Shown here piece after piece: positions 1 to 64,000 of a stretch of 64,000 bases of DNA. The notes below the pieces were generated by a model that was not told the origin of the DNA, did not search any database, and saw only the letters and a list, made by a program, of their open reading frames with translations. Within the stretch, counting starts at the first letter, position 1. Each line of letters begins with the position of its first letter. Source of the stretch: Sphingomonadales bacterium (GTDB taxonomy: Bacteria > Pseudomonadota > Alphaproteobacteria > SMXS01). The position numbers and the translations under genes are program-made. The stretch spans positions 1 through 64,000 of the forward strand of contig JALHLV010000014.1 in the NCBI GenBank assembly GCA_022844405.1. Direction: 5' to 3'.

Positions 1-751
1 GTTGCCGGGCGGGTGCGGGCGGCGGCTTCGGGTCGGAACCGACCAGGCGCTCGGGCGGCAGTTCGGGCGGCAGGTCGGGCTCGCGCACGCCGGGCTCGGC
101 CTGCCGTTCCGGCGACGGCGCCATGGTCGCGGCCTGGCCGGCGATGCGCAGCATGGACGACTGGATGGCGCGGGCGTTCTCCATCACCTGGTCGTCGTCG
201 CGCGCCTCCCACATCACCGAGAAGTCGTAGATCAGCTCTCCGCCGAGATAGACCTGTCCGTATGGCATCACCGGCGGGCCCTGGATGGTGGTGGCGTACT
301 GCCCCAGCGTGTTGGCGGCGTAGTATTTGAACAGTTCCTTGTCGTAGACCGGCCGGCCGTCGGACGAGGCCACCATCACCTCGAGCAACCGCACCTCGAC
401 ATTGGGCAGCCTGCTCGACAGGTAGTAGAGGATGCGGCGCAGGATGGCCTGCTGGTAGTTCGAATAGCGGCCGCCGTCATAGTAGAAGTTCACCACCAGC
501 AGGGCGTTCTGCGAATCGGCGATGGCCGTCGCCACGTCGAGGAACGGCATCTCCATCTGGGTGGAGCGGTCCATGCGGAAGAAGAAATAGGGCGAGCGCC
601 ACTGGCCGTAGTCGTCGATGCTGCCGCCGATTCGGGGAATGTCGGGCGCCTGGGAGGGCACGGGTCCGCGAGGCTGGGCCAGCGCCGGCGGCGACAGCAC
701 GAGCATGCCCGCCATACAGCCGGTCATGGTCGCCGCCAACACACGTCTCAT
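1..751 (-). CDS. Secreted protein of unknown function, C-terminus cut by window edge
   Basis: An open frame runs leftward from an ATG at 751 and leaves the window after 250 codons without a stop, so the C-terminus is missing. The N-terminus is a clear Sec signal peptide: MRR, a hydrophobic stretch, then a likely cleavage after ALA at about residue 25. The mature part has an aromatic region around residues 48-65 (YGQWRSPYFFFRMD) and a second around 90-115 (NFYYDGGRYSNYQQ). It ends in a long Pro/Glu-rich tail from about residue 215. Codon use shows the strong G/C third positions of neighbouring genes. I do not recognise the family. The protein probably acts in the periplasm. The gene is separated from the lyase gene to its right by a repeat element, so they are unlikely to form one operon. 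Confidence 0.7.
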   Translation of the reverse strand, partial: MRRVLAATMTGCMAGMLVLSPPALAQPRGPVPSQAPDIPRIGGSIDDYGQWRSPYFFFRMDRSTQMEMPFLDVATAIADSQNALLVVNFYYDGGRYSNYQQAILRRILYYLSSRLPNVEVRLLEVMVASSDGRPVYDKELFKYYAANTLGQYATTIQGPPVMPYGQVYLGGELIYDFSVMWEARDDDQVMENARAIQSSMLRIAGQAATMAPSPERQAEPGVREPDLPPELPPERLVGSDPKPPPAPARQ

Positions 752-816
752 GGATGCCCCGATCCCACGCTGAGCCCTACGCATGTTCTCGTATGCCCTT
801 GCGTGCGATGCAAGCG

Positions 817-1055
817 CCCATAGGTGTCAACTTAATGGACAGACTCCCTCCCATCGGCGAGAGGAGCCGCTTCGCGGCCACCCTCACCCTAACCCTCTCC
901 CCGGCGGGGCGAGGGGACGATGTCATTGAGGACGTTGATAGTTTCCCCTCTCCCCGCCGGGGAGAGGGCAGGGTGAGGGGGCCTTTGTCACCACCCGAGC
1001 ATCGCTTCCGGACCAGGCGAACCGTCCACCGGCGCCCTAAGTTGACGCCTATGGG
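817..1055. repeat. MITE-like element: 18-bp terminal inverted repeats around a nested hairpin
   Basis: The 18-mer CCCATAGGTGTCAACTTA at 817-834 recurs inverted at 1038-1055 with one mismatch (T to C at the ninth base). Inside lies a second inverted pair, 881-917 against 944-980, built on CCCTCACCCTAACCCTCTCC and its complement, which would fold into a long stem. There is no transposase and no credible coding frame; the frames crossing it read the familiar repeat-derived peptide LTLPSPRRGEG. It fills most of the 320-bp gap between a secreted-protein gene and the lyase stop at 1072. I infer a non-autonomous mobile element carrying, or interrupted by, a common hairpin repeat. A related hairpin without these end repeats lies at 32412-32553. 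Confidence 0.65.
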
Positions 1056-1071
1056 CCTGTGCCGGGATGGG

Positions 1072-1995
1072 TCAGGCGCCGCCGCGGGACGGGAATCCGC
1101 CGGCGTGGCTGACCGCGCTGGCGGCACGGCGTCCCAGGATACCCTCGAGCCATGCGGCGCTGTCGACCAGTGCGTCGAGGTCGAGGCCGGTGTCGACGCC
1201 GCCGCGCTCGAGCATGTAGACCACGTCCTCGGTCGCCACGTTGCCGGTGGCGCCCGGCGCGAACGGGCAGCCGCCGAGGCCGGCCATGCTGGCGTCGATC
1301 ACCTCGACGCCGGCCAGCCAGGCCGCCCAGGCGTTGGCGACGCCGGTGTGCCGCGTGTCGTGGAAATGGACGCGCGTCCTGATATGCGGGATTTCCTCGT
1401 TCAGCCGCCCCAGCAGGTCGCTGACCTGCGACGGGATGCCGACGCCGATGGTGTCGGCCAGGCCGATCTCGGCCGGGTCGCCCTCGGCCAGCCGCCTGGC
1501 GATGTCGATGACGCGCCCGGCGTCCACCTCGCCCTCGAACGGGCAGCCGAAGGCGACGGCGATCATCGCCTGGGCGCTGATGCCGTCCCGTTTGGCCAGT
1601 TTGAGGATATCGAGCCCCTCGCGCACGGAGTCGGTCGAGCTTTGGCCCTGGTTGCGCTGACCGAAGCCGTCGGTGGCGATGGCGACAAAGCCGACCTGGT
1701 CGACGCCGCGGCGGTTGCCGTCGCGGGTCGCCAGCGCGCGCAGGTAGCCGCGCTTGTTCAGCACCAGGCCGATATACTGCACGCCCTTGATGTCGGGCAG
1801 GCCGGCGACGACGGCCTCGGCGTCGGCCATCTGCGGCACCTTGCCGGGATGGACGAAGCTGGCCACCTCGATGCGCCTGGCGCCGGCGGCGACGGCGCGG
1901 CCGATCAGCTCGATCTTCTGCGCGGTCGAGAACACGACGGACTCGTTCTGCAGTCCGTCGCGGGGGCTCACTTCGAGGATGGTGACCTGGCGCAT
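1072..1995 (-). CDS. mvaB: Hydroxymethylglutaryl-CoA lyase
   Basis: Predicted to split 3-hydroxy-3-methylglutaryl-CoA into acetyl-CoA and acetoacetate, the last step of leucine catabolism; it is a cytosolic TIM-barrel enzyme. At 307 residues it has family length. Visible hallmarks are the N-terminal SPRDGLQNE motif with Arg12 and Asp13, the metal-binding HFH at 210-212 with Asp213, and the signature GGCPFAPGATGN with the active-site Cys243 on the lid loop. The start at 1995 gives a natural N-terminus (MRQVTILEVSPRDG). It is transcribed away from a class III CoA-transferase gene with 56 bp between starts, so the two may share a regulatory region. A related lyase acting on another beta-hydroxyacyl-CoA is possible, since no other leucine-pathway gene (liuABC type) is in view. 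Confidence 0.9.
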   Translation of the reverse strand: MRQVTILEVSPRDGLQNESVVFSTAQKIELIGRAVAAGARRIEVASFVHPGKVPQMADAEAVVAGLPDIKGVQYIGLVLNKRGYLRALATRDGNRRGVDQVGFVAIATDGFGQRNQGQSSTDSVREGLDILKLAKRDGISAQAMIAVAFGCPFEGEVDAGRVIDIARRLAEGDPAEIGLADTIGVGIPSQVSDLLGRLNEEIPHIRTRVHFHDTRHTGVANAWAAWLAGVEVIDASMAGLGGCPFAPGATGNVATEDVVYMLERGGVDTGLDLDALVDSAAWLEGILGRRAASAVSHAGGFPSRGGA

Positions 1996-2051
1996 GCTGT
2001 TATGTATATCGACCGGACGGATCGGACGAAAGCGGTTAGAGGAGGCAAATC

Positions 2052-3245
2052 ATGGCGCAGGGCGAGCCTTTCGGCGCCCTTCAGGGCCTGCGGGCGATCG
2101 AACTGGGCCAGCTCATCGCCGGGCCGTTCTGCGGCCAGCTGATGGCCGACCACGGCGCCGAGGTGATCAAGGTCGAGCAGCCGGATGTGGGCGACCCGAT
2201 GCGCGAATGGGGCCGCAACAAGCCGGTGTGGTGGTCGGTGATCGCCCGCAACAAGAAGTCGGTGACGCTGAACCTGCGGACGACGGACGGCCAGGACCTG
2301 CTGCGCGAACTGGTGGCCAAGGCCGACTTCCTGATCGAGAACTTCCGCGCCGGCACGCTGGAGAAGTGGGGGCTGGGTTACGACGAGCTGTCCAGGATCA
2401 ATCCGGGCCTGATCATGATCCGGGTTTCCGGCTATGGACAGACCGGTCCTTATTCGCCGCGCGCCGGCTATGGCTCCATCGGCGAGGCCATGGGCGGCAT
2501 GCGGAACCTGGCGGGCGACCCCAGCACGCCGCCGTCGCGCGTCGGCCTGTCGATCGGCGATTCGCTGGCCGCCACCATGGCCTGCCTGGGCGCGGTGATG
2601 GCGCTGCACCGGCGGCACCTGACGGGCCGCGGCCAGGTGATCGACAGCGCGATCTACGAGGCGGTGCTGGCGATGATGGAATCGACGATTCCCGAATACA
2701 CCGAGGCCAACTTCATCCGCGAGCGCACCGGCGCGGTGCTGCCCAACGTGTCGCCGTCGAACGTCTATCCGACCAGCGACGGCGACATCCTGATCGCCGC
2801 CAACCAGGACAGCGTGTTCGGCCGGCTGTGCGGGGCCATGGGCAGGCCCGAACTGGCGGCCGATCCGCGCTACGCGACCCACACCGCGCGCGGCAAGCAC
2901 CAGGTGGAGCTGGACGCGCTGATCGGCGAATGGACGAAGGATTTCCCGGCCAGGGAACTCGCCGACCTGATGGAAGCCAACGGCGTACCGGCAGGCAAGA
3001 TCTACAAGGCACCCGACATGATGGAGGATGAGCATTTCAAGGCGCGCGAGGCCATCGTCCACATGCCGCATCCGGATTTTTCCAACATCTGGATGCAGAA
3101 CGCGTTCCCGAAGCTGTCCGAGACGCCGGGCAAGGTCGCCTGGGTGGGCGAGCCGCTGGGCGCGCACAACGACGAGGTCTATGGCGGGCTGCTGGGGAAG
3201 TCGGCGGACGAGATCGCGGCGCTGAAGGCGGCGGGGACGATTTAA
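2052..3245 (+). CDS. Class III CoA-transferase (CaiB/BaiF family)
   Basis: Moves CoA between a CoA thioester and a free carboxylic acid; the acid cannot be told from sequence. The 397-residue length is standard. The N-terminal fold is typical (LRAIELGQLIAGPFCGQLMADHGAEVIKVE), followed by the NKKSVTLNL segment and a candidate catalytic Asp170 in SIGDSLAA, matching the Asp that forms the aspartyl-CoA intermediate in formyl-CoA transferase. A strong ribosome site (AGAGGAGG) sits just upstream of the ATG at 2052. It is divergent from the HMG-CoA lyase gene. Together the pair would suit activation and cleavage of a branched or dicarboxylic acid, but that pairing is inference. Confidence 0.88.
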   Translation: MAQGEPFGALQGLRAIELGQLIAGPFCGQLMADHGAEVIKVEQPDVGDPMREWGRNKPVWWSVIARNKKSVTLNLRTTDGQDLLRELVAKADFLIENFRAGTLEKWGLGYDELSRINPGLIMIRVSGYGQTGPYSPRAGYGSIGEAMGGMRNLAGDPSTPPSRVGLSIGDSLAATMACLGAVMALHRRHLTGRGQVIDSAIYEAVLAMMESTIPEYTEANFIRERTGAVLPNVSPSNVYPTSDGDILIAANQDSVFGRLCGAMGRPELAADPRYATHTARGKHQVELDALIGEWTKDFPARELADLMEANGVPAGKIYKAPDMMEDEHFKAREAIVHMPHPDFSNIWMQNAFPKLSETPGKVAWVGEPLGAHNDEVYGGLLGKSADEIAALKAAGTI

Positions 3246-3251
3246 CCCCTC

Positions 3252-3342
3252 CGATTTCGCGAGCGAAGCGACGCGATCCAGCCTATCCGGCGATGGCTAT
3301 GTGGCGGCTTGGCTGGGCTGCTTCGCTTTGCTCGCAGAATCG
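3252..3342. repeat. Imperfect inverted repeat after the CoA-transferase gene
   Basis: The arm 3252-3273 (CGATTTCGCGAGCGAAGCGA at its start) recurs inverted at 3319-3342 with a few mismatches, leaving a loop of about 45 bases. It starts seven bases after the CoA-transferase stop and ends before the GFA gene. GCGAGCGAAGCG-type hairpins are common intergenic repeats in alphaproteobacteria. It could act as a weak terminator or mRNA 3' stabiliser, but there is no T-run. Confidence 0.4.
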
Positions 3343-3377
3343 GCCAGAGTAGGCCGCAGCAACAAGCGAGACGCTCC

Positions 3378-3770
3378 ATGACACAGATCATCACCGGCGG
3401 CTGCCTCTGCGGCGCCTGCCGATACGAAACCGCCACCGCGCCGCTCAATATCCGCGTCTGTCATTGCCATGTTTGCCAGAAGGCGACCGGCGCGGCGTTC
3501 TATGCCCGCGTGCAGATGCCGCTGGACGCGCTGGCCATCATCGGCCCGGTTGGCTGGTACCATTCGTCGCCGGGACTGCGACGCGGGTTCTGCCCCAACT
3601 GCGGCACCACGCTGTTCTCCGAACGGGCCAGCGGCAATGCCATCGGCCTCGCCATGGGCAGCCTCGACCAGCCGGACCGCTTCCAGCCGACCGAGCACAT
3701 CTGGGTGTCGTCGAAGCAGGCGTGGCTTGAACTGGCCGACGACCTGCCGCAGCACCAGGAAGGCCCCTGA
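3378..3770 (+). CDS. GFA/CENP-V family zinc protein
   Basis: A 130-residue protein of the glutathione-dependent formaldehyde-activating (GFA) fold. All seven zinc-ligand cysteines are visible: Cys9, Cys11, Cys28, Cys30, Cys33, Cys72 and Cys75, in the contexts GGCLCGAC, VCHCHVC and FCPNCG. The family includes S-(hydroxymethyl)glutathione synthase, but most small members have unknown substrates, so a formaldehyde role is not established. I start at the ATG at 3378 because it lies just before the conserved TGGCLCG block; an upstream in-frame ATG at 3309 would add an Arg-rich stretch that looks like translated repeat. The ribosome site is weak. The VOC-family gene follows seven bases after the stop and is probably co-transcribed. 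Confidence 0.82.
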   Translation: MTQIITGGCLCGACRYETATAPLNIRVCHCHVCQKATGAAFYARVQMPLDALAIIGPVGWYHSSPGLRRGFCPNCGTTLFSERASGNAIGLAMGSLDQPDRFQPTEHIWVSSKQAWLELADDLPQHQEGP

Positions 3771-3777
3771 GGGAACC

Positions 3778-4170
3778 ATGCTGTCGCACGCCTTCATCGG
3801 GATCACCGACTTCAACCGCGCCTTCATCCTCTACCAGGCGGTGATCGCCCCGTTAGGCCACCGCCTGCGCTTTCACGACGTGGCGAAGCCTTGGGCCGCC
3901 TGGCAATCCGCCGATGGCGGCCGCCCGCTGTTCGTGATCGGCCGCCCCTTTGACGGCAATCCGGCCTCGGCCGGCAACGGCCAGATGACGGCGCTCCTCG
4001 CGCCCACACGCCGCGCGGCCGACGAAGCCTACGCCGCCGCGCTGGCTAATGGCGCGACCTGCGAAGGTCCTCCGGGGCTGAGGCCGCAGTATCACGCGAA
4101 TTACTACGGCGCCTATTTCCGGGACCCGGACGGCAACAAGGTTTGCGTTTGCTGCCACGAGGCCGAGTAG
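3778..4170 (+). CDS. VOC family (glyoxalase/dioxygenase fold) protein
   Basis: A 130-residue single-module vicinal-oxygen-chelate protein. Visible features are the opening beta strand with HAFIGITDF, the pattern 'RAFILYQAVIAPLGHRLRF', and the end motif YGAYFRDPDGNKV with the Asp-Pro-Asp-Gly-Asn turn typical of the fold. Candidate metal ligands are His4 and a late acidic residue, but the assignment is uncertain. The start at 3778 follows a GGGAA sequence and lies seven bases after the GFA gene. Substrate unknown. Confidence 0.82.
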   Translation: MLSHAFIGITDFNRAFILYQAVIAPLGHRLRFHDVAKPWAAWQSADGGRPLFVIGRPFDGNPASAGNGQMTALLAPTRRAADEAYAAALANGATCEGPPGLRPQYHANYYGAYFRDPDGNKVCVCCHEAE

Positions 4171-4289
4171 GTTCACGAAGCCCACGTGCAGTTGCACCAC
4201 AATGTCCCGGTCGGCGGGGGCTTTGGATCGCTGCCCGACCGGCATCGAAGACACGTCGCCGAGGAGGATGCCCAGATGCATCGAACCTC

Positions 4290-5378
4290 CTACAGCGGCG
4301 GCAGGATCTTCAGGGCGCGCAGCCGGTCGAACCAGTGGGCGAACATGTCCTCGGTGTCGATGCAGTCGTGAAAGCCGAAGCGGCGCGCCTTGATGGTGCT
4401 GACGATGGCGGGCGGCGGCGCGCGGTCGCGGCCGGTGGCGCCGATGCCGTCGACATAGTGGAAGGAATCGCCGACCAGTTCGCGGATGGTGTAGGGGCGC
4501 AGGCCGTGGCGTTTCACCAGGTCCTGCCAGACGGCCTCGTATTTCGGCATCTCCTGGGCGAGCAGCATGGGCTCGGGCTTGCCGGTGTCCATGCCGAAGC
4601 AATGGGCGATGGCCGGCCAGACATTGGGCCACACGAACACGTCGCCATTGGTCACGTTGAAGATCTCGTTGGCGCAGGCGGGTTCGGTCGCCGCCCAGGC
4701 CAGCATGCGGGCGACGATGCGTGCGTCGGCCGCCTCCATCACCACAGGCGGGCCGCCGGGATAGGATAGCGGCAGGCCAAGCTCGCGGCGGATGGCGGCA
4801 TGGACGCCGATGGCGGCGATGGGGTTCATCGGCGCGCCGACGGCATGGCCGAACACGATCTGCGGCCGGATCACCGTCCAGCTCCAGGCCCTGCCGGGCT
4901 GGCGGACGCGCAGGAAATCCTCCTGCAGCCAGTAGAAGTTCTCGTGGTTGTCGCGCGGCCGGTTCTCGCGGGCGGGCACCTCGATGGGCTTGAAGTGGGC
5001 GCCGTAGGCCTTCGTGCCCTGCAGGATCGACACGTGGCGCAGGCCGCTCGCCGCCCGCTCCAGCGGCTCGAACAGGTTGGCCAGCATGGCCAGATTGGTC
5101 TCCATCTGGTCGCGCTCGCGCCAGCCGGCGAACAGGCCGGGTTTTTCGTAGAGTGCGGCGAAGACCAGGTGGGTGACGTCGTCCATGGTGCCGAATACGC
5201 GCCCGCAGGCGGCGCGGTCGGTCAGGTCGACGGAGATCAGCTCGGCGTCCGCGTCGAGATCGTCGGGGATGCGCCGCGATACGCCGGTCACGGCCCAGCC
5301 GCGCGCGGAAAATTCCTCGATGGCGGCGCGTCCCACCAGGCCGGTCGCGCCGGCCACCAGCACCTTGTTCTTTGCCAT
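4290..5378 (-). CDS. PRISE-type SDR: NADPH enone reductase / epimerase-like
   Basis: A 362-residue extended short-chain dehydrogenase. The nucleotide-binding motif is GATGLVG (residues 10-16), with Asp51 of the adenine pocket. It lacks the usual YxxxK pair. Instead it has SILQGTK with Lys123 and ENFYW with Tyr149, the separated Lys/Tyr arrangement of the PRISE family (progesterone 5-beta-reductase/iridoid synthase), whose members reduce activated C=C bonds of enones. RPQIVFG follows at 171-177, as in that family. I start at 5378, where GGGAGAGACGAC precedes the ATG; an upstream start would add 24 residues crossing the neighbour's promoter. Divergent from the NTF2-fold gene with 58 bp between starts. 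Substrate unknown. Confidence 0.85.
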   Translation of the reverse strand: MAKNKVLVAGATGLVGRAAIEEFSARGWAVTGVSRRIPDDLDADAELISVDLTDRAACGRVFGTMDDVTHLVFAALYEKPGLFAGWRERDQMETNLAMLANLFEPLERAASGLRHVSILQGTKAYGAHFKPIEVPARENRPRDNHENFYWLQEDFLRVRQPGRAWSWTVIRPQIVFGHAVGAPMNPIAAIGVHAAIRRELGLPLSYPGGPPVVMEAADARIVARMLAWAATEPACANEIFNVTNGDVFVWPNVWPAIAHCFGMDTGKPEPMLLAQEMPKYEAVWQDLVKRHGLRPYTIRELVGDSFHYVDGIGATGRDRAPPPAIVSTIKARRFGFHDCIDTEDMFAHWFDRLRALKILPPL

Positions 5379-5436
5379 GTCGTCTCTCCCTCGGGATGCA
5401 ATATAGTCGGGTGCTATCCGTGAAGGGGAGAGATGA

Positions 5437-5937
5437 ATGGACGCCGACATCCAGAAGGTGATCGACGATTACAAGATCCGCCAGGTGCTGTACCGCTACA
5501 CGCGCGGCATCGACCGGGGCGACGCGGAACTGGTCAGCTCGGTCTATGACGAGGACTCGACGGATGACCACGGCGGCTACAAGGGACCGGGCAAGGCGTT
5601 CGGGCCCTATGTGACCAAGGCGCTGGCCGATCACACCGAATCCACCGCGCACACGCTCAACCAGTCGATCATCGACATTCACCACGAGACCGCCAAGGCC
5701 GAGACCTGGTTCGTCGCCTATCACGTCCGCAAGGATGGCGACACGACGTATCTGGACCGGTTCGGCGGCCGCTACCTGGACAAGCTGAAGAAGCGCAACG
5801 GCGCGTGGCTGATCATCAAGCGGGTGGTGGTGCGCGACTGGAGCACGACCGAGAAGGTCGAGGGCTCTTACTACAAGGCCGAGGATTTCGAGAACGGCAA
5901 GCGCTCGAAGGAAGACCTGGCCTACACCCTGTCGTGA
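5437..5937 (+). CDS. NTF2/SnoaL-like domain protein
   Basis: A 166-residue protein that is mostly one SnoaL-like (NTF2-fold) domain. It opens with a helix 'IDDYKIRQVLYRYTRGIDRGD', the usual start of the dehydratase/isomerase-like group; the second half has the strand pattern ETWFVAYHV and DRFGGRYLDKLKKRNGAWLI. Such proteins are small cone-shaped enzymes or ligand binders (scytalone dehydratase, BaiE and ketosteroid isomerase share the fold). A candidate catalytic His lies at VRKDGDTT/DIHHETAK, but I cannot assign activity. The ribosome site GAAGGGGAGAG is strong. It heads an overlapping three-gene operon: the next gene's GTG overlaps this stop by three bases. Confidence 0.82.
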   Translation: MDADIQKVIDDYKIRQVLYRYTRGIDRGDAELVSSVYDEDSTDDHGGYKGPGKAFGPYVTKALADHTESTAHTLNQSIIDIHHETAKAETWFVAYHVRKDGDTTYLDRFGGRYLDKLKKRNGAWLIIKRVVVRDWSTTEKVEGSYYKAEDFENGKRSKEDLAYTLS

Positions 5938-6236
5938 CCGCGCGGCGCCGTATCCTGTACGGGGTGCTTGCGCTCTTGGGCGCGGCCGTGGCGTTGCTTG
6001 CCTGGACGCTGCCGCCGGCGGCGCAACTGGCGGTCGACACCAGCGCCAAATGGGCCTGCCAGTGCCGCTATATCGACGGCGGCGGCGACAAGTTCTGTAT
6101 TGGTGAGGACCCGCTGGGCTTCGGCGGCACCGACTTCCGGTTCGAGCCAGACAAGAGGCAGGTGACCGCGTCGATCTGGGGTCTCGTCGAGGCCACCGGT
6201 CGCTACGAGCCGCGCAGCGGCTGCATGGTGCGCTGA
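5934..6236 (+). CDS. Small membrane-anchored protein of unknown function
   Basis: A 100-residue product starting at the GTG at 5934, which overlaps the upstream stop (GTGA), so translation is probably coupled. Residues 6-30 (RILYGVLALLGAAVALLAWTLPP) form one membrane anchor or uncleaved signal. The rest would be periplasmic and contains four cysteines, two close together in WACQCRY, suggesting disulfides or metal binding. I do not recognise the family. Its stop (TGA) overlaps the start of the serine hydrolase gene (TGATG), so it lies between an NTF2-fold protein and a secreted hydrolase. I infer an accessory role to the hydrolase. Confidence 0.65.
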   Translation: MTARRRILYGVLALLGAAVALLAWTLPPAAQLAVDTSAKWACQCRYIDGGGDKFCIGEDPLGFGGTDFRFEPDKRQVTASIWGLVEATGRYEPRSGCMVR

Positions 6237-7333
6237 TGCGGATGCTGCTCGCCTTCTTGCTGTTGTGGGCCGGACCGGCACTGGCTTTGACGCCGTTGCC
6301 GGCGCAGCCCGAAGGCGTGGCGTGGCCGACGAAAGAATGGCCGACGGCCGCGCCCGCGAAGGACGTCGAGGCGGGCAGGCTCGATGCGCTGCTGGACGGC
6401 GTATTCTCGGGCCAAGGTCCGGTGCCCGGCACGCGCGCCCTGCTGATCGTCCACCGGGGCGTGCTGGTCGCTGAACGGTATGCGTTGGGCTTCGACGCGG
6501 ACCGCAGGTTCCTGTCGCAGTCGGTCGCCAAGACCGTGCTGGGCGCGCTCACCGGCATTGCCGTCGGCGAGGGCAAACTGGCGCTGGACGCACCCGCGCC
6601 GGTCGCGGCGTGGCGCGACGATGCCGATCCGCGCCACGCCATCACCGTGCGCAATCTTCTGCAGATGACCGACGGACTGGACTTCAACGAGGCGTATTTC
6701 AACCCGTTCACCTCGGACGTGCTGCCGATGCTGTTTGGATCGGAGCGGGAGGACATGGCCGCCTATGCCGGCAGCAGGCCTCTGGCCGCAAAACCCGGCG
6801 AGCGTTTCGCCTATTCCAGCGGCACGGCCAATCTGCTCTCGGGCATCGTGCGGGACTCGGTCGGCGGGACGCGGGAAAGCTACCTGGCCTTCATGAAAGC
6901 TGGTCTGTTCGATCCCATCGGCATGACGAGCGCCGAGCCGGAATTCGATGCCTCGGGCACCTTCGTCGGCTCGTCCTGGCTGCACGCGACGGCACGGGAC
7001 TGGGCGCGGTTCGGCCTGCTGATCCTGCGCGGCGGCGTCTGGGACGGACGGCAGGTGCTGCCCGTGGGCTGGGTCGACTTCATGCGCGCGCCGCAGGGCA
7101 ACGGTGCCTATGGCGCGATGACCTGGGTCAATCCAACCAGGCGCCTGCCCACTATCCCCGCCGATGCCTTCATCGCCAGCGGCCACCGCGGCCAGGTGAT
7201 CGCCATGATCCCGTCGAAGGACCTGGTGGTGGTGCGCTTCGGCCGGACCAGCTATGGCGACTACGACAAGCTCTATGAGTGGCTGGGTCGGGTGATCGCG
7301 GCGTTTCCGGATGTGAAGCACCTCCCTCCCTGA
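6236..7333 (+). CDS. Secreted serine hydrolase, class C beta-lactamase-like
   Basis: A 365-residue protein with a signal peptide (cleavage near residue 18, GPALA-L). It belongs to the beta-lactamase/transpeptidase-like serine hydrolases. The SxxK motif is Ser96-Val-Ala-Lys99; the second motif is Tyr193-Ser-Ser in FAYSSGTAN, replacing YxN; the third element is His317-Arg-Gly319 in the place of KTG. The YSS and HxG variants are usual for esterases and amidases of this family rather than antibiotic-hydrolysing enzymes. It probably acts in the periplasm. It is translationally coupled to the upstream anchored protein (TGATG overlap), forming a three-gene operon with the NTF2-fold protein. Confidence 0.87.
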   Translation: MRMLLAFLLLWAGPALALTPLPAQPEGVAWPTKEWPTAAPAKDVEAGRLDALLDGVFSGQGPVPGTRALLIVHRGVLVAERYALGFDADRRFLSQSVAKTVLGALTGIAVGEGKLALDAPAPVAAWRDDADPRHAITVRNLLQMTDGLDFNEAYFNPFTSDVLPMLFGSEREDMAAYAGSRPLAAKPGERFAYSSGTANLLSGIVRDSVGGTRESYLAFMKAGLFDPIGMTSAEPEFDASGTFVGSSWLHATARDWARFGLLILRGGVWDGRQVLPVGWVDFMRAPQGNGAYGAMTWVNPTRRLPTIPADAFIASGHRGQVIAMIPSKDLVVVRFGRTSYGDYDKLYEWLGRVIAAFPDVKHLPP

Positions 7334-7399
7334 CAGCGAACTCGAACGCAGCGCATGACCAATTTGATGTATGATGCGTAATGATCGATGAGGGACAGC

Positions 7400-7579
7400 A
7401 TGCGCTCCGGGCAGAAGAACGAAACCGTAGACAAGGTCATCCCCGATCTTGCGCCGCGTTCGCCGCCTCCCGCCGCGGCTGTCGGACAGCGAAACGGTGT
7501 GCCGTTGCTGCCGGTTCGTAATCCCCGCCCCAGGGTGACGGCCGAGACCGTCAACGAGCTGCGCGACGAGCTGCTGTGA
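7400..7579 (+). CDS. Small antitoxin-like protein (VapB-like), probably orphan
   Basis: A 59-residue frame from the ATG at 7400 preceded by GAGGGA four bases upstream. The sequence is polar and Pro-rich in the middle (PDLAPRSPPPAAAVGQ) and ends in 'NGVPLLPVRNPRPRVTAETV' followed by NELRDELL. A tail of the kind 'PxxPxRxxxxVTxExVxxLRDE' occurs at the C-terminus of some antitoxins paired with PIN toxins; this is recognition by eye, not a search. The AT-rich upstream stretch at 7362-7385 (ATTTGATGTATGATGCG) looks like the promoter region such operons have. The stop overlaps a GTG that would start the partner, but only a 15-codon remnant follows. It could also be a chance frame. Confidence 0.4.
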   Translation: MRSGQKNETVDKVIPDLAPRSPPPAAAVGQRNGVPLLPVRNPRPRVTAETVNELRDELL

Positions 7580-7623
7580 CAATCCTGTCGGACGTCCGCG
7601 CGTGGCGTTCAGCGCGGGGATAA
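7576..7623 (+). pseudogene. Possible remnant of a PIN-domain toxin start
   Basis: A GTG at 7576 overlaps the upstream stop by the GTGA arrangement common in toxin-antitoxin pairs. It reads VTILSDVRAWRSARG and then meets TAA at 7621-7623. VapC toxins usually open with a hydrophobic strand ending in the first catalytic Asp (for example 'M(T)ILLDxNVL'), which VTILSDV resembles. The rest of the domain is absent, since a different gene starts at 7687. The match is only seven residues, so this is a suggestion. Confidence 0.2.
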
Positions 7624-7686
7624 CGACGCGGCTTGTGCGCGCCCGGCCCCGGTGTATGGTGCCGCGCAAAACCGAAAGGCCGTTCC

Positions 7687-8352
7687 TTGATCCCCTGGCA
7701 ACATCTGGATACCGCGATCATCCCCGGCGGCGGCGAACTACGGCTCAAGCGGCGCGGCGACGAGTTCTCGATCATGCTGGGGCGCATCGAGCTGATGAAC
7801 AGCCGGCTCAGCGGCTCCGAGGAGGCGCTGGCGACCATGTCGGCCGCGCGGATCAGCGGGCGGAAACAGCCGCGTATCCTGATCGGCGGCCTGGGCATGG
7901 GCTTCACCCTGCGCGCGGCGCTGGCCGGGTTCGGTCCCGACGCGCGGATCGACGTCGCCGAACTGGTGCCCGAAGTGGTGGCGTGGGCCAGGGGCCCGCT
8001 GGCCGGGGTGGTCGGAACCTGCCTGGACGATCCGCGAGTGACCATTCATGTGGGCGACGTGGGCGCGCTGATGCGGGCGCGGCAGGCCGGCTGGGACGCC
8101 ATCCTGCTCGACGTGGACAACGGCCCCACCGGCCTGACGCGCGACTCCAACGACGACCTCTACGACATGGGCGGACTGGGCTGGGCGCGGGCGGCGCTGC
8201 AGCCTGGCGGCGTCCTCGCCGTCTGGTCGTCCGGCCGGGACAGCCAGTTCACGCATCGCCTGCGCAAGGCCGGCTTCGGCGTCGAGGAGGTCATGGTCCG
8301 CGCCCGGGTGAGCAAGGGCGCGCGGCACAATTTGTGGTTCGCGACGGCCTGA
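7687..8352 (+). CDS. Spermidine synthase-like SAM-fold protein
   Basis: A 221-residue protein related to the SpeE-like class of Rossmann methyltransferases. It shows the glycine-rich motif ILIGGLGMGFTLRAAL, an acidic residue at the end of the next strand (VAELVPEV), and DAILLDVDNGP, the usual motif-IV position in which spermidine synthases carry the proton-acceptor Asp. Polyamine-binding residues are not obvious and it is shorter than true SpeE (about 280), so an aminopropyl transfer function is unproven. The likely start is the TTG at 7687 (reading MIPWQHLDTA), with AAAGG nine bases upstream; the frame is open further upstream but that part does not look coding. It converges on the RND operon (3 bp between stops). 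Confidence 0.78.
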   Translation: MIPWQHLDTAIIPGGGELRLKRRGDEFSIMLGRIELMNSRLSGSEEALATMSAARISGRKQPRILIGGLGMGFTLRAALAGFGPDARIDVAELVPEVVAWARGPLAGVVGTCLDDPRVTIHVGDVGALMRARQAGWDAILLDVDNGPTGLTRDSNDDLYDMGGLGWARAALQPGGVLAVWSSGRDSQFTHRLRKAGFGVEEVMVRARVSKGARHNLWFATA

Positions 8353-8355
8353 CGG

Positions 8356-11300
8356 CTATTCGGCCGGCACGGCTGCGCCATCCGGCGCCGCGTGCGTGAC
8401 TGGCTCGGGTCTCCGCCGTGACAACAGCGTATAGAACGCGGGCACGATGAACAGGGTGAAGGCGGTGCCGAAGGTCATGCCGCCGACCAGCGCCCAGCCG
8501 ATCTCGTGGCGGCTTTCCGAGCCCGCACCGGTGGCGAAGGCGAGCGGGACGGCGCCCAGCACCATGGCGCCGGTGGTCATCAGGATCGGGCGCAGGCGCA
8601 GCACCGCCGCCTCGATCACGGCTTCGGCCTTGTCCTTGCCCTGCTCCATCTGGCGGTTGGCGAACTCGACGATCAGGATGCCATGTTTGGTGATGAGGCC
8701 TATGAGCGCGATCAGGCCGATCTGGCTGTAGACGTTGAGGGTGCCGCCGCTGAGCTTCATGGTGGCGAGCGCGCCGCCGATGGCGAGCGGCACCGTCAGC
8801 ATGATGATCAGCGGGTCGACGAAGCTTTCGAACTGGGCCGACAGGAACAGGTAGATGAAGCCCAGCGCCAGGATGAAGGTGACGATCATGCTGGCGCCGG
8901 ACTGCTTGAATTCGCGGGCGTTGCCCTTGTAGTCGATCTGCATGTCGGGCGCGACTTCCCGCGTCGTCTTCTCCAGCACCGCGAGCGCGTCGCCCAGGTT
9001 GTAGTCGGGCGTCAGATTGGCGGTGATGGTCGCCGAGCGCAGCTTGTTGAAGTGGTTGAGCTCGCGCGGCGTGACCGACTCCGTCATGTCGACCAGGCTC
9101 TCCAGCGGAATCATCTGGCCGTCCTTGTTGCGCACGAAGATGGTTCGCAGATGCTCCGGGTTGCGCCGGTCCACGTCCTCGATCTTCAGCACCACGTCGT
9201 ACTGCTTGTTGCCGCGCTTGAAGTGGGTGACCTCGCGGCTGCCGAGCATGGTCTCGAGCGTCCGTCCCACGTCGTCGACGCGCACGCCGGTGGCGGCGGC
9301 CTTGTTGCGGTTCACGTTGATCTTCAGCTCGGGCTTGTTGAGCTTGAGGTCGCTGCGCAGCGCCGCGAAGCCCGGGACCGACGACGCCCGTTCGATGACC
9401 TTGCCGGCCGCCGCGTTCAGCTCCTCGTAGCTGCCGGTGGTCTGGATCACGAAGTCGATGTTGGCGTCCTGCGGCGAGCTGCCGAACGAGCCCGGATTGT
9501 TGGGCAGGGCGATCACGCCGGGCACCGCCGCCATCTTCGGCGCGAAGTCCTTCTGGATTTCCAGCGAGCTGCGGCCGCGCTCCTTCCACGGTGTCAGCAG
9601 CACGAAGGAATAGCCCTGGTTCACCGTCGGCCGGCCAACCGCCGTGTAGAAGTTCTTCTGCACGTCGGGGTGGGCAATGTAGAGCTTCTCCAGTTCGGCG
9701 GCGTACTTATTCATGTATTCGGGCGTCGCGCCCTCGGGCCCCAGGAAATAGCCGACGAAGAAACCGCGGTCCTCCTGCGGCGACAGCTCGTGCTTGAGCG
9801 TCGAATACAGGAATCCGGTGCCCACGGCGATGCAGCCGGCGGCGATGAAAATCGCGTTGCGCCGCTGCATGGCCGCCGTCAGCGCGCGGCGGTAGCCGCG
9901 CATCAGCGCGCCGAACGTCCGGTCGATGCGGCGCGACAGCCAGCCGCTCTCTCGCTCCTTCATGCTCAGCATCTTCGAGCACATCATCGGCGTCAGCGTC
10001 AGCGCGACGAAGCCGGAGATCAGCACCGTGCCCGCCAGCGTCAGGGCGAATTCGGTGAACAGCTTACCGGTGCGCCCCGGCGTGAAGGCGACCGGCGCGA
10101 ACACGGCGACGAGGGTCAAGGTCATGGCGACGATGGCGAAGCCGATCTCCTTGCTGCCCTTGAGCGCCGCCTCGCGCCGCTTCTCGCCGCGCTCCATGTG
10201 CCGGTAGATGTTCTCCATCATGATGATGGCGTCGTCGACGACGAGGCCGATGGCGACCACCATGGCGAGCAGGGTCAGCGAGTTGATGCTGAAGCCGAAC
10301 GCCAGGATCAGGAAGAACCCGCCGGTCAGCGCGATCGGAATGGTGAGCAGCGGGATCAGCGTCGCCCGCCACGATCCCAGGAACAGGAAGATGACCGCCA
10401 GCACCAGCACCAGCGCCTCGGCGATGGTGACGTAGACCGCGTCGATGGAGGCCTTGACGTAGACCGACCTGTCCCAGTTGACCTCGCCGGTGATGCCCTC
10501 GGGCAGCGACTTCAGCAGGTCGGGCAGAATGGCGTGGACTTCCTCGGCCACCGCCAGCGGATTGGCCTTGCCCTGCTTGACCACGCCCAGCGCCGTGGCG
10601 GGACGGCCGGAATAGCGGGCGATCTCGCGGTTCTCCTCGGCGCCCAGCTCGACCTTGGCGACGTCCTTGAGGCGGACCAGATAGCCATCGGCGTCCTTGA
10701 GGACGATCTGTTCGAACTCCTTGGGGGTGTTGAGGTCGGTTTCGGCGAGAACGGTGAACTCGCGCCCCGTGCTCTCGATGCGCCCGGCCGGAATCTCGAC
10801 GTTCTGCTGGCGCAGCGCGTCCTCGACATCGGCGGGCGTCAGGCCGTAGGCGGCGAGGCGGGTGCGGTCGAGCCAGATGCGCATGGCGTAGTAGCGCGGC
10901 GCGTAGTAAATCACCTTGGCGACGCCGGGCAGCACCTGCAGCCGGTCCTTGACCAGCCGGTCGGCCGCCTCGGTGACCACGAGCTGGTCGTATTTGTCGC
11001 TGTAGAACACCACCCAGATGAGCGCGCTGGCGTCGGCTTCGACCTTGCCGATCACCGGCTCGTCGATCTCCTTGGGCAACTGGCCGCGGGCGCGCGAGAC
11101 GCGGTCGCGCACGTCGCTGGCGGCGGCGTCCTCGTCGCGGTCCAGCTTGAAGCGGATGGTGATCTCGCTCTTTTCGGCCCGGCTGATCGAGCTGATGTAG
11201 TCGATGCCCTCGATGCCGGCCAGTTCCTCCTCGAGCGGGATGGTCACCTGGGATTCGATGACCTTGGCGCTGGCGCCCGGATAGCGGGTCTCGACGCTGA

Positions 11301-11433
11301 CCACGGGCTCGTCGATGTCCGGGTATTCGCGCACCGAAAGACGGTCGAAGGCGATCAGGCCGAGCAGCACGACCAGCACGTTGATCACGGTGGCGAAGAC
11401 CGGGCGGCGGATGCTGAGTTCCGAGATCTTCAT
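8356..11433 (-). CDS. RND efflux permease (HAE1/AcrB type)
   Basis: The 1025-residue inner-membrane pump of a tripartite efflux system. It starts MKISELSIRRPVFATVINVL, the typical first transmembrane helix. The proton-relay Asp pair is present in TM4 (GLVVDDAIIMMENI), and the two large periplasmic loops and duplicated six-helix halves fit the length. The substrate is probably hydrophobic or amphipathic, but specificity cannot be read. Its ATG overlaps the stop of the upstream adaptor gene by four bases (ATGA), so the two are translationally coupled. No outer-membrane TolC-type gene lies nearby, so the channel must be encoded elsewhere. No adjacent TetR-type regulator is seen. Confidence 0.95.
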   Translation of the reverse strand: MKISELSIRRPVFATVINVLVVLLGLIAFDRLSVREYPDIDEPVVSVETRYPGASAKVIESQVTIPLEEELAGIEGIDYISSISRAEKSEITIRFKLDRDEDAAASDVRDRVSRARGQLPKEIDEPVIGKVEADASALIWVVFYSDKYDQLVVTEAADRLVKDRLQVLPGVAKVIYYAPRYYAMRIWLDRTRLAAYGLTPADVEDALRQQNVEIPAGRIESTGREFTVLAETDLNTPKEFEQIVLKDADGYLVRLKDVAKVELGAEENREIARYSGRPATALGVVKQGKANPLAVAEEVHAILPDLLKSLPEGITGEVNWDRSVYVKASIDAVYVTIAEALVLVLAVIFLFLGSWRATLIPLLTIPIALTGGFFLILAFGFSINSLTLLAMVVAIGLVVDDAIIMMENIYRHMERGEKRREAALKGSKEIGFAIVAMTLTLVAVFAPVAFTPGRTGKLFTEFALTLAGTVLISGFVALTLTPMMCSKMLSMKERESGWLSRRIDRTFGALMRGYRRALTAAMQRRNAIFIAAGCIAVGTGFLYSTLKHELSPQEDRGFFVGYFLGPEGATPEYMNKYAAELEKLYIAHPDVQKNFYTAVGRPTVNQGYSFVLLTPWKERGRSSLEIQKDFAPKMAAVPGVIALPNNPGSFGSSPQDANIDFVIQTTGSYEELNAAAGKVIERASSVPGFAALRSDLKLNKPELKINVNRNKAAATGVRVDDVGRTLETMLGSREVTHFKRGNKQYDVVLKIEDVDRRNPEHLRTIFVRNKDGQMIPLESLVDMTESVTPRELNHFNKLRSATITANLTPDYNLGDALAVLEKTTREVAPDMQIDYKGNAREFKQSGASMIVTFILALGFIYLFLSAQFESFVDPLIIMLTVPLAIGGALATMKLSGGTLNVYSQIGLIALIGLITKHGILIVEFANRQMEQGKDKAEAVIEAAVLRLRPILMTTGAMVLGAVPLAFATGAGSESRHEIGWALVGGMTFGTAFTLFIVPAFYTLLSRRRPEPVTHAAPDGAAVPAE

Positions 11434-12503
11434 GGCGGGCCGGCCGAGGCGCTTCTGACGTTCACCGTCGCGCCGTCCTGCAGCTTGAGCTGGCCGGCGG
11501 TCACCACCGTGTCCGTCGCGGACAGGCCGGAAACGATCTCGACGATGCCGTCGCGCCGGATGCCGGTCTTGACCTGGGTCATGACCGCCTTGCCGGCGGC
11601 GACCTTATAGACGAAATGCTCGGTCCCCTGCGGGATGATCGCCTCCTCGGGGATCAGGATGGCGTTCTCGCGCCGCGCCAGCCCCAGCGAGGCGCGGGCG
11701 AACAGGCCGGGACGCAGCACCCGGTCGGTGTTGCCGGCGCGGGCGCGGATGGCGAGGCTGCGGCCGTCGACGTCGACCTGCGGATCGATGGCGTAGACCT
11801 TGGCCTCGAAGGTCTGGCCGGGCAGGGCGTCGAGCTGGAATTTCACGGTCTGGCCCATGGCAACCTGCGCCAGGTAGAGCTCCGGCACCCGGAACTCGAG
11901 CTTGATCGGGTCGATGACGTCGAGGGTCACCAGGTCCTGGCCGGGCGTGACATAGTCGCCGACCGCCACCTTGCGCAGGCCGGCGACGCCGTCATAGGGC
12001 GCGGCGATGCGGGTCTTGGCCATGCGGGCGCGGGCAAGCGCCACGCTCGCCTCGTCCATGCGCATCTTCGACAGGCTCTCGTCGCGGGTGCGCTGCGAGG
12101 CGGCGCCCTTGGTCAGCAGCTCGGCGGCGCGCTGGTTGTTGGCCTGGCTGAGGGTCAGGCTGGCCTGGGCCTGCGCCAGCTCGGCCTCGTGGATGGAGCT
12201 GTCGAGCGCGACCAGAAGCTGGCCCTTGCGCACCGGCTGGCCCTCCTGGAAGCCGATCGCGGTCACGACACCCGCCAGCTCGGGCCGCATGACGATGGAG
12301 TCCTCGGACCGCAGGGTGCCGATGGCGCTGACTTCCTGCTGCATGGGCTGGACCTTCACCGGCACCGCCTCGACGATGACGGCCATACCCGCCGGCGGCA
12401 CCGCGTTCGCCGGGTCGCCGTCGCGCAGCACGCCCCAATAGACGCCGGCGCCGATCACCAGCGCGGCCAGGGCCGCAACGCCGATTTTCCCGTAGTCCCG
12501 CAT
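11430..12503 (-). CDS. RND efflux periplasmic adaptor (membrane fusion protein)
   Basis: A 357-residue HlyD/AcrA-family adaptor. An N-terminal membrane anchor (about residues 8-26) is followed by the first half of the lipoyl domain (GVVTAIGFQEGQPVRKGQLLVALD, given here only as a landmark around residues 78-102 in shortened form). A helical hairpin rich in Ala and Gln follows (about 108-160), then the second lipoyl half (TRIAAPYDGVAGLRKV) and beta-barrel/proximal domains. It bridges the permease to an outer-membrane channel. There is no lipobox Cys at the N-terminus, so the anchor is a helix rather than a lipid. First gene of a two-gene operon with the permease; the 213 bp upstream separate it from the TonB receptor terminator. 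Confidence 0.92.
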   Translation of the reverse strand: MRDYGKIGVAALAALVIGAGVYWGVLRDGDPANAVPPAGMAVIVEAVPVKVQPMQQEVSAIGTLRSEDSIVMRPELAGVVTAIGFQEGQPVRKGQLLVALDSSIHEAELAQAQASLTLSQANNQRAAELLTKGAASQRTRDESLSKMRMDEASVALARARMAKTRIAAPYDGVAGLRKVAVGDYVTPGQDLVTLDVIDPIKLEFRVPELYLAQVAMGQTVKFQLDALPGQTFEAKVYAIDPQVDVDGRSLAIRARAGNTDRVLRPGLFARASLGLARRENAILIPEEAIIPQGTEHFVYKVAAGKAVMTQVKTGIRRDGIVEIVSGLSATDTVVTAGQLKLQDGATVNVRSASAGPP

Positions 12504-12668
12504 CCCGTTCGCCGGTCGCCTTTCGTTTTCCTACGATCCGGCGGCCGCCATTAACCAGCACACGCGCAGATTTATTTGAACTTTAGGCCGGACAGGGCGG
12601 TTTGTCACCTGCGGCGCGTGACAGTCGGCCCAAGAAAACGGGGTTCATCCCGGCATCCCTTGCCGAAC

Positions 12669-12695
12669 AAAAAAAGGGGGACCCGAAGGTCCCCC
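12669..12695 (-). terminator. Intrinsic terminator of the first TonB receptor gene
   Basis: Read on the minus strand this is GGGGGACC, a TTCG tetraloop, GGTCCCCC and then a run of seven T. The eight-pair GC stem with a UUCG-type loop and U-tract is a textbook rho-independent terminator. It lies 21 bases past the stop of the receptor gene at 12717. Confidence 0.9.
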
Positions 12696-12716
12696 GGAGT
12701 TGTCCTTTCAGGGATT

Positions 12717-15470
12717 CTAGAGATCGAAGCTCAGTTCCAGGCCCCAGTGGCGGCGCTGGTTGGGCACGCGGAACTCGAACAGGCCGCCCACATTGGTGGT
12801 CGCCTGGTTGTAGAGTTCGTTGGTGATGTTCTTGACGAAGAACGACACCCGGTAGCGGTCCTGCATCTCACGGAAGCTGATCGACGCGTTGAGGATCCAG
12901 TTGCCCTGCCGGTAGTGGTTCAGGAAGTCGCCATTGAACTGGTCGACGCCGTCCAGCTCGGATGCGTTGGAGATCGAGATGAACTGCTTGGTGCGGTACA
13001 GCGCGTCGGCGGCGAAGTTCAGGGTGCCCAGATTGCCGATCGGGATGTCGTAGCTGGCGCCGAACGACAGCGTCCACTTGGACGTGCGCGGGCCGGGTAC
13101 CAGGTTGGAGTTGTCGGTCGGCACCAGCCAGCCGAGGAACTGGCCGATCTCGTTGAACACCTTCTCGGCGTCGGCGCACTGCTCGAGGAAGTCGAAGGGC
13201 GGCGGCGGCGGGACGTTGGGATCGGTGCCGCTGAAGCCGTCGCCGTCGGTGCAGAAGCCCTTCTGGTTGGTGTCGAGGAAACCCACCGAACCAAAGATGT
13301 TGAGGCCTTCGACCGGGATGGTCGACCACTCGAGCTCGACGCCGCGGTTGGTCACCGACCCGATGTTGGCGACGACGGTCTCCTGGCCGCCGGCGCCCTG
13401 CGACGGGCGGATGAAGCCCTGCTGCAGGTCGTGGGTGATGGTCCAGAAGCCGTTGAGGTTGAGCTGCAGGCGGTTGTCGAACCACTCGGACTTGACGCCT
13501 ACCTCGAAGTTGTCCGCGCGTTCCGGATCGAAGGGGCCGATGGTGGTCGGCGAGGTGGCGCGGCCGTTGAAGCCGCCCGACCGGAAGCCGCGGCTCCAGG
13601 TGGCGAACGTCATCAGATCGTCGTTCCACTCGTACTTGATGCCGACCTTCGGGCTGAAGTTGCTCCACGACGCCTTGCCCAGAAGGCGGTTGTTGCAGAA
13701 AATCTGGCCGTCGGCCGGGTTGCCGGTCATCACCGGGCGGCAGCCGCCCTCGACGCCGCCGCTGGCGTCGAAGCCGTAGGCGGGCGCCAGGGCGAAGCGG
13801 GGCGTGCCGGCGCCGTCGATCAGGAAGGTCGGCTTGGTCAGGTCCGGCGTCCAGGTCGGCACGTTGTTGCAGCCCGAGGCGTCGCTGACGAAGTCGGCGG
13901 TGGGATCGCCGGCGCCGACACCGCAATGCTGGAAGTCCTTCGACTCATGCGTGTAGCGGACGCCGGCCGTCAGCGTCAGCTTGTCGGTGACGTGCCAGTT
14001 GCCGGTGATATAGGCGGCGTAGGATTCGTTGACCTGGTTGGTCCAGCCGCCCTGGCCGTTGGAGTCGGGGTGGGTGAAAGTGGTGCCGGAGAAGGGGCCG
14101 AACAGGATGTTGGGCTCGAACAGCACCCCGAAGGACTGCTGCAGCATGGTGTATTCCTGCTTGAAGTAGTAGACGCCGGCGACGAAGTCAAAGACGTCGG
14201 AAAAGTCCGAGGCGAAGCGCAGTTCTTGGGTGGTCTGGAAGTGCTTCTGGTCGCGGATGCCGGCGAACATGTCGAGGGCGGACGTCTCGATCATGAAGCG
14301 GATGCTTTCCTTGACCTTCCGGTAGTTGCCCGTATAGGTGATCGTGCCGATGTCGGGCAGCTCGTAGTTCACCTCGCCGGTGATGCCCCAGATGTCGTTG
14401 TTGGCGAAGTTGCCGCGCTCCTCCTCGTTGTAGAAGGTGTACTCCTCCTTGACCGTCACGTCCTCGATGGGCTTGCCGCACAGCGCGTCGGCCTGGGCCG
14501 CGGCGGTGAACACGTCCTTGCCCTGGACGACGTTGGCGAACAGGAATTCGCCGAGGATGACGAGGTCGTTGGCCGCGCCCGGGCCGAAGCCGCCGCCGCC
14601 CAGCGCCTGAAGGGTGCTCTGGCGGCAGTAGTTGTGCGACTGGGCGGGATAGCTATCGTCGCGGATGCGGCCGTATTCGCCGCGGATGATGATGTCCAGG
14701 TTGTCGTTGGGCGTGAAGCGGATCGACGGGTTGAAGGTCAGGCGCTCATTGGCGCCGCGCTTCTCGTTGTTGAACGAATTACGCCAGAAGCCGTCGAAAT
14801 TGGTCGACTTGGCGGCGACACGCATGGCCACCTTGTCATCGATGATGGGCACGTTGACGACGCCGCTGATGTCCATGCGGCCGAACTGGCCGACCACGAC
14901 CTTGCCCGAGATGGAGGCATCCTCCAGGTCGGGCTTGTTGTGCTCGACGACGACGGCGCCCGCCACCGTATTGTGACCGAACTCGGTGCCCTGCGGGCCG
15001 CGCAGGATCTGCACCGACGACACGTCGAGGAAGTCGGACAGGGCGGTCGAGACGCGGGCCTGGTAGACGCCGTCGATGAAGATCGACACTTTCGGGTCGG
15101 TCGCGGACTCGATGTCGGCGGTGCCCTGGCCGCGGATGTAGAACGAGGCCGAGTTCTGGAAGATGCCGACAGGCTCCAGCGAGACGTTCGGCGCGAACTG
15201 GGTGACGTCGCGCAGATCCTGGGCGAAGGATTGCTGCAGCTGTTCGCCGGTGACGGCGGTCATGGAGACCGGAATCTCCTGGACGTCCTGCTGGCCCTGC
15301 TTGGTGGTGACGACCACCTGCTCGATCACCCGCTTGCCGCCCGAGGCGGCAGGCGATGGCGGCGGCGTGTTCTGGGCGAATGCCGCCCCGGCGGTCAGTG
15401 CGATGGTAGAGACGGTTAATAGTGAAGACGAAATGCGAAGCTTATCGAGCAAGCCATGATTGGTGGCCAT
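12717..15470 (-). CDS. TonB-dependent outer-membrane receptor
   Basis: A 917-residue receptor with a signal peptide (cleavage after AFA-Q near residue 33). A candidate TonB box 'IEQVVVTT' follows, then the plug domain (IPVSMTAVTGEQLQ ... LRGPQGTEFGHNTVAGAV) and a 22-strand barrel ending LELSFDL. It takes up a substrate across the outer membrane using TonB energy; the ligand cannot be read, and the sphingomonad-type large receptors cover many substrates. The start at 15470 is chosen because GGGGAGGG lies 11 bases upstream; an in-frame upstream start would add 35 basic residues ahead of a good signal peptide. It is paralogous and tandem to the receptor at 15956-18532, but each has its own terminator. 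Confidence 0.93.
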   Translation of the reverse strand: MATNHGLLDKLRISSSLLTVSTIALTAGAAFAQNTPPPSPAASGGKRVIEQVVVTTKQGQQDVQEIPVSMTAVTGEQLQQSFAQDLRDVTQFAPNVSLEPVGIFQNSASFYIRGQGTADIESATDPKVSIFIDGVYQARVSTALSDFLDVSSVQILRGPQGTEFGHNTVAGAVVVEHNKPDLEDASISGKVVVGQFGRMDISGVVNVPIIDDKVAMRVAAKSTNFDGFWRNSFNNEKRGANERLTFNPSIRFTPNDNLDIIIRGEYGRIRDDSYPAQSHNYCRQSTLQALGGGGFGPGAANDLVILGEFLFANVVQGKDVFTAAAQADALCGKPIEDVTVKEEYTFYNEEERGNFANNDIWGITGEVNYELPDIGTITYTGNYRKVKESIRFMIETSALDMFAGIRDQKHFQTTQELRFASDFSDVFDFVAGVYYFKQEYTMLQQSFGVLFEPNILFGPFSGTTFTHPDSNGQGGWTNQVNESYAAYITGNWHVTDKLTLTAGVRYTHESKDFQHCGVGAGDPTADFVSDASGCNNVPTWTPDLTKPTFLIDGAGTPRFALAPAYGFDASGGVEGGCRPVMTGNPADGQIFCNNRLLGKASWSNFSPKVGIKYEWNDDLMTFATWSRGFRSGGFNGRATSPTTIGPFDPERADNFEVGVKSEWFDNRLQLNLNGFWTITHDLQQGFIRPSQGAGGQETVVANIGSVTNRGVELEWSTIPVEGLNIFGSVGFLDTNQKGFCTDGDGFSGTDPNVPPPPPFDFLEQCADAEKVFNEIGQFLGWLVPTDNSNLVPGPRTSKWTLSFGASYDIPIGNLGTLNFAADALYRTKQFISISNASELDGVDQFNGDFLNHYRQGNWILNASISFREMQDRYRVSFFVKNITNELYNQATTNVGGLFEFRVPNQRRHWGLELSFDL

Positions 15471-15725
15471 GTGACGTTTCCCTCCCCAGTGAAAGTCAAC
15501 TCTCCCCTGTCTCCCGAAATACTCCGGGAGTTCAATCTCGATGCCGGTGCGCCGAAGCCTTCCCCGTTTCGGCATGACTATTTACCACCCTGTAACATCG
15601 CCCAAAACGGCCGGGATGGGAATGCCTAAAATTTGGGCAGCAATGCTGACATTACTTGTTGACAAGCAAGTTCGCATGAAACGGTTGGTCACGGAGCAGC
15701 GAGATGCCTCGTCGTCTTGGTTGTT

Positions 15726-15763
15726 CTCCACCTCTCCTGGGGCACTCCACCTCTCTTGGGGCA
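15726..15763. repeat. 19-bp tandem duplication
   Basis: CTCCACCTCTCCTGGGGCA at 15726-15744 is followed immediately by CTCCACCTCTCTTGGGGCA at 15745-15763, one mismatch in 19. It lies just left of a perfect inverted repeat in the same gap. Confidence 0.75.
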
Positions 15764-15777
15764 AGACATCGTTTTCA

Positions 15778-15851
15778 CCGTGTCCCTGAGCTCGTCGAAG
15801 GGCCTTGCCCGAACGCTGATGCAAGGCCCTTCGACGAGCTCAGGGACACGG
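15778..15851. repeat. Perfect 31-bp inverted repeat, REP-like hairpin
   Basis: The 31 bases at 15778-15808 are the exact reverse complement of 15821-15851, separated by 12 bases. The core is CCCTGAGCTCGTCGAAGGGC. Hairpins on this core are widespread dispersed repeats in several high-GC proteobacteria (established from general experience; not searched here). Without a T-run it is not a standard terminator. Confidence 0.85.
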
Positions 15852-15903
15852 ATACAGAGGTGACCTGCGTCCAACCCTGATTTCCCGCCATTCCGCGATG
15901 AAC

Positions 15904-15930
15904 AAAAAAAGGGGAGCCCGAAGGCTCCCC
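15904..15930 (-). terminator. Intrinsic terminator of the second TonB receptor gene
   Basis: Read on the minus strand: GGGGAGCC, loop TTCG, GGCTCCCC, then seven T. It is 26 bases past the receptor stop at 15956. It has the same architecture as the terminator at 12669-12695 but different stem bases. Confidence 0.9.
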
Positions 15931-15955
15931 CGAAGTCTGGATGTTTGATCCGGTT

Positions 15956-18532
15956 CTACATATCGAACGAGATCTTGATGCCGTAGGTGCGCGGGTTGTT
16001 GTCCTGGATGAAGTTGAACAGCGTGGCCACCGCGGTCAGCGACTGCATGTAGCGCTCGTTGGTCAGGTTGCGGACGAACAGCGAGACCTTGTAGCGGTCG
16101 TCGGTCTCACGGAACGTCATGCTGGCGTTGAGGATGTGAGCGGCCTCGCGGATCGGCGTGACGTTGAACCCGTTGAAGTTGTTGATGCCCGCGACGCTGC
16201 CCGCCGGGACGCCGTTCGACGCCTGGTTCGACTTGGACTGGTAACGCCAGTCGCCGGCGAACTCGAGGAAGCCCATGTTGCCGACCGGGATTTCATAGGA
16301 CAGGCCGGCCGAGAACGTCCACTTGGGAGCGCGCACGAGCGGCAGGTCCGAGTTGTCGGTCGGGAAGATGAAGAAGGTGGTTCCCGCCGAGACGAAGCTG
16401 AACGCGTTGTCCGGGTCGCACGAGCCGCTCGCCGGGCCGGGATTGACGGTCGACGGACCGTCGATATCGACGCAGAAGTCGGTGCGCTTGGCGTCCAGAT
16501 AGCCCACGGTGCTCCACAGCCGCAGGCCGTCGGCCGGCACGGCGGTGATTTCTAGCTCAAGGCCGCGCGACACGGCGTCGGCCGCGTTGTCGGTCACCGT
16601 CTCCTGGCCGCCGCCCGAACCGGCGGACGACCGGATGATGCCGACCTGCTGGTCCTTGTACTCCATCCAGAAGCCGGTCAGGTTGACGCGGAGGCGGTTG
16701 TCGAAACCGTCCCACTTCATGCCGATTTCATAGTTGTCGACCTGCTCCTGGTCATAGGGCTGGCAGGTCTGGGTCGAGCCGCACCGGCCGTTGAAGCCGC
16801 CGCCACGGAAGCCGCGGGTCCAGCTGGCATAGAGGAACAGCTCGTCCATGGCCTGCCAGTTCAGGCCGACCTTGGGACCGATGTCGTTCCAGCTATTGCG
16901 GTTGCCTTCCAGGATGTCGGTGTCGCTGTCGAAGTAGTTGTAGCCGGGCGCGGTGGGGTTGAGGTTGCAGTCCCGCGAGCCGGTGGCGTTGACCACGGCG
17001 GGCGCGCAGGTCTGGATGTCCTTGTTTTCCTGGTTATAACGGACGCCGGCCACGAAGGTCAGCGTATCGGTGATATGCCAATTGGCCTGGGCGAAAATCG
17101 ACCACGCCTCGTGGTTGTGCACCGTCTCGCCGAAGCCGGCCGCATTGGGGTTCAGCGCGTTGAGGGTTGCCGCCGGACTGCCGGGAATGAGGCCCAGGCG
17201 CTGGCCGATCGCCGTACCCAACGCTCCGCCGAAGCCCGGGTCGAACAGCCAGCCGAAGGTGTCCTGCTCCATGCGGTAGCGCTGCTTGAAGTAGAACACG
17301 CCGGCCACGAAGTCGATCGTCTCGGAGAAGTCCGACGCGAAGCGCAGCTCGTGGGTGGTCTGCCAATGCCACTGCTGGCGCCGGGTCATGAAGATCGGCA
17401 GGGGCGTGGTGTCGAAGTCGTTGAACACGTCCTCGTGCACGTCGCGGTAGTTGCCGACATAGGTGATCGTGCCGACGTCGGGGATCGTATAGTTGATTTC
17501 GCCGGTCAGGCCGAAGACATCGAAGTCCGAACCGCGGCCGCTGGTGTTGTCATGCTCGATCGCGAAGTCCTGCTTGCCGCGTTCCTGGGCGCAGAACCGG
17601 GTGAAGCTGTCGCCTGAATGGACCCAGCCGATCAGCGGGATGGTCTGGGACGTGAACGGGCTGAAATTGCCGTTCGCGTCGGCGCGGCAGACGTTGTACG
17701 GCGTGTTCGCCCAGGAGTCGTCGCGTTCGCGGACGATCTCGCCGCGCACGATGATTTCCAGATTGTCGGTGGGCGTGAACAGCAGCGACGGCAGGATGGT
17801 GAAGCGGTCGGTGCCGCCGTAGTTGCTGCCGTCGGTGAGGTTCTTGTAGAAGCCGTCATTGTTGGTCGACTTGGCGGCGAGGCGCAGCGCGAACTTGTCC
17901 TCGACGATCGGGACGTTGATGACGCCCTCGATGTTGATCGTGCCGTAATTGCCGGCCTCGAACGAGCCTTTCACGTCGAATTCGGTCGCGTCGGGCTTGT
18001 TGTGGCGCACCAGCACCGCGCCGGCGACCGTGTTGCGGCCGAACAGCGTGCCCTGGGGGCCGCGCAGCACTTCCACCGCCGAGATGTCGAGCAGGTCGGA
18101 CAGCGAGGTGGAGTTGCGGGCCATGTAGACGCCGTCGATGAACACCGGTACCGACGGATCGGCCGAGGATTCGATGTCGGCGGTGCCGAAGCCGCGGATC
18201 GAGAAGGCGGCGGCGTTCTGGAACGCGCCGACCGGCTCGAGCATGACGTTCGGCGCCTGGTTGGTCAGGTCGCGCAGGTCGACCACGAACGCCCGGGCGA
18301 GCGTGTCGCCCTCGATGGTCGTGGTGGCGACCGGGGTCGTCTGGGCCGAAGACTCGATCTTCTGCGCCTGGGTGACGACGGTTTCCAGCTTGGTGCGCAC
18401 ACCGCGCGGACCCGGATCTTCCGCGGCCGGCGGGTCCTGCGCCCAAGCCGCGCCGGAAGACAGCGCGACGGCGGACACCGCCATGATGCTCAGCGGTGTC
18501 CGCAGCCTGCCAAATGATTTGAATTGTTCCAT
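15956..18532 (-). CDS. TonB-dependent outer-membrane receptor (paralogue)
   Basis: An 858-residue receptor. The signal peptide ends near AWAQ at about residue 32, and the candidate TonB box is LETVVTQAQ. The plug holds VMLEPVGAFQNAAAFSIRG and LRGPQGTLFGRNTVAGAV; the barrel ends GIKISFDM. Plug motifs match the neighbouring receptor closely (MLEPVG/SLEPVG, SIRGFGTADIES/YIRGQGTADIES), so the pair arose by duplication and then diverged in the barrel. The start at 18532 follows GGGGAG; the upstream extension is basic and unlikely. Ligand unknown. A TenA gene is divergent on its right, which could hint at a thiamin-related ligand but is not evidence by itself. Confidence 0.93.
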   Translation of the reverse strand: MEQFKSFGRLRTPLSIMAVSAVALSSGAAWAQDPPAAEDPGPRGVRTKLETVVTQAQKIESSAQTTPVATTTIEGDTLARAFVVDLRDLTNQAPNVMLEPVGAFQNAAAFSIRGFGTADIESSADPSVPVFIDGVYMARNSTSLSDLLDISAVEVLRGPQGTLFGRNTVAGAVLVRHNKPDATEFDVKGSFEAGNYGTINIEGVINVPIVEDKFALRLAAKSTNNDGFYKNLTDGSNYGGTDRFTILPSLLFTPTDNLEIIVRGEIVRERDDSWANTPYNVCRADANGNFSPFTSQTIPLIGWVHSGDSFTRFCAQERGKQDFAIEHDNTSGRGSDFDVFGLTGEINYTIPDVGTITYVGNYRDVHEDVFNDFDTTPLPIFMTRRQQWHWQTTHELRFASDFSETIDFVAGVFYFKQRYRMEQDTFGWLFDPGFGGALGTAIGQRLGLIPGSPAATLNALNPNAAGFGETVHNHEAWSIFAQANWHITDTLTFVAGVRYNQENKDIQTCAPAVVNATGSRDCNLNPTAPGYNYFDSDTDILEGNRNSWNDIGPKVGLNWQAMDELFLYASWTRGFRGGGFNGRCGSTQTCQPYDQEQVDNYEIGMKWDGFDNRLRVNLTGFWMEYKDQQVGIIRSSAGSGGGQETVTDNAADAVSRGLELEITAVPADGLRLWSTVGYLDAKRTDFCVDIDGPSTVNPGPASGSCDPDNAFSFVSAGTTFFIFPTDNSDLPLVRAPKWTFSAGLSYEIPVGNMGFLEFAGDWRYQSKSNQASNGVPAGSVAGINNFNGFNVTPIREAAHILNASMTFRETDDRYKVSLFVRNLTNERYMQSLTAVATLFNFIQDNNPRTYGIKISFDM

Positions 18533-18937
18533 GAGAGCTCCCCTGGACGACGTGAATTGAAAGGTTTTACCACCCACGTTTGCTCGTGGGGTTGCGCCTC
18601 GCCGACGGTCACCTGGATCGACTGCCTGTACTCTCCCCGGGCCGCCCATCGGCTTGAAACCGCCGATCTGCTAGGGCTTGCTATTGTTTCCGCACGGTGA
18701 CAGATAACGCCACCGGCAGCCGCCAGCGCAATGAAAAAGACGCCGCGGAGAGACTGCCGACCCCATTTCCGGTTTCGCTGTGACCAAAACGCCACAGAGG
18801 CGGCAGCCTGTTGCCGATGTGCAAGCATCGATGACTTTTCTTGCGGTTGGATCGCGGGTCGGGGAGAGTGTCGCATCGTGGCCACATCGCGTCGCGGCCG
18901 ACGCGAACGCACGCCGATCCGCCGAAAGGAATACGCC
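18533..18937. other. Divergent upstream region of a TonB receptor and tenA
   Basis: No gene is supported in this 405-bp stretch. On the receptor side the leader has a small stem CCCACG/CGTGGG at 18573-18590 lying about 40 bases before the receptor ATG. I looked for a TPP riboswitch ahead of tenA (CTGAGA and the ACC...GAACCTGATCTGG core) and did not find one. A weak ribosome site (GAAAGGA) precedes tenA. Confidence 0.5.
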
Positions 18938-19600
18938 ATGTCATTCTGCGAAGGGCTCTGGCAGCAGGCGCTGCCGAGGCGCACCGCTATCCTCGACCTG
19001 CCGTTCAACCGCGAGCTGGCCGCCGGGACGCTGCCGCGCGAGACGTTCCAGTTCTACATGCTGCAGGACAGCCTGTATCTCGACGGCTATTCGCGCGCGC
19101 TGTCGCTGCTGTCGGCGCGGGCGCCCGAGACCGACATGATGCTGGAATTCGCCCAGGCGGCGCAGGTGGCGCTGGTGGTCGAGCGGTCGCTGCACGAGAG
19201 CGTGTTCCGGGACTACGGCCTCGACCGGTCGGTGGTCGAGGCGGCGGAGCCGTCGCCGACCTGCCTCGGCTACGTCAACTTCCTGATCGCCACCGCGCAC
19301 CAGGCCAGCATCGAGGAAGCGGTGGCCGCTGTGCTGCCGTGCTTCTGGGTCTATGAGGAGGTGGGCAACGCGATCCATGAGCGCGCCGCCGCCGGCAATC
19401 CCTACCGCGCCTGGATCGACGCCTATGCCAGCGAGGAGTTCGCGGCAGCGGTGCGGCGGGTGATCGGCATCACCGACCGGCTGGCGCTGCACGCGTCGCC
19501 GAAAGTGGCCGCCGGCATGACCCGGGCGTTCATGCGCTCGGTGCAGTACGAATGGCTGTTCTGGGACAGCGCCTATACCCGCGAGCGCTGGCCGGTGTGA
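18938..19600 (+). CDS. tenA: TenA family thiamin-salvage aminohydrolase (thiaminase II)
   Basis: A 220-residue all-helical protein of TenA length. The whole known active site is present, with the numbering of the Bacillus subtilis enzyme: Asp44, Tyr47, Tyr51, Tyr112, Cys135 (in PCFWVY), Tyr139, Tyr163 and Glu205 (in YEWLFWD). The family hydrolyses aminopyrimidine breakdown products of thiamin to hydroxymethylpyrimidine for re-use, and cleaves thiamin weakly. I start at the ATG at 18938 after GAAAGGA; upstream sequence is not coding-like. No thiamin biosynthesis gene or TPP riboswitch is in view. It stands between a divergent TonB receptor gene and a co-directional amidohydrolase gene 76 bp downstream. 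Confidence 0.9.
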   Translation: MSFCEGLWQQALPRRTAILDLPFNRELAAGTLPRETFQFYMLQDSLYLDGYSRALSLLSARAPETDMMLEFAQAAQVALVVERSLHESVFRDYGLDRSVVEAAEPSPTCLGYVNFLIATAHQASIEEAVAAVLPCFWVYEEVGNAIHERAAAGNPYRAWIDAYASEEFAAAVRRVIGITDRLALHASPKVAAGMTRAFMRSVQYEWLFWDSAYTRERWPV

Positions 19601-19676
19601 GCGGAAACCGGCCGGCAACCCCGCCTCGACATCGATCCGCGCCCCTGCTTTAATGGCGGCAAACGGGAGACAGATC

Positions 19677-21374
19677 ATGAGCTACGACATCAAGATCGTC
19701 GGTGGCACCATCGTGGACGGCACCGGCGCGCCGGGCTACCGGGGCGATCTGGGCATCAGGAACGGGCGCGTGGTCGCGCTGGGCGATGCGCCCGAAGCGG
19801 GGCGCACGGTGATCGACGCCGCCGGCAAGGTGGTCTGCCCCGGCTTCGTCGACATCCACACCCATTACGACGCGCAGGTGCTGTGGGACCGGATGCTGAC
19901 CATCTCGCCGTGGCACGGCGTCACCACCGCCGTCGTCGGCAATTGCGGCTTCGGCATCGCGCCGACCCGGCCGGAGCACCGCCGCCTGATCCTGCAGACG
20001 CTGGAGAACGTGGAAGGCATGTCGCTCGACGCGCTTGAAGCGGGCCTGGGCGACGATTGGGGCTTCGAGACCTTTCCGGAGTATCTCGACGCGCTCGAGC
20101 GCCACGGCATGGCGATCAACATGGGCGTGCTGCTCGGCCACACGCCGCTGCGGATGTATGTGATGGGCGAGGACGCCGTCGAGCGGGCGGCGACGCCCGA
20201 CGAAGTGGCGCGGATGCGCGACCTGGTGCGCGAAGGGCTGCAGGCTGGCGCGGTCGGCTTCTCGACGTCGAAGGCGATCACCCATTGGGGCTATCACGGC
20301 AAGCCGGTACCCAGCCGCCTCGCCGAGCTGGACGAGATCGAGGAACTGGCCAGCCCGGTCGGCGACGTGGGCGGCATGGTGCAGGTCAATGTGGGGCCGG
20401 GCTTCTATCTCAAGGAACTGGCGCCGATCGCCCGGCGGACCGGCCGCACCATCAGCTGGACGGCGATGCTGACCGGCCTGTTCGGCCCGGGCGGCCACCG
20501 CAAGCAGCTCGACCGCACGGCCGCCCTGGTCGAGGACGGGCTCAACATCATCCCGCAGGTGGCGTGCCGGCCGCTCAATTTCGAGTTCCAGTTCGAGGCG
20601 CCGTTCCCGTTCGAGGCCATGCCGATGTTCGCCGAGCTGGGCGCGGGCACCCGCGCGGCGCGGCTGGCGAAATACGCCGATCCGGCCTGGCGCCAGCGGG
20701 TGCGCGACAATTTGATCCCGGTGCTGGCCGGCTGGGCCGACCGGACCACCATCGCCGTCTATCCGCCCGAGCCGGCGCTGGAAGAGCGCAACCTGGCCGA
20801 CGTCGCTGCCGAGCGCGGCATTGACGCCGCCGACCTGGCGTTCGACATGGCGCTCGCCACCGACCTCAAGGCGCGCTTTCGCACCGCCGTGCTGAACACG
20901 GACGAGGAGGCCATCGGCGAAATGCTGCACGATCCCAACACGGTGCTGGGCCTGTCCGACGCGGGCGCCCACGCCAGCCAGCTCTGCGATGCCTGCTTCT
21001 CGACCCATCTGCTGAGCCACTGGGTGCGCGAGAAGGGCGTGCTGACCATCGAGCAGGGCGTGCGCGCGCTGACGTCGCGGCCGGCCGAGGTGTTCGGCAT
21101 CACCGACCGCGGCCGGCTCGAGGTCGGGCTGCCGGCCGACGTGGTGGTGTTCGATCCGGCGACCATCGCCGCCGCGCCGATCACGCGGGTCTACGACCTG
21201 CCGGCCGGCGCCGACCGGCTGCAGTCGGACGCGGTGGGCATCGACGCGGTCATCGTCAACGGTACCCTGCTGCGCCGGAACGGCGTCGACCAGGTCGATC
21301 CGGCGGGCGCCCTGCCGGGCCGGCTGCTGCGCCGCGGCCGGGCATCGGAGACGGGCCGGCTGGCGGCCGAATAG
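19677..21374 (+). CDS. N-acyl-D-amino-acid deacylase-like amidohydrolase
   Basis: A 565-residue metal-dependent amidohydrolase. Key residues: His61 and His63 in DIHTHYDAQ, Cys90 in GNCGFG (the bridging metal ligand of D-aminoacylases, instead of a carboxylated Lys), and the catalytic Asp in LGLSDAGAHASQ. Family members deacylate N-acyl-D-amino acids, but many marine and soil paralogues have unassigned amide substrates. The start at 19677 follows GGGAGA eight bases upstream. A paralogue with the same metal-site motifs is encoded at 59521-61257. It may be co-transcribed with tenA, 76 bp upstream. Cytosolic; no signal peptide. Confidence 0.88.
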   Translation: MSYDIKIVGGTIVDGTGAPGYRGDLGIRNGRVVALGDAPEAGRTVIDAAGKVVCPGFVDIHTHYDAQVLWDRMLTISPWHGVTTAVVGNCGFGIAPTRPEHRRLILQTLENVEGMSLDALEAGLGDDWGFETFPEYLDALERHGMAINMGVLLGHTPLRMYVMGEDAVERAATPDEVARMRDLVREGLQAGAVGFSTSKAITHWGYHGKPVPSRLAELDEIEELASPVGDVGGMVQVNVGPGFYLKELAPIARRTGRTISWTAMLTGLFGPGGHRKQLDRTAALVEDGLNIIPQVACRPLNFEFQFEAPFPFEAMPMFAELGAGTRAARLAKYADPAWRQRVRDNLIPVLAGWADRTTIAVYPPEPALEERNLADVAAERGIDAADLAFDMALATDLKARFRTAVLNTDEEAIGEMLHDPNTVLGLSDAGAHASQLCDACFSTHLLSHWVREKGVLTIEQGVRALTSRPAEVFGITDRGRLEVGLPADVVVFDPATIAAAPITRVYDLPAGADRLQSDAVGIDAVIVNGTLLRRNGVDQVDPAGALPGRLLRRGRASETGRLAAE

Positions 21375-21681
21375 ATCGTCGCCGGAGACCGGCGAAACCG
21401 GCCGGAAACGACATATCCATGGTTAATCCGTAGCTTACGGCTGCAGTATGCACGCACGCATGTTGTCGCGGGTGGCGAATGGGAGTACCTTCTGCCCATA
21501 TTGGGGCTGTAAGGAGGAGGGGCCGCCGCCGGGTTCCGGGCGCGTTCGCCGGCCAGGGTGCGTTTCCCTCATGGGCCATGGGCCAAAGCGTCGGCATGCC
21601 GGGCACGTCCGGGCGGCTTGAACCGATCGTCGGGCGGACATTCACGCCCCAACCCGGCCGTGACGGCACGGGAGCGTGGAC
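21375..21681. other. Upstream region of the sensor kinase gene; no gene seen
   Basis: This 307-bp gap between the amidohydrolase stop and the kinase start has no convincing coding frame. A GC-rich self-complementary stretch at about 21382-21410 (GCCGGAGACCGGC and AACCGGCCGG) could terminate the upstream gene, without a T-run. The AT-richer stretch around 21410-21445 may hold the promoter. Confidence 0.45.
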
Positions 21682-24288
21682 GTGACGCTATCGCGGCAGT
21701 TGCTGCTGGCGATGGTCGCTCTGGCGGTCGCCACGGCCGGCATCGTCAGCATCTTCATCTACCGGGACCTGGACAAGTCCATCGTGCCGGTCGAACTGCG
21801 CCGGCTCGAGGCCGCGACCCGGATCGCGGCGACGAGGCTCGATGCCTACGCAAGGAGTGCCCGCGACGACACGCTGGTGCTGCGCGGCTCGGCGAGCGTG
21901 AACGGCATCGTCCGCGCCCGTCTTGCGGGTGGCCGCGATCCGCGTACCGGCTTGGCCGAAGCCGACTGGAAGAACCATCTCGCCCAACTGATCGAGTCGA
22001 TGGCCAGCGCCAAGCCGAACTACGTCAAGATCAGGCTTATTGGCCTGGAGGACGGCGGCAGGGAAATCGTCCGGGTCGATCGCCTCGGCGCCGGCGGGAG
22101 CATCCGGCGCATTCCCGACGAGGACCTGCAGCGCAAGGGCGACCGGCCGTTCGTCCCCGGGACGGTCGCCCTGGGCGAGGGCCAGATCTACGTGTCGGCG
22201 GTGGACCTGAACCAGGAGAACGGCGTGATCGCCGATCCGATGATGCCGGTCCTGCGCACCGGGACGCCGGTCTACGCGCCGGACGGCACACCATTCGGCC
22301 TCATCCTGATCAACCTGGACATGCGGCCCGTGTTCGGCGAGTTGCGGGCGGGCGTGGCCGGCGGCGCCAGGCTGTTCGTCGTCAACGAGGACGGCGACTA
22401 CCTCGTCCACCCCGATCCCAAACGCGAGTTCGCCTTCGAGTTCGGGCGCCACGACCGTCTCAAGGACGACCTGCCGGGAATCCGCGCGGGCGAGGGGACG
22501 GTCGCGACGACGTTGGATGGCGATCCCTATGCGGCGGCCTATGTCAACACGCGGCTGGCCGGGGGGCCCACACTGACCGTGATCAAGGCGGTGCCCCGTG
22601 GCGAGATCGTCGCCGCCATGGCGCCGGTGCGACAATCCGCGCTCGTCGCCGGCGGTCTCGCGACGCTCCTGGCGGTGATGGTGGCCATCGGCCTGTCGCG
22701 GTCGCTGTCGCGGCCGGTGCAGCGCATGACGCAAGCGGTCAACAGCCTGCGATCCGGCGGGACCGGCCAGCTTCCCGTCGATGCGCCGGGCGAGGTCGGC
22801 GTACTGGCGCGCGCCTTCCAGCACTACGCGCAGCGCGAAAACATGTTCTCGGCGGCGCTGGCCTCGTCCGAGGACGCGGTGATCGCCATGACGCCCGACG
22901 GCATGATCACCGGCTGGAATCCGGCTGCCGAGACGCTGTACGGCTACTCGGCCCAGGAAGTCCTCGGCAAGGCGTCGCGGATGCTGGTGGCCGAGTCACA
23001 GCGGGACAACTACGAGGAACGGCTCGCCACCATCGGGCGGGGCGGCGGCTTCGACGACCCGCAGGTGCTCCATGTGGCCAAGGACGGGCGCCTGCTGCTG
23101 CTGGAGGCACGGGTGTCTTCGGTGCGCGGCCCTTCCGGCGAGCTGATCGGCGCGGTCGCCATGCTGTCGGACGTCACCGAGACGCGGCAGTTGCAGGCCA
23201 AGTTCCAAATGGCGTTCGAGGCCTCGCCCAGCGGCATGATCCTGGTCGACGAGGCCGGCGTCATCACGCTGTCCAATTCCCAGATCGCCCGGATGTTCGG
23301 CTACGACGCCGGCGAACTGATTGGTCGGCGGATCGAGACGCTGGTGCCGGAAGGCGCGCGCGCCGGGCATTCGGGCAACCGCGCGTCGTTCATGCGCGAC
23401 CCCTCGGAGCGGGCCATGGGCGCCAGGCGCGACCTGCGCGGCAGGCGAAAGGACGGCAGCGAGTTTCCGGTCGAGATTCTGCTGGCGCCGATCCGTACCG
23501 AGACCGGCCTGCTGGTGCTGGCCGCGGTGGTGGATATCAGCGAGCGCAAAATGGCGGCCGACGCGCTGATGGCCAAGACCCGCGAACTGGAACGCTCGAA
23601 CGCCGAGCTGGAGCAATTCGCCTATGTCGCCTCGCACGACCTGCGCGAACCGCTGCGCATGGTCGCCAGCTACACCGAACTGCTGGCCGAGCGCTATGGC
23701 GGCAAGCTCGACGAGCGGGCCGACAAGTATGTCGGCTATATCGTCGACGGCGCCAAGCGCATGCAGCAACTGGTCAGCGACCTGCTGGCGCTGTCGCGCG
23801 TTGGCACCCAGGGCAAGCCGCCGGAACCGGTCGATTCAAGCGACGTTCTCAAAAACGTGATCCGGGCGATGACGCCGACGATTCGCGAGGCCAACGCCCG
23901 GATTATCCCTGGATCGCTGCCGATCGTCGCCGCCGATGAGGGTCAACTGGGCCAGCTATTCCAGAATCTTATTGGTAACGCGATCAAATTTCGCGCGCCA
24001 GACCGCGCACCGTCGATCATAATCGATGCCAAGCGCGCCGATGGCGCGTGGGTCTTTTCCGTGCAGGACAACGGAATCGGCATCGAGAGCCAGTATTCGG
24101 AGCGGATTTTCCAGATGTTTCAGCGGCTGCATGGCCGGGATGAGTATGACGGCAACGGCATTGGCCTGGCGATCGCCAAGAAGATCGTCGAACGTCACGG
24201 CGGCACGATCTGGTTATCGTCGACCGTCGGTGAGGGAACGGTATTCTATTTCTCCCTGCCGGCTCATGACGAGCGAGGTGCCGCATGA
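21682..24288 (+). CDS. Membrane sensor histidine kinase, Cache-HAMP-PAS-PAS
   Basis: An 868-residue sensor. A first membrane helix lies at about residues 4-24, then a large periplasmic region (about 30-315) of Cache type, with a ligand-domain look around 'PVYAPDGTPFGLILINLDMR'. A second helix lies at about 317-337, then HAMP, two PAS domains (roughly 400-505 and 510-625), a dimerisation domain with phospho-accepting His652 in YVASHDLREPL, and a HATPase ending GNGIGLAIAKKI. The HDLREPL box is that of Cph1-like kinases, which usually pair with single-domain receivers like the next gene. I choose the GTG at 21682 because GGGAG lies seven bases upstream; the GTG at 21676 would be only one base from it. 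The stop overlaps the receiver ATG by four bases. Confidence 0.9.
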   Translation: MTLSRQLLLAMVALAVATAGIVSIFIYRDLDKSIVPVELRRLEAATRIAATRLDAYARSARDDTLVLRGSASVNGIVRARLAGGRDPRTGLAEADWKNHLAQLIESMASAKPNYVKIRLIGLEDGGREIVRVDRLGAGGSIRRIPDEDLQRKGDRPFVPGTVALGEGQIYVSAVDLNQENGVIADPMMPVLRTGTPVYAPDGTPFGLILINLDMRPVFGELRAGVAGGARLFVVNEDGDYLVHPDPKREFAFEFGRHDRLKDDLPGIRAGEGTVATTLDGDPYAAAYVNTRLAGGPTLTVIKAVPRGEIVAAMAPVRQSALVAGGLATLLAVMVAIGLSRSLSRPVQRMTQAVNSLRSGGTGQLPVDAPGEVGVLARAFQHYAQRENMFSAALASSEDAVIAMTPDGMITGWNPAAETLYGYSAQEVLGKASRMLVAESQRDNYEERLATIGRGGGFDDPQVLHVAKDGRLLLLEARVSSVRGPSGELIGAVAMLSDVTETRQLQAKFQMAFEASPSGMILVDEAGVITLSNSQIARMFGYDAGELIGRRIETLVPEGARAGHSGNRASFMRDPSERAMGARRDLRGRRKDGSEFPVEILLAPIRTETGLLVLAAVVDISERKMAADALMAKTRELERSNAELEQFAYVASHDLREPLRMVASYTELLAERYGGKLDERADKYVGYIVDGAKRMQQLVSDLLALSRVGTQGKPPEPVDSSDVLKNVIRAMTPTIREANARIIPGSLPIVAADEGQLGQLFQNLIGNAIKFRAPDRAPSIIIDAKRADGAWVFSVQDNGIGIESQYSERIFQMFQRLHGRDEYDGNGIGLAIAKKIVERHGGTIWLSSTVGEGTVFYFSLPAHDERGAA

Positions 24289-24731
24289 AACTGATCCGGA
24301 TACTTCTGGTCGAAGACAACGAGGCCGATGTCGAGTTGACCCGCGAGGCGTTCGAGCGAAGCGATCTCAACGTCGAGCTGTCGGTGGCGCAGGACGGCGT
24401 CGAGGCCATCGACATTCTCACCGGGCGCAGGGCGATGCCGCGCGCCGCACGCCCGGACCTGATCCTGCTCGACCTCAACCTGCCCAAGGTCGACGGGCGG
24501 CAGGTGCTGTCGAAGATCAAGGACGACAGCGAGCTCAAGAGGATCCCCGTCGTCGTGCTGACGTCGTCGGACGCCGAGGCCGATGTGACCGCCAGCTACC
24601 AGCTCGGCGCGAACTGCTTCATCACCAAGCCGGGCGATTTTCGGGAGTACCAGGACGTGGTGCGCGCACTGGAAGGGTTCTGGTTTGCCGTCGCGACGCT
24701 GCCGAAGGCATCCAACGACTTGGCGGGATAG
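24285..24731 (+). CDS. Single-domain response regulator (Rcp1/CheY-like)
   Basis: A 148-residue receiver with no output domain. The acidic pocket is Glu10-Asp11, the phospho-accepting Asp63 is in LILLDLNLPKVDG, and the conserved Lys115 is in ITKPGDF. The inserted loop between strands 2 and 3 (DILTGRRAMPRAARP) is typical of the Rcp1 group that serves Cph1-type kinases. It is translationally coupled to the upstream kinase (ATGA). It is probably a phosphate shuttle or an allosteric partner for another protein, perhaps the hybrid kinase encoded 41 bp downstream. Confidence 0.92.
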   Translation: MKLIRILLVEDNEADVELTREAFERSDLNVELSVAQDGVEAIDILTGRRAMPRAARPDLILLDLNLPKVDGRQVLSKIKDDSELKRIPVVVLTSSDAEADVTASYQLGANCFITKPGDFREYQDVVRALEGFWFAVATLPKASNDLAG

Positions 24732-24772
24732 GCGGCCAGACGCCGGATTGATTGGGGGATTTGGGGGAATTC

Positions 24773-26608
24773 ATGGCCAAGATGGAGCCGTTCAGGCTTC
24801 TGCTCGTCGAGGACAATCCGGGCGACGCCGACATGGCGGCCGAACGCTTGTCGGAGATGCCGGACCACGACATCACCGTGGTCGACCGGCTGGCACGGGC
24901 GATCGAGGTGCTCCGGGAGATTCGCATCGACGCGGTCATCCTCGATCTCAACCTGCCGGATTCGACCGGCATCGAGACCTTCCGCCAGTTGCGCCGGGTC
25001 AGCGAAAACCTGGCGATCGTCGTCTATTCCGGCGACAGCGACCCCAACCTGCGGACGCAGGTGCTTGCCGAGGGCGCGCTCGACTATGTGGAGAAGAACG
25101 CGCCCAGCTACGGCGTGCAGGTGCGCGGCCTGCTCTACTCGATCGAGCGCTACAAGGCGCAAACCATGCAGCGGCAGATCGAGTCGATCATCTCCGCCAA
25201 TCCGGACGCGGTCGTCGTCACTGATACGGATCAGGCGGTGAAGTTCGTCAATAAGGCCGCCATGGACCTGTTCGGCAAGGACGAGGACGAACTGCTCGAC
25301 AGGGCGCTGGACTTCCCGCTGCACGAAAACGACGTCACCGAGATCGAGGTCGAGCGTTCCGGCGCCAAGCGCCGCGCCGAGGTCCGCGTCGCCCGCATCG
25401 ACTGGCATGGCCGGCCGGCGCTGCTGGCGTCGATCCGCGACATGACCGACCGGCGGCTGATGGAGGAGAAGCTCTTCCAGTCGCAGAAGATGGAGGCGGT
25501 TGGCCAGCTCACCGGCGGCGTCGCCCACGACATCAACAACCTGCTGCAGGTCATCATCGGCAATGCCGAGGTGCTGGCGGAACACGAGACCGACGAGGAC
25601 ACCCGCAACAACGCCCGCTACATCCTGCTGGCGGCTGAGAGGGGCGCCGAGCTGACGCGCCGCCTGTTGATCTTCGCCCGCCGTCAGACGCTGACCACCA
25701 GGCCCGTCGACGTGGGCATGCTGCTGCGCCGGATCGAGGGACTGGCGCGGCGGACCCTGGGCGAGGACATCGAGGTGATGACCACGGTCGAGCGCGACCT
25801 GCCGATGGCGACGGCCGACGAGGCGCAGCTCGAGAGCGGCATCCTCAATCTGTGCCTCAACGCCCGCGACGCCATGCCCGAGGGCGGCCGCCTGACCATC
25901 GACGCCCGGTGCGAAACCATCGGCGAGGCGTTCGACGGCGAGGCCGACCAACCGGCGCCCGGCCAGTATGTCCGCATCAGCGTCACCGATACCGGCACCG
26001 GCATGCCGCCCGAGGTGGTGCAGCGGGCGTTCGAACCCTTCTTCACCACCAAGGCCCAGGGCAAGGGAACCGGCCTCGGCCTCGCCATGGTCTACGGGCT
26101 GATGAAGCAGCTTGGCGGCGCCACCAGGATCGCGTCGGCGCCCGGGAAGGGCACGACCCTGATCCTCGACGTCCCGGCCGCGATCCAGCGCGAAGTCGCT
26201 CCCGCGCCCGACCGGCCGAAGCTCCGCGGCGGCGCCGAGCGCATCCTGCTCGTCGAGGACAACGATCTGGTGCGCTCGTCGGTGCAGGCGGTGCTCGTCC
26301 GCCTCGGTTACGACGTGGTGCCGGCCGTCGATGCCCACAAGGCGCTGGATTTGCTGGGGCGCGACCACGCCTTCGACCTGCTGTTTACAGACATGGTGCT
26401 GCCCGGCGGCTTCAACGGCCGCAAGCTGGCCAACGAGGTGAAGCAGCGCTGGCCGGCGATCCGGACCCTGTTCAGCTCGGGCTACGCCGATCTCGACGCG
26501 CTGCAGGTCGTCGCGGGCGAGGAACCGCTCGAGCTGCTGCCCAAGCCGTACCGGCAGGAGGAACTGGCCGAGCGCATCCGGGCGATCCTCGACCGCAAGG
26601 CCGGTTAG
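24773..26608 (+). CDS. Hybrid histidine kinase, REC-PAS-HisKA-HATPase-REC
   Basis: A 611-residue soluble protein. The N-terminal receiver has phospho-accepting Asp58 in [10 protein letters not shown], a small PAS domain lies at about 145-235, and His252 is in [11 protein letters not shown] (the FixL/NtrB-like box). The ATPase shows [11 protein letters not shown] and [11 protein letters not shown], and a C-terminal receiver ends in [10 protein letters not shown]. It would take phosphate or a signal at the N-terminal receiver and relay it to the C-terminal one. I start at the ATG at 24773 after TTGGGGGAA; the in-frame TTG at 24752 is less likely. It lies 41 bp after the single receiver gene, so the three form one phosphorelay locus. 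No DNA-binding output is encoded here. Confidence 0.9.
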
Positions 26609-26780
26609 AGCGCCTCGATTGCGGTGGTCGCCGGTTAAGTGCACTGTCACCGTAACTGAGAGCCGCCGACGGACACGCCCATCCGGTGATCGACGTGCTA
26701 CGGTGGCGTTCGGCGCATCCGCTGCTCAACGGGAGGTCGTCGCAGACCGGCGCGGCGCGCAAACAGGGAGAGGTGAAATC

Positions 26781-27251
26781 ATGGCTGAAGACACTCGTAT
26801 GGAGGATCTGGAGGGCATTCGCCGGGCGCGCATTGCCTATACACATTTCTGGGATGCCAGTGATGTGGAAGGGACGGCCAGCGTGTTTACGGATGATGCG
26901 GTGATCGAAACCCGCTACGGAGACAAGCCGTTCGCGGCTGGAGGCGCTGTGGGGAAGGCCGCGATACGTGAATTTTACGCAGGTCATGCCAAGGGAAAAG
27001 GTCCGTCCCTCCATATCGTCACCAACCCGCTGATCGACATCACGGGCCCGGATACCGCGACGGGCGTGTGGATGCTGACCGACATCGCGATCGGACAGGC
27101 GGGGCCCGGCAAACCTCCGCAAATCCTGTACGGAATGTACAAGGATCAATACAGGAAGGTGGATGGGACGTGGAAAATACAGCGAATGGACCTGGATGTT
27201 CTGTGGGTGACGGACCAATGGTTCGATGATCATGAATTGGTACAGTCCTGA
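26781..27251 (+). CDS. SnoaL-like (NTF2-fold) protein
   Basis: A 156-residue single-domain protein with the usual opening helix (GIRRARIAYTHFWDASDVEG), TDDAVIETR, a middle helix 'AAIREFYAGHAKGKG', and the C-terminal strands ILYGMYKDQYRKVDGTWKI. It probably binds or transforms a small organic molecule. Ribosome site GGGAGAGGTG lies ahead of the ATG at 26781. Its base composition looks lower in GC than its neighbours, and copies of the motif ACTGTCACCG lie on both sides (26642-26651 and 27348-27357), suggesting recent arrival with a mobile or repeat sequence. It may serve the adjacent PQQ dehydrogenase gene, but that is inference. Confidence 0.8.
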   Translation: MAEDTRMEDLEGIRRARIAYTHFWDASDVEGTASVFTDDAVIETRYGDKPFAAGGAVGKAAIREFYAGHAKGKGPSLHIVTNPLIDITGPDTATGVWMLTDIAIGQAGPGKPPQILYGMYKDQYRKVDGTWKIQRMDLDVLWVTDQWFDDHELVQS

Positions 27252-27288
27252 TCGATCGACTTCCGTCTCCATGAACCGATGCAGGTAG

Positions 27289-27360
27289 TTTCGGTGACGC
27301 TTTACTAAATTCGCGATCCGGCGCGACGGGTGAATTCTATTTAGTAAACTGTCACCGAAA
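27289..27360. repeat. Palindromic unit, two 22-bp arms
   Basis: 27289-27310 and 27339-27360 are inverted copies matching at 20 of 22 positions, with a 28-base spacer. Each arm contains TTTCGGTGAC on its outer half and TTTACTAAAT on its inner half. The AT-rich inner part contrasts with the surrounding genes. A partial third copy of ACTGTCACCG occurs at 26642. It may be a REP-like or MITE-like unit, or a large operator for the PQQ dehydrogenase gene that starts 29 bases later. Confidence 0.7.
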
Positions 27361-27388
27361 TAAGTCTATGCTGCTGGCGGGGAAACGG

Positions 27389-29350
27389 ATGGGATTTGCG
27401 ATGAAGTGGGCGCTGATGTTGGCGGCCTGGCTGGTCGCGGCGGCGGCGCACGCGCAGCAAGCCGGTTGGCCGCTCTATGGCGGCGACGCGGCCGGCACAC
27501 GGTATTCGCCGCTCGACCAGATCACGCCGGAGAACGCGGACGAGCTGGAGGTCGCCTGGGTCTACCGCACCGGCGAGGTCGCGCGGCGCGGGCTGAAGGC
27601 GACGGCGTTCAGTTCGGTGCAGAACACGCCGATCCTGGTCGAGGGATCGCTGATCGTCTGCACGCCGTTCAACCGCATCGTCGCGCTCGATCCGGCGACC
27701 GGCAAGGAACGCTGGGTGTTCGACGCGAAGATCGCGCTCGATCTGGAGGTGCCGCACTACAATTGCCGCGGCGTGACGCAGTGGACCGATCCGGACGCGG
27801 CGCCGGACGCGGCCTGCCGCACGCGCATCCTGTTCGGCACCAACGACCTGCGGCTGATGGCCATCGACGGGCGGACCGGAAAACCCTGCGCCGGCTTCGG
27901 CACGGCGGGCGCGGTGCCGGTGCCGACGGTGCTGCCGGCCGACGCGCGCAAGGGCGAAGCGCGGATCGTCGCCGCACCGGTGATCCTCAACGGCGTGCTG
28001 GTGACCGGCACCATCGTGCTCGACAACCAGCGCGAGAACGCGCCGCTGGGGACGGTGTTCGCGTTCGATCCGCGCACCGGCGCGCTGAAATGGACCTTCG
28101 ATCCGATCCCGCGCGATCCGGCCGATCCGGCCCATGCCACCTGGCTCGACGGCAGCGCCGGGCGGACCGGCGCGGCCAATGTGTGGTCGACCATGGTGGT
28201 CGACGAGGCGCGCGACCTGGTGTTCCTGCCGGTGTCCAGCCCGGCGCCGGACTTCTGGGGCGGCGACCGCAAGGGCGATAATCTCTATTCGGGCTCGCTG
28301 GTGGTGCTGCGCGGCGTGACCGGCAAGGTGGTCTGGCACCGGCAACTGGTGCATCACGACATATGGGACTGGGACGTCTCGTCGCCGCCGATGCTGATCG
28401 ATATAAGCAAGGACGGGAAGGTGATCCCGGCGGTGGTGCAGAACACCAAGCAGGGCTTCGTGTTCGTGTTCGACCGCGAAACCGGCGAACCGGTATTCGG
28501 GATCGAGGAGCGGCCGGTGCCGCAATTCAAGCTCCCCGGCGAATGGCTGTCGCCGACCCAGCCGTTTCCGGTGAAGCCGCTGCCGCTGATCGACACCGAT
28601 GTGACGCCGGACGACGCCTGGGGCTTTACCTTCTGGGACCGGGGGAAATGCCGCGAGAAGCTCGCCGCCCCGCGCTATCACGGCATGTTCACCGCGCCCG
28701 ACACCGGCGCGGGTACGCTGCAGATGCCCGGGAACGCCGGCGGCGCCAACTGGGGCGGCCCGGCCTGGGACCCGAAGCGGCAGTGGATGATCGTCAACAT
28801 CAACGCCATCCCGCAGGTCACCACGCTGATCCCGCGCGACAAGGCGCCGAAGGGGCTGAACGGCCTGATGCGCGACGGCGAATACGGGGTGATCTACGAG
28901 CAGAAGGGCGCGCCCTACGCGGTGAAGGTGGAATGGCTGCTGTCGCCGTTCGGCGCGCCCTGCACCAAGCCGCCGTGGGGCGAGCTGGTCGCCATCGACA
29001 TGGCGCGCGGCGATGTGGTCTGGCGGGTGCCGCTGGGCTCGGTCGAGAACGAACTCCACCTGCCGTTCCGCTGGAATCTGGGCCAGCCCAATGTGGGCGG
29101 CCCGATCGTCACGGCGGGCGGCGTGATCTTCATCGGCGCGTCGCGCGACCGCATCTTCCGGGCGTTCAGCCTCGCGGACGGCAGCGAGCTGTTCCGCCAC
29201 CAGTTCAAGGGCGGCATCGGCGCGACGCCGATGACCTACGAGGCGGACGGGCGTCAGTTCGTCGTCATCACCAGCGGCAATCTGGTGTTCCTGCGCTCGC
29301 CGCCCGGCGACGAGGTGGTCGCCTTCGCGCTGCCGAAGAAACGCCGGTAG
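27389..29350 (+). CDS. PQQ-dependent (quinoprotein) dehydrogenase, glucose dehydrogenase-like
   Basis: A 653-residue exported quinoprotein. After a signal peptide ending AHAQQ comes the propeller opening WPLYGGDAAGTRYSPLDQI, typical of the membrane-glucose-dehydrogenase-like group without the five-helix membrane domain. Blade-closing motifs recur (GTVFAFDPRTGALKW, GDVVWRVPLGS), and it ends with GGIGATPMTYEADGRQFV. It oxidises a sugar or alcohol in the periplasm and passes electrons to quinone or a cytochrome; the substrate is unknown. I chose the ATG at 27389 (GGCGGGGA five bases before); ATGs at 27368 and 27401 are alternatives. Convergent with acoB (27 bp between stops). No PQQ biosynthesis gene is in view. 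Confidence 0.88.
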   Translation: MGFAMKWALMLAAWLVAAAAHAQQAGWPLYGGDAAGTRYSPLDQITPENADELEVAWVYRTGEVARRGLKATAFSSVQNTPILVEGSLIVCTPFNRIVALDPATGKERWVFDAKIALDLEVPHYNCRGVTQWTDPDAAPDAACRTRILFGTNDLRLMAIDGRTGKPCAGFGTAGAVPVPTVLPADARKGEARIVAAPVILNGVLVTGTIVLDNQRENAPLGTVFAFDPRTGALKWTFDPIPRDPADPAHATWLDGSAGRTGAANVWSTMVVDEARDLVFLPVSSPAPDFWGGDRKGDNLYSGSLVVLRGVTGKVVWHRQLVHHDIWDWDVSSPPMLIDISKDGKVIPAVVQNTKQGFVFVFDRETGEPVFGIEERPVPQFKLPGEWLSPTQPFPVKPLPLIDTDVTPDDAWGFTFWDRGKCREKLAAPRYHGMFTAPDTGAGTLQMPGNAGGANWGGPAWDPKRQWMIVNINAIPQVTTLIPRDKAPKGLNGLMRDGEYGVIYEQKGAPYAVKVEWLLSPFGAPCTKPPWGELVAIDMARGDVVWRVPLGSVENELHLPFRWNLGQPNVGGPIVTAGGVIFIGASRDRIFRAFSLADGSELFRHQFKGGIGATPMTYEADGRQFVVITSGNLVFLRSPPGDEVVAFALPKKRR

Positions 29351-29377
29351 CGACCGGCGCTTCAACGCTGTCTAGGC

Positions 29378-30388
29378 TCAGTACTCCAGCAGGTCGCGGA
29401 CGACGACCTCGATCTTGTCGGGGGTCGGCAGGTAGAGCGCCTCCAGCGTCGGCGAGGCGGGCACCGGGGTGTGCGGCGCGGTGACCTTCTTGACCGGCGC
29501 GTCCAGATAGTCGAAGGCGTCCGAGGCGGCGATGCTGGCGATCTCCGAGGCGACCGAGCACATCGGGTTGGCCTCGTCGACGACCACCAGCCGGCCGGTC
29601 TTCTTGACGCTCTCCAGGATCGTCGCGGCGTCGAGCGGCGAGGTGGTGCGGATGTCGATCACCTCGATGCTGATGCCGTCCTTCTGCAGCCGGTCGGCCA
29701 CCTCGTTGCAGAACTTCACCATGCGCGAGATGCCGACCAGTGTGAGGTCGCTGCCCGTGCGGGTGATGGCGGCCTTGCCGAACGGGATGGTGTAGGGCTC
29801 GTCGGGGACCTCGCAGCTGTCGCCCAGCAGGCTCTTGTGCTCGCAGAAGATGACCGGATCGTCGTCGCGGATCGCCTGGATCAGCAGGCCCTTGGCGTCA
29901 TAGGCGTTGGACGGCACGATCACCTTCAGGCCGGGGATCATGGTCAGCATGGGATAGATCGCCTGGCTGTGCTGCGGTCCGGCGCCCATTCCAGCACCGA
30001 TCATGGTGCGCACGACAAGCGGCGTGCGCGCCTTGCCGCCGAACATGTAGCGGAACTTGGCGGCCTGGTTGTAGATCTGGTCGAGGCAGACGCCGATGAA
30101 GTCGGCGAACATCAGCTCGGCCACCGGCCGCATGCCGGTGAGCGCCGCGCCCGCCGCCATGCCGATGATGGCGGATTCGGTGATCGGCGTATCGATCACC
30201 CGGTCGCGGCCGAACCTTGTGGCCAGCCCGGCGGTGATGCCCATGACGCCGCCCGCCGCTTCGCCGCCGCCGGCCGAGCCGCCGGCGCCGCCGGCTACGT
30301 CCTCGCCGATGATGATGACGCGGTCGTTGGCTTCCATCTCCTGGCGCAGCGCCTCGTTGATCGCCTCGCGATAGGTCTTGATTGGCAT
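29378..30388 (-). CDS. acoB: 2-oxoacid/acetoin dehydrogenase E1 beta subunit
   Basis: A 336-residue transketolase-like beta subunit. Landmarks are REAINEALRQEM, GEDVAGG, ITESAIIGMAAGAAL, GPQHSQ and the C-terminal domain with IEVIDIRTTSPLD. With the alpha subunit it decarboxylates a 2-oxoacid or cleaves acetoin and passes the acyl group to a lipoyl E2. The 'GEDVAGGAGG' form favours the acetoin-dehydrogenase branch over pyruvate dehydrogenase. The segment after it is unusually Gly-rich (residues 34-48). It lies 16 bp after the alpha gene. No E2 or E3 gene follows; instead a PQQ dehydrogenase gene converges on it, so E2 and E3 must come from elsewhere. Confidence 0.88.
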   Translation of the reverse strand: MPIKTYREAINEALRQEMEANDRVIIIGEDVAGGAGGSAGGGEAAGGVMGITAGLATRFGRDRVIDTPITESAIIGMAAGAALTGMRPVAELMFADFIGVCLDQIYNQAAKFRYMFGGKARTPLVVRTMIGAGMGAGPQHSQAIYPMLTMIPGLKVIVPSNAYDAKGLLIQAIRDDDPVIFCEHKSLLGDSCEVPDEPYTIPFGKAAITRTGSDLTLVGISRMVKFCNEVADRLQKDGISIEVIDIRTTSPLDAATILESVKKTGRLVVVDEANPMCSVASEIASIAASDAFDYLDAPVKKVTAPHTPVPASPTLEALYLPTPDKIEVVVRDLLEY

Positions 30389-30404
30389 GTCTATCTCCGG
30401 TCGA

Positions 30405-31376
30405 TCAGTTGTACGAGACGTAGACGTCTTTGTAGAGCGACTCCGGATCGGGCTGCGGATCGGCCTTGGCTTCGGCCACCGCGTCCTCGATCAGCTGCAT
30501 CACTTCCACGTCGATGGCGTTCATCTCGGCCTGGTCGAGCAACGCGGCCTGGGTGACCTTGTCGGCGAAGATCTTCAGGCAGTCGTGGTTCTCGCGCAGC
30601 TCCTTGGTCTCGCCCGCGGCGCGGTAACGCTGCGGGTCGCCGGCGAAATGGCCCCAGAAACGGTAGGCCTTGGCCTCGATGGCGCTCGGGCCGCCGCCGT
30701 CGCGGGCGCGCTCGATGGCCTCGCGGGCGGCTTCATAGACGGCGAAGAAGTCGGCGCCGTCCACGGTCACGGCGGGGATGTTGTAGGCCTTGGCGCGCGC
30801 CTCGATGCTGCCGGCCGTCGCATAGGACGCGGCGGTGAATTCGGCATAGCCGTTGTTCTCGAACATGAACACCATGGGGAGCTTGAGCACCGCCGCCATG
30901 TTCAGGGACTCGGCCACCGTGCCCTGATTGGCGGCGCCGTCGCCGATGAACGGCACGGCGACGCCGCCGGTCTTCAGCAGCTTGGCGCTCAGCGCCGCGC
31001 CCAGCGCCAGTGGCGGCGCGCCGCCGACGATGGCGTTGGCGCCCAGCATGCCCTTGTCCAGATCGGCGATGTGCATGGAGCCGCCCTTGCCGCCGCAGAC
31101 GCCGTTCTTCTTGCAGTAGATCTCCTTCATCATCGCCTTCACGTCGACACCCTTGGCGATGCAGTGGCCGTGGCCGCGGTGGGTGGAGCCGATGTAGTCG
31201 CGGTGATCGTCGAGCTGCTCGCAGATGCCGACGGCGATGGCTTCCTGGCCCGAATACAGGTGCAGGAATCCGGGCACCGTGCCCGACAGGAACTCGACAT
31301 GCAGGCGCTCCTCGAACTCGCGGATGGTCCGCATGCTGCGGTAGGCGCTCAAGAGCTGGTCGCGGCTGAGCTGCAC
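30405..31376 (-). CDS. acoA: 2-oxoacid/acetoin dehydrogenase E1 alpha subunit
   Basis: A 323-residue thiamin-diphosphate-binding alpha subunit. The ThDP motif is visible as GDGAANQGTVAESLNMA with a closing 'FENNGYAE'. GSTHRGHGH and GGKGGSMH are the conserved substrate-side loops, and YRFWGHFAGDP is the phosphorylation-loop-like region. The start is the GTG at 31376, with GGGGAGAGAACC just upstream. It is the first gene of a two-gene operon with acoB. The alpha/beta pair acts in the cytosol on acetoin or a 2-oxoacid; the acetoin assignment is by resemblance only. Confidence 0.88.
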   Translation of the reverse strand: MQLSRDQLLSAYRSMRTIREFEERLHVEFLSGTVPGFLHLYSGQEAIAVGICEQLDDHRDYIGSTHRGHGHCIAKGVDVKAMMKEIYCKKNGVCGGKGGSMHIADLDKGMLGANAIVGGAPPLALGAALSAKLLKTGGVAVPFIGDGAANQGTVAESLNMAAVLKLPMVFMFENNGYAEFTAASYATAGSIEARAKAYNIPAVTVDGADFFAVYEAAREAIERARDGGGPSAIEAKAYRFWGHFAGDPQRYRAAGETKELRENHDCLKIFADKVTQAALLDQAEMNAIDVEVMQLIEDAVAEAKADPQPDPESLYKDVYVSYN

Positions 31377-31557
31377 GGTTCTCTCCCCGGTGAATAATGG
31401 CTGGCTTTTTTACTTAGCTCACAACGCCAGGCCTGTCACTCCGCATATCGCGCGATCGCCTCGCCGGCGCGGCGCGAGCCTCTGCCACGTGACTGACAGT
31501 GCTTGCCTCTGCCGCCGCGCCTGTTACCGTCCGGTACACTGATTCTGGGAGGGTGAC

Positions 31558-32403
31558 ATGAAACTGGGGATCGTCTTCATCAATGTTGGCGCGCGGTCGG
31601 GGCAATCAATCATCGACCTGTCGCGGCGGGCGGAAGCCGTCGGCCTCGAGTCGATCTGGACCGGCGAGCATGTGATCATTCCGCTCGAATACAGCTCGCC
31701 CTATCCCTACAACGATACCGGCAAGATGGGCGCGGCGCCCGAACAGGTGCTGGTCGACCCGCTGATCACGCTGGCCGCCATCGCCGCGGTGACCAGCAGG
31801 GTTCGCCTGGGCACCGGCGTCAACATCCTGCCGCAGGCCAACCCGCTGCTGCTCGCCAAGCAGGCTGCCAGCCTGGACTTCATGTCGAACGGGCGGCTGA
31901 TGCTGGGCCTCGGCATCGGCTGGCTGAAGGAGGAGTTCGACGCCATGGGCGTGCCGTTCGAGCGGCGCGGCGCCCGGTTCGACGACTACATCCAGGCCAT
32001 GCGCAAGGTATGGTCGGGCGATGTCGTCGAGCACGAGAGCGAATTCCTGAGCTGGCATAACTTCAAGTCCTATCCGCTGCCGGTGCAGTCGCCGCTGCCC
32101 GTGGTGATCGGCGGCGACAAGGGCAAGGCGTTCGAGCGCATCGCCAAGTACGGCAATGGCTGGTATACGCCGCGCCCGACGCTTGAAGAGGTGACACGCG
32201 GCCGCGACGAGATCGCCAGCGCCTGCCGCGCCGTGGGCCGCGATCCGGCCGAGATCGAGATCACCGCCATGTGGCACATGCCGACCGGCCTCGACAATGT
32301 CCGCCGCTACAGGGATGCCGGCATCCATAGAATGCTGGTCCCGGCGTTCGGCAACCCCGATGCGATCGTCGACGCGCTGGGCGAGGCGGTCGCGGCGCTG
32401 TAA
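31558..32403 (+). CDS. LLM-class flavin oxidoreductase (F420-type subfamily)
   Basis: A 281-residue luciferase-like TIM barrel. Landmarks: EHVIIPLEYSSPYPY after the second strand, RVRLGTGVNILPQ, 'LGLGIGWLKEEFDAMG', and LPVVIGGDKGKAF near the phosphate-binding site. This subfamily is often annotated F420-dependent, mainly from actinobacterial members; in proteobacteria the cofactor could be F420 or FMN and nothing here decides. Good ribosome site GGGAGGGTGAC before the ATG at 31558. Divergent from acoA with 181 bp between starts. Substrate unknown. Confidence 0.85.
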   Translation: MKLGIVFINVGARSGQSIIDLSRRAEAVGLESIWTGEHVIIPLEYSSPYPYNDTGKMGAAPEQVLVDPLITLAAIAAVTSRVRLGTGVNILPQANPLLLAKQAASLDFMSNGRLMLGLGIGWLKEEFDAMGVPFERRGARFDDYIQAMRKVWSGDVVEHESEFLSWHNFKSYPLPVQSPLPVVIGGDKGKAFERIAKYGNGWYTPRPTLEEVTRGRDEIASACRAVGRDPAEIEITAMWHMPTGLDNVRRYRDAGIHRMLVPAFGNPDAIVDALGEAVAAL

Positions 32404-32411
32404 CAGGGCCT

Positions 32412-32553
32412 GGCCGCTTCGCGGCACCCCTCACCCTAACCCTCTCCCACAAGGGGAGAGGGGATTAATCAAGCGGGATCAGTATCTTACCCTTCTCCCC
32501 TTGTGGGAGAAGGTGGCGCGTAGCGCCGGATGAGGGGTCGCCGCGCGAGCGGC
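32412..32553. repeat. Dispersed hairpin repeat related to 881-980
   Basis: The left half (GGCACCCCTCACCCTAACCC ... CCCACAAGGGGAGAGG) is mirrored on the right (CTTCTCCCCTTGTGGGAGAAG ... GGATGAGGGG), so the 142-bp unit folds back on itself. It is bounded by GGCCGCTTCGCGG and CCGCGCGAGCGGC. It shares CCCTCACCCTAACCCTCTCC with the repeat inside the MITE-like element near 0.9 kb. It fills the gap between the convergent LLM and cupin genes and may act as a bidirectional terminator. Confidence 0.75.
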
Positions 32554-32554
32554 A

Positions 32555-33010
32555 CTACTTCCCGTCGTAATACTGGGCGAAGAAGTTGAGCTTGAGGTAG
32601 TCGACGATCTTGTCGTCCTTGTCGAGGATCTCGAGCATCACGTCGCTGTCACCCTGGAAGCTGCCGAACAGGAACATGCCTTCGGCGGTGGAGTAGGGGG
32701 TGTGGATGCTGCCGGGCGGCTCGTAGGAGTAGGTGCCGGCGAAATGCAACTCCTCGCCCTCGCGGTAACCCCAGAGACCGCCCAGCGTATAGGCGATGGC
32801 GAGGCAGCGGTGGTTGTGCTTGGCGAATTCGGCGTGCGGGTCCTGCCGGAACAGGAAGTCCACCCGGTTGCGCGACGTATCGAGCGCCAGCACCTTGATG
32901 TAGTTGCCCTTCTGGCCTTCCACCTCGCGCCAGTCGACAAGGTCCGCGTTGACGTTCTGGATGGCGCCGTAGCGGGTGCGCGCGGTGGTGTCGAGAATTC
33001 CACGGTTCAT
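32555..33010 (-). CDS. Cupin-domain protein
   Basis: A 151-residue single-cupin protein. The metal-binding pattern is recognisable: His65-Asn-His67 in AKHNHRCL, a Glu in the first motif region (GYREGEELHF), and His103 in PPGSIHTPYS. The layout resembles the group with 2,4'-dihydroxyacetophenone dioxygenase and acetylacetone-cleaving enzyme, which break C-C bonds next to carbonyls, but the assignment is by pattern only. GGGGAGGAGAACGACA before the ATG at 33010 is a strong ribosome site. It follows the acyl-CoA synthetase gene 67 bp downstream in the same direction and may belong to its operon. Confidence 0.75.
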   Translation of the reverse strand: MNRGILDTTARTRYGAIQNVNADLVDWREVEGQKGNYIKVLALDTSRNRVDFLFRQDPHAEFAKHNHRCLAIAYTLGGLWGYREGEELHFAGTYSYEPPGSIHTPYSTAEGMFLFGSFQGDSDVMLEILDKDDKIVDYLKLNFFAQYYDGK

Positions 33011-33077
33011 TGTCGTTCTCCTCCCCAGGTGAGCGGAGTGTGAGCGCGGCGACAAGGCAAGTCAACGCAGCCGGTTC

Positions 33078-34628
33078 TTACCAGTAGGGCTCTCGCAGCA
33101 CGCGCTTGATCACCTTGCCGAGCGCGTTGCGGGGGAACTCGGCGCGCATCTCCACCGCCGAGACCCGCTGCGGCTTGGCCAGCCGCTGGTTGGCCCATTC
33201 CCGGATGGCCTCGGCATCCGCTGCCGCACCGGGCTTGCCGATCACCAGCGCCAGCGGCGTTTCGCCCCATTTGTCGTGGGGGATGCCGATGACGGTGACG
33301 TCGGACACGTCGGGATGGCCGCCGATCACCTGCTCGATGTCGGCGGGGAAGACGTTGAAGCCGCCGGAGATGATCATGTCCTTCTTGCGGTCGAGGATGT
33401 AGAGGAACCCGTCCTCGTCGAACCGGCCGATGTCGCCGGACCGGATCCAGGCGCGGCCCATGGCGTCGGTCCAGACCAGTTCGGCGGTGGCGTCCGGGCG
33501 CTTGTGGTAGCCCGTCATCACGCCGCCGCCGCGCGCCACGATCTCGCCAGTCTCGCCGAACGGCAATTGGTTGCCTCGGGCGTCGATGACGGCGATGTCG
33601 AAGCCGATCACCGGCGTGCCGACCGATCCCCATTTGGCCTCGGCATCCTCGGGTTTGATCATGGTCGCCGCGCCTTCGGAATAGCCGTAGAGCTCGTGGA
33701 TGCCGCGTCCCATGCGGGCGATGACCTGCTTCTTGGTGTCGATCCGCAGCGGCGAGCCCGCCGACAGCATGACCTCCAGGCTCGACAGATCGGCGCCGTC
33801 CAGCGCCTTGTGCTCGAGGGTGACGATGTACTGGGTCGGCACCATGAAGGTGTGGGTGATCTTCTCGCGTTCGACGGCATCCAGGAACGCCTGCGGCGTG
33901 AACGACGGCAGGATATGCAGCGTGCCGCCGACAAACAGCACCGGCAGCGCCATCAGCCAGGTGCCGTTGGAATAGAGCGCGGTGGTGGCGAGCGCCCGGC
34001 TGCGGCGCGAGAAGCGCATCTCGACGGCGTTCGACCAGGCGAAATGCAGCCGCGCTGCGTGGCTCATGACGATGCCCTTGGGCAGGCCCGTGGTGCCCGA
34101 CGAATAGATGATGTTGACCTCGTCATCGGCCCGGTAAGCCACGTCCGGCTCGGCCGTGTCCTGCGCCGCCATCCAGTCCGCCAGGCCGCGCCAGCCGTCC
34201 GCCTCGAAGCCGTGGGCGAAGAAGCCGTCGCGGCGGATGCCGGGGAGGCGGTCCATGACCGGCTCGATCAAGGCCCGCGTGTTGGCGTCGGCGAACAGCG
34301 CCTGGGCGCCCGAATCCTCGACCATACCGAGGATCTGCTCGGGCGACAGCATTGCCGATACCGGCACGGCGCAGGCGCCGGACTTGACGATGCCGTACAG
34401 GACGGCGGCCATCTCCGCCGAGTTCGACATCACCACGGCGACCTTGTCGCCCTGGCCGGCGCCCAGGCCGATCAGGCCGTTGGCGACCCGGTTCATGGCG
34501 TCGTTGAACTGCCGCCACGTCCAGCGCGCCGCGCCGCAGACCACGGCCTCGCGGTGCGGGAAATGCCGCGCGTGATTGGCCCAGACATGGGGCAGGAAGG
34601 CGCTGGGCGCATCGAGAATTTGCCGCAT
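33078..34628 (-). CDS. Acyl-CoA synthetase (AMP-forming, class I adenylate-forming)
   Basis: A 516-residue ligase that activates a carboxylic acid as acyl-AMP and then as the CoA thioester. The P-loop is YSSGTTGLPKG, motif A5 is YGYSEGA, the hinge region contains SGDIGRFDEDGFLYILDRKKD, and the catalytic Lys of the C-terminal domain is in NALGKVIKR. The length fits medium-chain or aryl acyl-CoA synthetases. Substrate cannot be told. The start at 34628 has CGGGGAGCGACC upstream; longer frames run over the divergent gene's start. Divergent from the TPR/oxygenase gene with 61 bp between starts. Confidence 0.9.
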   Translation of the reverse strand: MRQILDAPSAFLPHVWANHARHFPHREAVVCGAARWTWRQFNDAMNRVANGLIGLGAGQGDKVAVVMSNSAEMAAVLYGIVKSGACAVPVSAMLSPEQILGMVEDSGAQALFADANTRALIEPVMDRLPGIRRDGFFAHGFEADGWRGLADWMAAQDTAEPDVAYRADDEVNIIYSSGTTGLPKGIVMSHAARLHFAWSNAVEMRFSRRSRALATTALYSNGTWLMALPVLFVGGTLHILPSFTPQAFLDAVEREKITHTFMVPTQYIVTLEHKALDGADLSSLEVMLSAGSPLRIDTKKQVIARMGRGIHELYGYSEGAATMIKPEDAEAKWGSVGTPVIGFDIAVIDARGNQLPFGETGEIVARGGGVMTGYHKRPDATAELVWTDAMGRAWIRSGDIGRFDEDGFLYILDRKKDMIISGGFNVFPADIEQVIGGHPDVSDVTVIGIPHDKWGETPLALVIGKPGAAADAEAIREWANQRLAKPQRVSAVEMRAEFPRNALGKVIKRVLREPYW

Positions 34629-34689
34629 GGTCGCTCCCCGAAACCGGCTATTATGGGCAGGCAACCACAACCGCGACCGCCGGACAAGC

Positions 34690-35865
34690 ATGTCGAACCG
34701 CCAGCAGCGCAGGATGCAGGAAAAGTCACTCCGCAAGCCGCCGGGCGACAGCCAGCCGCCGCTGGTGACGCACGCGAACGCCCTGTCGGCGTTCCAGGCG
34801 GCGGTGCAGTACCACCGGACCAACCGGTTCCGCGAGGCCGAGGCGCTGTACCGCCAGTTGCTGGCGCTCGACGGCAAGCACGTAGGCGCGCTCAGCGGGC
34901 TGGGCATGATCGAGTTCCAGGCCGGGCGGTACGACGCGGCCCTCGACATGGTGCGGCGCGCCATCGCCCTCGGCGCGTCCGAACCGGGTTACTTCATGAA
35001 CCTGGGCGCGGTCTGCGTGAAGCTGGGGCGGCCGGATGAGGCGGAAGCGGCGTTCCGCGAGGCCATTGCCCGCGATCCGCGCTATGGCGATCCCTATTAC
35101 GACCTGGGCAACCTCTACCTGTCGCAAGGCAAGGCCGGCGCGGCGGTCGCGGTGTTCGAGGCCTGCATGGCGGCGCGGGGGCGGGACTATCACGCGCTGG
35201 CCTACCAGGCGCACGCGCTGGCCGAGGCGGGGCGCGCGGACGAGGCGGGCCGGCTGCTCGACTTCGACACCTATGTGAAGACATGTTCGTTCGAGCCGCC
35301 CGACGGCTTCGACGACATGCCGGCGTTCAACAAGGTGCTGGGCCGTTATATCAAGACCCATCCGACCCTGCAGGGGAACGTCATGTCGACCGAGAACGGC
35401 CGGCACACGGGCGAGCTGATCAAGCCGCCGCTCGGTCCCATGGAAGGCATGGTGGCGCGCATCGACGAGGCGGTACGCTGGTACAAGTCCCAGCTTCCGG
35501 ACGATCCGACCCATCCGGCCGTCCGCTGGGCGCCGGAGCGCTGGCGGCTGACCGGCTGGGGCGTGGTGATGCACGACAAGGGACACGAACGGCCGCACAT
35601 CCATCCCAATGGCTGGCTCAGCGGCGTGTTCTACCTGCAGCTTCCGGCGGTGATCGGCGATCCGGCGCGGCGGCCGGAAGGCTGGCTGGAGTTCGGCCGA
35701 CCGACGGCCCAGCTCAACGTCTCGGCCGGATTCGACATCCGGCAGTACCAGCCCGCCTATGGCCAGATGTTCCTGTTCCCGTCGTTCTACTACCATGGCA
35801 CGGTGCCGTTTCGCAGCGAGGAGCGCCGGGTGTGCATCGCGTTCGACGTGGAGCCGCTGGCGTAG
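34690..35865 (+). CDS. TPR protein with C-terminal 2-oxoglutarate/Fe(II) oxygenase domain
   Basis: A 391-residue two-part protein. After a basic N-terminus come about four TPR units (residues 28-190, e.g. EAEALYRQLLALDGKHVGAL and EAEAAFREAIARDPRYGDPY). The C-terminal half is a putative 2OG-Fe(II) oxygenase of the group with the motif HxHPxxxxSGVFYL: His303 and His305 in RPHIHPNGW, His369 in YYHGTVPF, and Arg380 in ERRVCIAF as the likely 2-oxoglutarate anchor. TPR-2OG fusions modify proteins or small molecules; the substrate is unknown. No signal peptide, so cytosolic. It starts at 34690, divergent from the acyl-CoA synthetase gene. Confidence 0.82.
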   Translation: MSNRQQRRMQEKSLRKPPGDSQPPLVTHANALSAFQAAVQYHRTNRFREAEALYRQLLALDGKHVGALSGLGMIEFQAGRYDAALDMVRRAIALGASEPGYFMNLGAVCVKLGRPDEAEAAFREAIARDPRYGDPYYDLGNLYLSQGKAGAAVAVFEACMAARGRDYHALAYQAHALAEAGRADEAGRLLDFDTYVKTCSFEPPDGFDDMPAFNKVLGRYIKTHPTLQGNVMSTENGRHTGELIKPPLGPMEGMVARIDEAVRWYKSQLPDDPTHPAVRWAPERWRLTGWGVVMHDKGHERPHIHPNGWLSGVFYLQLPAVIGDPARRPEGWLEFGRPTAQLNVSAGFDIRQYQPAYGQMFLFPSFYYHGTVPFRSEERRVCIAFDVEPLA

Positions 35866-35930
35866 CTGTCGTCGTTTAGCGCGGCGCGGCGTGTGGTATA
35901 AGGATGGCACGGTCATTTGGGGGGATGGTG

Positions 35931-37007
35931 ATGCTTGCACGCATTTTCTCGACGATACTCCTGGTCATGTTCGTGGGCGCCGCGAAGGCCGGGGAGCTTG
36001 AGCAGGCGCAGTTCGTCCAGGTCATCACCTCGTTCAACAAACACTACGATCTTGGCCAGTACAAGGACGCCATCCCGTATGGCGAAAGGGCCGTGACGCT
36101 GGCCACGAACATCTACGGACCCAACACACCCGAGGTGGTCGTCCTCATGACCAATCTTGTGAACTGCCATCTGCTGACCGGAGAGTGGCGCAAGGCGATC
36201 GAGGTCGCCAACGAGGCGCTGGCCAAAATCAAGACAAGCGGAGGCGGCAATGACATACTGGCCGTCCGCACGCTCTTCCTCCTCGGACGAGCATATGGCG
36301 GCGCGGAACCATCCAAAGCCAAGGATGCGCTAATGCGCGCGCTCAGTATCCAGGAGGCAAGCTATGGCAAGAACGACCCGCGCCTCGCCGACGTGCTGCG
36401 AGAACTGGGTAACAATGCCATGGGGTCGAGGTTTCCGCTGCAGGGGCGACGCTTCTTCGAAAGGGCGGTGGACGTAACCGCGAACGCGTCGCCGGAATTC
36501 GCGGAATCGCGGGCCATGTCACTGTTCGAGCTCGGCCGTTTCGAGATGGCCACGGCCAATTACCAGGTCGCCGAGAAATGCTTCCTCGACGTGCTGCGTG
36601 TCCGCGCCAGCCAGCCGCCGAGCGACCACCTGCAGCTCATGGCCAGGAGCTTTCTGATCGAGCTGTATGATCGGATGGACGAGCCGGACAAGGCGACGGA
36701 GCATGTCCATTACCTGGCCACACTGCAGCCGGAAGCGGAGTTCAACGAATCCAGGACCCTCCTTAAGGTGGTGCCGGCGTATCCCTTTGCCGCGAAGCCC
36801 CAAGACGGCGAGGTAATGATTGGCGCGACGATCGACGAGACCGGACGGGTCATCAACGCGCGCGTCGTCGAATCCGATTTGTCGACGGATTTCGAAAACG
36901 CGGCGTTAAAAAGCGTCTCGCGTTGGCGCTACAAGCCCCTCGTCGTGGATGGCAAGTTCATGCGGCGCGAAGACGTCCGAATCAGAGTGCTCTTCAAAAA
37001 GAGGTAA
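35931..37007 (+). CDS. Exported TPR protein with C-terminal TonB-like domain
   Basis: A 358-residue protein with a signal peptide (cleavage near GAAKA-G, residue 20), a middle of TPR-like helical pairs (about 25-260, including LLGRAYGGAEPSKAKDALMRAL), and a C-terminal TonB fold (GEVMIGATIDETGRVINARV ... SVSRWRYKPLVVDG). It lacks the N-terminal membrane helix plus Pro-rich spacer of true TonB, so it is probably a periplasmic protein that uses the TonB-C fold for binding. Start at 35931 with TTGGGGGG six bases ahead; ATGs at 35904 and 35925 are alternatives. Base composition looks lower in GC than most of the window. Confidence 0.78.
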   Translation: MLARIFSTILLVMFVGAAKAGELEQAQFVQVITSFNKHYDLGQYKDAIPYGERAVTLATNIYGPNTPEVVVLMTNLVNCHLLTGEWRKAIEVANEALAKIKTSGGGNDILAVRTLFLLGRAYGGAEPSKAKDALMRALSIQEASYGKNDPRLADVLRELGNNAMGSRFPLQGRRFFERAVDVTANASPEFAESRAMSLFELGRFEMATANYQVAEKCFLDVLRVRASQPPSDHLQLMARSFLIELYDRMDEPDKATEHVHYLATLQPEAEFNESRTLLKVVPAYPFAAKPQDGEVMIGATIDETGRVINARVVESDLSTDFENAALKSVSRWRYKPLVVDGKFMRREDVRIRVLFKKR

Positions 37008-37075
37008 CGAGTTTCCCGCACCAAACAACTCCGCTACTATCCTGTCTAATGCATGAAACGTTAAGGGGAAGTCAC

Positions 37076-37528
37076 ATGAAGTTTGCCGTCCGTGCCGCGC
37101 TGATCGCGGGGGTCCTGACCGCCGCCACCCTGCCTGCCGCCTTCGCCGCCGACGAGGCCGAGGACGTGGTCAAGTACCGCCAGGCGCTGATGGACATCGT
37201 CGGCGCTCACACCCAATCGTTTGGCGCCCTCGCCCAGGGCAAGATATCCAGCAAGGCCGACATGGCCTATCACGCCGACGGGCTGGCCGCCGCGGCGAAG
37301 CGGGCGAGGGCGGCGTTCGCCCAGAATACCGCCAGTTCCGACGCCAAGACCAAGGCGAAGGACGCCATCTGGGCCGCCGGGTCCGAATTCCCGAAGATGG
37401 CCGCCGATTTCGAGCAGGCCGCCGCGCGGCTGTCGGCCGCCGTGAAGACGGGCGACGGTGCCGCCATCGGCGAGGCTGCCAAGGGCCTCGGCTGCAAGGG
37501 CTGCCACGACAAGTACAAGGAAGACTGA
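37076..37528 (+). CDS. Cytochrome c' (class II c-type cytochrome)
   Basis: A 150-residue periplasmic haem protein. Signal peptide with cleavage after AFA near residue 24; four-helix-bundle spacing follows; the haem attachment site Cys140-Lys-Gly-Cys143-His144 sits at the very C-terminus, as in all cytochromes c'. Members bind NO or serve as small electron carriers. TTAAGGGGAAGTC precedes the ATG at 37076. It is convergent with a cytochrome b561 gene, only three bases between stops; the two often work together as a small redox pair. Confidence 0.92.
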   Translation: MKFAVRAALIAGVLTAATLPAAFAADEAEDVVKYRQALMDIVGAHTQSFGALAQGKISSKADMAYHADGLAAAAKRARAAFAQNTASSDAKTKAKDAIWAAGSEFPKMAADFEQAAARLSAAVKTGDGAAIGEAAKGLGCKGCHDKYKED

Positions 37529-37531
37529 GGA

Positions 37532-38224
37532 TCAGGCCAGGGCGACGACCGTCACCACGACGGCGCCGCCCGTCGCCGCCAGGATCAGCGCCGCCAGCCA
37601 CAGCGGGCGGAACCGCAGCGCCTGAGCACCCTCGACCTCGGCACGGCCGGTGATCATGGCACCGGTCAGGTTCTGGCGCTTGACCACGAGGTAGAACAGC
37701 ACCGCGGCGATGTGCACGGCCGCCAGGATCTGCAGCGCGGTCCAGAGCGTCCCATGCAGATCCGCGGCTTCCTTGGCCGTGTCTTCGTCGATCAGGTCGC
37801 TGAGCGGCCCGGCCGGCCCAAATCCCATCATCATGTCCTCATAGTCCGCCGCGAACAGGCCAAGCAGGGGCATCGCCAGCAGCAGCACCAGCATGGCCAG
37901 CACCGACAGACCGCCCAGCGGGTTGTGGCCGGCTGTCTGAGGCTGGCGGCTCCGGAACAGGTTGCTGAGGTAGCCGACGACGGCGACCGGTCCCTTCACG
38001 AAGTGGTCGAAGCGCGCCGTGGTGCTGCCGGCGAAGCCCCAGATCACGCGGAACAGCACCAGCGCCAGGATCGAACAGCCGCTCCAGATGTGGATGTCGA
38101 TGATCTCGACCCCCATCACCCGCGGATCGTCGAGCCGGTCGCCGGTCCACCATTGCACGGCGACCAGCAGGATGATCAGCACATGGAACAGGCGGATCGG
38201 CAGATCCCAGACCTTGGTCTTCAT
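37532..38224 (-). CDS. Cytochrome b561 / b-type membrane cytochrome
   Basis: A 230-residue membrane protein opening KVWDLPIRLFHVLIILLV, the standard start of bacterial diheme b561. Likely haem ligands are His14, His45 (DIHIWSG) and two late histidines (DLHGTLW, AAVHIAAVLFY). It has four core helices plus a fifth hydrophobic segment at the C-terminus (LWLAALILAATGGAVVVTVV). It would pass electrons between quinone and a periplasmic cytochrome, probably the cytochrome c' encoded convergently three bases away. Ten bases separate its start from the glpK stop, so it may be read through from glpK. Confidence 0.88.
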   Translation of the reverse strand: MKTKVWDLPIRLFHVLIILLVAVQWWTGDRLDDPRVMGVEIIDIHIWSGCSILALVLFRVIWGFAGSTTARFDHFVKGPVAVVGYLSNLFRSRQPQTAGHNPLGGLSVLAMLVLLLAMPLLGLFAADYEDMMMGFGPAGPLSDLIDEDTAKEAADLHGTLWTALQILAAVHIAAVLFYLVVKRQNLTGAMITGRAEVEGAQALRFRPLWLAALILAATGGAVVVTVVALA

Positions 38225-38234
38225 CGTGTGCTCC

Positions 38235-39719
38235 TCAGCTATCGCTCAGCGTTCGTTTCACGGCCCGGTTCCAGCCGGCCAGCAGCCTGTCGCGCGGCCC
38301 GGCCTCCATCACGGGATCGAAGCGGGCCTCGCGTCGCCACAGCGCCTCGACCTCTTCGGGCGACGAGATCAGGCCGTGGCCCAGCGCGGCGAGCAGCGCG
38401 GCGCCCAGCGCCGTGGTCTCGGTGGTGTGCGGCCGTTCGACCGGCGCGGCGACGATGTCGCTCAGGAATTGCAGCAGCCAGTCGTTGCCCGCCATGCCGC
38501 CGTCGACCCGGATGGCGGCGACCGGCCCCGGATAGTCGGCCCGCATGGCGGTCAGCAGGTCGTGGGTCTGGTAGCAGGCCGCCTCCAGCGCCGCGCGCGC
38601 CATGTGCGCCCGGCCGGTGTTGCGGGTCAGGCCGGTGATCAGGCCGCGCGCGTCCGGGTCCCACCAGGGCGCGCCCAGGCCGGTGAAGGCGGGGACCATG
38701 TAGACGCCCTCGTTGTCCGGCAACGAGCGGGCGAGCGTCGCGCTTTCGCCGGAGCTGGCGATGATGCCCAGCCCGTCGCGCAGCCACTGGATTGCCGCGC
38801 CGGCGATGAAGATGCTGCCTTCGAGCGCATAGGTCGCCACGCCGCCGATCCGGTAAGCGACCGTGGTCAGTAGCCGGTTGTGGGAGATGACGGCGTCGGT
38901 GCCGGTGTTGAGCAGGGCGAAGCAGCCGGTGCCATAGGTGCTCTTGATCATGCCGGGCCGCAGGCAGGCCTGCCCGACCGTCGCCGCCTGCTGGTCGCCG
39001 GCCATGCCGCGAATCGCCAGCGTGCCGCCCAGCAGGCTGGTCTCGCCCAGCGCGCCGGCGCAGTCGGTGACTTCGGGCAGCAAGGCGCGCGGCACGTCCA
39101 GCGCGGCGAGCAGCTCGTCGTCCCATCGCTGGGTATGGATGTTGAACAGCAGGGTGCGTGATGCGTTGGTGGCGTCGGTCGCGTGCCGCCCGCCGGTCAG
39201 CCGCCACAGCAGGAAGCTGTCGATGGTGCCGAACGCCAGTTCGCCCGCTTCGGCGGCGGCGCGGGCGCCGGGCACGTTGTCGAGCAGCCAGGCGATCTTG
39301 GTGCCGGAGAAGTAGGGGTCGAGCAGCAGCCCCGTTCGCGCCGTGAACATGGCTTCGTGGCCGGCATCGCGCAGCGCCTTGCACAGCGGCGCGGTGCGTC
39401 GGTCCTGCCAGACGATGGCGCGGTGGATCGGCTTGCCGGTCCGGCGGTCCCAGACGACCGTGGTCTCGCGCTGGTTGGTGATGCCGATGCACACGGCGGT
39501 AAACCCCTTGGCCGACGCCTCGGCCAGCGCCTGGCGGCACATGGCGAGCGTATCGGTCCAGATCTCCTCGGCGTCGTGCTCGACCCAGCCGTCGGCCGGA
39601 TAATGCTGGCTGAGCTCTTTCTGGGCGGTGGCGACGACATTGCCGGCCAGGTCGAACACCAGCGCCCGGCTGCTGGTGGTTCCCTGGTCGATAGCCAGTA
39701 TGGCGGTCCCCGTCGTCAT
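38235..39719 (-). CDS. glpK: Glycerol kinase
   Basis: A 494-residue FGGY kinase that makes sn-glycerol 3-phosphate. The ATP-binding opening is [16 protein letters not shown]; glycerol-binding landmarks include [14 protein letters not shown] and [11 protein letters not shown]; the C-terminal ATPase part has [13 protein letters not shown]. Full length. The start at 39719 lies 14 bp from the divergent glpD start and has no recognisable ribosome site, so it may be translated from a leaderless or very short-leader mRNA. No glpF transporter or glpR regulator is nearby. Confidence 0.95.
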
Positions 39720-39733
39720 GCTACGACTATGCT
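39720..39733. promoter_or_regulatory. 14-bp divergent gap between glpK and glpD starts
   Basis: Only CTACGACTATGCT and one more base separate the two start codons. Neither side has a Shine-Dalgarno match. Each promoter must therefore lie inside the other gene's 5' coding region, and the two transcripts would overlap if either has a leader. Confidence 0.6.
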
Positions 39734-41242
39734 ATGGAAGACGAGCAAAGCCAATCGGTTGACCTCCTTATCGTCGGCGGCGGCATCAACGGCGCGGGCA
39801 TCGCGCGCGACGCAGCCGGCCGTGGCCTGAAGGTGATGCTGGTCGAACGGGGCGACCTGGCGGGCGCCACGTCGTCGGCCAGCTCCAAGCTGATCCATGG
39901 CGGGCTGCGCTATCTGGAGCAGTACGAGTTCGGGCTGGTGCGCAAGGCGCTGGCCGAGCGCGAGGTGCTGCTGGCGGCCGCGCCGCACCTGGTCGCGCCG
40001 CTGGAGTTCGTGCTGCCGCAGGGCGCCGGCTCGCGGCCGGGCTGGATGCTGCGCCTCGGCCTGTTCCTCTACGACCATCTCGGCGGTCGCCGGCGGCTGC
40101 CCGGCTCGCACGGCATCGACCTGCGCAGGCACAAGGCGGGGCGACCGCTGAAGGACGAGTACCGGCACGGCTTCACCTATGCCGACTGCTGGACCGACGA
40201 CGCGCGGCTGGTCGTCGTCAACGCCATGGATGCCGCAAGCCACGGCGCCATCATCCGCACCCGCACGGAGCTGGTCCGCGCCCGGCGCGACGGAGGAGTC
40301 TGGCGCGCGGCGGTGCGCGATGTGCGCACCGGCAGGGAGGACGCGGTCGCGGCCCGCGTCCTGGTCAATGCGGCGGGGCCGTGGGCGGCGGACCTGATCG
40401 AGCGCCAGCTCGGCATGGATGGCGGCAGGCGGCTGCGGCTGGTCAAGGGCAGCCACATGGTGGTGCCGCGTCCCGACGGCGCCGACGACGCCTATCTGCT
40501 GCAGAACGCCGACGGGCGCATCGTCTTCGTGCTGCCGTTCCTGGACACGTTCTCGCTGATCGGCACCACCGAGGTGGAGCTGGAGCGGATGCCCGACAGC
40601 GTCGCGATCACGCCAGACGAGATCGAGTATCTCCGCGGCATCGTGAACCAATATTTCCGCACGCCCATCACGGCGTCCGACGTGGTGTGGTCGTTCGCCG
40701 GCGTCAGGCCGCTGGTCGACGATGCCGACGACGACCCGTCTTCGGTCACCCGCGACTTCCTGATCGCGCTCGACGCACCCGAAGGCGCGACGCCACTGCT
40801 GTCGGTGCTGGGCGGCAAGATCACCACCTACCGGGTGCTGGCGGAAGCGGCCATGGACGATCTGGCGCCGTTCCTGCCAAACCTTCCCGGCCCGTGGACG
40901 AAGGGCGCGCCGCTCCCTGGCGGCGACATGCCGCACGGCGACTTCGGCGCCTATGTTGCCGGGGTGTTGGAGGATGTGCCGTGGCTGCCGCCCGAGGTGA
41001 CACGGCGGCTGGTGAGGACTTATGGCAGCCGGGTCGAGGACATTCTGGACGGTGCGCGCTCGCCCGCCGATCTGGGCGCGCATTACGGCGACGGCGTCTA
41101 CGAGGCGGAAATCAGCTATCTGTTGCGATATGAATGGCTCGAGACGGTGGAGGACTTGCTGTGGCGGCGCACCAAGCTGGGGCTGGTCGTCTCGGAGGCT
41201 ACCATCGACAGGCTGCGGCAACGGCTGAATGATGCGCGATGA
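39734..41242 (+). CDS. glpD: Aerobic glycerol-3-phosphate dehydrogenase
   Basis: A 502-residue FAD enzyme that oxidises glycerol 3-phosphate to dihydroxyacetone phosphate at the membrane, feeding quinone. The FAD motif is LLIVGGGINGAGIARDAAGRG; further landmarks are ATSSASSKLIHGGLRYL, VNAAGPWA, and LSVLGGKITTYR. It partners the divergently encoded glycerol kinase. There is no in-frame alternative start between the ATG at 39734 and the FAD motif, which fixes the 14-bp gap to glpK. No ribosome site is evident upstream. Confidence 0.95.
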   Translation: MEDEQSQSVDLLIVGGGINGAGIARDAAGRGLKVMLVERGDLAGATSSASSKLIHGGLRYLEQYEFGLVRKALAEREVLLAAAPHLVAPLEFVLPQGAGSRPGWMLRLGLFLYDHLGGRRRLPGSHGIDLRRHKAGRPLKDEYRHGFTYADCWTDDARLVVVNAMDAASHGAIIRTRTELVRARRDGGVWRAAVRDVRTGREDAVAARVLVNAAGPWAADLIERQLGMDGGRRLRLVKGSHMVVPRPDGADDAYLLQNADGRIVFVLPFLDTFSLIGTTEVELERMPDSVAITPDEIEYLRGIVNQYFRTPITASDVVWSFAGVRPLVDDADDDPSSVTRDFLIALDAPEGATPLLSVLGGKITTYRVLAEAAMDDLAPFLPNLPGPWTKGAPLPGGDMPHGDFGAYVAGVLEDVPWLPPEVTRRLVRTYGSRVEDILDGARSPADLGAHYGDGVYEAEISYLLRYEWLETVEDLLWRRTKLGLVVSEATIDRLRQRLNDAR

Positions 41243-41293
41243 TGGCGGCCATTTGTATTGGGGCCGGGTTTAATCAGTGTCCGGCGCCATGGT

Positions 41294-42163
41294 CTAAGAC
41301 TTGAACACCACCGTCTTGGTCCCGTTGCCCAGAATCCGGTGCTCGGCATGCCAGCGGACGGCCCGGTTCAGCACCACGCTTTCGATATCGCGGCCGATGC
41401 GGACCATGTCGTCGGGCGTCTGGACGTGGTCGATGCGCTCGACGGACTGCTCGATGATCGGGCCTTCGTCGAGCGCCGGCGTCACGTAATGGGCGGTGGC
41501 GCCGATGATCTTCACGCCGCGGGCGTGGGCCTGGTGATAGGGACTGGCGCCCTTGAAGCTGGGCAGGAACGAGTGGTGGATGTTGATCGCCTTCCATTCC
41601 AGCGTCCGGCACAGGTCGTCGGACAGGATCTGCATGTAGCGGGCCAGCACCACCAGGTCGATCTCCAGCGAGCGCACCAGCTCCTTGATCCGTTCCTCCT
41701 GCCGCTGCCTGGTGTCCGGCGTGACCGGCAGGTACTGGTAGGGAATGCCGTGCCACTCGACCAGCGAGCGCATGTCCTCGTGGTTCGAGACCACGGCGCG
41801 GATGTCGATCGGCAGCGATCCGTTGCGCCAGTCGTGCAGCAGATTGTTCAGGCAATGGCCCAGCTTGCTGACCATCACCATCACCCGCACCTTCCGGGCG
41901 GCGGGCACGATGCGGAAATCCATGGAGAAGCGGTCGGAGACGGCAAGGAACTCCTGCTGCAGCTTGTCGCGCGCCGGCAGCCTGGGGCCGCCGGCATGGA
42001 ACACGGTACGCAGGAACGAGCGCTTGGAGACCGGGTCGGCGTAGTGCGACAGCTCGGTCAGGAAGCCGTCCCGTTCCGCCAGGAAGCCGGTGACGGCGGC
42101 AACGATGCCGGTGCGATCGGGGCAGGTCAGGGTAAGGACGTAGCTGTCGTCGGCGCCGTTCAT
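41294..42163 (-). CDS. purU: Formyltetrahydrofolate deformylase
   Basis: A 289-residue enzyme that hydrolyses 10-formyl-THF to formate and THF. An N-terminal ACT domain (about 1-85, TCPDRTGIVAAVTGFL) precedes a formyltransferase-like domain with HHSFLPSFKGASPYHQA and IIGATAHYV, containing the conserved His and Asp of the catalytic site. In many proteobacteria purU ends the sarcosine oxidase operon, where it recycles the one-carbon unit released as methylene- and then formyl-THF. That fits here: it lies 34 bp after soxG in the same direction. Confidence 0.93.
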   Translation of the reverse strand: MNGADDSYVLTLTCPDRTGIVAAVTGFLAERDGFLTELSHYADPVSKRSFLRTVFHAGGPRLPARDKLQQEFLAVSDRFSMDFRIVPAARKVRVMVMVSKLGHCLNNLLHDWRNGSLPIDIRAVVSNHEDMRSLVEWHGIPYQYLPVTPDTRQRQEERIKELVRSLEIDLVVLARYMQILSDDLCRTLEWKAINIHHSFLPSFKGASPYHQAHARGVKIIGATAHYVTPALDEGPIIEQSVERIDHVQTPDDMVRIGRDIESVVLNRAVRWHAEHRILGNGTKTVVFKS

Positions 42164-42197
42164 GGTCTTCTCGTTGAGGAGCGTGTGGAGGGCTCGT

Positions 42198-42776
42198 CTA
42201 GGCGCTCAGGTCGCCGGCCCTGTCCTTTAGCCACATCCAGAGGTCCATCGCAAGCGACCGATCGACGACCAGCTCGTAGGAATCCGGTTCGGCCGCGGCG
42301 TGGATCAGCACGTCGATGGCGGCGATCTGGGTGGCGGCGAAGCGGCCCTGGCCGAAGGCGCGGCGGTGCAGGTCCTGCTCGCAGCCCCTGACCAGCAGGT
42401 CGTAGGCCAGCTTGCCGGAGAGCTGGATGGAGACGTAGCCGTCGGAGACGTCGTTGACCGATGCGGCCATGCCGGACGAGGTGCGCATCAGCCGCTCGCC
42501 CAGCGCATAGCCCTTCTCGTAGCAGACCAGCCAGCGGTTGGCCGCCAGACGGTAGCAGCAGGGGTCGTCGCCGGTCAGCGCGTCGGCGGCCTCGGGCAGC
42601 GGCACGCCCAGCGCCGCGGCAACGCTTTTCGATACCGCGGGCGAGCCGTCGGTCACCACCAGCAGCTTGTGCCGCGTCGGGTTCTCGCGCGCCAGCAACC
42701 CGTTGCGCTGGATGCGCGCGGCGACGTTGTCCCTGGCTTCGTCGCGCAGCGGCGAGGCGGCGATGATGTCAGCCAA
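42198..42776 (-). CDS. soxG: Sarcosine oxidase gamma subunit
   Basis: A 192-residue protein related to the GcvT fold, with 'GYVSIQLSGKLAYDLLVRGC' and the C-terminal SYELVVDRSLAMDLWMWL, typical of SoxG. The start is a TTG at 42776 that lies inside the end of soxA (eight-base overlap); GGGAGG seven bases before it inside soxA makes it convincing. It is one of the small subunits of heterotetrameric sarcosine oxidase. The beta (soxB) and delta (soxD) genes are not beside it. Confidence 0.85.
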   Translation of the reverse strand: MADIIAASPLRDEARDNVAARIQRNGLLARENPTRHKLLVVTDGSPAVSKSVAAALGVPLPEAADALTGDDPCCYRLAANRWLVCYEKGYALGERLMRTSSGMAASVNDVSDGYVSIQLSGKLAYDLLVRGCEQDLHRRAFGQGRFAATQIAAIDVLIHAAAEPDSYELVVDRSLAMDLWMWLKDRAGDLSA

Positions 42777-45576
42777 AGCGGCGCCTCCCGCTGGGATCGT
42801 AGACGAACGGCTTGACGATGCGCGCTGGCACGCTGCCGTTGCGCGACGACACGCGCACCGTGTCGCCCAGCCGCTGGTGGCCGTTGACCACCAGCGCCAG
42901 CGTCACCGGCTGGCCGACGGCGTCGCTGTCGAAGCTGAGGATGATGCGGCCCTGCCGGTGATCGGCGCTGCCGTCGAGCGGCACGATGGTGCCCGACTGG
43001 GGCAGCACGATCGCCGCGTCCTCGCTGCGCAGGGCGACGAGCTGCGACCGGTCCTGCGGCCCGCTGCGCGCCCGCGCCAGGGCGTTCTTGCCGACGAAAT
43101 CCTGCTCCTTCAGGCGGTACTTGCCGGCAGGGTCAAGGTCGAACGGCGTCAGGCTGCGCGGCGCCAGGCCGGGAATGTCGATGCGGCCCTTCTCGGCCGC
43201 CAGCCGGTGCATGGCCAGTTCGCCGATGGGCCGCAGCCCGTAGCGCGAGCCGGTCATGGCGATGGTTTCCCACAGCGCGCGACCATAGTTGGCGGGCACG
43301 CTGATCTCGAACGACACCTCGCCGATATTGCCGGTGCGCACGATCCGCACCGGCGCCCCCGCCAGCTTTCCCTCGCGCAGCGCCAGGAACGGGAAGGCAC
43401 CGGTCGACACGTCGATGTCGCGGTCGAGCTCCAGCAGGACCTGGCGCGCCCGCGGGCCGGCCAGCACCAGCGTCGCCCAGGCCGAGGTCAGCGGCGACAC
43501 CAGCACCGACATGCCCTTGAGGTCGCTGGCCAGCCAGCTTTCGAACCAGTCGCACACCGGTCCGTCATTGCCGGCCGAGGTGTGGATCACGAACCGGTCA
43601 TAGTCCAGCCGCACCACCACGCCGTGGTCGACCACGGTGCCGCCGTCGTCGAGCAGGCGGCCGTAGCGGGCGGTGCCGACGGGCAGGTCGGCCATCTTCG
43701 TGCAGTAGAGATATTCCAGGAACTCCGGCGAATCCTCGCCGGCCACCTCGATCTTGCCGAGCAGCGAGAGGTCGATCAGGCCGGCGGCGTTGCGCGCCGC
43801 GTGCATCTCCTGGGTCACCGCCTCCTCGGGCGTCGCGCCCTCGACCGGATAATAGGCCGGGCTGAGCCAGCCGCCGGTGCGGCGGAACGCCGCGTCGCGC
43901 GCTGCGTAGAGCGGGTGAGCCGGCAGCAGCCGGAGCGGCGGGTCCGGCCGCTTGTCGACGTTCATGGTGACGAAGTCGAAGCTGACCATGGGCCGGGGCG
44001 GCGTCAGCAGGGTGTCGGCGATGCCGCCGAGCCAGGTTTCGTCCGGCCCGCGTCCCGCCGTGGTGTGGTCGCTGGTGGTCATGTCGCGGCGCCAGTCCAC
44101 CCACTGCCGCGCCCGGTTGCTCAGGCCCGACTGCGGCACCTGCCACAGGCCCATGCCGGTGGTCGGGCCGGCCTGGGCGTCGGTCTCGGGCACGGTGATG
44201 TCGTCGCCGCCGGTGAAGCCGGCCGCCCGCGCCGCCGCGGCGCCGGCGTCGCGTCCCGAGGAGAAGGCGAAGCCCAGCGACCCGTTGCCGGCGATGCTGC
44301 CGACCGCATGAGAGATCGAGCCCAGACCGGACGGCACCAGCGCCGCCACGGTGGGATCGTATGTCACGCTGCCGCCGGCCTGGCGCAGCAGGTCGATGCG
44401 CGGATTCCAGCCGCCCGAGGTGGCGACGAAGCGGCAGTCGAAGCGGCGCTTGTTGCCGTCCACCTTGCCGTCGCCCAGATGGTTGACCTCGAGGTAGTCC
44501 ACATGGGTGTCGCCGGCGATCCTAGTCACCACGTGGCCGCCGAACAGGTTGATGCCCCGGTCGCACATGGCCGCGATCATCTCGGCGCGGATCTCGCGGC
44601 GGGCGTCGATCACCGTCTCGACCGGCAGGCCCTCGTCATACATGCGGGCGGCCAGCTCCAGGGTCCGGTCGTTGTTGCCGACCAGGGCGATGGGGCCGTC
44701 GACCGGCCGCAGCGCGAACTGGCGCGAATAGCCCAGCACGGCGCTGGTCAGCATGACGCCGGGCGTGTCGTTGTCGGGGAACACGAAGGGCCGCTCGATG
44801 GTGCCCGAGGCGAGCACGATCTGCTTGGCGACGACCTTCCACACCTGCCATTGGCGGCCGGTGGCGCCCGATGCGTCCGGGATCTCGCGCAGAATCACCA
44901 CATGGCCGCGGCCGTCGATGCCGGTCACCGTGCTGCGGGTGAACAGGCGCACGTCGTCGAGCCCGCGCAGCGCCTGCTCGGCGTCGGCCAGCCATTCGTC
45001 GCTGGGCATGCCGTCGATCGCCGCCGTGCACCACAGCAGGCTGCCGCCCAGCGCCACGCCGTCATCGGCCAGGATCACCCGCGCGCCGGCATAGCCCGCG
45101 GTCAGCGCCGTCATCAGGCCGGCGGGTCCACCGCCGACGACCAGCACGTCGCAATGGGCGAAGCCGGATTCGGCCGAGAAGTCGGGCCGCATGGATGTAT
45201 GGACGGGATCGGCGCCCGGCGCCTTGGGCTGGTCGCGGCGCAGCCGCTCCATCAGCGACGGCGGCGGCCAGGGCAGCAGGCTTTCGGCCATGAGCCCGTC
45301 ATAGAGATCGATCTGCGTCGCCAGCACGGTCCGGCTCGCGCCGTTCTCGAGCAATTTCAGGTAGGCGCCGGGGTCCGAATAGCCGACGCCCATGATGCTT
45401 CGCGGCCGGTTGTGGCGCAGGCTGCGGCCGATGATCGAGACGTCGTTGGCGAGGAGCGCGGACGCCAGCGTGTCGCCGGCGAAGCCGGTGCAGGGTCTTC
45501 CATTGAAGGTGAACGAGAGCGGACGAGCACGATCGATCCTGCCTCCCGTTTCACGTCGGCGCATCAAAGCGGGCAT
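42769..45576 (-). CDS. soxA: Sarcosine oxidase alpha subunit
   Basis: A 935-residue subunit. The order is an N-terminal ferredoxin-like fold without its cysteines (GRPCTGFAGDTLASALLAN, about 20-40), an NAD/FAD-type dinucleotide domain (VLVVGGGPAGLMTALTAG), then a C-terminal GcvT-like folate-binding domain from about residue 530 (MHAARNAAGLIDLSLLGKIE at its start). In the heterotetramer it binds NAD and THF and takes formaldehyde from the beta subunit's active site as methylene-THF. I start at the ATG at 45576 after AAGGG; a longer frame would add 30 residues across the operator-like palindromes. No soxB or soxD lies nearby. Confidence 0.9.
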   Translation of the reverse strand: MPALMRRRETGGRIDRARPLSFTFNGRPCTGFAGDTLASALLANDVSIIGRSLRHNRPRSIMGVGYSDPGAYLKLLENGASRTVLATQIDLYDGLMAESLLPWPPPSLMERLRRDQPKAPGADPVHTSMRPDFSAESGFAHCDVLVVGGGPAGLMTALTAGYAGARVILADDGVALGGSLLWCTAAIDGMPSDEWLADAEQALRGLDDVRLFTRSTVTGIDGRGHVVILREIPDASGATGRQWQVWKVVAKQIVLASGTIERPFVFPDNDTPGVMLTSAVLGYSRQFALRPVDGPIALVGNNDRTLELAARMYDEGLPVETVIDARREIRAEMIAAMCDRGINLFGGHVVTRIAGDTHVDYLEVNHLGDGKVDGNKRRFDCRFVATSGGWNPRIDLLRQAGGSVTYDPTVAALVPSGLGSISHAVGSIAGNGSLGFAFSSGRDAGAAAARAAGFTGGDDITVPETDAQAGPTTGMGLWQVPQSGLSNRARQWVDWRRDMTTSDHTTAGRGPDETWLGGIADTLLTPPRPMVSFDFVTMNVDKRPDPPLRLLPAHPLYAARDAAFRRTGGWLSPAYYPVEGATPEEAVTQEMHAARNAAGLIDLSLLGKIEVAGEDSPEFLEYLYCTKMADLPVGTARYGRLLDDGGTVVDHGVVVRLDYDRFVIHTSAGNDGPVCDWFESWLASDLKGMSVLVSPLTSAWATLVLAGPRARQVLLELDRDIDVSTGAFPFLALREGKLAGAPVRIVRTGNIGEVSFEISVPANYGRALWETIAMTGSRYGLRPIGELAMHRLAAEKGRIDIPGLAPRSLTPFDLDPAGKYRLKEQDFVGKNALARARSGPQDRSQLVALRSEDAAIVLPQSGTIVPLDGSADHRQGRIILSFDSDAVGQPVTLALVVNGHQRLGDTVRVSSRNGSVPARIVKPFVYDPSGRRRFG

Positions 45577-45632
45577 CGATGACCCTTGCCTGTAAAACCG
45601 GTGGTCTGGCACATTGTCGGCGGCTCGTCCGA

Positions 45633-45670
45633 CCTGTTCTAACAGGAATGACTCACGGGTGGCCACCCGT
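45633..45670. promoter_or_regulatory. Two operator-like palindromes between soxA and a fadJ-like gene
   Basis: CCTGTT-CT-AACAGG lies at 45633-45646 and the perfect 16-bp palindrome ACGGGTGGCCACCCGT at 45655-45670, within the 141 bp separating the two divergent starts. Both are placed where a repressor or activator of either gene would bind. No regulator gene is adjacent. Confidence 0.5.
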
Positions 45671-45717
45671 CGTGCGAGCTTTCCAGCCAGAAAAGAACCA
45701 ACTCGGGGAAAACGATC

Positions 45718-47817
<2,100 letters not shown>

Positions 47818-47957
47818 CGGAGGGCGCCGCATTCGGCGATGGCCGTTTGATCCCCGGCTGAGGCACCCTACATCAAAGCTTCCTGTCCGGCGCCGTGTCC
47901 CGCGATCAGCGATGCGGCGTTCCCTTTCCCGCCGCCCTGCCTTCAGTAAAGAGCCCC

Positions 47958-50597
47958 ATGGACCAAGCCAGCCCGCAGACCATCCGCCTCCAGGACTACC
48001 GTTCCCCAGCCTTCGCCATCGAGACCGCCGACCTGCGGTTCGACCTGAACGAGGAGTACACCACCGTCACCGCAGTGCTGACGGTGGTCCGCCAGCGGCC
48101 GGAGGAGTCGCTGGAGCTGGACGGCGACGAGCTGGAGCTGGTCTCGCTGAAGCTGGACGACCAGGCGTTGGGCCGCGAGGACTACACAGTCACGCCGCAC
48201 TCGCTGATCGTTCCGGCAATCGGCGAGCGGGCGGAGATCGAGATCGTCACCCGCGTCCAGCCGCAGAACAACACCCAGCTTTCGGGCCTTTACAAGTCGA
48301 GCGGCAATTTCTGCACCCAGTGCGAGGCGCAGGGCTTCCGCCGCATCACCTTCTTCCTCGACCGGCCCGACGTGCTGTCGCGCTACACCACCACGATCAC
48401 CGCCGACAAGGCGAAATACCCGGTGCTACTGTCGAACGGCAATCTGGTCGAGGAACGGGACCTGGGTGGCGGTCGGCACCTGGCGGTGTGGGAGGACCCG
48501 TTCCTGAAGCCCTGCTACCTGTTCGCGCTGGTCGCAGGCGACCTGGCGCATGTGGAGGACCATTTCATCACGTCCTCGGGCCGCGACGTCACGCTGCGCA
48601 TCTATACCGTCGCCGAGGACGCCGACAAGTGCGGGCACGCCATGGCGTCGCTGAAGAAGGCGGTGAAATGGGACGAGGACACCTACGGCCTGGAATACGA
48701 CCTCGATATCTACAACATCGTCGCGGTGCGTGACTTCAACGCCGGCGCCATGGAGAACAAGAGCCTCAACGTGTTCAACAGCGCCTATGTGCTGGCGACC
48801 CCGGAGACGGCCACCGACGCCAATTTCAACGCCATCGAGAGCGTCATCGCCCACGAGTATTTCCACAACTGGACCGGCAACCGCATCACCTGCCGCGACT
48901 GGTTCCAGCTCAGCCTGAAGGAAGGCCTGACGGTGTTCCGCGACCAGCAGTTCTCGGCCGACATGCAGTCGGCGGCCGAGCAGCGGATCGACGACGTGAA
49001 GGCGCTGCGCGCCCGCCAGTTCCCCGAGGACGCCGGCCCGCAGGCGCATCCGGTCCGGCCGGAATCCTATATCGAGATCAACAACTTCTATACCTCGACT
49101 GTGTACGAGAAGGGCGCCGAGGTGATCCGCATGATGCAGACCCTCATCGGCGAGGACAATTTCCGCAAGGGCATGGACCTGTATGTGACGCGCAATGACG
49201 GCACCGCCGCCACGGTGGAGGATTTCGTCGCCGCCATGCAGGACGCATCGGGCGCCGACCTCACCCAGTTCAAGCGCTGGTACGGCCAGGCCGGCACGCC
49301 GCATCTGGACGTGCGCGGCACCTGGGACGAGGGCGCGCGGACCTACACGCTCAACGTCAGGCAATCGTCCAAGCCGACGCCGGGGCAGCCGGTCAAGCAG
49401 CCGCTGCATATCCCGCTGGCCATGGGCCTGCTGGGCGCCGGCGGGCAGCCCTTGCCGCTGACACTCGATGGTGAGAACGACGACGGGCCGCTCAGCCGCG
49501 TGCTCGACGTGAAGGAGCCGGAGCAGAGCTTTACCTTCACCGGCGTCGGCGAACGGCCGGTGCCGTCGCTGCTGCGCGGCTTCTCGGCGCCGGTCACCCT
49601 GGACGCCGGCTATAGCCGCGACGACCTGGCGTTCCTGCTGCGCGGCGACCCGGATTCCTTCGCCCGCTGGGAAGCGGGCCAGACGCTCGCCACCGGGCTG
49701 ATGCTCGATCTGGTCGCCGCCTGGCGGCGCGGCGAGACGCTGACGCTCGACCCCACCTTCATGGCGGCGTTCGAGAGCGTGCTGACCAGCACCGACCTCG
49801 ACCCGGCGCTGGTCGCGCTGACCATCATGCTGCCCAGCCAGTCCTATCTCGCGCAGCAGATGGCCGAGATCGACGTCGAGGCCATCGAGCATGTCCACCG
49901 CTTCGTGCGGGGCGCGCTGTCGCGGCGGCTGCGGGACGAGTTCCGCGCCATCCACGCGCGCCTCGCCGACCACGGCGCCTACATGTTCGAGACCGCCGCC
50001 GTGGGCCGCCGCAGCCTGAAGAACGTGGCGCTGTCCTACCTGATGGCGGATCCGACGCCGGAAACCGTCGCGTTGTGCCGTGATCAGTTCTTGCGCGCCG
50101 ACAACATGACCGACTCGCTGGCCGCGCTGAGCACGCTCGCCGGCGCCGACACGCCGGCGCGGCAGGAAGCGATCGACGCGTTCTACCGGAAATGGGCCAA
50201 GAACCCGCTGGTAATCGACAAGTGGCTGTCGGTCCAGGCCATGTCCGACCTGCCGGATACGCTGGCGCGGGTGAAGACGCTGATGGCCCACGAAACGTTC
50301 TCGATGCGCAACCCGAACCGGGTGCGCGCGCTGGTCGGCGCGTTCACCCAGTCCAACCAGCCGCGCTTCCACGACGCGGGCGGCGGCGGTTATCGGCTGC
50401 TGGCCGACGTGGTACTGGCGCTGAACAGCATCAACCCGGGCATCGCCGCGCGCATGGCCGGCGGCTTCAACCAGTGGCGCCGCTTCGACGAAAAGCGCCG
50501 TGTCCTGATGCGCGCCGAACTGGAGCGCATCCTCGCCGAGCCCGGCCTGTCGAAGGACGTCTACGAGATCGCCTCGAAGAGCGTGGCGGGGGCGTAG
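47958..50597 (+). CDS. pepN: Aminopeptidase N (M1 zinc metallopeptidase)
   Basis: An 879-residue cytosolic exopeptidase of the bacterial PepN type. The substrate-binding motif GAMEN is present (GAMENKSLNVF), then the zinc site HEYFHNWTGNRIT, with the third ligand Glu in LSLKEGLTVF. The C-terminal helical domain ends KDVYEIASKSVAGA. It removes N-terminal residues from peptides. The chosen start is the ATG at 47958 (MDQASPQTIRLQDY), the natural PepN opening; an in-frame start at 47895 lacks support. It follows the beta-oxidation gene by 140 bp. Confidence 0.94.
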   Translation: MDQASPQTIRLQDYRSPAFAIETADLRFDLNEEYTTVTAVLTVVRQRPEESLELDGDELELVSLKLDDQALGREDYTVTPHSLIVPAIGERAEIEIVTRVQPQNNTQLSGLYKSSGNFCTQCEAQGFRRITFFLDRPDVLSRYTTTITADKAKYPVLLSNGNLVEERDLGGGRHLAVWEDPFLKPCYLFALVAGDLAHVEDHFITSSGRDVTLRIYTVAEDADKCGHAMASLKKAVKWDEDTYGLEYDLDIYNIVAVRDFNAGAMENKSLNVFNSAYVLATPETATDANFNAIESVIAHEYFHNWTGNRITCRDWFQLSLKEGLTVFRDQQFSADMQSAAEQRIDDVKALRARQFPEDAGPQAHPVRPESYIEINNFYTSTVYEKGAEVIRMMQTLIGEDNFRKGMDLYVTRNDGTAATVEDFVAAMQDASGADLTQFKRWYGQAGTPHLDVRGTWDEGARTYTLNVRQSSKPTPGQPVKQPLHIPLAMGLLGAGGQPLPLTLDGENDDGPLSRVLDVKEPEQSFTFTGVGERPVPSLLRGFSAPVTLDAGYSRDDLAFLLRGDPDSFARWEAGQTLATGLMLDLVAAWRRGETLTLDPTFMAAFESVLTSTDLDPALVALTIMLPSQSYLAQQMAEIDVEAIEHVHRFVRGALSRRLRDEFRAIHARLADHGAYMFETAAVGRRSLKNVALSYLMADPTPETVALCRDQFLRADNMTDSLAALSTLAGADTPARQEAIDAFYRKWAKNPLVIDKWLSVQAMSDLPDTLARVKTLMAHETFSMRNPNRVRALVGAFTQSNQPRFHDAGGGGYRLLADVVLALNSINPGIAARMAGGFNQWRRFDEKRRVLMRAELERILAEPGLSKDVYEIASKSVAGA

Positions 50598-50693
50598 GGG
50601 TTCGAATCGGCTCCGGCGATGCGGACACGATCTTTACTGATGCCGGCAGAACCGAAGGGGCCGCTAAGCTCGGACGGTACTGGACCGCATGCG

Positions 50694-51503
50694 TCAAAGC
50701 GGCTTCCTGCCAGTCACCGTCCAGGACATTTCATTCGTCCAGTGAGCCTGGATATTGGTTAGACCGGCACGGGTGAATAAATCAATGGCCTCGGCTTTTG
50801 TATAGTACCGCGCTATGCGCGGGATCATGTGATCGAAAACGATGGCGCGAAGATGCCTGAATCCAAATCCGCGGATTAGGTCTAGATAGGGTCTGCCCGG
50901 TATGCGGGGGCGCAGTGCGAGCCATAGTATGCAGGTCAACGGAAGCGAGAGAAAATGCACCACGCCTAATGGCAAGCGGCTGAACAGAACGCGCCGGAAC
51001 GGATTGAACACCCATATAATCCACCCGTTGTTCTCGGCCCCGTAAAGCCATACCAGAACCAATCCACCGGGTTTAACCGCCTGCTTCAGCTTGGCGAGCG
51101 CAGCATCCGGATCGGCTAGGTGGTGCACTACGCCGATGCTGAACGCGACATCAAACATGTCGGCTTCGGGAATGTCATAAATGCTGAGATTCCGGACTTC
51201 AGCCTGCGGAAACGGCGCCAGAGTCTGCCGGGCCCGCTCAAGAGTTCTCTTGTTGACATCAATCGAAACGCAAGCCGCAGCGCCGTAACTGAGTGGCCAG
51301 AAACTATTGCGGCCCATGCCGCATCCGGCATCAAGGAACTGCTTGCCGTGCCAATCCTGCGGCTGCAAGGGCGTGGTCCAGAGGCGGAATTGCTCCTCAT
51401 GCACGGGCAGCAGTTCTGAATAGGTATCCCAGGAAAAGCCGAATCGTTCCGGTGAGCCGCCGGCAATACGGTCGTCACTTTCCTCTGACGTCGTCCGACT
51501 CAT
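50694..51503 (-). CDS. SAM-dependent methyltransferase (class I)
   Basis: A 269-residue methyltransferase. Motif I is FLDAGCGMGRNS, post-I acidic VSIDVNKRTLE, and IGVVHHLADPDAAL marks the later core strand. A hydrophobic stretch (RLPLGVVHFLSLPLTCILWLA, cited as a landmark) at about 160-180 may touch the membrane. Such proteins often methylate glycolipids, sugars or quinone-like lipids. The start at 51503 is favoured since AGAGG lies nine bases upstream; the ATG at 51512 has no room for a ribosome site. It opens the lower-GC island that continues to 57.1 kb. Confidence 0.82.
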   Translation of the reverse strand: MSRTTSEESDDRIAGGSPERFGFSWDTYSELLPVHEEQFRLWTTPLQPQDWHGKQFLDAGCGMGRNSFWPLSYGAAACVSIDVNKRTLERARQTLAPFPQAEVRNLSIYDIPEADMFDVAFSIGVVHHLADPDAALAKLKQAVKPGGLVLVWLYGAENNGWIIWVFNPFRRVLFSRLPLGVVHFLSLPLTCILWLALRPRIPGRPYLDLIRGFGFRHLRAIVFDHMIPRIARYYTKAEAIDLFTRAGLTNIQAHWTNEMSWTVTGRKPL

Positions 51504-51740
51504 TAGAAACATCCTCTGTCGCCGCTGCCGGGATACTTAAGGCCCATGTTCGATACAATACAATTCATGGTCAGGGTTAACACGGAAGCCCCTGCTTCCC
51601 GGTGGTGAGCAGCACGTCCGGCCAATCGGTGCGGAGAACCCTGCAGTGCCGGGACGAGGACGGCATCGACAGGGCGCTCGGGTCGGCGTCTAGTTGGTTA
51701 ATCGGCTTGCATCGCCGACTGGTTCGGCCATGCTTTTACA

Positions 51741-52472
51741 ATGGATGACGAACGGTACTCTGGCAGTTTTTACGGCTACGCCAACGTCAGCGGGGTTAAT
51801 TCCGCTGGCATCATTACAGCTCTGCTGTGTGCCCATATTCAAACAGGCTCGGTTCTGGACGTTGGCGGCGCTGCCGGAGCGTGGGCGGCGGCGTGGCGGG
51901 CCGCAGGTGTTGATGCCGAGGTGGTTGATGGACATTGGGTCGACCCATCCTTGTTGATGATCCCGCAGGAGAAATTGCACCGCAGGCATCTCACGGACCC
52001 GTTCGACCTTGGGCGCAGGTTCGACCTCCTACAATCCCTAGAAGTTGCAGAACATATCGATGCGGCCTATGCGGATGTCTTCATCGATAGTCTGGTGCGT
52101 CATGGTGACGTGATTTTCTTTTCGGCTGCGGTCCCGGGACAGGGCGGCGCGCACCACGTCAACGAGCAACCTCTGCAATACTGGCGCGAAAAGTTCGCAG
52201 TGCGTGGCTTTGATTGCTTTGACTGGCTGAGGCCCAACATTGCTGACCAGAAGTCTATTTCGCCATGGTACCGCTTCAACGCGCTGATATATGCCAACGA
52301 AGCAGGACAGGCTCGATTAAGCGATGAGGTTCGCGCCTGCCGTGTACAGGGTGCCATTCCAGACTTTAGTGACCTCGTATGGCGTGCCCGGTGCATGGCG
52401 GTGCGGATGCTGCCGCGCGCTGCAATCGAGTTCATTTCCGCGAGGATCGGCGAAGCAAGAGCGCTAACCTAG
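51741..52472 (+). CDS. Methyltransferase-like protein of a glycan island
   Basis: A 243-residue protein with a SAM-type motif I (VLDVGGAAGAWAAAW), an acidic second strand (AEVVDGHWV), and FDLLQSLEVAEHIDAAYAD, the usual class I core. 'SAAVPGQGGAHHVNEQPLQY' follows, the pattern seen in sugar- or lipid-associated methyltransferases encoded in polysaccharide loci. The start at 51741 is the only good ATG. Composition is lower in GC than the flanking housekeeping genes. It lies between two leftward genes, transcribed against them. Confidence 0.75.
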   Translation: MDDERYSGSFYGYANVSGVNSAGIITALLCAHIQTGSVLDVGGAAGAWAAAWRAAGVDAEVVDGHWVDPSLLMIPQEKLHRRHLTDPFDLGRRFDLLQSLEVAEHIDAAYADVFIDSLVRHGDVIFFSAAVPGQGGAHHVNEQPLQYWREKFAVRGFDCFDWLRPNIADQKSISPWYRFNALIYANEAGQARLSDEVRACRVQGAIPDFSDLVWRARCMAVRMLPRAAIEFISARIGEARALT

Positions 52473-52600
52473 CGAAGGGCGCGGACGGCGAACCGCGTCC
52501 AACTCACGTCAGACTGTTGCTGCGCCCATCGGGTAGCCCCGGAAGCCCAGCGGCAAAGCGCGGCCGGGGGCACGCATGATCGACCCACCGAAGGCAAGCA

Positions 52601-54457
52601 TTATCGCTTGGCTGCTAGTTGCACCAGGCATAGATGGCTCCAAAGGAAAAGCCGCTCGTCCTCGGTTTTGGCCTGAAACCCCCGCCAACGCGCCGCAGCA
52701 TAGCCCCGCTTCATGCCGACGATGTCCTCATGATCTGCAACGGGTCGCAAGGCCCCCAGCCAATCCAGTAGTGGGATGCCAAACCCCTTCTTCCGGCGAC
52801 GCAGCACAAAATCGGGGACGATTCCACGCAGCGCTTCCTTAAGTAGAAACTTTCGCCGGCCATTCCGCAGTTTATATCCATGCGGAAGGCGCTGGCAGAA
52901 CGCGACCAAATCACCATCCAAAAATGGCGAGCGGCTCTCAAGCGACGCACGCATGCTAGCACGATCCGCCTTTGTGAGGATCATCTCCGGCAAATAAAAA
53001 TTCGTGTAGAATTCGAGCGTGCGATCAACCGGGCTGCGGCTGGCGCTTTGATCCCAGGCGTCAATTGCATCTTCAAACAAGCTTTCGGTTGGCAGGGGGT
53101 TGTCAAAACAGGCCGCAAACTCCTCAGGCGCCAGCGCGCCAAGCCAGACGGGGTTCCAAAGCGCCGGCCGGTGAGAGAGTCCACGCAATAGTCTGCGCAA
53201 GCGATAGTCAAAGCTCATATTGGTGGTGCCGCGCGGCAACTTACCTGCCCCAGCGCGCAGAACGCGGTGCAAAAGGGGGGGCACAAAATTCTGATATTGT
53301 CTTGCCGGAGCCAGCGCGCTGAATGGATCGTAGCCAGCGAACAACTCATCGCCGCCATCTCCCGAGAGCGCGACGGTAACATGTTCGCGGGCAAAACGAG
53401 CAAGTAGGTGGGTTGGCAGCATCGACGGGTCAGCGAAGGGTTCATCAAGGCTGGAGAGGAGCGAAGGCAACTCACGGCGCGCATCGGTGAAGTCAACGAT
53501 GCGCTCATGATGGCGGCTGCCAATCGTCGCAGCCGCCTGTCGCGCGAAACGGGCCTCATCGAAGGAGGGCTCGTTGAAGCCGATTGTAAAACTGTCGATC
53601 CCCGCAGATTTCCGGGCTCGCGCGGCAAATGCGAGAATGGCCGTGGAATCGATACCCCCGGAAAGATAGACGCCCAGCGGCACGTCCGCCTCCAGGCGCC
53701 GTCTGACTGCGACCGCCAACAGCGCCCGTAATTCCTCGGCCAAGGCCGGAATTTTTTCCGCCGGTGCATCGTCGTCTGCTTCGATTTTGAAGCGCCAATA
53801 ACGTGCTAGCCGAATTTCGTTCGCAGCCAGATCGAATGTCAGCGTACTCCCCGGGGCCAGTTTGCGCACCTGTCGATAGATCGTGCGCGGCGCCGGTACG
53901 TATCCATAGGCGAAAAACCTCTGGACGGATTCTGGATCCAGATCGTCAGCCAGGCCGGAGTGGGCGTGCAGCGCCGATATCTCCGAGCCGAACACAAAGA
54001 GCCGTGGGGTGATCGCGTAATAGAACGGCTTCTCGCCAAACTTGTCGCGGGCACAGAACACGCGGCGCTGGAGTGTGTCCCAGATGGCGAAAGCGAACAT
54101 GCCTTCTAGATGTAGTGGCAGGGCCTCGCCCCATTGCACGTAACCATAGAGCAGTACCTCGGTATCGGAATGGTTGGTGCGAAAGCGATGGCCGAAAGCC
54201 TCGAGTTCACGGCGAAGCGCTAGATGATTGTAGATTTCGCCGTTGAAAACCACCACGAGACCATGCTCGGCGCTTTGCATGGGCTGCGCGCCAGCCACCG
54301 GATCAAGCACGATGAGTCTGCGAAACCCTAGAAAGACATGGTTTGCCAGATCGGTGTAAAACGCCTCGTCATCGGGCCCCCGGTGTATCAGGGAAGCCGT
54401 CATCCCGTGGATATCGGTCTGGGTTCCAATCCCGACGAAACCGGCGAGGCCGCACAT
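52601..54457 (-). CDS. asnB: Asparagine synthase, glutamine-hydrolysing
   Basis: A 618-residue two-domain amidotransferase. Cys2 is the glutaminase nucleophile (MCGLAGFVG), with NGEIYNH following. The synthetase half has the ATP pyrophosphatase loop LSGGIDST and ALSGDGGDELFAGY. It makes asparagine, or in polysaccharide and exosortase loci amidates another carboxyl group such as a uronic acid; the surrounding glycosyltransferase and methyltransferase genes favour a surface-polymer role. Its ATG directly abuts the stop of the glycosyltransferase gene (TAGATG), so translation is probably coupled. Confidence 0.9.
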   Translation of the reverse strand: MCGLAGFVGIGTQTDIHGMTASLIHRGPDDEAFYTDLANHVFLGFRRLIVLDPVAGAQPMQSAEHGLVVVFNGEIYNHLALRRELEAFGHRFRTNHSDTEVLLYGYVQWGEALPLHLEGMFAFAIWDTLQRRVFCARDKFGEKPFYYAITPRLFVFGSEISALHAHSGLADDLDPESVQRFFAYGYVPAPRTIYRQVRKLAPGSTLTFDLAANEIRLARYWRFKIEADDDAPAEKIPALAEELRALLAVAVRRRLEADVPLGVYLSGGIDSTAILAFAARARKSAGIDSFTIGFNEPSFDEARFARQAAATIGSRHHERIVDFTDARRELPSLLSSLDEPFADPSMLPTHLLARFAREHVTVALSGDGGDELFAGYDPFSALAPARQYQNFVPPLLHRVLRAGAGKLPRGTTNMSFDYRLRRLLRGLSHRPALWNPVWLGALAPEEFAACFDNPLPTESLFEDAIDAWDQSASRSPVDRTLEFYTNFYLPEMILTKADRASMRASLESRSPFLDGDLVAFCQRLPHGYKLRNGRRKFLLKEALRGIVPDFVLRRRKKGFGIPLLDWLGALRPVADHEDIVGMKRGYAAARWRGFQAKTEDERLFLWSHLCLVQLAAKR

Positions 54458-55492
54458 CTAGTGGAAGTGGTCGGCGGCTGAGGCGCCTGGCGCAAGATTC
54501 TTGGTTTCGCGGATCGCATAGCTTGTTCTGCCCGGGGTGTCGAAATAGATGCGGACAGCGATTTCCGCGATCAGGCCGAGCAATATGCTCATAACGCCGA
54601 CCATGAAAGCCATGGCGGCAAGGCCGGGCAGCGGCGTCAGGATCATCGACAGATCTTCGAAAATCTTCAGATAAAACATGTAGATCAGCGTCAGTAAGGA
54701 AATAAGCAGGCAAATCAGGCCAAATCCGCCAAACAGATAGATGGGAGTGCCAATCCAGCGATCCAGGAAACAGACAACCATCAAATCGAGGGTCACCTTG
54801 AAGATTCGGATCAAGCCATACTTCGAATGGCCAAAGCGCCGTGGATGATGAGCCACGTCGATTTCCGTGATCCGGGCGCCGTACCATGACGCATAGATCG
54901 GAATGAACCGATGCATCTCACCATAGAGCTTGACGCGCCCGATGACCGAGCGGCGGTATGCTTTAAGTGAGCAGCCGAAATCATGCAGCCGCACGCCGGA
55001 GAGGCGAGATATTCCCCAGTTGGCGCATCGGCTTAGAAAATTTCGTCGGATCGCCGCGTCATGGCGGGTGCGCCTCCAACCTGAGACGACATCGAACCCC
55101 TCGTCCAACTTCGCCAGCAGGCGGGGTATGTCAGCTGGATCGTTCTGGAGGTCGGCATCTATCGGAATGACAATGGCGCCTCTCGAATGGTCGAAACCCG
55201 CCATCATTGCTGCAGTTTGGCCGAAATTCCGGGCAAAATCGATGACCTTCAATCGTGAATCCCTATTGGAAAGTTCGGCGAGAACCTCCATTGAACCGTC
55301 CGAACTACCATCATTGACGACAATGATCTCGAAATCCCTGCCAGTGCCCTCCAGGACGGTGATCAGTTGCGGAACCAGCAGTCGCAAAGACTCCTTTTCG
55401 TTGTAAACGGGAACAATAACCGAAATAGAGTTCCCCTCAGCCGTGTGCGCCGATCCCTGAATTTCCCCGACGCTGGGCAAGCCTGACCTCAT
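54458..55492 (-). CDS. Family 2 glycosyltransferase, GtrB/DPM-like
   Basis: A 344-residue membrane-bound transferase. The catalytic domain has SVIVPVYNEKESL, VVNDGSSDGS and PIDADLQNDPADI with its DxD-type motif, then SVIGRVKLYGEMHRFIP. Two C-terminal helices (about 250-275 and 290-315) match polyprenyl-phosphate glycosyltransferases such as GtrB and ArnC, which load a sugar onto undecaprenyl phosphate on the cytosolic face. ATG at 55492 with GGGTGG five bases upstream; a GTG at 55510 is an alternative. It is in one operon with asnB. The polytopic protein encoded divergently could be the matching flip-side glycosyltransferase. Confidence 0.88.
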   Translation of the reverse strand: MRSGLPSVGEIQGSAHTAEGNSISVIVPVYNEKESLRLLVPQLITVLEGTGRDFEIIVVNDGSSDGSMEVLAELSNRDSRLKVIDFARNFGQTAAMMAGFDHSRGAIVIPIDADLQNDPADIPRLLAKLDEGFDVVSGWRRTRHDAAIRRNFLSRCANWGISRLSGVRLHDFGCSLKAYRRSVIGRVKLYGEMHRFIPIYASWYGARITEIDVAHHPRRFGHSKYGLIRIFKVTLDLMVVCFLDRWIGTPIYLFGGFGLICLLISLLTLIYMFYLKIFEDLSMILTPLPGLAAMAFMVGVMSILLGLIAEIAVRIYFDTPGRTSYAIRETKNLAPGASAADHFH

Positions 55493-55644
55493 GACATCCA
55501 CCCGGTCCACCTCACGCCGAGAACGGCGCCAACTATGGCATCAGCGCTGCTTCAATGGGAGTATAAACTGCCGTAGGCGTGAGGTAGAAACATTCGGCTC
55601 GGCTTAGGGATCCGCCAGTATTCTGGCCAAAGGAGGGCGTTGGC

Positions 55645-57120
55645 TTGGGGCTCATCACACGGTTCGGCTCATTCCGTGAGCCTGAACAGCAAGTCCTCTT
55701 TCTTGTCGTGGCATGCATGGCAATCCGCATCGGCGTCAATGCCGTGATGACGGTGTTATATGGGACCCATGATGAGGTGTTTGCGCCGGTCGCGGATATT
55801 TTTGCCGATGCCCTAAAGAGTGGGCTGGCTCAGCGCAGCGTTTCCGAGGAGCTTCTCAGTACATCGCGCGTTCGTGAATGGCCATTGATATTTCAAGGCT
55901 ATTTGTTTGACAATTCCTATCTCCGTCCTGGGTGGTCACACCAATGGTCAACGCCTCTGGGTACTTTGCAATTGATGGCTGTGGCTAAGATCGTCGTCTG
56001 GAGCTCTCCTTGGGGCGCTCTTGCTGTACTGTTTGGTGTTTACGTTCTTCTGTTGTTCGCTCTTGCTTGTCTGATAGCGAATATCACGGGTAGAACGCGG
56101 TCCGCCTGCTTTTGGTCGGTTCTCCTGCTGGGACTTTCCTTCCCCGCGCTCTTCATGTTCAATCGCGCCAACTACCATTCCGGGTACGCAAGCATCGCGG
56201 TCGTGACCTATCTGCTCACGGCATTCACGGGCAAGTGTCGTTGGATCGGCATCATCGCGTTGACTTATGCCATCAATGTCCGGCCCAACGTCGCCCTGAT
56301 CACGATTGTCGAATTCGTGTTGGCGGATGGCTTTTGGGCCGCGATCAAGTGGCAGTTCAGGACGGCCGCGCTCTCGGCGGCTGTTGCCGGCATTTCGCTT
56401 GTCGCGGCGCATGCCGTCGATCCGACCTATACGATCTCGGCATTTCTCAAAGCTTATGGTGTCTACAAGCACGCCTACATATTTCAGGACTGGGGATTGG
56501 GCTGGAATGCCTCCCTCTACGGCGGCATGCGGTCGATCTGGTCGCTATTTGGAAGCATGCCTTCCTACAATGAGGCCGCAGCCATGGCCGTTACCGTATT
56601 CGGCACTTTTCTTGGTTTCGGATATTTGTGGGGAGCGCTGACACGGCGTCTTGAGTCCGCAGAGGCGGTTTTTTTGGCGGTCGCGTTTTGCATCCTGTTC
56701 ACACCGGTTCTGGGGCAATACCACGTTTTGATGCTGGCTGGTCCCGTGCTTGTCGTTTGCGAAGCCATACGCAAGAAGGGGATCCAGGTAGAACTAACTT
56801 CGATCATTCTCGCATTCGTCGCATTGCTACTGCTGTCGCTATTGGTATGGCTCATGCCCGGCCCGGTTACCGGGATTCTGGCCGTGGCTGGCACTGCTTT
56901 GGTTTTCATGGCGCTTTGGCGTGGCGCAAGGCGTATGGCGGGCTTCTCGCCGACAGAGAACCTCATCATGGGAATATCCGTGCTCGCCATATCACCGCTC
57001 GGCGGCGGGCTGAGCAACGGGATAGGGGTTTCGACCTTGCTTGCATTGGCGAGCGTGGCCGTTATCGCAACAAGCTGGGGGCGGCGCAGGACTCCCTGGC
57101 CAGCAGCCAGCTCCGCCTGA
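55645..57120 (+). CDS. Polytopic membrane protein, GT87-like
   Basis: A 491-residue protein with about ten to eleven hydrophobic helices. A large loop after the first helix contains acidic residues and aromatic clusters (TLYGTHDEVF/FAPVADIFADALKSG, and REWPLIFQGYLFD). The layout, with a charged first outer loop and later helices, resembles integral membrane GT-C glycosyltransferases of the GT87 group that use polyprenyl-phosphate sugars, but I see no decisive motif. The start is a TTG at 55645 preceded by a perfect AGGAGG eight bases upstream. Low GC. It is divergent from the GtrB-like gene; the two would make a plausible donor/transferase pair. Confidence 0.72.
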   Translation: MGLITRFGSFREPEQQVLFLVVACMAIRIGVNAVMTVLYGTHDEVFAPVADIFADALKSGLAQRSVSEELLSTSRVREWPLIFQGYLFDNSYLRPGWSHQWSTPLGTLQLMAVAKIVVWSSPWGALAVLFGVYVLLLFALACLIANITGRTRSACFWSVLLLGLSFPALFMFNRANYHSGYASIAVVTYLLTAFTGKCRWIGIIALTYAINVRPNVALITIVEFVLADGFWAAIKWQFRTAALSAAVAGISLVAAHAVDPTYTISAFLKAYGVYKHAYIFQDWGLGWNASLYGGMRSIWSLFGSMPSYNEAAAMAVTVFGTFLGFGYLWGALTRRLESAEAVFLAVAFCILFTPVLGQYHVLMLAGPVLVVCEAIRKKGIQVELTSIILAFVALLLLSLLVWLMPGPVTGILAVAGTALVFMALWRGARRMAGFSPTENLIMGISVLAISPLGGGLSNGIGVSTLLALASVAVIATSWGRRRTPWPAASSA

Positions 57121-57191
57121 ATTTTCTCACGGCTCATGTGCTTGGATGCTGCGCGCCGGCATCGCCTGATCGGCCATAGAGCGAAGCGCAC

Positions 57192-57220
57192 TTGACTTAA
57201 ATCAAACATGTTTGAAATAT
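57192..57220 (+). promoter_or_regulatory. Promoter with palindromic operator ahead of the LLM-Rieske operon
   Basis: TTGACT (57192-57197) and AAATAT (57215-57220) are spaced by 17 bases. The spacer carries the perfect 14-bp palindrome TCAAACATGTTTGA at 57202-57215. A palindrome overlapping both promoter elements is the classic position for a repressor of TetR type. The GTG of the first gene is 42 bases downstream. No regulator gene is adjacent. Confidence 0.65.
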
Positions 57221-57261
57221 ATCCGACGTCAGCCGGCTCACAGCTTCGGGGAGGAAGTGAC

Positions 57262-58254
57262 GTGACCAGTTTCGGCCTCAGGTTCGATTTGCGGCGCCAT
57301 CCGCAGGGCGTGCACCACCAGGCGCTTTACAAGGCCTGCATCGAGCAGTGCGCGTGGGCGGACCGGCTCGGCTTCACCACCATCATGATCTCCGAGCACC
57401 ACATCGCGCCAAGCGGCTACATGCCGTCGCCGATCGTGCTGGGCGGCGCCATCGCGGCGCGCACGAAGACCGCGCGCATTCGCATCTCGTCGCTGGTCGC
57501 CCCGCTGCACAATCCGCTGCGGCTCGCCGAGGATCTGGCGACGCTGGATATCATTTCCGGCGGCCGGCTGGAGCCGGTGTTCAGCGGCGGCTATGTGGGC
57601 GACGAGTTCGAGGCCATCGGCACGTCGTTGGCCGCGCGCAAGGATTTCATGGAAGACCTGCCGCCGTTCCTGCGCGCGGCCTGGGCGGGCGAGGAGGTGT
57701 CGTGGCGCGGCGGTCCGACATTCAGGCTCACCACGTTGCCGGTCCAGCAGCCCTTCGTGCCGATCTGGATGGGCGGCGCGTCCAAGGCCGCGGCCCGGCG
57801 CGCGGCACGGCACGCCGACCAGTTCCAGCCGGCGCACAGATCGCTTTGGGAGACCTACGAGGAGGAACTGGTCAAGCTGGGCAAGCCGATTCCGAAGCGC
57901 CTGCCGCCCTCCGCCATGTTCTGGGTCGCCGAGGATCCGGACGCGTTCTGGGCGACGTTCGCGCCGCACGCCCTGCTGGAGAACGACGAATATGGCGGCT
58001 GGTACCAGAAGTGGAACGCCTGGAACGGCTACGTCGTCGAGCCTGACGCCGACGCGCTGCGCGCCACCGGCCGCTATCCGGTGGTGACGCCCGAGGAAGC
58101 GGTGCGGCGCGCCCGTGCGCTCGGGCCGGACGGCTTCGTCATGCTCCAGTGCATGTCCGGCGGGCTCGACCCGGACATACAGTGGGAAAGCCTGGAACTG
58201 GTCGAGAAGACGGTGCTGCCGGCGCTGCGCGCACCCGCTCTCGCCACCGCATAG
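57262..58254 (+). CDS. LLM-class flavin-dependent monooxygenase
   Basis: A 330-residue luciferase-like barrel. Landmarks: GFTTIMISEHHIAPSGYMPSP after the second strand with the paired His, ISSLVAPLHNPLRLAEDLA, 'RLEPVFSGGYVGDEFEAIG', and PVWMGGASKAAARRAA-type phosphate binding (here IWMGGASKAAARRAARHAD, shortened). It likely uses FMNH2 from a separate reductase to oxygenate an organic substrate. I start at the GTG at 57262, six bases after GGGGAGGA; an ATG at 57208 lies inside the operator palindrome and is not credible. First gene of a three-gene operon: the Rieske gene starts 11 bp after its stop. Confidence 0.88.
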   Translation: MTSFGLRFDLRRHPQGVHHQALYKACIEQCAWADRLGFTTIMISEHHIAPSGYMPSPIVLGGAIAARTKTARIRISSLVAPLHNPLRLAEDLATLDIISGGRLEPVFSGGYVGDEFEAIGTSLAARKDFMEDLPPFLRAAWAGEEVSWRGGPTFRLTTLPVQQPFVPIWMGGASKAAARRAARHADQFQPAHRSLWETYEEELVKLGKPIPKRLPPSAMFWVAEDPDAFWATFAPHALLENDEYGGWYQKWNAWNGYVVEPDADALRATGRYPVVTPEEAVRRARALGPDGFVMLQCMSGGLDPDIQWESLELVEKTVLPALRAPALATA

Positions 58255-58264
58255 GGGATATCCG

Positions 58265-59494
58265 ATGGACACCGCGACCGCCGACCTGCTGCGCAAGGAA
58301 ATCGAGCGGGAACGGGCGCGCAACGCGCCGCCCGCCGACTTTCCGGACCTGCCGCCGATTCCCCGCGCGCGCTACACCGACCCGGCGTTCCACGAGCTGG
58401 AGCGGACCTACATCTTCGACAGGTCGTGGCTTTACGCCGGCTCGGGCTGGGAATTGCCCGACGCGGGCGACTACAAGTCGTTCGACAATTTCGGCCGGGC
58501 GCCGATCCTGCTGCTGCGCGGCAAGGACATGAAGGTCCGCGCCTTCTACAACACCTGCCAGCACCGCGGCGCGACCATCACCCGCGAGCCCTGCGGCAAG
58601 GCCGGCAGCCGGCTGAAGTGCCAGTTCCACAGCTGGACCTACGACCTGGAAGGCAAGCTGGTCGGCATTCCCGGCCCATGGGATTTCTCGCCCGACCTGG
58701 ACAAGAGCAAGCACAACCTGAAGCCGGTGCGCTGTGAGATGTGGGGCGAGCACATCTTCATCAATTTCGACGATGGCGCGCCGGACCTGCTGACCTTCCT
58801 GGGTCCGGTGGCCGTGGACTTCGAGTGGGCATCGAAGCTCCGGCCGTCGAACCGGCGCTCGCGGGTGATGGCGTGCAACTGGCGCATCGCCATCGAGGCG
58901 TTCATCGAGGTCTATCACATCACCACGATCCATCCGGGGTCGGTCGCCGACAGCATCGATTACCGGGGCACGGTGTCGTCGTTCTTCCCGAACGGCCATT
59001 CACGGATGATCGTGCCGTCGACGCCCAAGCACTATCAGGCGCCGCCCGAGACGATCCCCGAGGATTGGGACGAGGGCAGGGCGCTGCGCGGCGAGGCCAA
59101 CGTGTCCTATCACATCTTCCCGAACCTGCTGACGCCCGCCAGCCAGACCGGCTACATGCTGATGGAGTTCTGGCCGCTCGACCACAATCACACCGAGATC
59201 GTCACCTGGGTGGTCGACCGGGACTGGGGCGAGGGGCCGCCGCCGCCCGAATACGATCAGCGCGGGGCCTATTTCGATACGGTGCTGGACGAAGACACGT
59301 GGAACATGGAGCACATTCAGCACTCGCTGCGGTCCTCGGCCTTCGCCGGGCCGAAATGCAGCTATCACGAGAAGCGCATCTATTACCTGGAAGAACATGT
59401 CGACACGGCGCTCGGCGTCGAGCGCGTGCCTGAACATCTGCGGGTCCAGCCGCTGCTGAGCGACCGCATCGTCACGACGGCCGGCGCCATCTGA
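58265..59494 (+). CDS. Rieske non-haem iron oxygenase alpha subunit
   Basis: A 409-residue oxygenase. The Rieske 2Fe-2S site is Cys98-x-His100 and Cys119-x2-His122 (CQHRG ... CQFHSW). The mononuclear iron ligands His218 and His223 lie in EVYHITTIHPG, with a later acidic ligand in the DEDTWNMEHIQ region. It dioxygenates, monooxygenates or demethylates an aromatic or cyclic substrate. No ferredoxin, reductase or beta subunit is encoded here, so an alpha-only (alpha3) enzyme using external electron carriers is likely. GGGGAT precedes the ATG at 58265. It is between an LLM monooxygenase and an amidohydrolase gene in one operon. Confidence 0.9.
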   Translation: MDTATADLLRKEIERERARNAPPADFPDLPPIPRARYTDPAFHELERTYIFDRSWLYAGSGWELPDAGDYKSFDNFGRAPILLLRGKDMKVRAFYNTCQHRGATITREPCGKAGSRLKCQFHSWTYDLEGKLVGIPGPWDFSPDLDKSKHNLKPVRCEMWGEHIFINFDDGAPDLLTFLGPVAVDFEWASKLRPSNRRSRVMACNWRIAIEAFIEVYHITTIHPGSVADSIDYRGTVSSFFPNGHSRMIVPSTPKHYQAPPETIPEDWDEGRALRGEANVSYHIFPNLLTPASQTGYMLMEFWPLDHNHTEIVTWVVDRDWGEGPPPPEYDQRGAYFDTVLDEDTWNMEHIQHSLRSSAFAGPKCSYHEKRIYYLEEHVDTALGVERVPEHLRVQPLLSDRIVTTAGAI

Positions 59495-59520
59495 TTTTCC
59501 GATACCGGGGAGACCGAACC

Positions 59521-61257
59521 ATGTCCGATTACGACATCCTGATCCGCGGCGGCACCGTCATCGACGGCACCACGATTCCGCGGTTTCGCGCCGACGTCGG
59601 CATCAAGGACGGCAAGGTCGCCAAGATCGGCGGCATCCGCAAGACCGCGAGCGCCGACCGGGTGATCGACGCCGGCGGCGACATCGTCGCGCCCGGCTAT
59701 ATCGACATCCACACCCATTACGACGCACAGATCCTGTGGGATCCCTACTGCACCATCTCGGGCTGGCACGGCGTCACCTCGGTGCTGCTGGGCAATTGCG
59801 GCTTCGGCTTCGCGCCGATCCCGCCGCACATGCGCGACCGGGCGATGATGATGATGACCCGCAACGAGGCCATCTCCTTCGACACCATGAAGGAGGGCAT
59901 GGAGTGGGACAGATATGGCTGGGAGACCATGCCGCAGTGGATCGACCACCTGAAGCGCATTCCCAAGGGCGTCAACTGCCAGACGCTGGTGCCGCTCAAC
60001 CCGCTCTACGCCTATGTCATGGGCAGCGTCGAGGAGGCCAAGAGCCGGCGGCCGACGCCCGAGGAGAAGCAGCGCATGTTCGCGCTGATGAACGAGGCCA
60101 TGGACCACGGCGCCTGCGGCTTCTCCTACCAGCGCTGCGGCGTGCCTTCGGTGCAGCCCGACTGGGACGGCACACCCATGCCGACCGACGTGATCCCCGA
60201 CCATGAGCTGATCGAGTTCGGCCGCGAGCTGGGCAAGCGTGGCGAGGGCTTCATCGAGATGTTCGACGCCGCGCCGTCGGACCACGACACGGTCGAGGAC
60301 TTCATGACCTCGCTGGCCGAGGCGTCGGGCCGGCCCATCGTGCGCAACATCCTGCTGGCCAACGACCGGGACCCCACGCGCCACGAGGCGTTCCTCGACT
60401 GGCTGAACGAGTCCCACGAGAAGGGGCTGCAGGTCTATGGCATGGGCTTCACCGTGCGCTCGCCCACGCTGCTGACCTTCGAGGACTGGAGCCTGTGGGA
60501 CAACGCGCCGCACTGGCACGAGGTGATGAACGGCCCCTATGAGCAGCGGGTCGCCATGATGCGCGACGAGACTATCCGAAAGGGATTGCGCGAGGACATC
60601 GACAAGCGGCTGGTCGGCGGCCTGGGCACATCCGGCATCGCGCAGGAGCTGCGGGTGCATGGCTCGGCGGGCTTCGGCAGCCTGGACCAGTATGTGGACC
60701 GGGGCGTGGCCGAGATCGCGGCCACCGAAGGAAGGCACATCGCCGACGTCATCCTCGACATCGCCCTCGACTCCGAGTTCAAGGCCGAGTTCGTCGGCAA
60801 CGCCTACGACACCTCGGCCGAAACCACCGCCAAGGTGCTGTCCAATCCCTATGTGGTGCCCGGCATCTCGGACGGCGGCGCCCATTGCCACTTCGTGGTG
60901 CAGGGCGCCTATCCCACCGATTTGCTCGAGTGGATGGTGCGCGAACAGGGCCTGATGACCGCCGAACAGGCCCATTACGGCCTGAGCCGCCTGCCGGCCC
61001 ACGTGCTGGGCCTGCCGGACCGCGGCATCCTGCGCGAGGGCGCGCCGGCCGACGTGGTGGTCTACAACCCGGACACCATCCGCCGCACGCCGTCCTGGGA
61101 CAAGATGGAGAAGCTCTACGACCAACCCGCCGGCGGCTGGCGCCGCTCGCAGCGGGCCGAGGGCCTCGACTTCACCATCGTCAACGGCCAGGTCACCTTC
61201 GAGGGCCTGGACTGCACCGGCGCAACGCCGGGACAGGTGCTGCTCAACCGGGGGTGA
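59521..61257 (+). CDS. N-acyl-D-amino-acid deacylase-like amidohydrolase (paralogue)
   Basis: A 578-residue amidohydrolase. Metal site: His64 and His66 in DIHTHYDAQ, Cys93 in GNCGFG, and a catalytic Asp in PGISDGGAHCH. Same architecture as the protein encoded at 19677-21374. It differs in the substrate loops (WDPYCTISGWHG, 'VPLNPLYAYVMGSVEEAKSR'). In an operon with two oxygenases it more likely cleaves an amide or cyclic amide of the pathway substrate than a true D-amino acid. GGGGAG lies before the ATG at 59521. Last gene of the operon; 26 bp after the Rieske gene. Confidence 0.88.
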   Translation: MSDYDILIRGGTVIDGTTIPRFRADVGIKDGKVAKIGGIRKTASADRVIDAGGDIVAPGYIDIHTHYDAQILWDPYCTISGWHGVTSVLLGNCGFGFAPIPPHMRDRAMMMMTRNEAISFDTMKEGMEWDRYGWETMPQWIDHLKRIPKGVNCQTLVPLNPLYAYVMGSVEEAKSRRPTPEEKQRMFALMNEAMDHGACGFSYQRCGVPSVQPDWDGTPMPTDVIPDHELIEFGRELGKRGEGFIEMFDAAPSDHDTVEDFMTSLAEASGRPIVRNILLANDRDPTRHEAFLDWLNESHEKGLQVYGMGFTVRSPTLLTFEDWSLWDNAPHWHEVMNGPYEQRVAMMRDETIRKGLREDIDKRLVGGLGTSGIAQELRVHGSAGFGSLDQYVDRGVAEIAATEGRHIADVILDIALDSEFKAEFVGNAYDTSAETTAKVLSNPYVVPGISDGGAHCHFVVQGAYPTDLLEWMVREQGLMTAEQAHYGLSRLPAHVLGLPDRGILREGAPADVVVYNPDTIRRTPSWDKMEKLYDQPAGGWRRSQRAEGLDFTIVNGQVTFEGLDCTGATPGQVLLNRG

Positions 61258-61355
61258 GGGAAGGGGGGACTCACCGAGAGGCGAGCTAATCCCATGTCAA
61301 TTTCGGAAGGCGTCTCATACCCTTGGTCAGCGGCAGCCGATTTGGCGGTTGGCCT

Positions 61356-61799
61356 CTAAGGCGTCGCGCCCTCGTCCTCGAGCGCCAGCCGTTGCAGGAC
61401 CTTGAACAGTTCCTCGGATTCCATGCGGGCGGGACTGTAGCCGGTATCATCGGCAATGGCACCGTAGCGCGCGGCGTCCGGCACCGACGCGCCGACGAAG
61501 GCCATCGACCAGTGCGCGAAGGCACGCGCCGGCGCCGATGCAAAAGACAGCAGGTGGACATCGGAATGGCGCGGATCCATCTGGATTCGCTCGAAGATTT
61601 GTTCCACCGCGTCCGGCGCGCCCTCCAGGACCTGGCCGAAACAGCCGGCATTGAACATCAGCGCGCCGGTGACGTTGGCCAGGGGATTGTTGCGGCGGCT
61701 CACCTCAAGAATACTGTTGATGCCAGCCTCCAGCGCCGCAGGCGAGCCAACGATGCGGTTGTGGCTGTAATAGACAAGGCGGTACACGGTCTCGGTCAT
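61356..61799 (-). CDS. BLUF-domain blue-light receptor
   Basis: A 147-residue protein that is almost entirely one BLUF domain, the FAD-binding blue-light sensor. All residues of the photocycle are present by alignment with AppA: Tyr10 (RLVYYSHN), Asn38 (SRRNNPLANVTGAL), Gln56 (GCFGQVLEG), Trp97 and Met99 (FAHWSMAF). There is a short tail of about 40 residues and no output domain, so it must act through a partner. AAGGAGA lies six bases before the ATG, and the ATG overlaps the stop of the GGDEF-EAL gene (ATGA). The partner is therefore almost certainly that protein, as in the PapB-PapA pair of Rhodopseudomonas palustris. Confidence 0.92.
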   Translation of the reverse strand: MTETVYRLVYYSHNRIVGSPAALEAGINSILEVSRRNNPLANVTGALMFNAGCFGQVLEGAPDAVEQIFERIQMDPRHSDVHLLSFASAPARAFAHWSMAFVGASVPDAARYGAIADDTGYSPARMESEELFKVLQRLALEDEGATP

Positions 61800-63490
61800 G
61801 GGGGGTCTCCTTGCACGGCGGTCGGCGATGGCGATTCGGCGGCGAGCGCCGCCGCCGCGGCGGCATCCATTGGCCGCCCGGTAAGGTAGCCCTGGACCTC
61901 GGTGCAGCCTTCCGCCCTGACCTGGGCCAGTTGCTCCTCCGTCTCGACGCCTTCGACGATCGTCGCGATGCCGAGACTGTTCCCGAGCGCCGTGACGGCG
62001 CGGATGATGGCCATGCCCTTGGAGCCATCCCCCGATCCCCCGACGAAGGACTGGTCGACCTTGAGCCTGTCGAATGGAAACTTCTGCAGATAGGTGAGCG
62101 AGGAATATCCCGTGCCGAAATCGTCCATGGCAACCCGGACACCCAGCGACTTCACGGCATGCAATTGCTCCAGAACAGACTGCGTGCTGTTGATCAGCAC
62201 GCTTTCGGTGATCTCCAGTTCGAGGCGCCCGGGATCCAGCCCCGAGGCGTTCAGCGCGGATGTAACGATCTGCACCAACCTCGCGTTGTTGAACTGCACC
62301 GCGGAAACATTGACGCCGACGGAGACGGGCTGCGACCACGACGCCGCCTGCCGGCACGCGGTTTGCAGAACCCATTCACCAATGGGCACGATCAGGCCGG
62401 TCTGCTCGGCCAGCGGAATGAAGTCGGCCGGCGAAACGAGACCCCGCGCCGGCGTGCGCCAACGCAACAATGCCTCGAAGCCAACCAGCCGGCGCGGATC
62501 CAGTTCGACCTGCGGCTGGAAGTTCAGCTCGAACTGCCTAAATGCCAACGCGCTGCGCAAATCCAGCTCGAGCAGCCGGCGCGCCTGCATTTCCTCATCC
62601 ATGCTGATCTGGAAGAAGCGAAAGACGCCCTTGCCATCGGTCTTTGCACGGTAGAGCGCCAGGTCCGCATGCTTCAGCAAACTGTCGACATCCTCACCAT
62701 CGCCGGGCGACAGGGCGATGCCAATGCTGGTGCCGACGTTGAGGATCTGGCCGGAGACGATATAGGTGCGTCCGATCAGGTCCACCAGGCGCGTCGCCAA
62801 CGCGGTTGCCGCTTGCGGCTGCGCCGCGTCGGACTGGAGGATCATGAACTCGTCGCCGCCCATACGGGCCAGGATGTCGCTCGGCCGCAGGGCGGAGCGC
62901 AGGCGTTCGGCCACCTTGACCAGCAGGGCGTCACCCATCGGATGGCCCATCGTGTCGTTAACCGACTTGAAATGGTCCAGGTCGAGCGAGATGACGGCGA
63001 ATGGTGCCTGGGTTCGCTGGAACTCTGCCAGCAGCACGGACAGGCGTTCCCGCAATTCGACGCGATTCGGCAGCCCGGTAAGGGGATCGCGCCTGGCCAA
63101 GTCGGCTTCGTGAATATAGAGGCCCACATCGAGCAGCGTCACGACGGCGCCGCCATCCGGCAGGGGGCAAGAGCGTGTGTCCAATATGCGGCCGCCGGCC
63201 AAGCCGATCCGGATCGGGGCACTGGCCGTGCGTGATCGTGTCGCCTCGACGAGAGCGCTGCCATTGGAGACGCCGGAGAGGTCCAGGAACGTGAGCAACT
63301 GGATGCCGACGGGCCCCGGTCCAGGGAAGAGCGCGCTGGCGCTCCGGTTGGCGAAGGTGACAAAGCCGTCGCTGCCGATGGTCAGCACACCGCCGGCCAG
63401 CTCGGAGAGCACGTCCGCCGGCGTTACCGCGAACCTGGGGCGCGCTGGCAATTGCGCTGCGGCCAACAGAGCGACATGGTCCTCGGTCAA
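61796..63490 (-). CDS. Dual GGDEF-EAL c-di-GMP enzyme with PAS-like N-terminus
   Basis: A 564-residue cytosolic protein. Residues about 22-120 form a PAS-like domain. The diguanylate cyclase domain has an intact GGDEF at 211-215 and an inhibitory I-site RPSD at 202-205, exactly five residues before it. The phosphodiesterase domain has an intact EAL at 339-341 (GFEALLRW), plus ELEITES, MDDFGTGYSSL and IVEGVETEEQ. Both activities could therefore be real. The start is a TTG at 63490 without a good ribosome site; no better in-frame start exists before the PAS region. It is translationally coupled to the BLUF gene downstream, which suggests blue-light control of c-di-GMP synthesis or breakdown. 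Confidence 0.92.
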   Translation of the reverse strand: MTEDHVALLAAAQLPARPRFAVTPADVLSELAGGVLTIGSDGFVTFANRSASALFPGPGPVGIQLLTFLDLSGVSNGSALVEATRSRTASAPIRIGLAGGRILDTRSCPLPDGGAVVTLLDVGLYIHEADLARRDPLTGLPNRVELRERLSVLLAEFQRTQAPFAVISLDLDHFKSVNDTMGHPMGDALLVKVAERLRSALRPSDILARMGGDEFMILQSDAAQPQAATALATRLVDLIGRTYIVSGQILNVGTSIGIALSPGDGEDVDSLLKHADLALYRAKTDGKGVFRFFQISMDEEMQARRLLELDLRSALAFRQFELNFQPQVELDPRRLVGFEALLRWRTPARGLVSPADFIPLAEQTGLIVPIGEWVLQTACRQAASWSQPVSVGVNVSAVQFNNARLVQIVTSALNASGLDPGRLELEITESVLINSTQSVLEQLHAVKSLGVRVAMDDFGTGYSSLTYLQKFPFDRLKVDQSFVGGSGDGSKGMAIIRAVTALGNSLGIATIVEGVETEEQLAQVRAEGCTEVQGYLTGRPMDAAAAAALAAESPSPTAVQGDPP

Positions 63491-63729
63491 AGCAAATCTT
63501 GCCAGGTTGAATCGAGAAATTTACGTCTGCTGGACCCAATGGCCATCACGGGTTCCCTATCGTTCAGAGCCGGCGGGCGGAGACCGTCAGCTCAATATCC
63601 GTTTCCACTACAGCCCGCCGAGCGATACCGCATCGTCATGCTCCGTGGGCAGGCTCGGAAACTACTCAGCGGGCGTTATCGCGGAATAAAAACAACGGTG
63701 AGTAGGGCGACGGTGCATGTGATGGACGC

Positions 63730-63967
63730 TTACCGTCGCGCCGCATGGTCCGGCGGCAACAGATGCGTTCCGTGCCGGCGACAAGGGTCATCGCCGGTAA
63801 TTTTCGATAGGTCTCGGTCCTCCGGCTCGAAGATGACGCGAAGCCGCGTGCCTCGATCATTGCGGAAGCAAGGGCGAACTCATCCTCCAGCGCGTCATAG
63901 GTGGCATTGTATTCGGGATCCTTGCGCCACTCGGCAAAGGTCTCCTCGACGGGAACTTGCGCCTCAC
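63730..63967 (-). pseudogene. HigA/XRE-type antitoxin pseudogene lacking its HTH
   Basis: Reading leftward, a GTG at 63967 (AAGGAGG four bases upstream) gives MRRK and then loses frame. One base over, the sequence continues VPVEETFAEWRKDPEYNATY and DALEDEFALASAMIEA, the usual N-terminal region of HigA-like antitoxins. Immediately after, in another frame, comes TRLRVIFEPEDR, the usual C-terminal strand of the same family, running to TAA at 63730. The roughly 40-residue helix-turn-helix normally between these parts is missing. So the gene has a small frameshift near its start and an internal deletion. It cannot bind DNA as a normal antitoxin. Confidence 0.6.
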
Positions 63968-64000
63968 GTGACCTCCTTGGCCGCTACCGCGCACACGTTG
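63964..64000 (-). CDS. C-terminal tail of a gene entering from the right edge, possibly a HigB toxin
   Basis: The last codons before a TGA at 63966-63964 read NVCAVAAKEVT. The stop overlaps the GTG of the antitoxin remnant, the arrangement of higB-higA operons, where the RelE-fold toxin comes first. Only 11 residues are visible, so the identification rests on position. Confidence 0.3.
   Translation of the reverse strand, partial: NVCAVAAKEVT

Follow-up and report, generated by a model that had tools for sequence, protein, structure and literature searches.

A PapB-type BLUF gene overlapping a GGDEF-EAL gene

The window, by which we mean the whole 64,000-nucleotide stretch of DNA analyzed, carries two overlapping genes on its minus strand. 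The upstream gene (61796..63490, minus strand) was defined by its open reading frame and translation and encodes a GGDEF-EAL protein of 564 amino acids, a PapA-type partner. It begins with TTG; inspection of the sequence found no clear Shine-Dalgarno sequence at this codon, and the position of the start is uncertain. The downstream gene (61356..61799, minus strand), recognized from its open reading frame, Pfam and the AlphaFold2 fold, encodes a stand-alone, PapB-type BLUF protein of 147 amino acids. It has a strong Shine-Dalgarno sequence, AGGAG (61807..61811, minus strand), located 7 nt ahead of its ATG and within the 3' end of the GGDEF-EAL gene. The two genes have four bases in common, ATGA (61796..61799, minus strand), and both the coordinates and the shared bases bear out the overlap described in the initial annotation. 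A BLUF-EAL fusion, or a fusion disrupted by a frameshift, was ruled out: there are two open reading frames in different frames, the second with a good Shine-Dalgarno sequence. The gene upstream of the pair (G000:C14:63984-64607, minus strand) encodes a 207-aa protein for which none of nine related genomes gave a match; the region around the pair is therefore variable.

The BLUF core occupies residues 6-100 (61500..61784, minus strand) and contains Y10, N38, Q56, W97 and M99 according to Pfam, the translation and the alignment. Its Pfam BLUF score is 91 bits against a cut-off of 25, no second family exceeds its cut-off in the 147-aa protein, and no NCBIfam family matched it at E 0.001. The four residues singled out earlier, Tyr10, Asn38, Gln56 and Trp97, are all present in the translation; Y10, S12, N38, Q56, W97 and M99 are invariant among 39 aligned paired BLUFs. 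The AlphaFold2 model (mean pLDDT 88) matches the solved BLUF structures TePixD, PixD, AppA, BlsA and BlrB. The model also places two cap helices at the C-terminus, at residues 106-119 and 128-142 (61374..61484, minus strand). The C-terminal helices of PapB are a proposed signaling route to its EAL partner (PMC8846402; PMC10634658). For the window BLUF the prediction concerns the presence of the helices only, and a corresponding function would follow by analogy. Many Methylobacterium-type BLUFs of the same subfamily (L036, L038, L039, L112 and others) carry a C-terminal extension of ∼60-230 residues past the cap helices, and a similar 309-aa protein of M. radiotolerans is catalogued as BLUF+PRK09039 in a review (PMC8508746).

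The partner protein consists of a PAS-like N-terminal domain, a GGDEF domain at residues 133-287 (62630..63094, minus strand; Pfam PF00990) and an EAL phosphodiesterase domain at residues 310-540 (61871..62563, minus strand; Pfam PF00563). The two Pfam domains score 156 bits (cut-off 23.8) and 235 bits (cut-off 31.3), respectively, and no GGDEF-EAL equivalog in NCBIfam reaches its cut-off for this protein. The catalytic residues of the EAL domain are intact: the EAL motif is found at residues 339-341 (62468..62476, minus strand), and the site as a whole retains FEALLR, VNVSA, LEITES, DDFGTGYS (loop 6), LKVDQ, VEGVE and EVQGY. The motifs of the cyclase site are likewise intact, comprising GGDEF at residues 211-215 (62846..62860, minus strand), the GTP/metal-binding DLDHFKSVND, and the RxxD I-site, R202-P-S-D205, which ends five residues before GGDEF (62876..62887, minus strand). 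The GGDEF, EAL and I-site motifs (I-site at 202-205) were thus each found in the translation where the initial annotation had placed them, and the completeness of the motif residues rules out a degenerate GGDEF or EAL domain in the window protein.

The PAS-like assignment of the N-terminus (residues 24-121; 63128..63421, minus strand) gained support from both the model and the homologues. In the AlphaFold2 model, where pLDDT of this region lies in blocks of ∼71-89, the elements follow a PAS-type order of strands and helices (H24-29, E34-38, E43-46, H49-54, H65-71, H77-85, E93-96, E102-109 and E115-121). The Pfam PAS_7 family is below its cut-off in the window protein (E=0.017) and is matched in eight of ten aligned homologues, with the best E=3e-9. 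By inference, the domain may provide a second sensory input.

The AlphaFold2 model of the partner (mean pLDDT 84) finds its best structural match in the GTP-bound GGDEF-EAL region of RmcA/PA0575, with further matches to MorA, DosP and PA0861/RbdA. RmcA/PA0575 and RbdA/PA0861 of Pseudomonas aeruginosa (structural matches 5m3c, 5xgb, 5xgd and 5xge) share with the window protein the PAS-GGDEF-EAL arrangement and two intact motifs, but unlike the window pair they are single larger proteins, and we know of no BLUF partner for either. In RmcA, GTP binding by the GGDEF domain controls the phosphodiesterase (PMC7825114). Both RmcA and RbdA are GTP-dependent phosphodiesterases for which synthesis was undetected in vitro in spite of the intact motifs (PMC10874727); MucR and MorA are bifunctional in vitro (PMC10874727, PMC7825114). 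By analogy with RmcA and RbdA, intact cyclase motifs would be insufficient to establish cyclase activity. These proteins and the structural match to GTP-bound RmcA favor a reading in which the GGDEF domain of the window partner binds GTP without cyclizing it, and light and GTP jointly set the activity of the phosphodiesterase. We put the chances of this GTP-gated phosphodiesterase a little short of even. It is weakened by the intact state of three elements, the I-site, the metal-binding DxD and the GGDEF motif itself, since a pure GTP sensor can make do with less, as illustrated by the degenerate GDSIF motif of FimX (PMC8846402).

Recurrence of the pair and its relation to PapB-PapA

No match to the window BLUF was obtained in six congeners or in three further genomes of its family. 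Likewise, in a class-wide sample only one of 385 genomes reaches E 1e-20 with the BLUF query, and this is the window's own. The window pair is therefore the sole one in the sample of its genus and family, and congeners offer no guide to its function. A scan for the BLUF protein in named genomes recovered 12 relatives, in Methylorubrum, Methylobacterium, Rhodoblastus, Consotaella, a Geminicoccaceae MAG, a Pseudolabrys MAG and Glaciecola, and in nine cases the BLUF gene is immediately preceded on its strand by a GGDEF-EAL gene. Family surveys around Methylorubrum and Pseudolabrys, together with neighborhood retrieval, brought the total to 40 loci besides the window, mostly in Hyphomicrobiales, at which a BLUF gene of the same subfamily directly follows a GGDEF-EAL gene on the same strand; duplicate retrievals are counted once, and the surveys sampled genomes picked around these loci, so that 40 is a count and not a frequency. 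The search for the pair in other genomes, which the initial annotation had suggested, thus yielded 40 further loci with the same arrangement. Chance adjacency of the two genes was ruled out by this recurrence. Outside the 40 stand L170, whose partner is frame-broken, and L219, a gammaproteobacterial locus with an intact GGDEF.

We compared these loci with a background set of 84 other BLUF loci (29 alphaproteobacterial, 29 gammaproteobacterial, and 12 and 14 weaker hits). An EAL domain was found within ∼1.5 kb at three of the 84: L023, where it is on the opposite strand, L219 and L094. The latter two are members of the subfamily with the same arrangement, and L094 coincides with L191, one of the 40 loci counted above. 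The survey of the 29 gammaproteobacterial loci gave one clear same-strand pair, L219. On the BLUF tree, the paired BLUFs are clustered, requiring eight changes compared to a mean of 20.5 after shuffling, with weak deep branches.

Several BLUFs of the subfamily (L040/L111, L043/L109, L110, L113 and L117) have no EAL gene nearby. Together with the Rhodoblastus sequences they form a supported group on the BLUF tree (96/94), and they may act on another target. Loci of this kind (L040, L043, L113 and L117), and the stand-alone BLUF BlsA, which acts on several proteins (PMC8508746), lend some weight to the idea that the window BLUF too serves another target and that its adjacency to the GGDEF-EAL gene reflects co-expression only. 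We regard this as very improbable, as the adjacency is conserved across distant genomes, the partners belong to one main clade, and the PapB-PapA complex has been characterized.

Which of the pairs corresponds to PapB-PapA can be approached through the reaction center. In four genomes (G779, G625, G723 and G768) the M chain (PufM) is ∼96-98% identical to PDB 6z5r/6z5s, which we take to be R. palustris entries. Each of these genomes has one BLUF of the subfamily with an EAL partner directly upstream (L158, L161, L160 and L167). No EAL partner was seen for the other close BLUFs examined in the four genomes, among which L172 (G625) has its upstream side ending with the contig. Judging by the reaction-center type and the sole EAL-adjacent BLUF, the L158, L160, L161 and L167 pairs are very probably papB-papA itself. 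The partners of this Rhodopseudomonas type have a degenerate GGDEF motif (EADEF/DADEF) in a domain that still scores ∼122 bits with Pfam GGDEF (L158, L167). The window BLUF is 45-48% identical to the BLUFs of these four loci over the full length, with the deep order of the BLUF tree unresolved, and the window partner belongs to the same group of 40 rows on the partner tree as their partners.

According to a review (PMC8846402), PapB, a short BLUF protein, and PapA, presented there as a solo EAL protein, make up a heterotetramer whose phosphodiesterase is stimulated by blue light. The window pair resembles PapB-PapA in having a stand-alone BLUF of the same subfamily with cap helices, an EAL partner and the same gene order. 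It differs in that the GGDEF motif, the I-site and DLDHFKSVND of the partner are intact. The initial annotation had assigned the pair to the PapB-PapA kind and set it against an EAL-only PapA. The kinship is upheld by the conserved gene order, the relationship to the Rhodopseudomonas-type loci and the fold; the contrast holds at the active site but is smaller than proposed, because the Rhodopseudomonas-type partner also has a GGDEF domain, albeit a degenerate one. The presence of this domain, set against the solo EAL architecture given in the review (PMC8846402), suggests that PapA is a product of GGDEF decay. By sequence criteria, the window pair is a PapB-PapA-type module, a variant with an intact cyclase site and not the identical system.

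Fate of the GGDEF domain among the partners

The partner tree places 40 rows, representing 39 distinct loci with the window included, on one side of a 96/81 branch (L184 repeats L039). The other side holds 13 other GGDEF-EAL proteins along with the partners of L041 and L183. The position of these two outside the main partner clade shows that the identity of the partner across pairs is not absolutely fixed. At L183 (G396:C69:1-8000), a BLUF of the subfamily adjoins a GGDEF-EAL protein from outside the main clade, a possible case of partner exchange.

All 41 partners retain the catalytic EAL residues, E339, N394, E426, E429, D456, D457, K477, E513 and Q533 in the numbering of the window protein. 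Departures within the EAL motifs affect neighboring positions only: ESL in L162, EVL in L163, LEIRES in L041 and DDYG in L183. The GGDEF motif, on the other hand, is intact in 23 of the 41 partners, the window included, and broken in the remaining 18. Two of the loci that keep the motif, L163 and L166, have lost the DLDxFKxxND motif, making cyclase activity unlikely there too. On the partner tree, which was computed with the GGDEF motif columns retained, the GGDEF state requires at least six changes, a count that does not separate gain from loss. The variety among the degenerate motifs (DGASF, ASDEF, DDGKF, YGDQF, EADEF and GGDAF) leads us to read most of these changes as losses. The retention of the EAL residues in every partner and the repeated loss of GGDEF suggest that phosphodiesterase activity is the robust output of the family as a whole. 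This pattern of an invariant EAL site and a dispensable GGDEF site agrees with the GTP-gated phosphodiesterase described above, under which the degenerate lineages would have lost or loosened the GTP input.

Where the GGDEF domain is intact, it is conserved almost as strongly as the EAL domain. For partner pairs with EAL identity of 45-75%, GGDEF identity is below EAL identity by 4.5 points when both motifs are intact, by 13.5 points when one is and by 19.8 points when neither is; as the pairs are not independent, no test is attached to these differences. Between the window partner and those of Methylorubrum, the GGDEF domains are 67-69% identical and the EAL domains 62%. We conclude that selection maintains the intact GGDEF domain, that of the window partner included, a result equally compatible with cyclase activity and with GTP binding.

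The same observations bear on the possibility that both domains are active and that blue light shifts the balance between them, with synthesis of c-di-GMP in the dark and its degradation in the light, or vice versa. The intact catalytic sites and I-site, and the near-equal conservation of GGDEF and EAL in the intact lineages, speak for such an enzyme. Precedents for a shift of this kind exist (PMC8846402). In Shewanella woodyi, the separate sensor SwH-NOX moves the functional GGDEF-EAL enzyme SwDGC between synthesis and breakdown, although SwH-NOX is a heme protein responding to NO and not a flavin photoreceptor. In Thermosynechococcus, light shifts the cyclase and phosphodiesterase activities of the single GGDEF-EAL enzyme SesC, the sensor in this case being a bilin-binding GAF domain on the same chain. 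By analogy with both systems, a light-driven reversal of c-di-GMP turnover, as raised in the initial annotation, is possible. Against it stand the degeneracy of GGDEF in close to half of the partners, which implies that the light-coupled function needs no cyclase, and the failure of RmcA and RbdA to show synthesis in vitro (PMC10874727). We consider a light-switched bifunctional enzyme conceivable but rather unlikely. Slightly more doubtful still is the extension of this idea to the whole family, according to which the reversal of turnover by a stand-alone BLUF acting on a truly bifunctional enzyme was the ancestral state of PapB-PapA, and the cyclase was later lost several times, leaving light-activated phosphodiesterases.

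A putative blue-light switch and its phototrophic setting

Taken together, the pair is probably a PapB-PapA-type blue-light switch in which the GGDEF and EAL domains act together, the former as a GTP-binding module or as a competing cyclase. The two proteins would be translated together and form a complex, in which the BLUF protein would bind FAD and respond to light. The signal may then pass via the cap helices to the partner and alter its phosphodiesterase activity. The intact GGDEF domain would contribute either as a GTP-binding allosteric module, which we think somewhat more likely, or as a competing active cyclase, and the PAS-like N-terminus could serve as a dimerization or second-input module. 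We infer the enzyme activities of the window partner; the sign of the light effect, taken by analogy from PapB-PapA, could differ.

BLUF domains coupled to an EAL output are known in BlrP1, BluF/YcgF (BLUF-EAL) and BldP (a BLUF phosphodiesterase). In contrast to the window pair, which consists of two proteins and has a GGDEF domain in addition, BlrP1 and BluF have BLUF and EAL on one polypeptide. BLUF has also been recorded on one chain with GGDEF/EAL domains (PMC4844311, PMC8508746). A limited search of the open literature did not turn up any account of a stand-alone BLUF whose GGDEF-EAL partner enzyme is intact at both sites.

The genome of the window contains two photosynthetic reaction-center genes (PF00124; G000:C26:23191-24857, L226 and L227). 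They are absent from the six congeners and present in one other genome of the family. The reaction-center genes and the BLUF pair are both apparent oddities of this species within its genus. Reaction-center genes are present in 14 of the 15 pair-bearing genomes of the Pseudolabrys/Rhodopseudomonas family, the exception being G787, whose partner gene is split between frames (L170, G787:C1:6353500-6359500). Although the numbers are small, the module thus seems to accompany phototrophy in that family.

Pairs of this type are candidates for a two-part optogenetic tool acting on c-di-GMP. More broadly, the family offers a natural series for studying the role of an intact GGDEF domain beside a working EAL domain: the main difference between related light-controlled pairs is the state of the GGDEF site, and light is a clean and reversible trigger. 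Contrasting the window or Methylorubrum pair with a Rhodopseudomonas pair would directly reveal if the contribution of the GGDEF domain is synthesis, a GTP input, or neither of the two.
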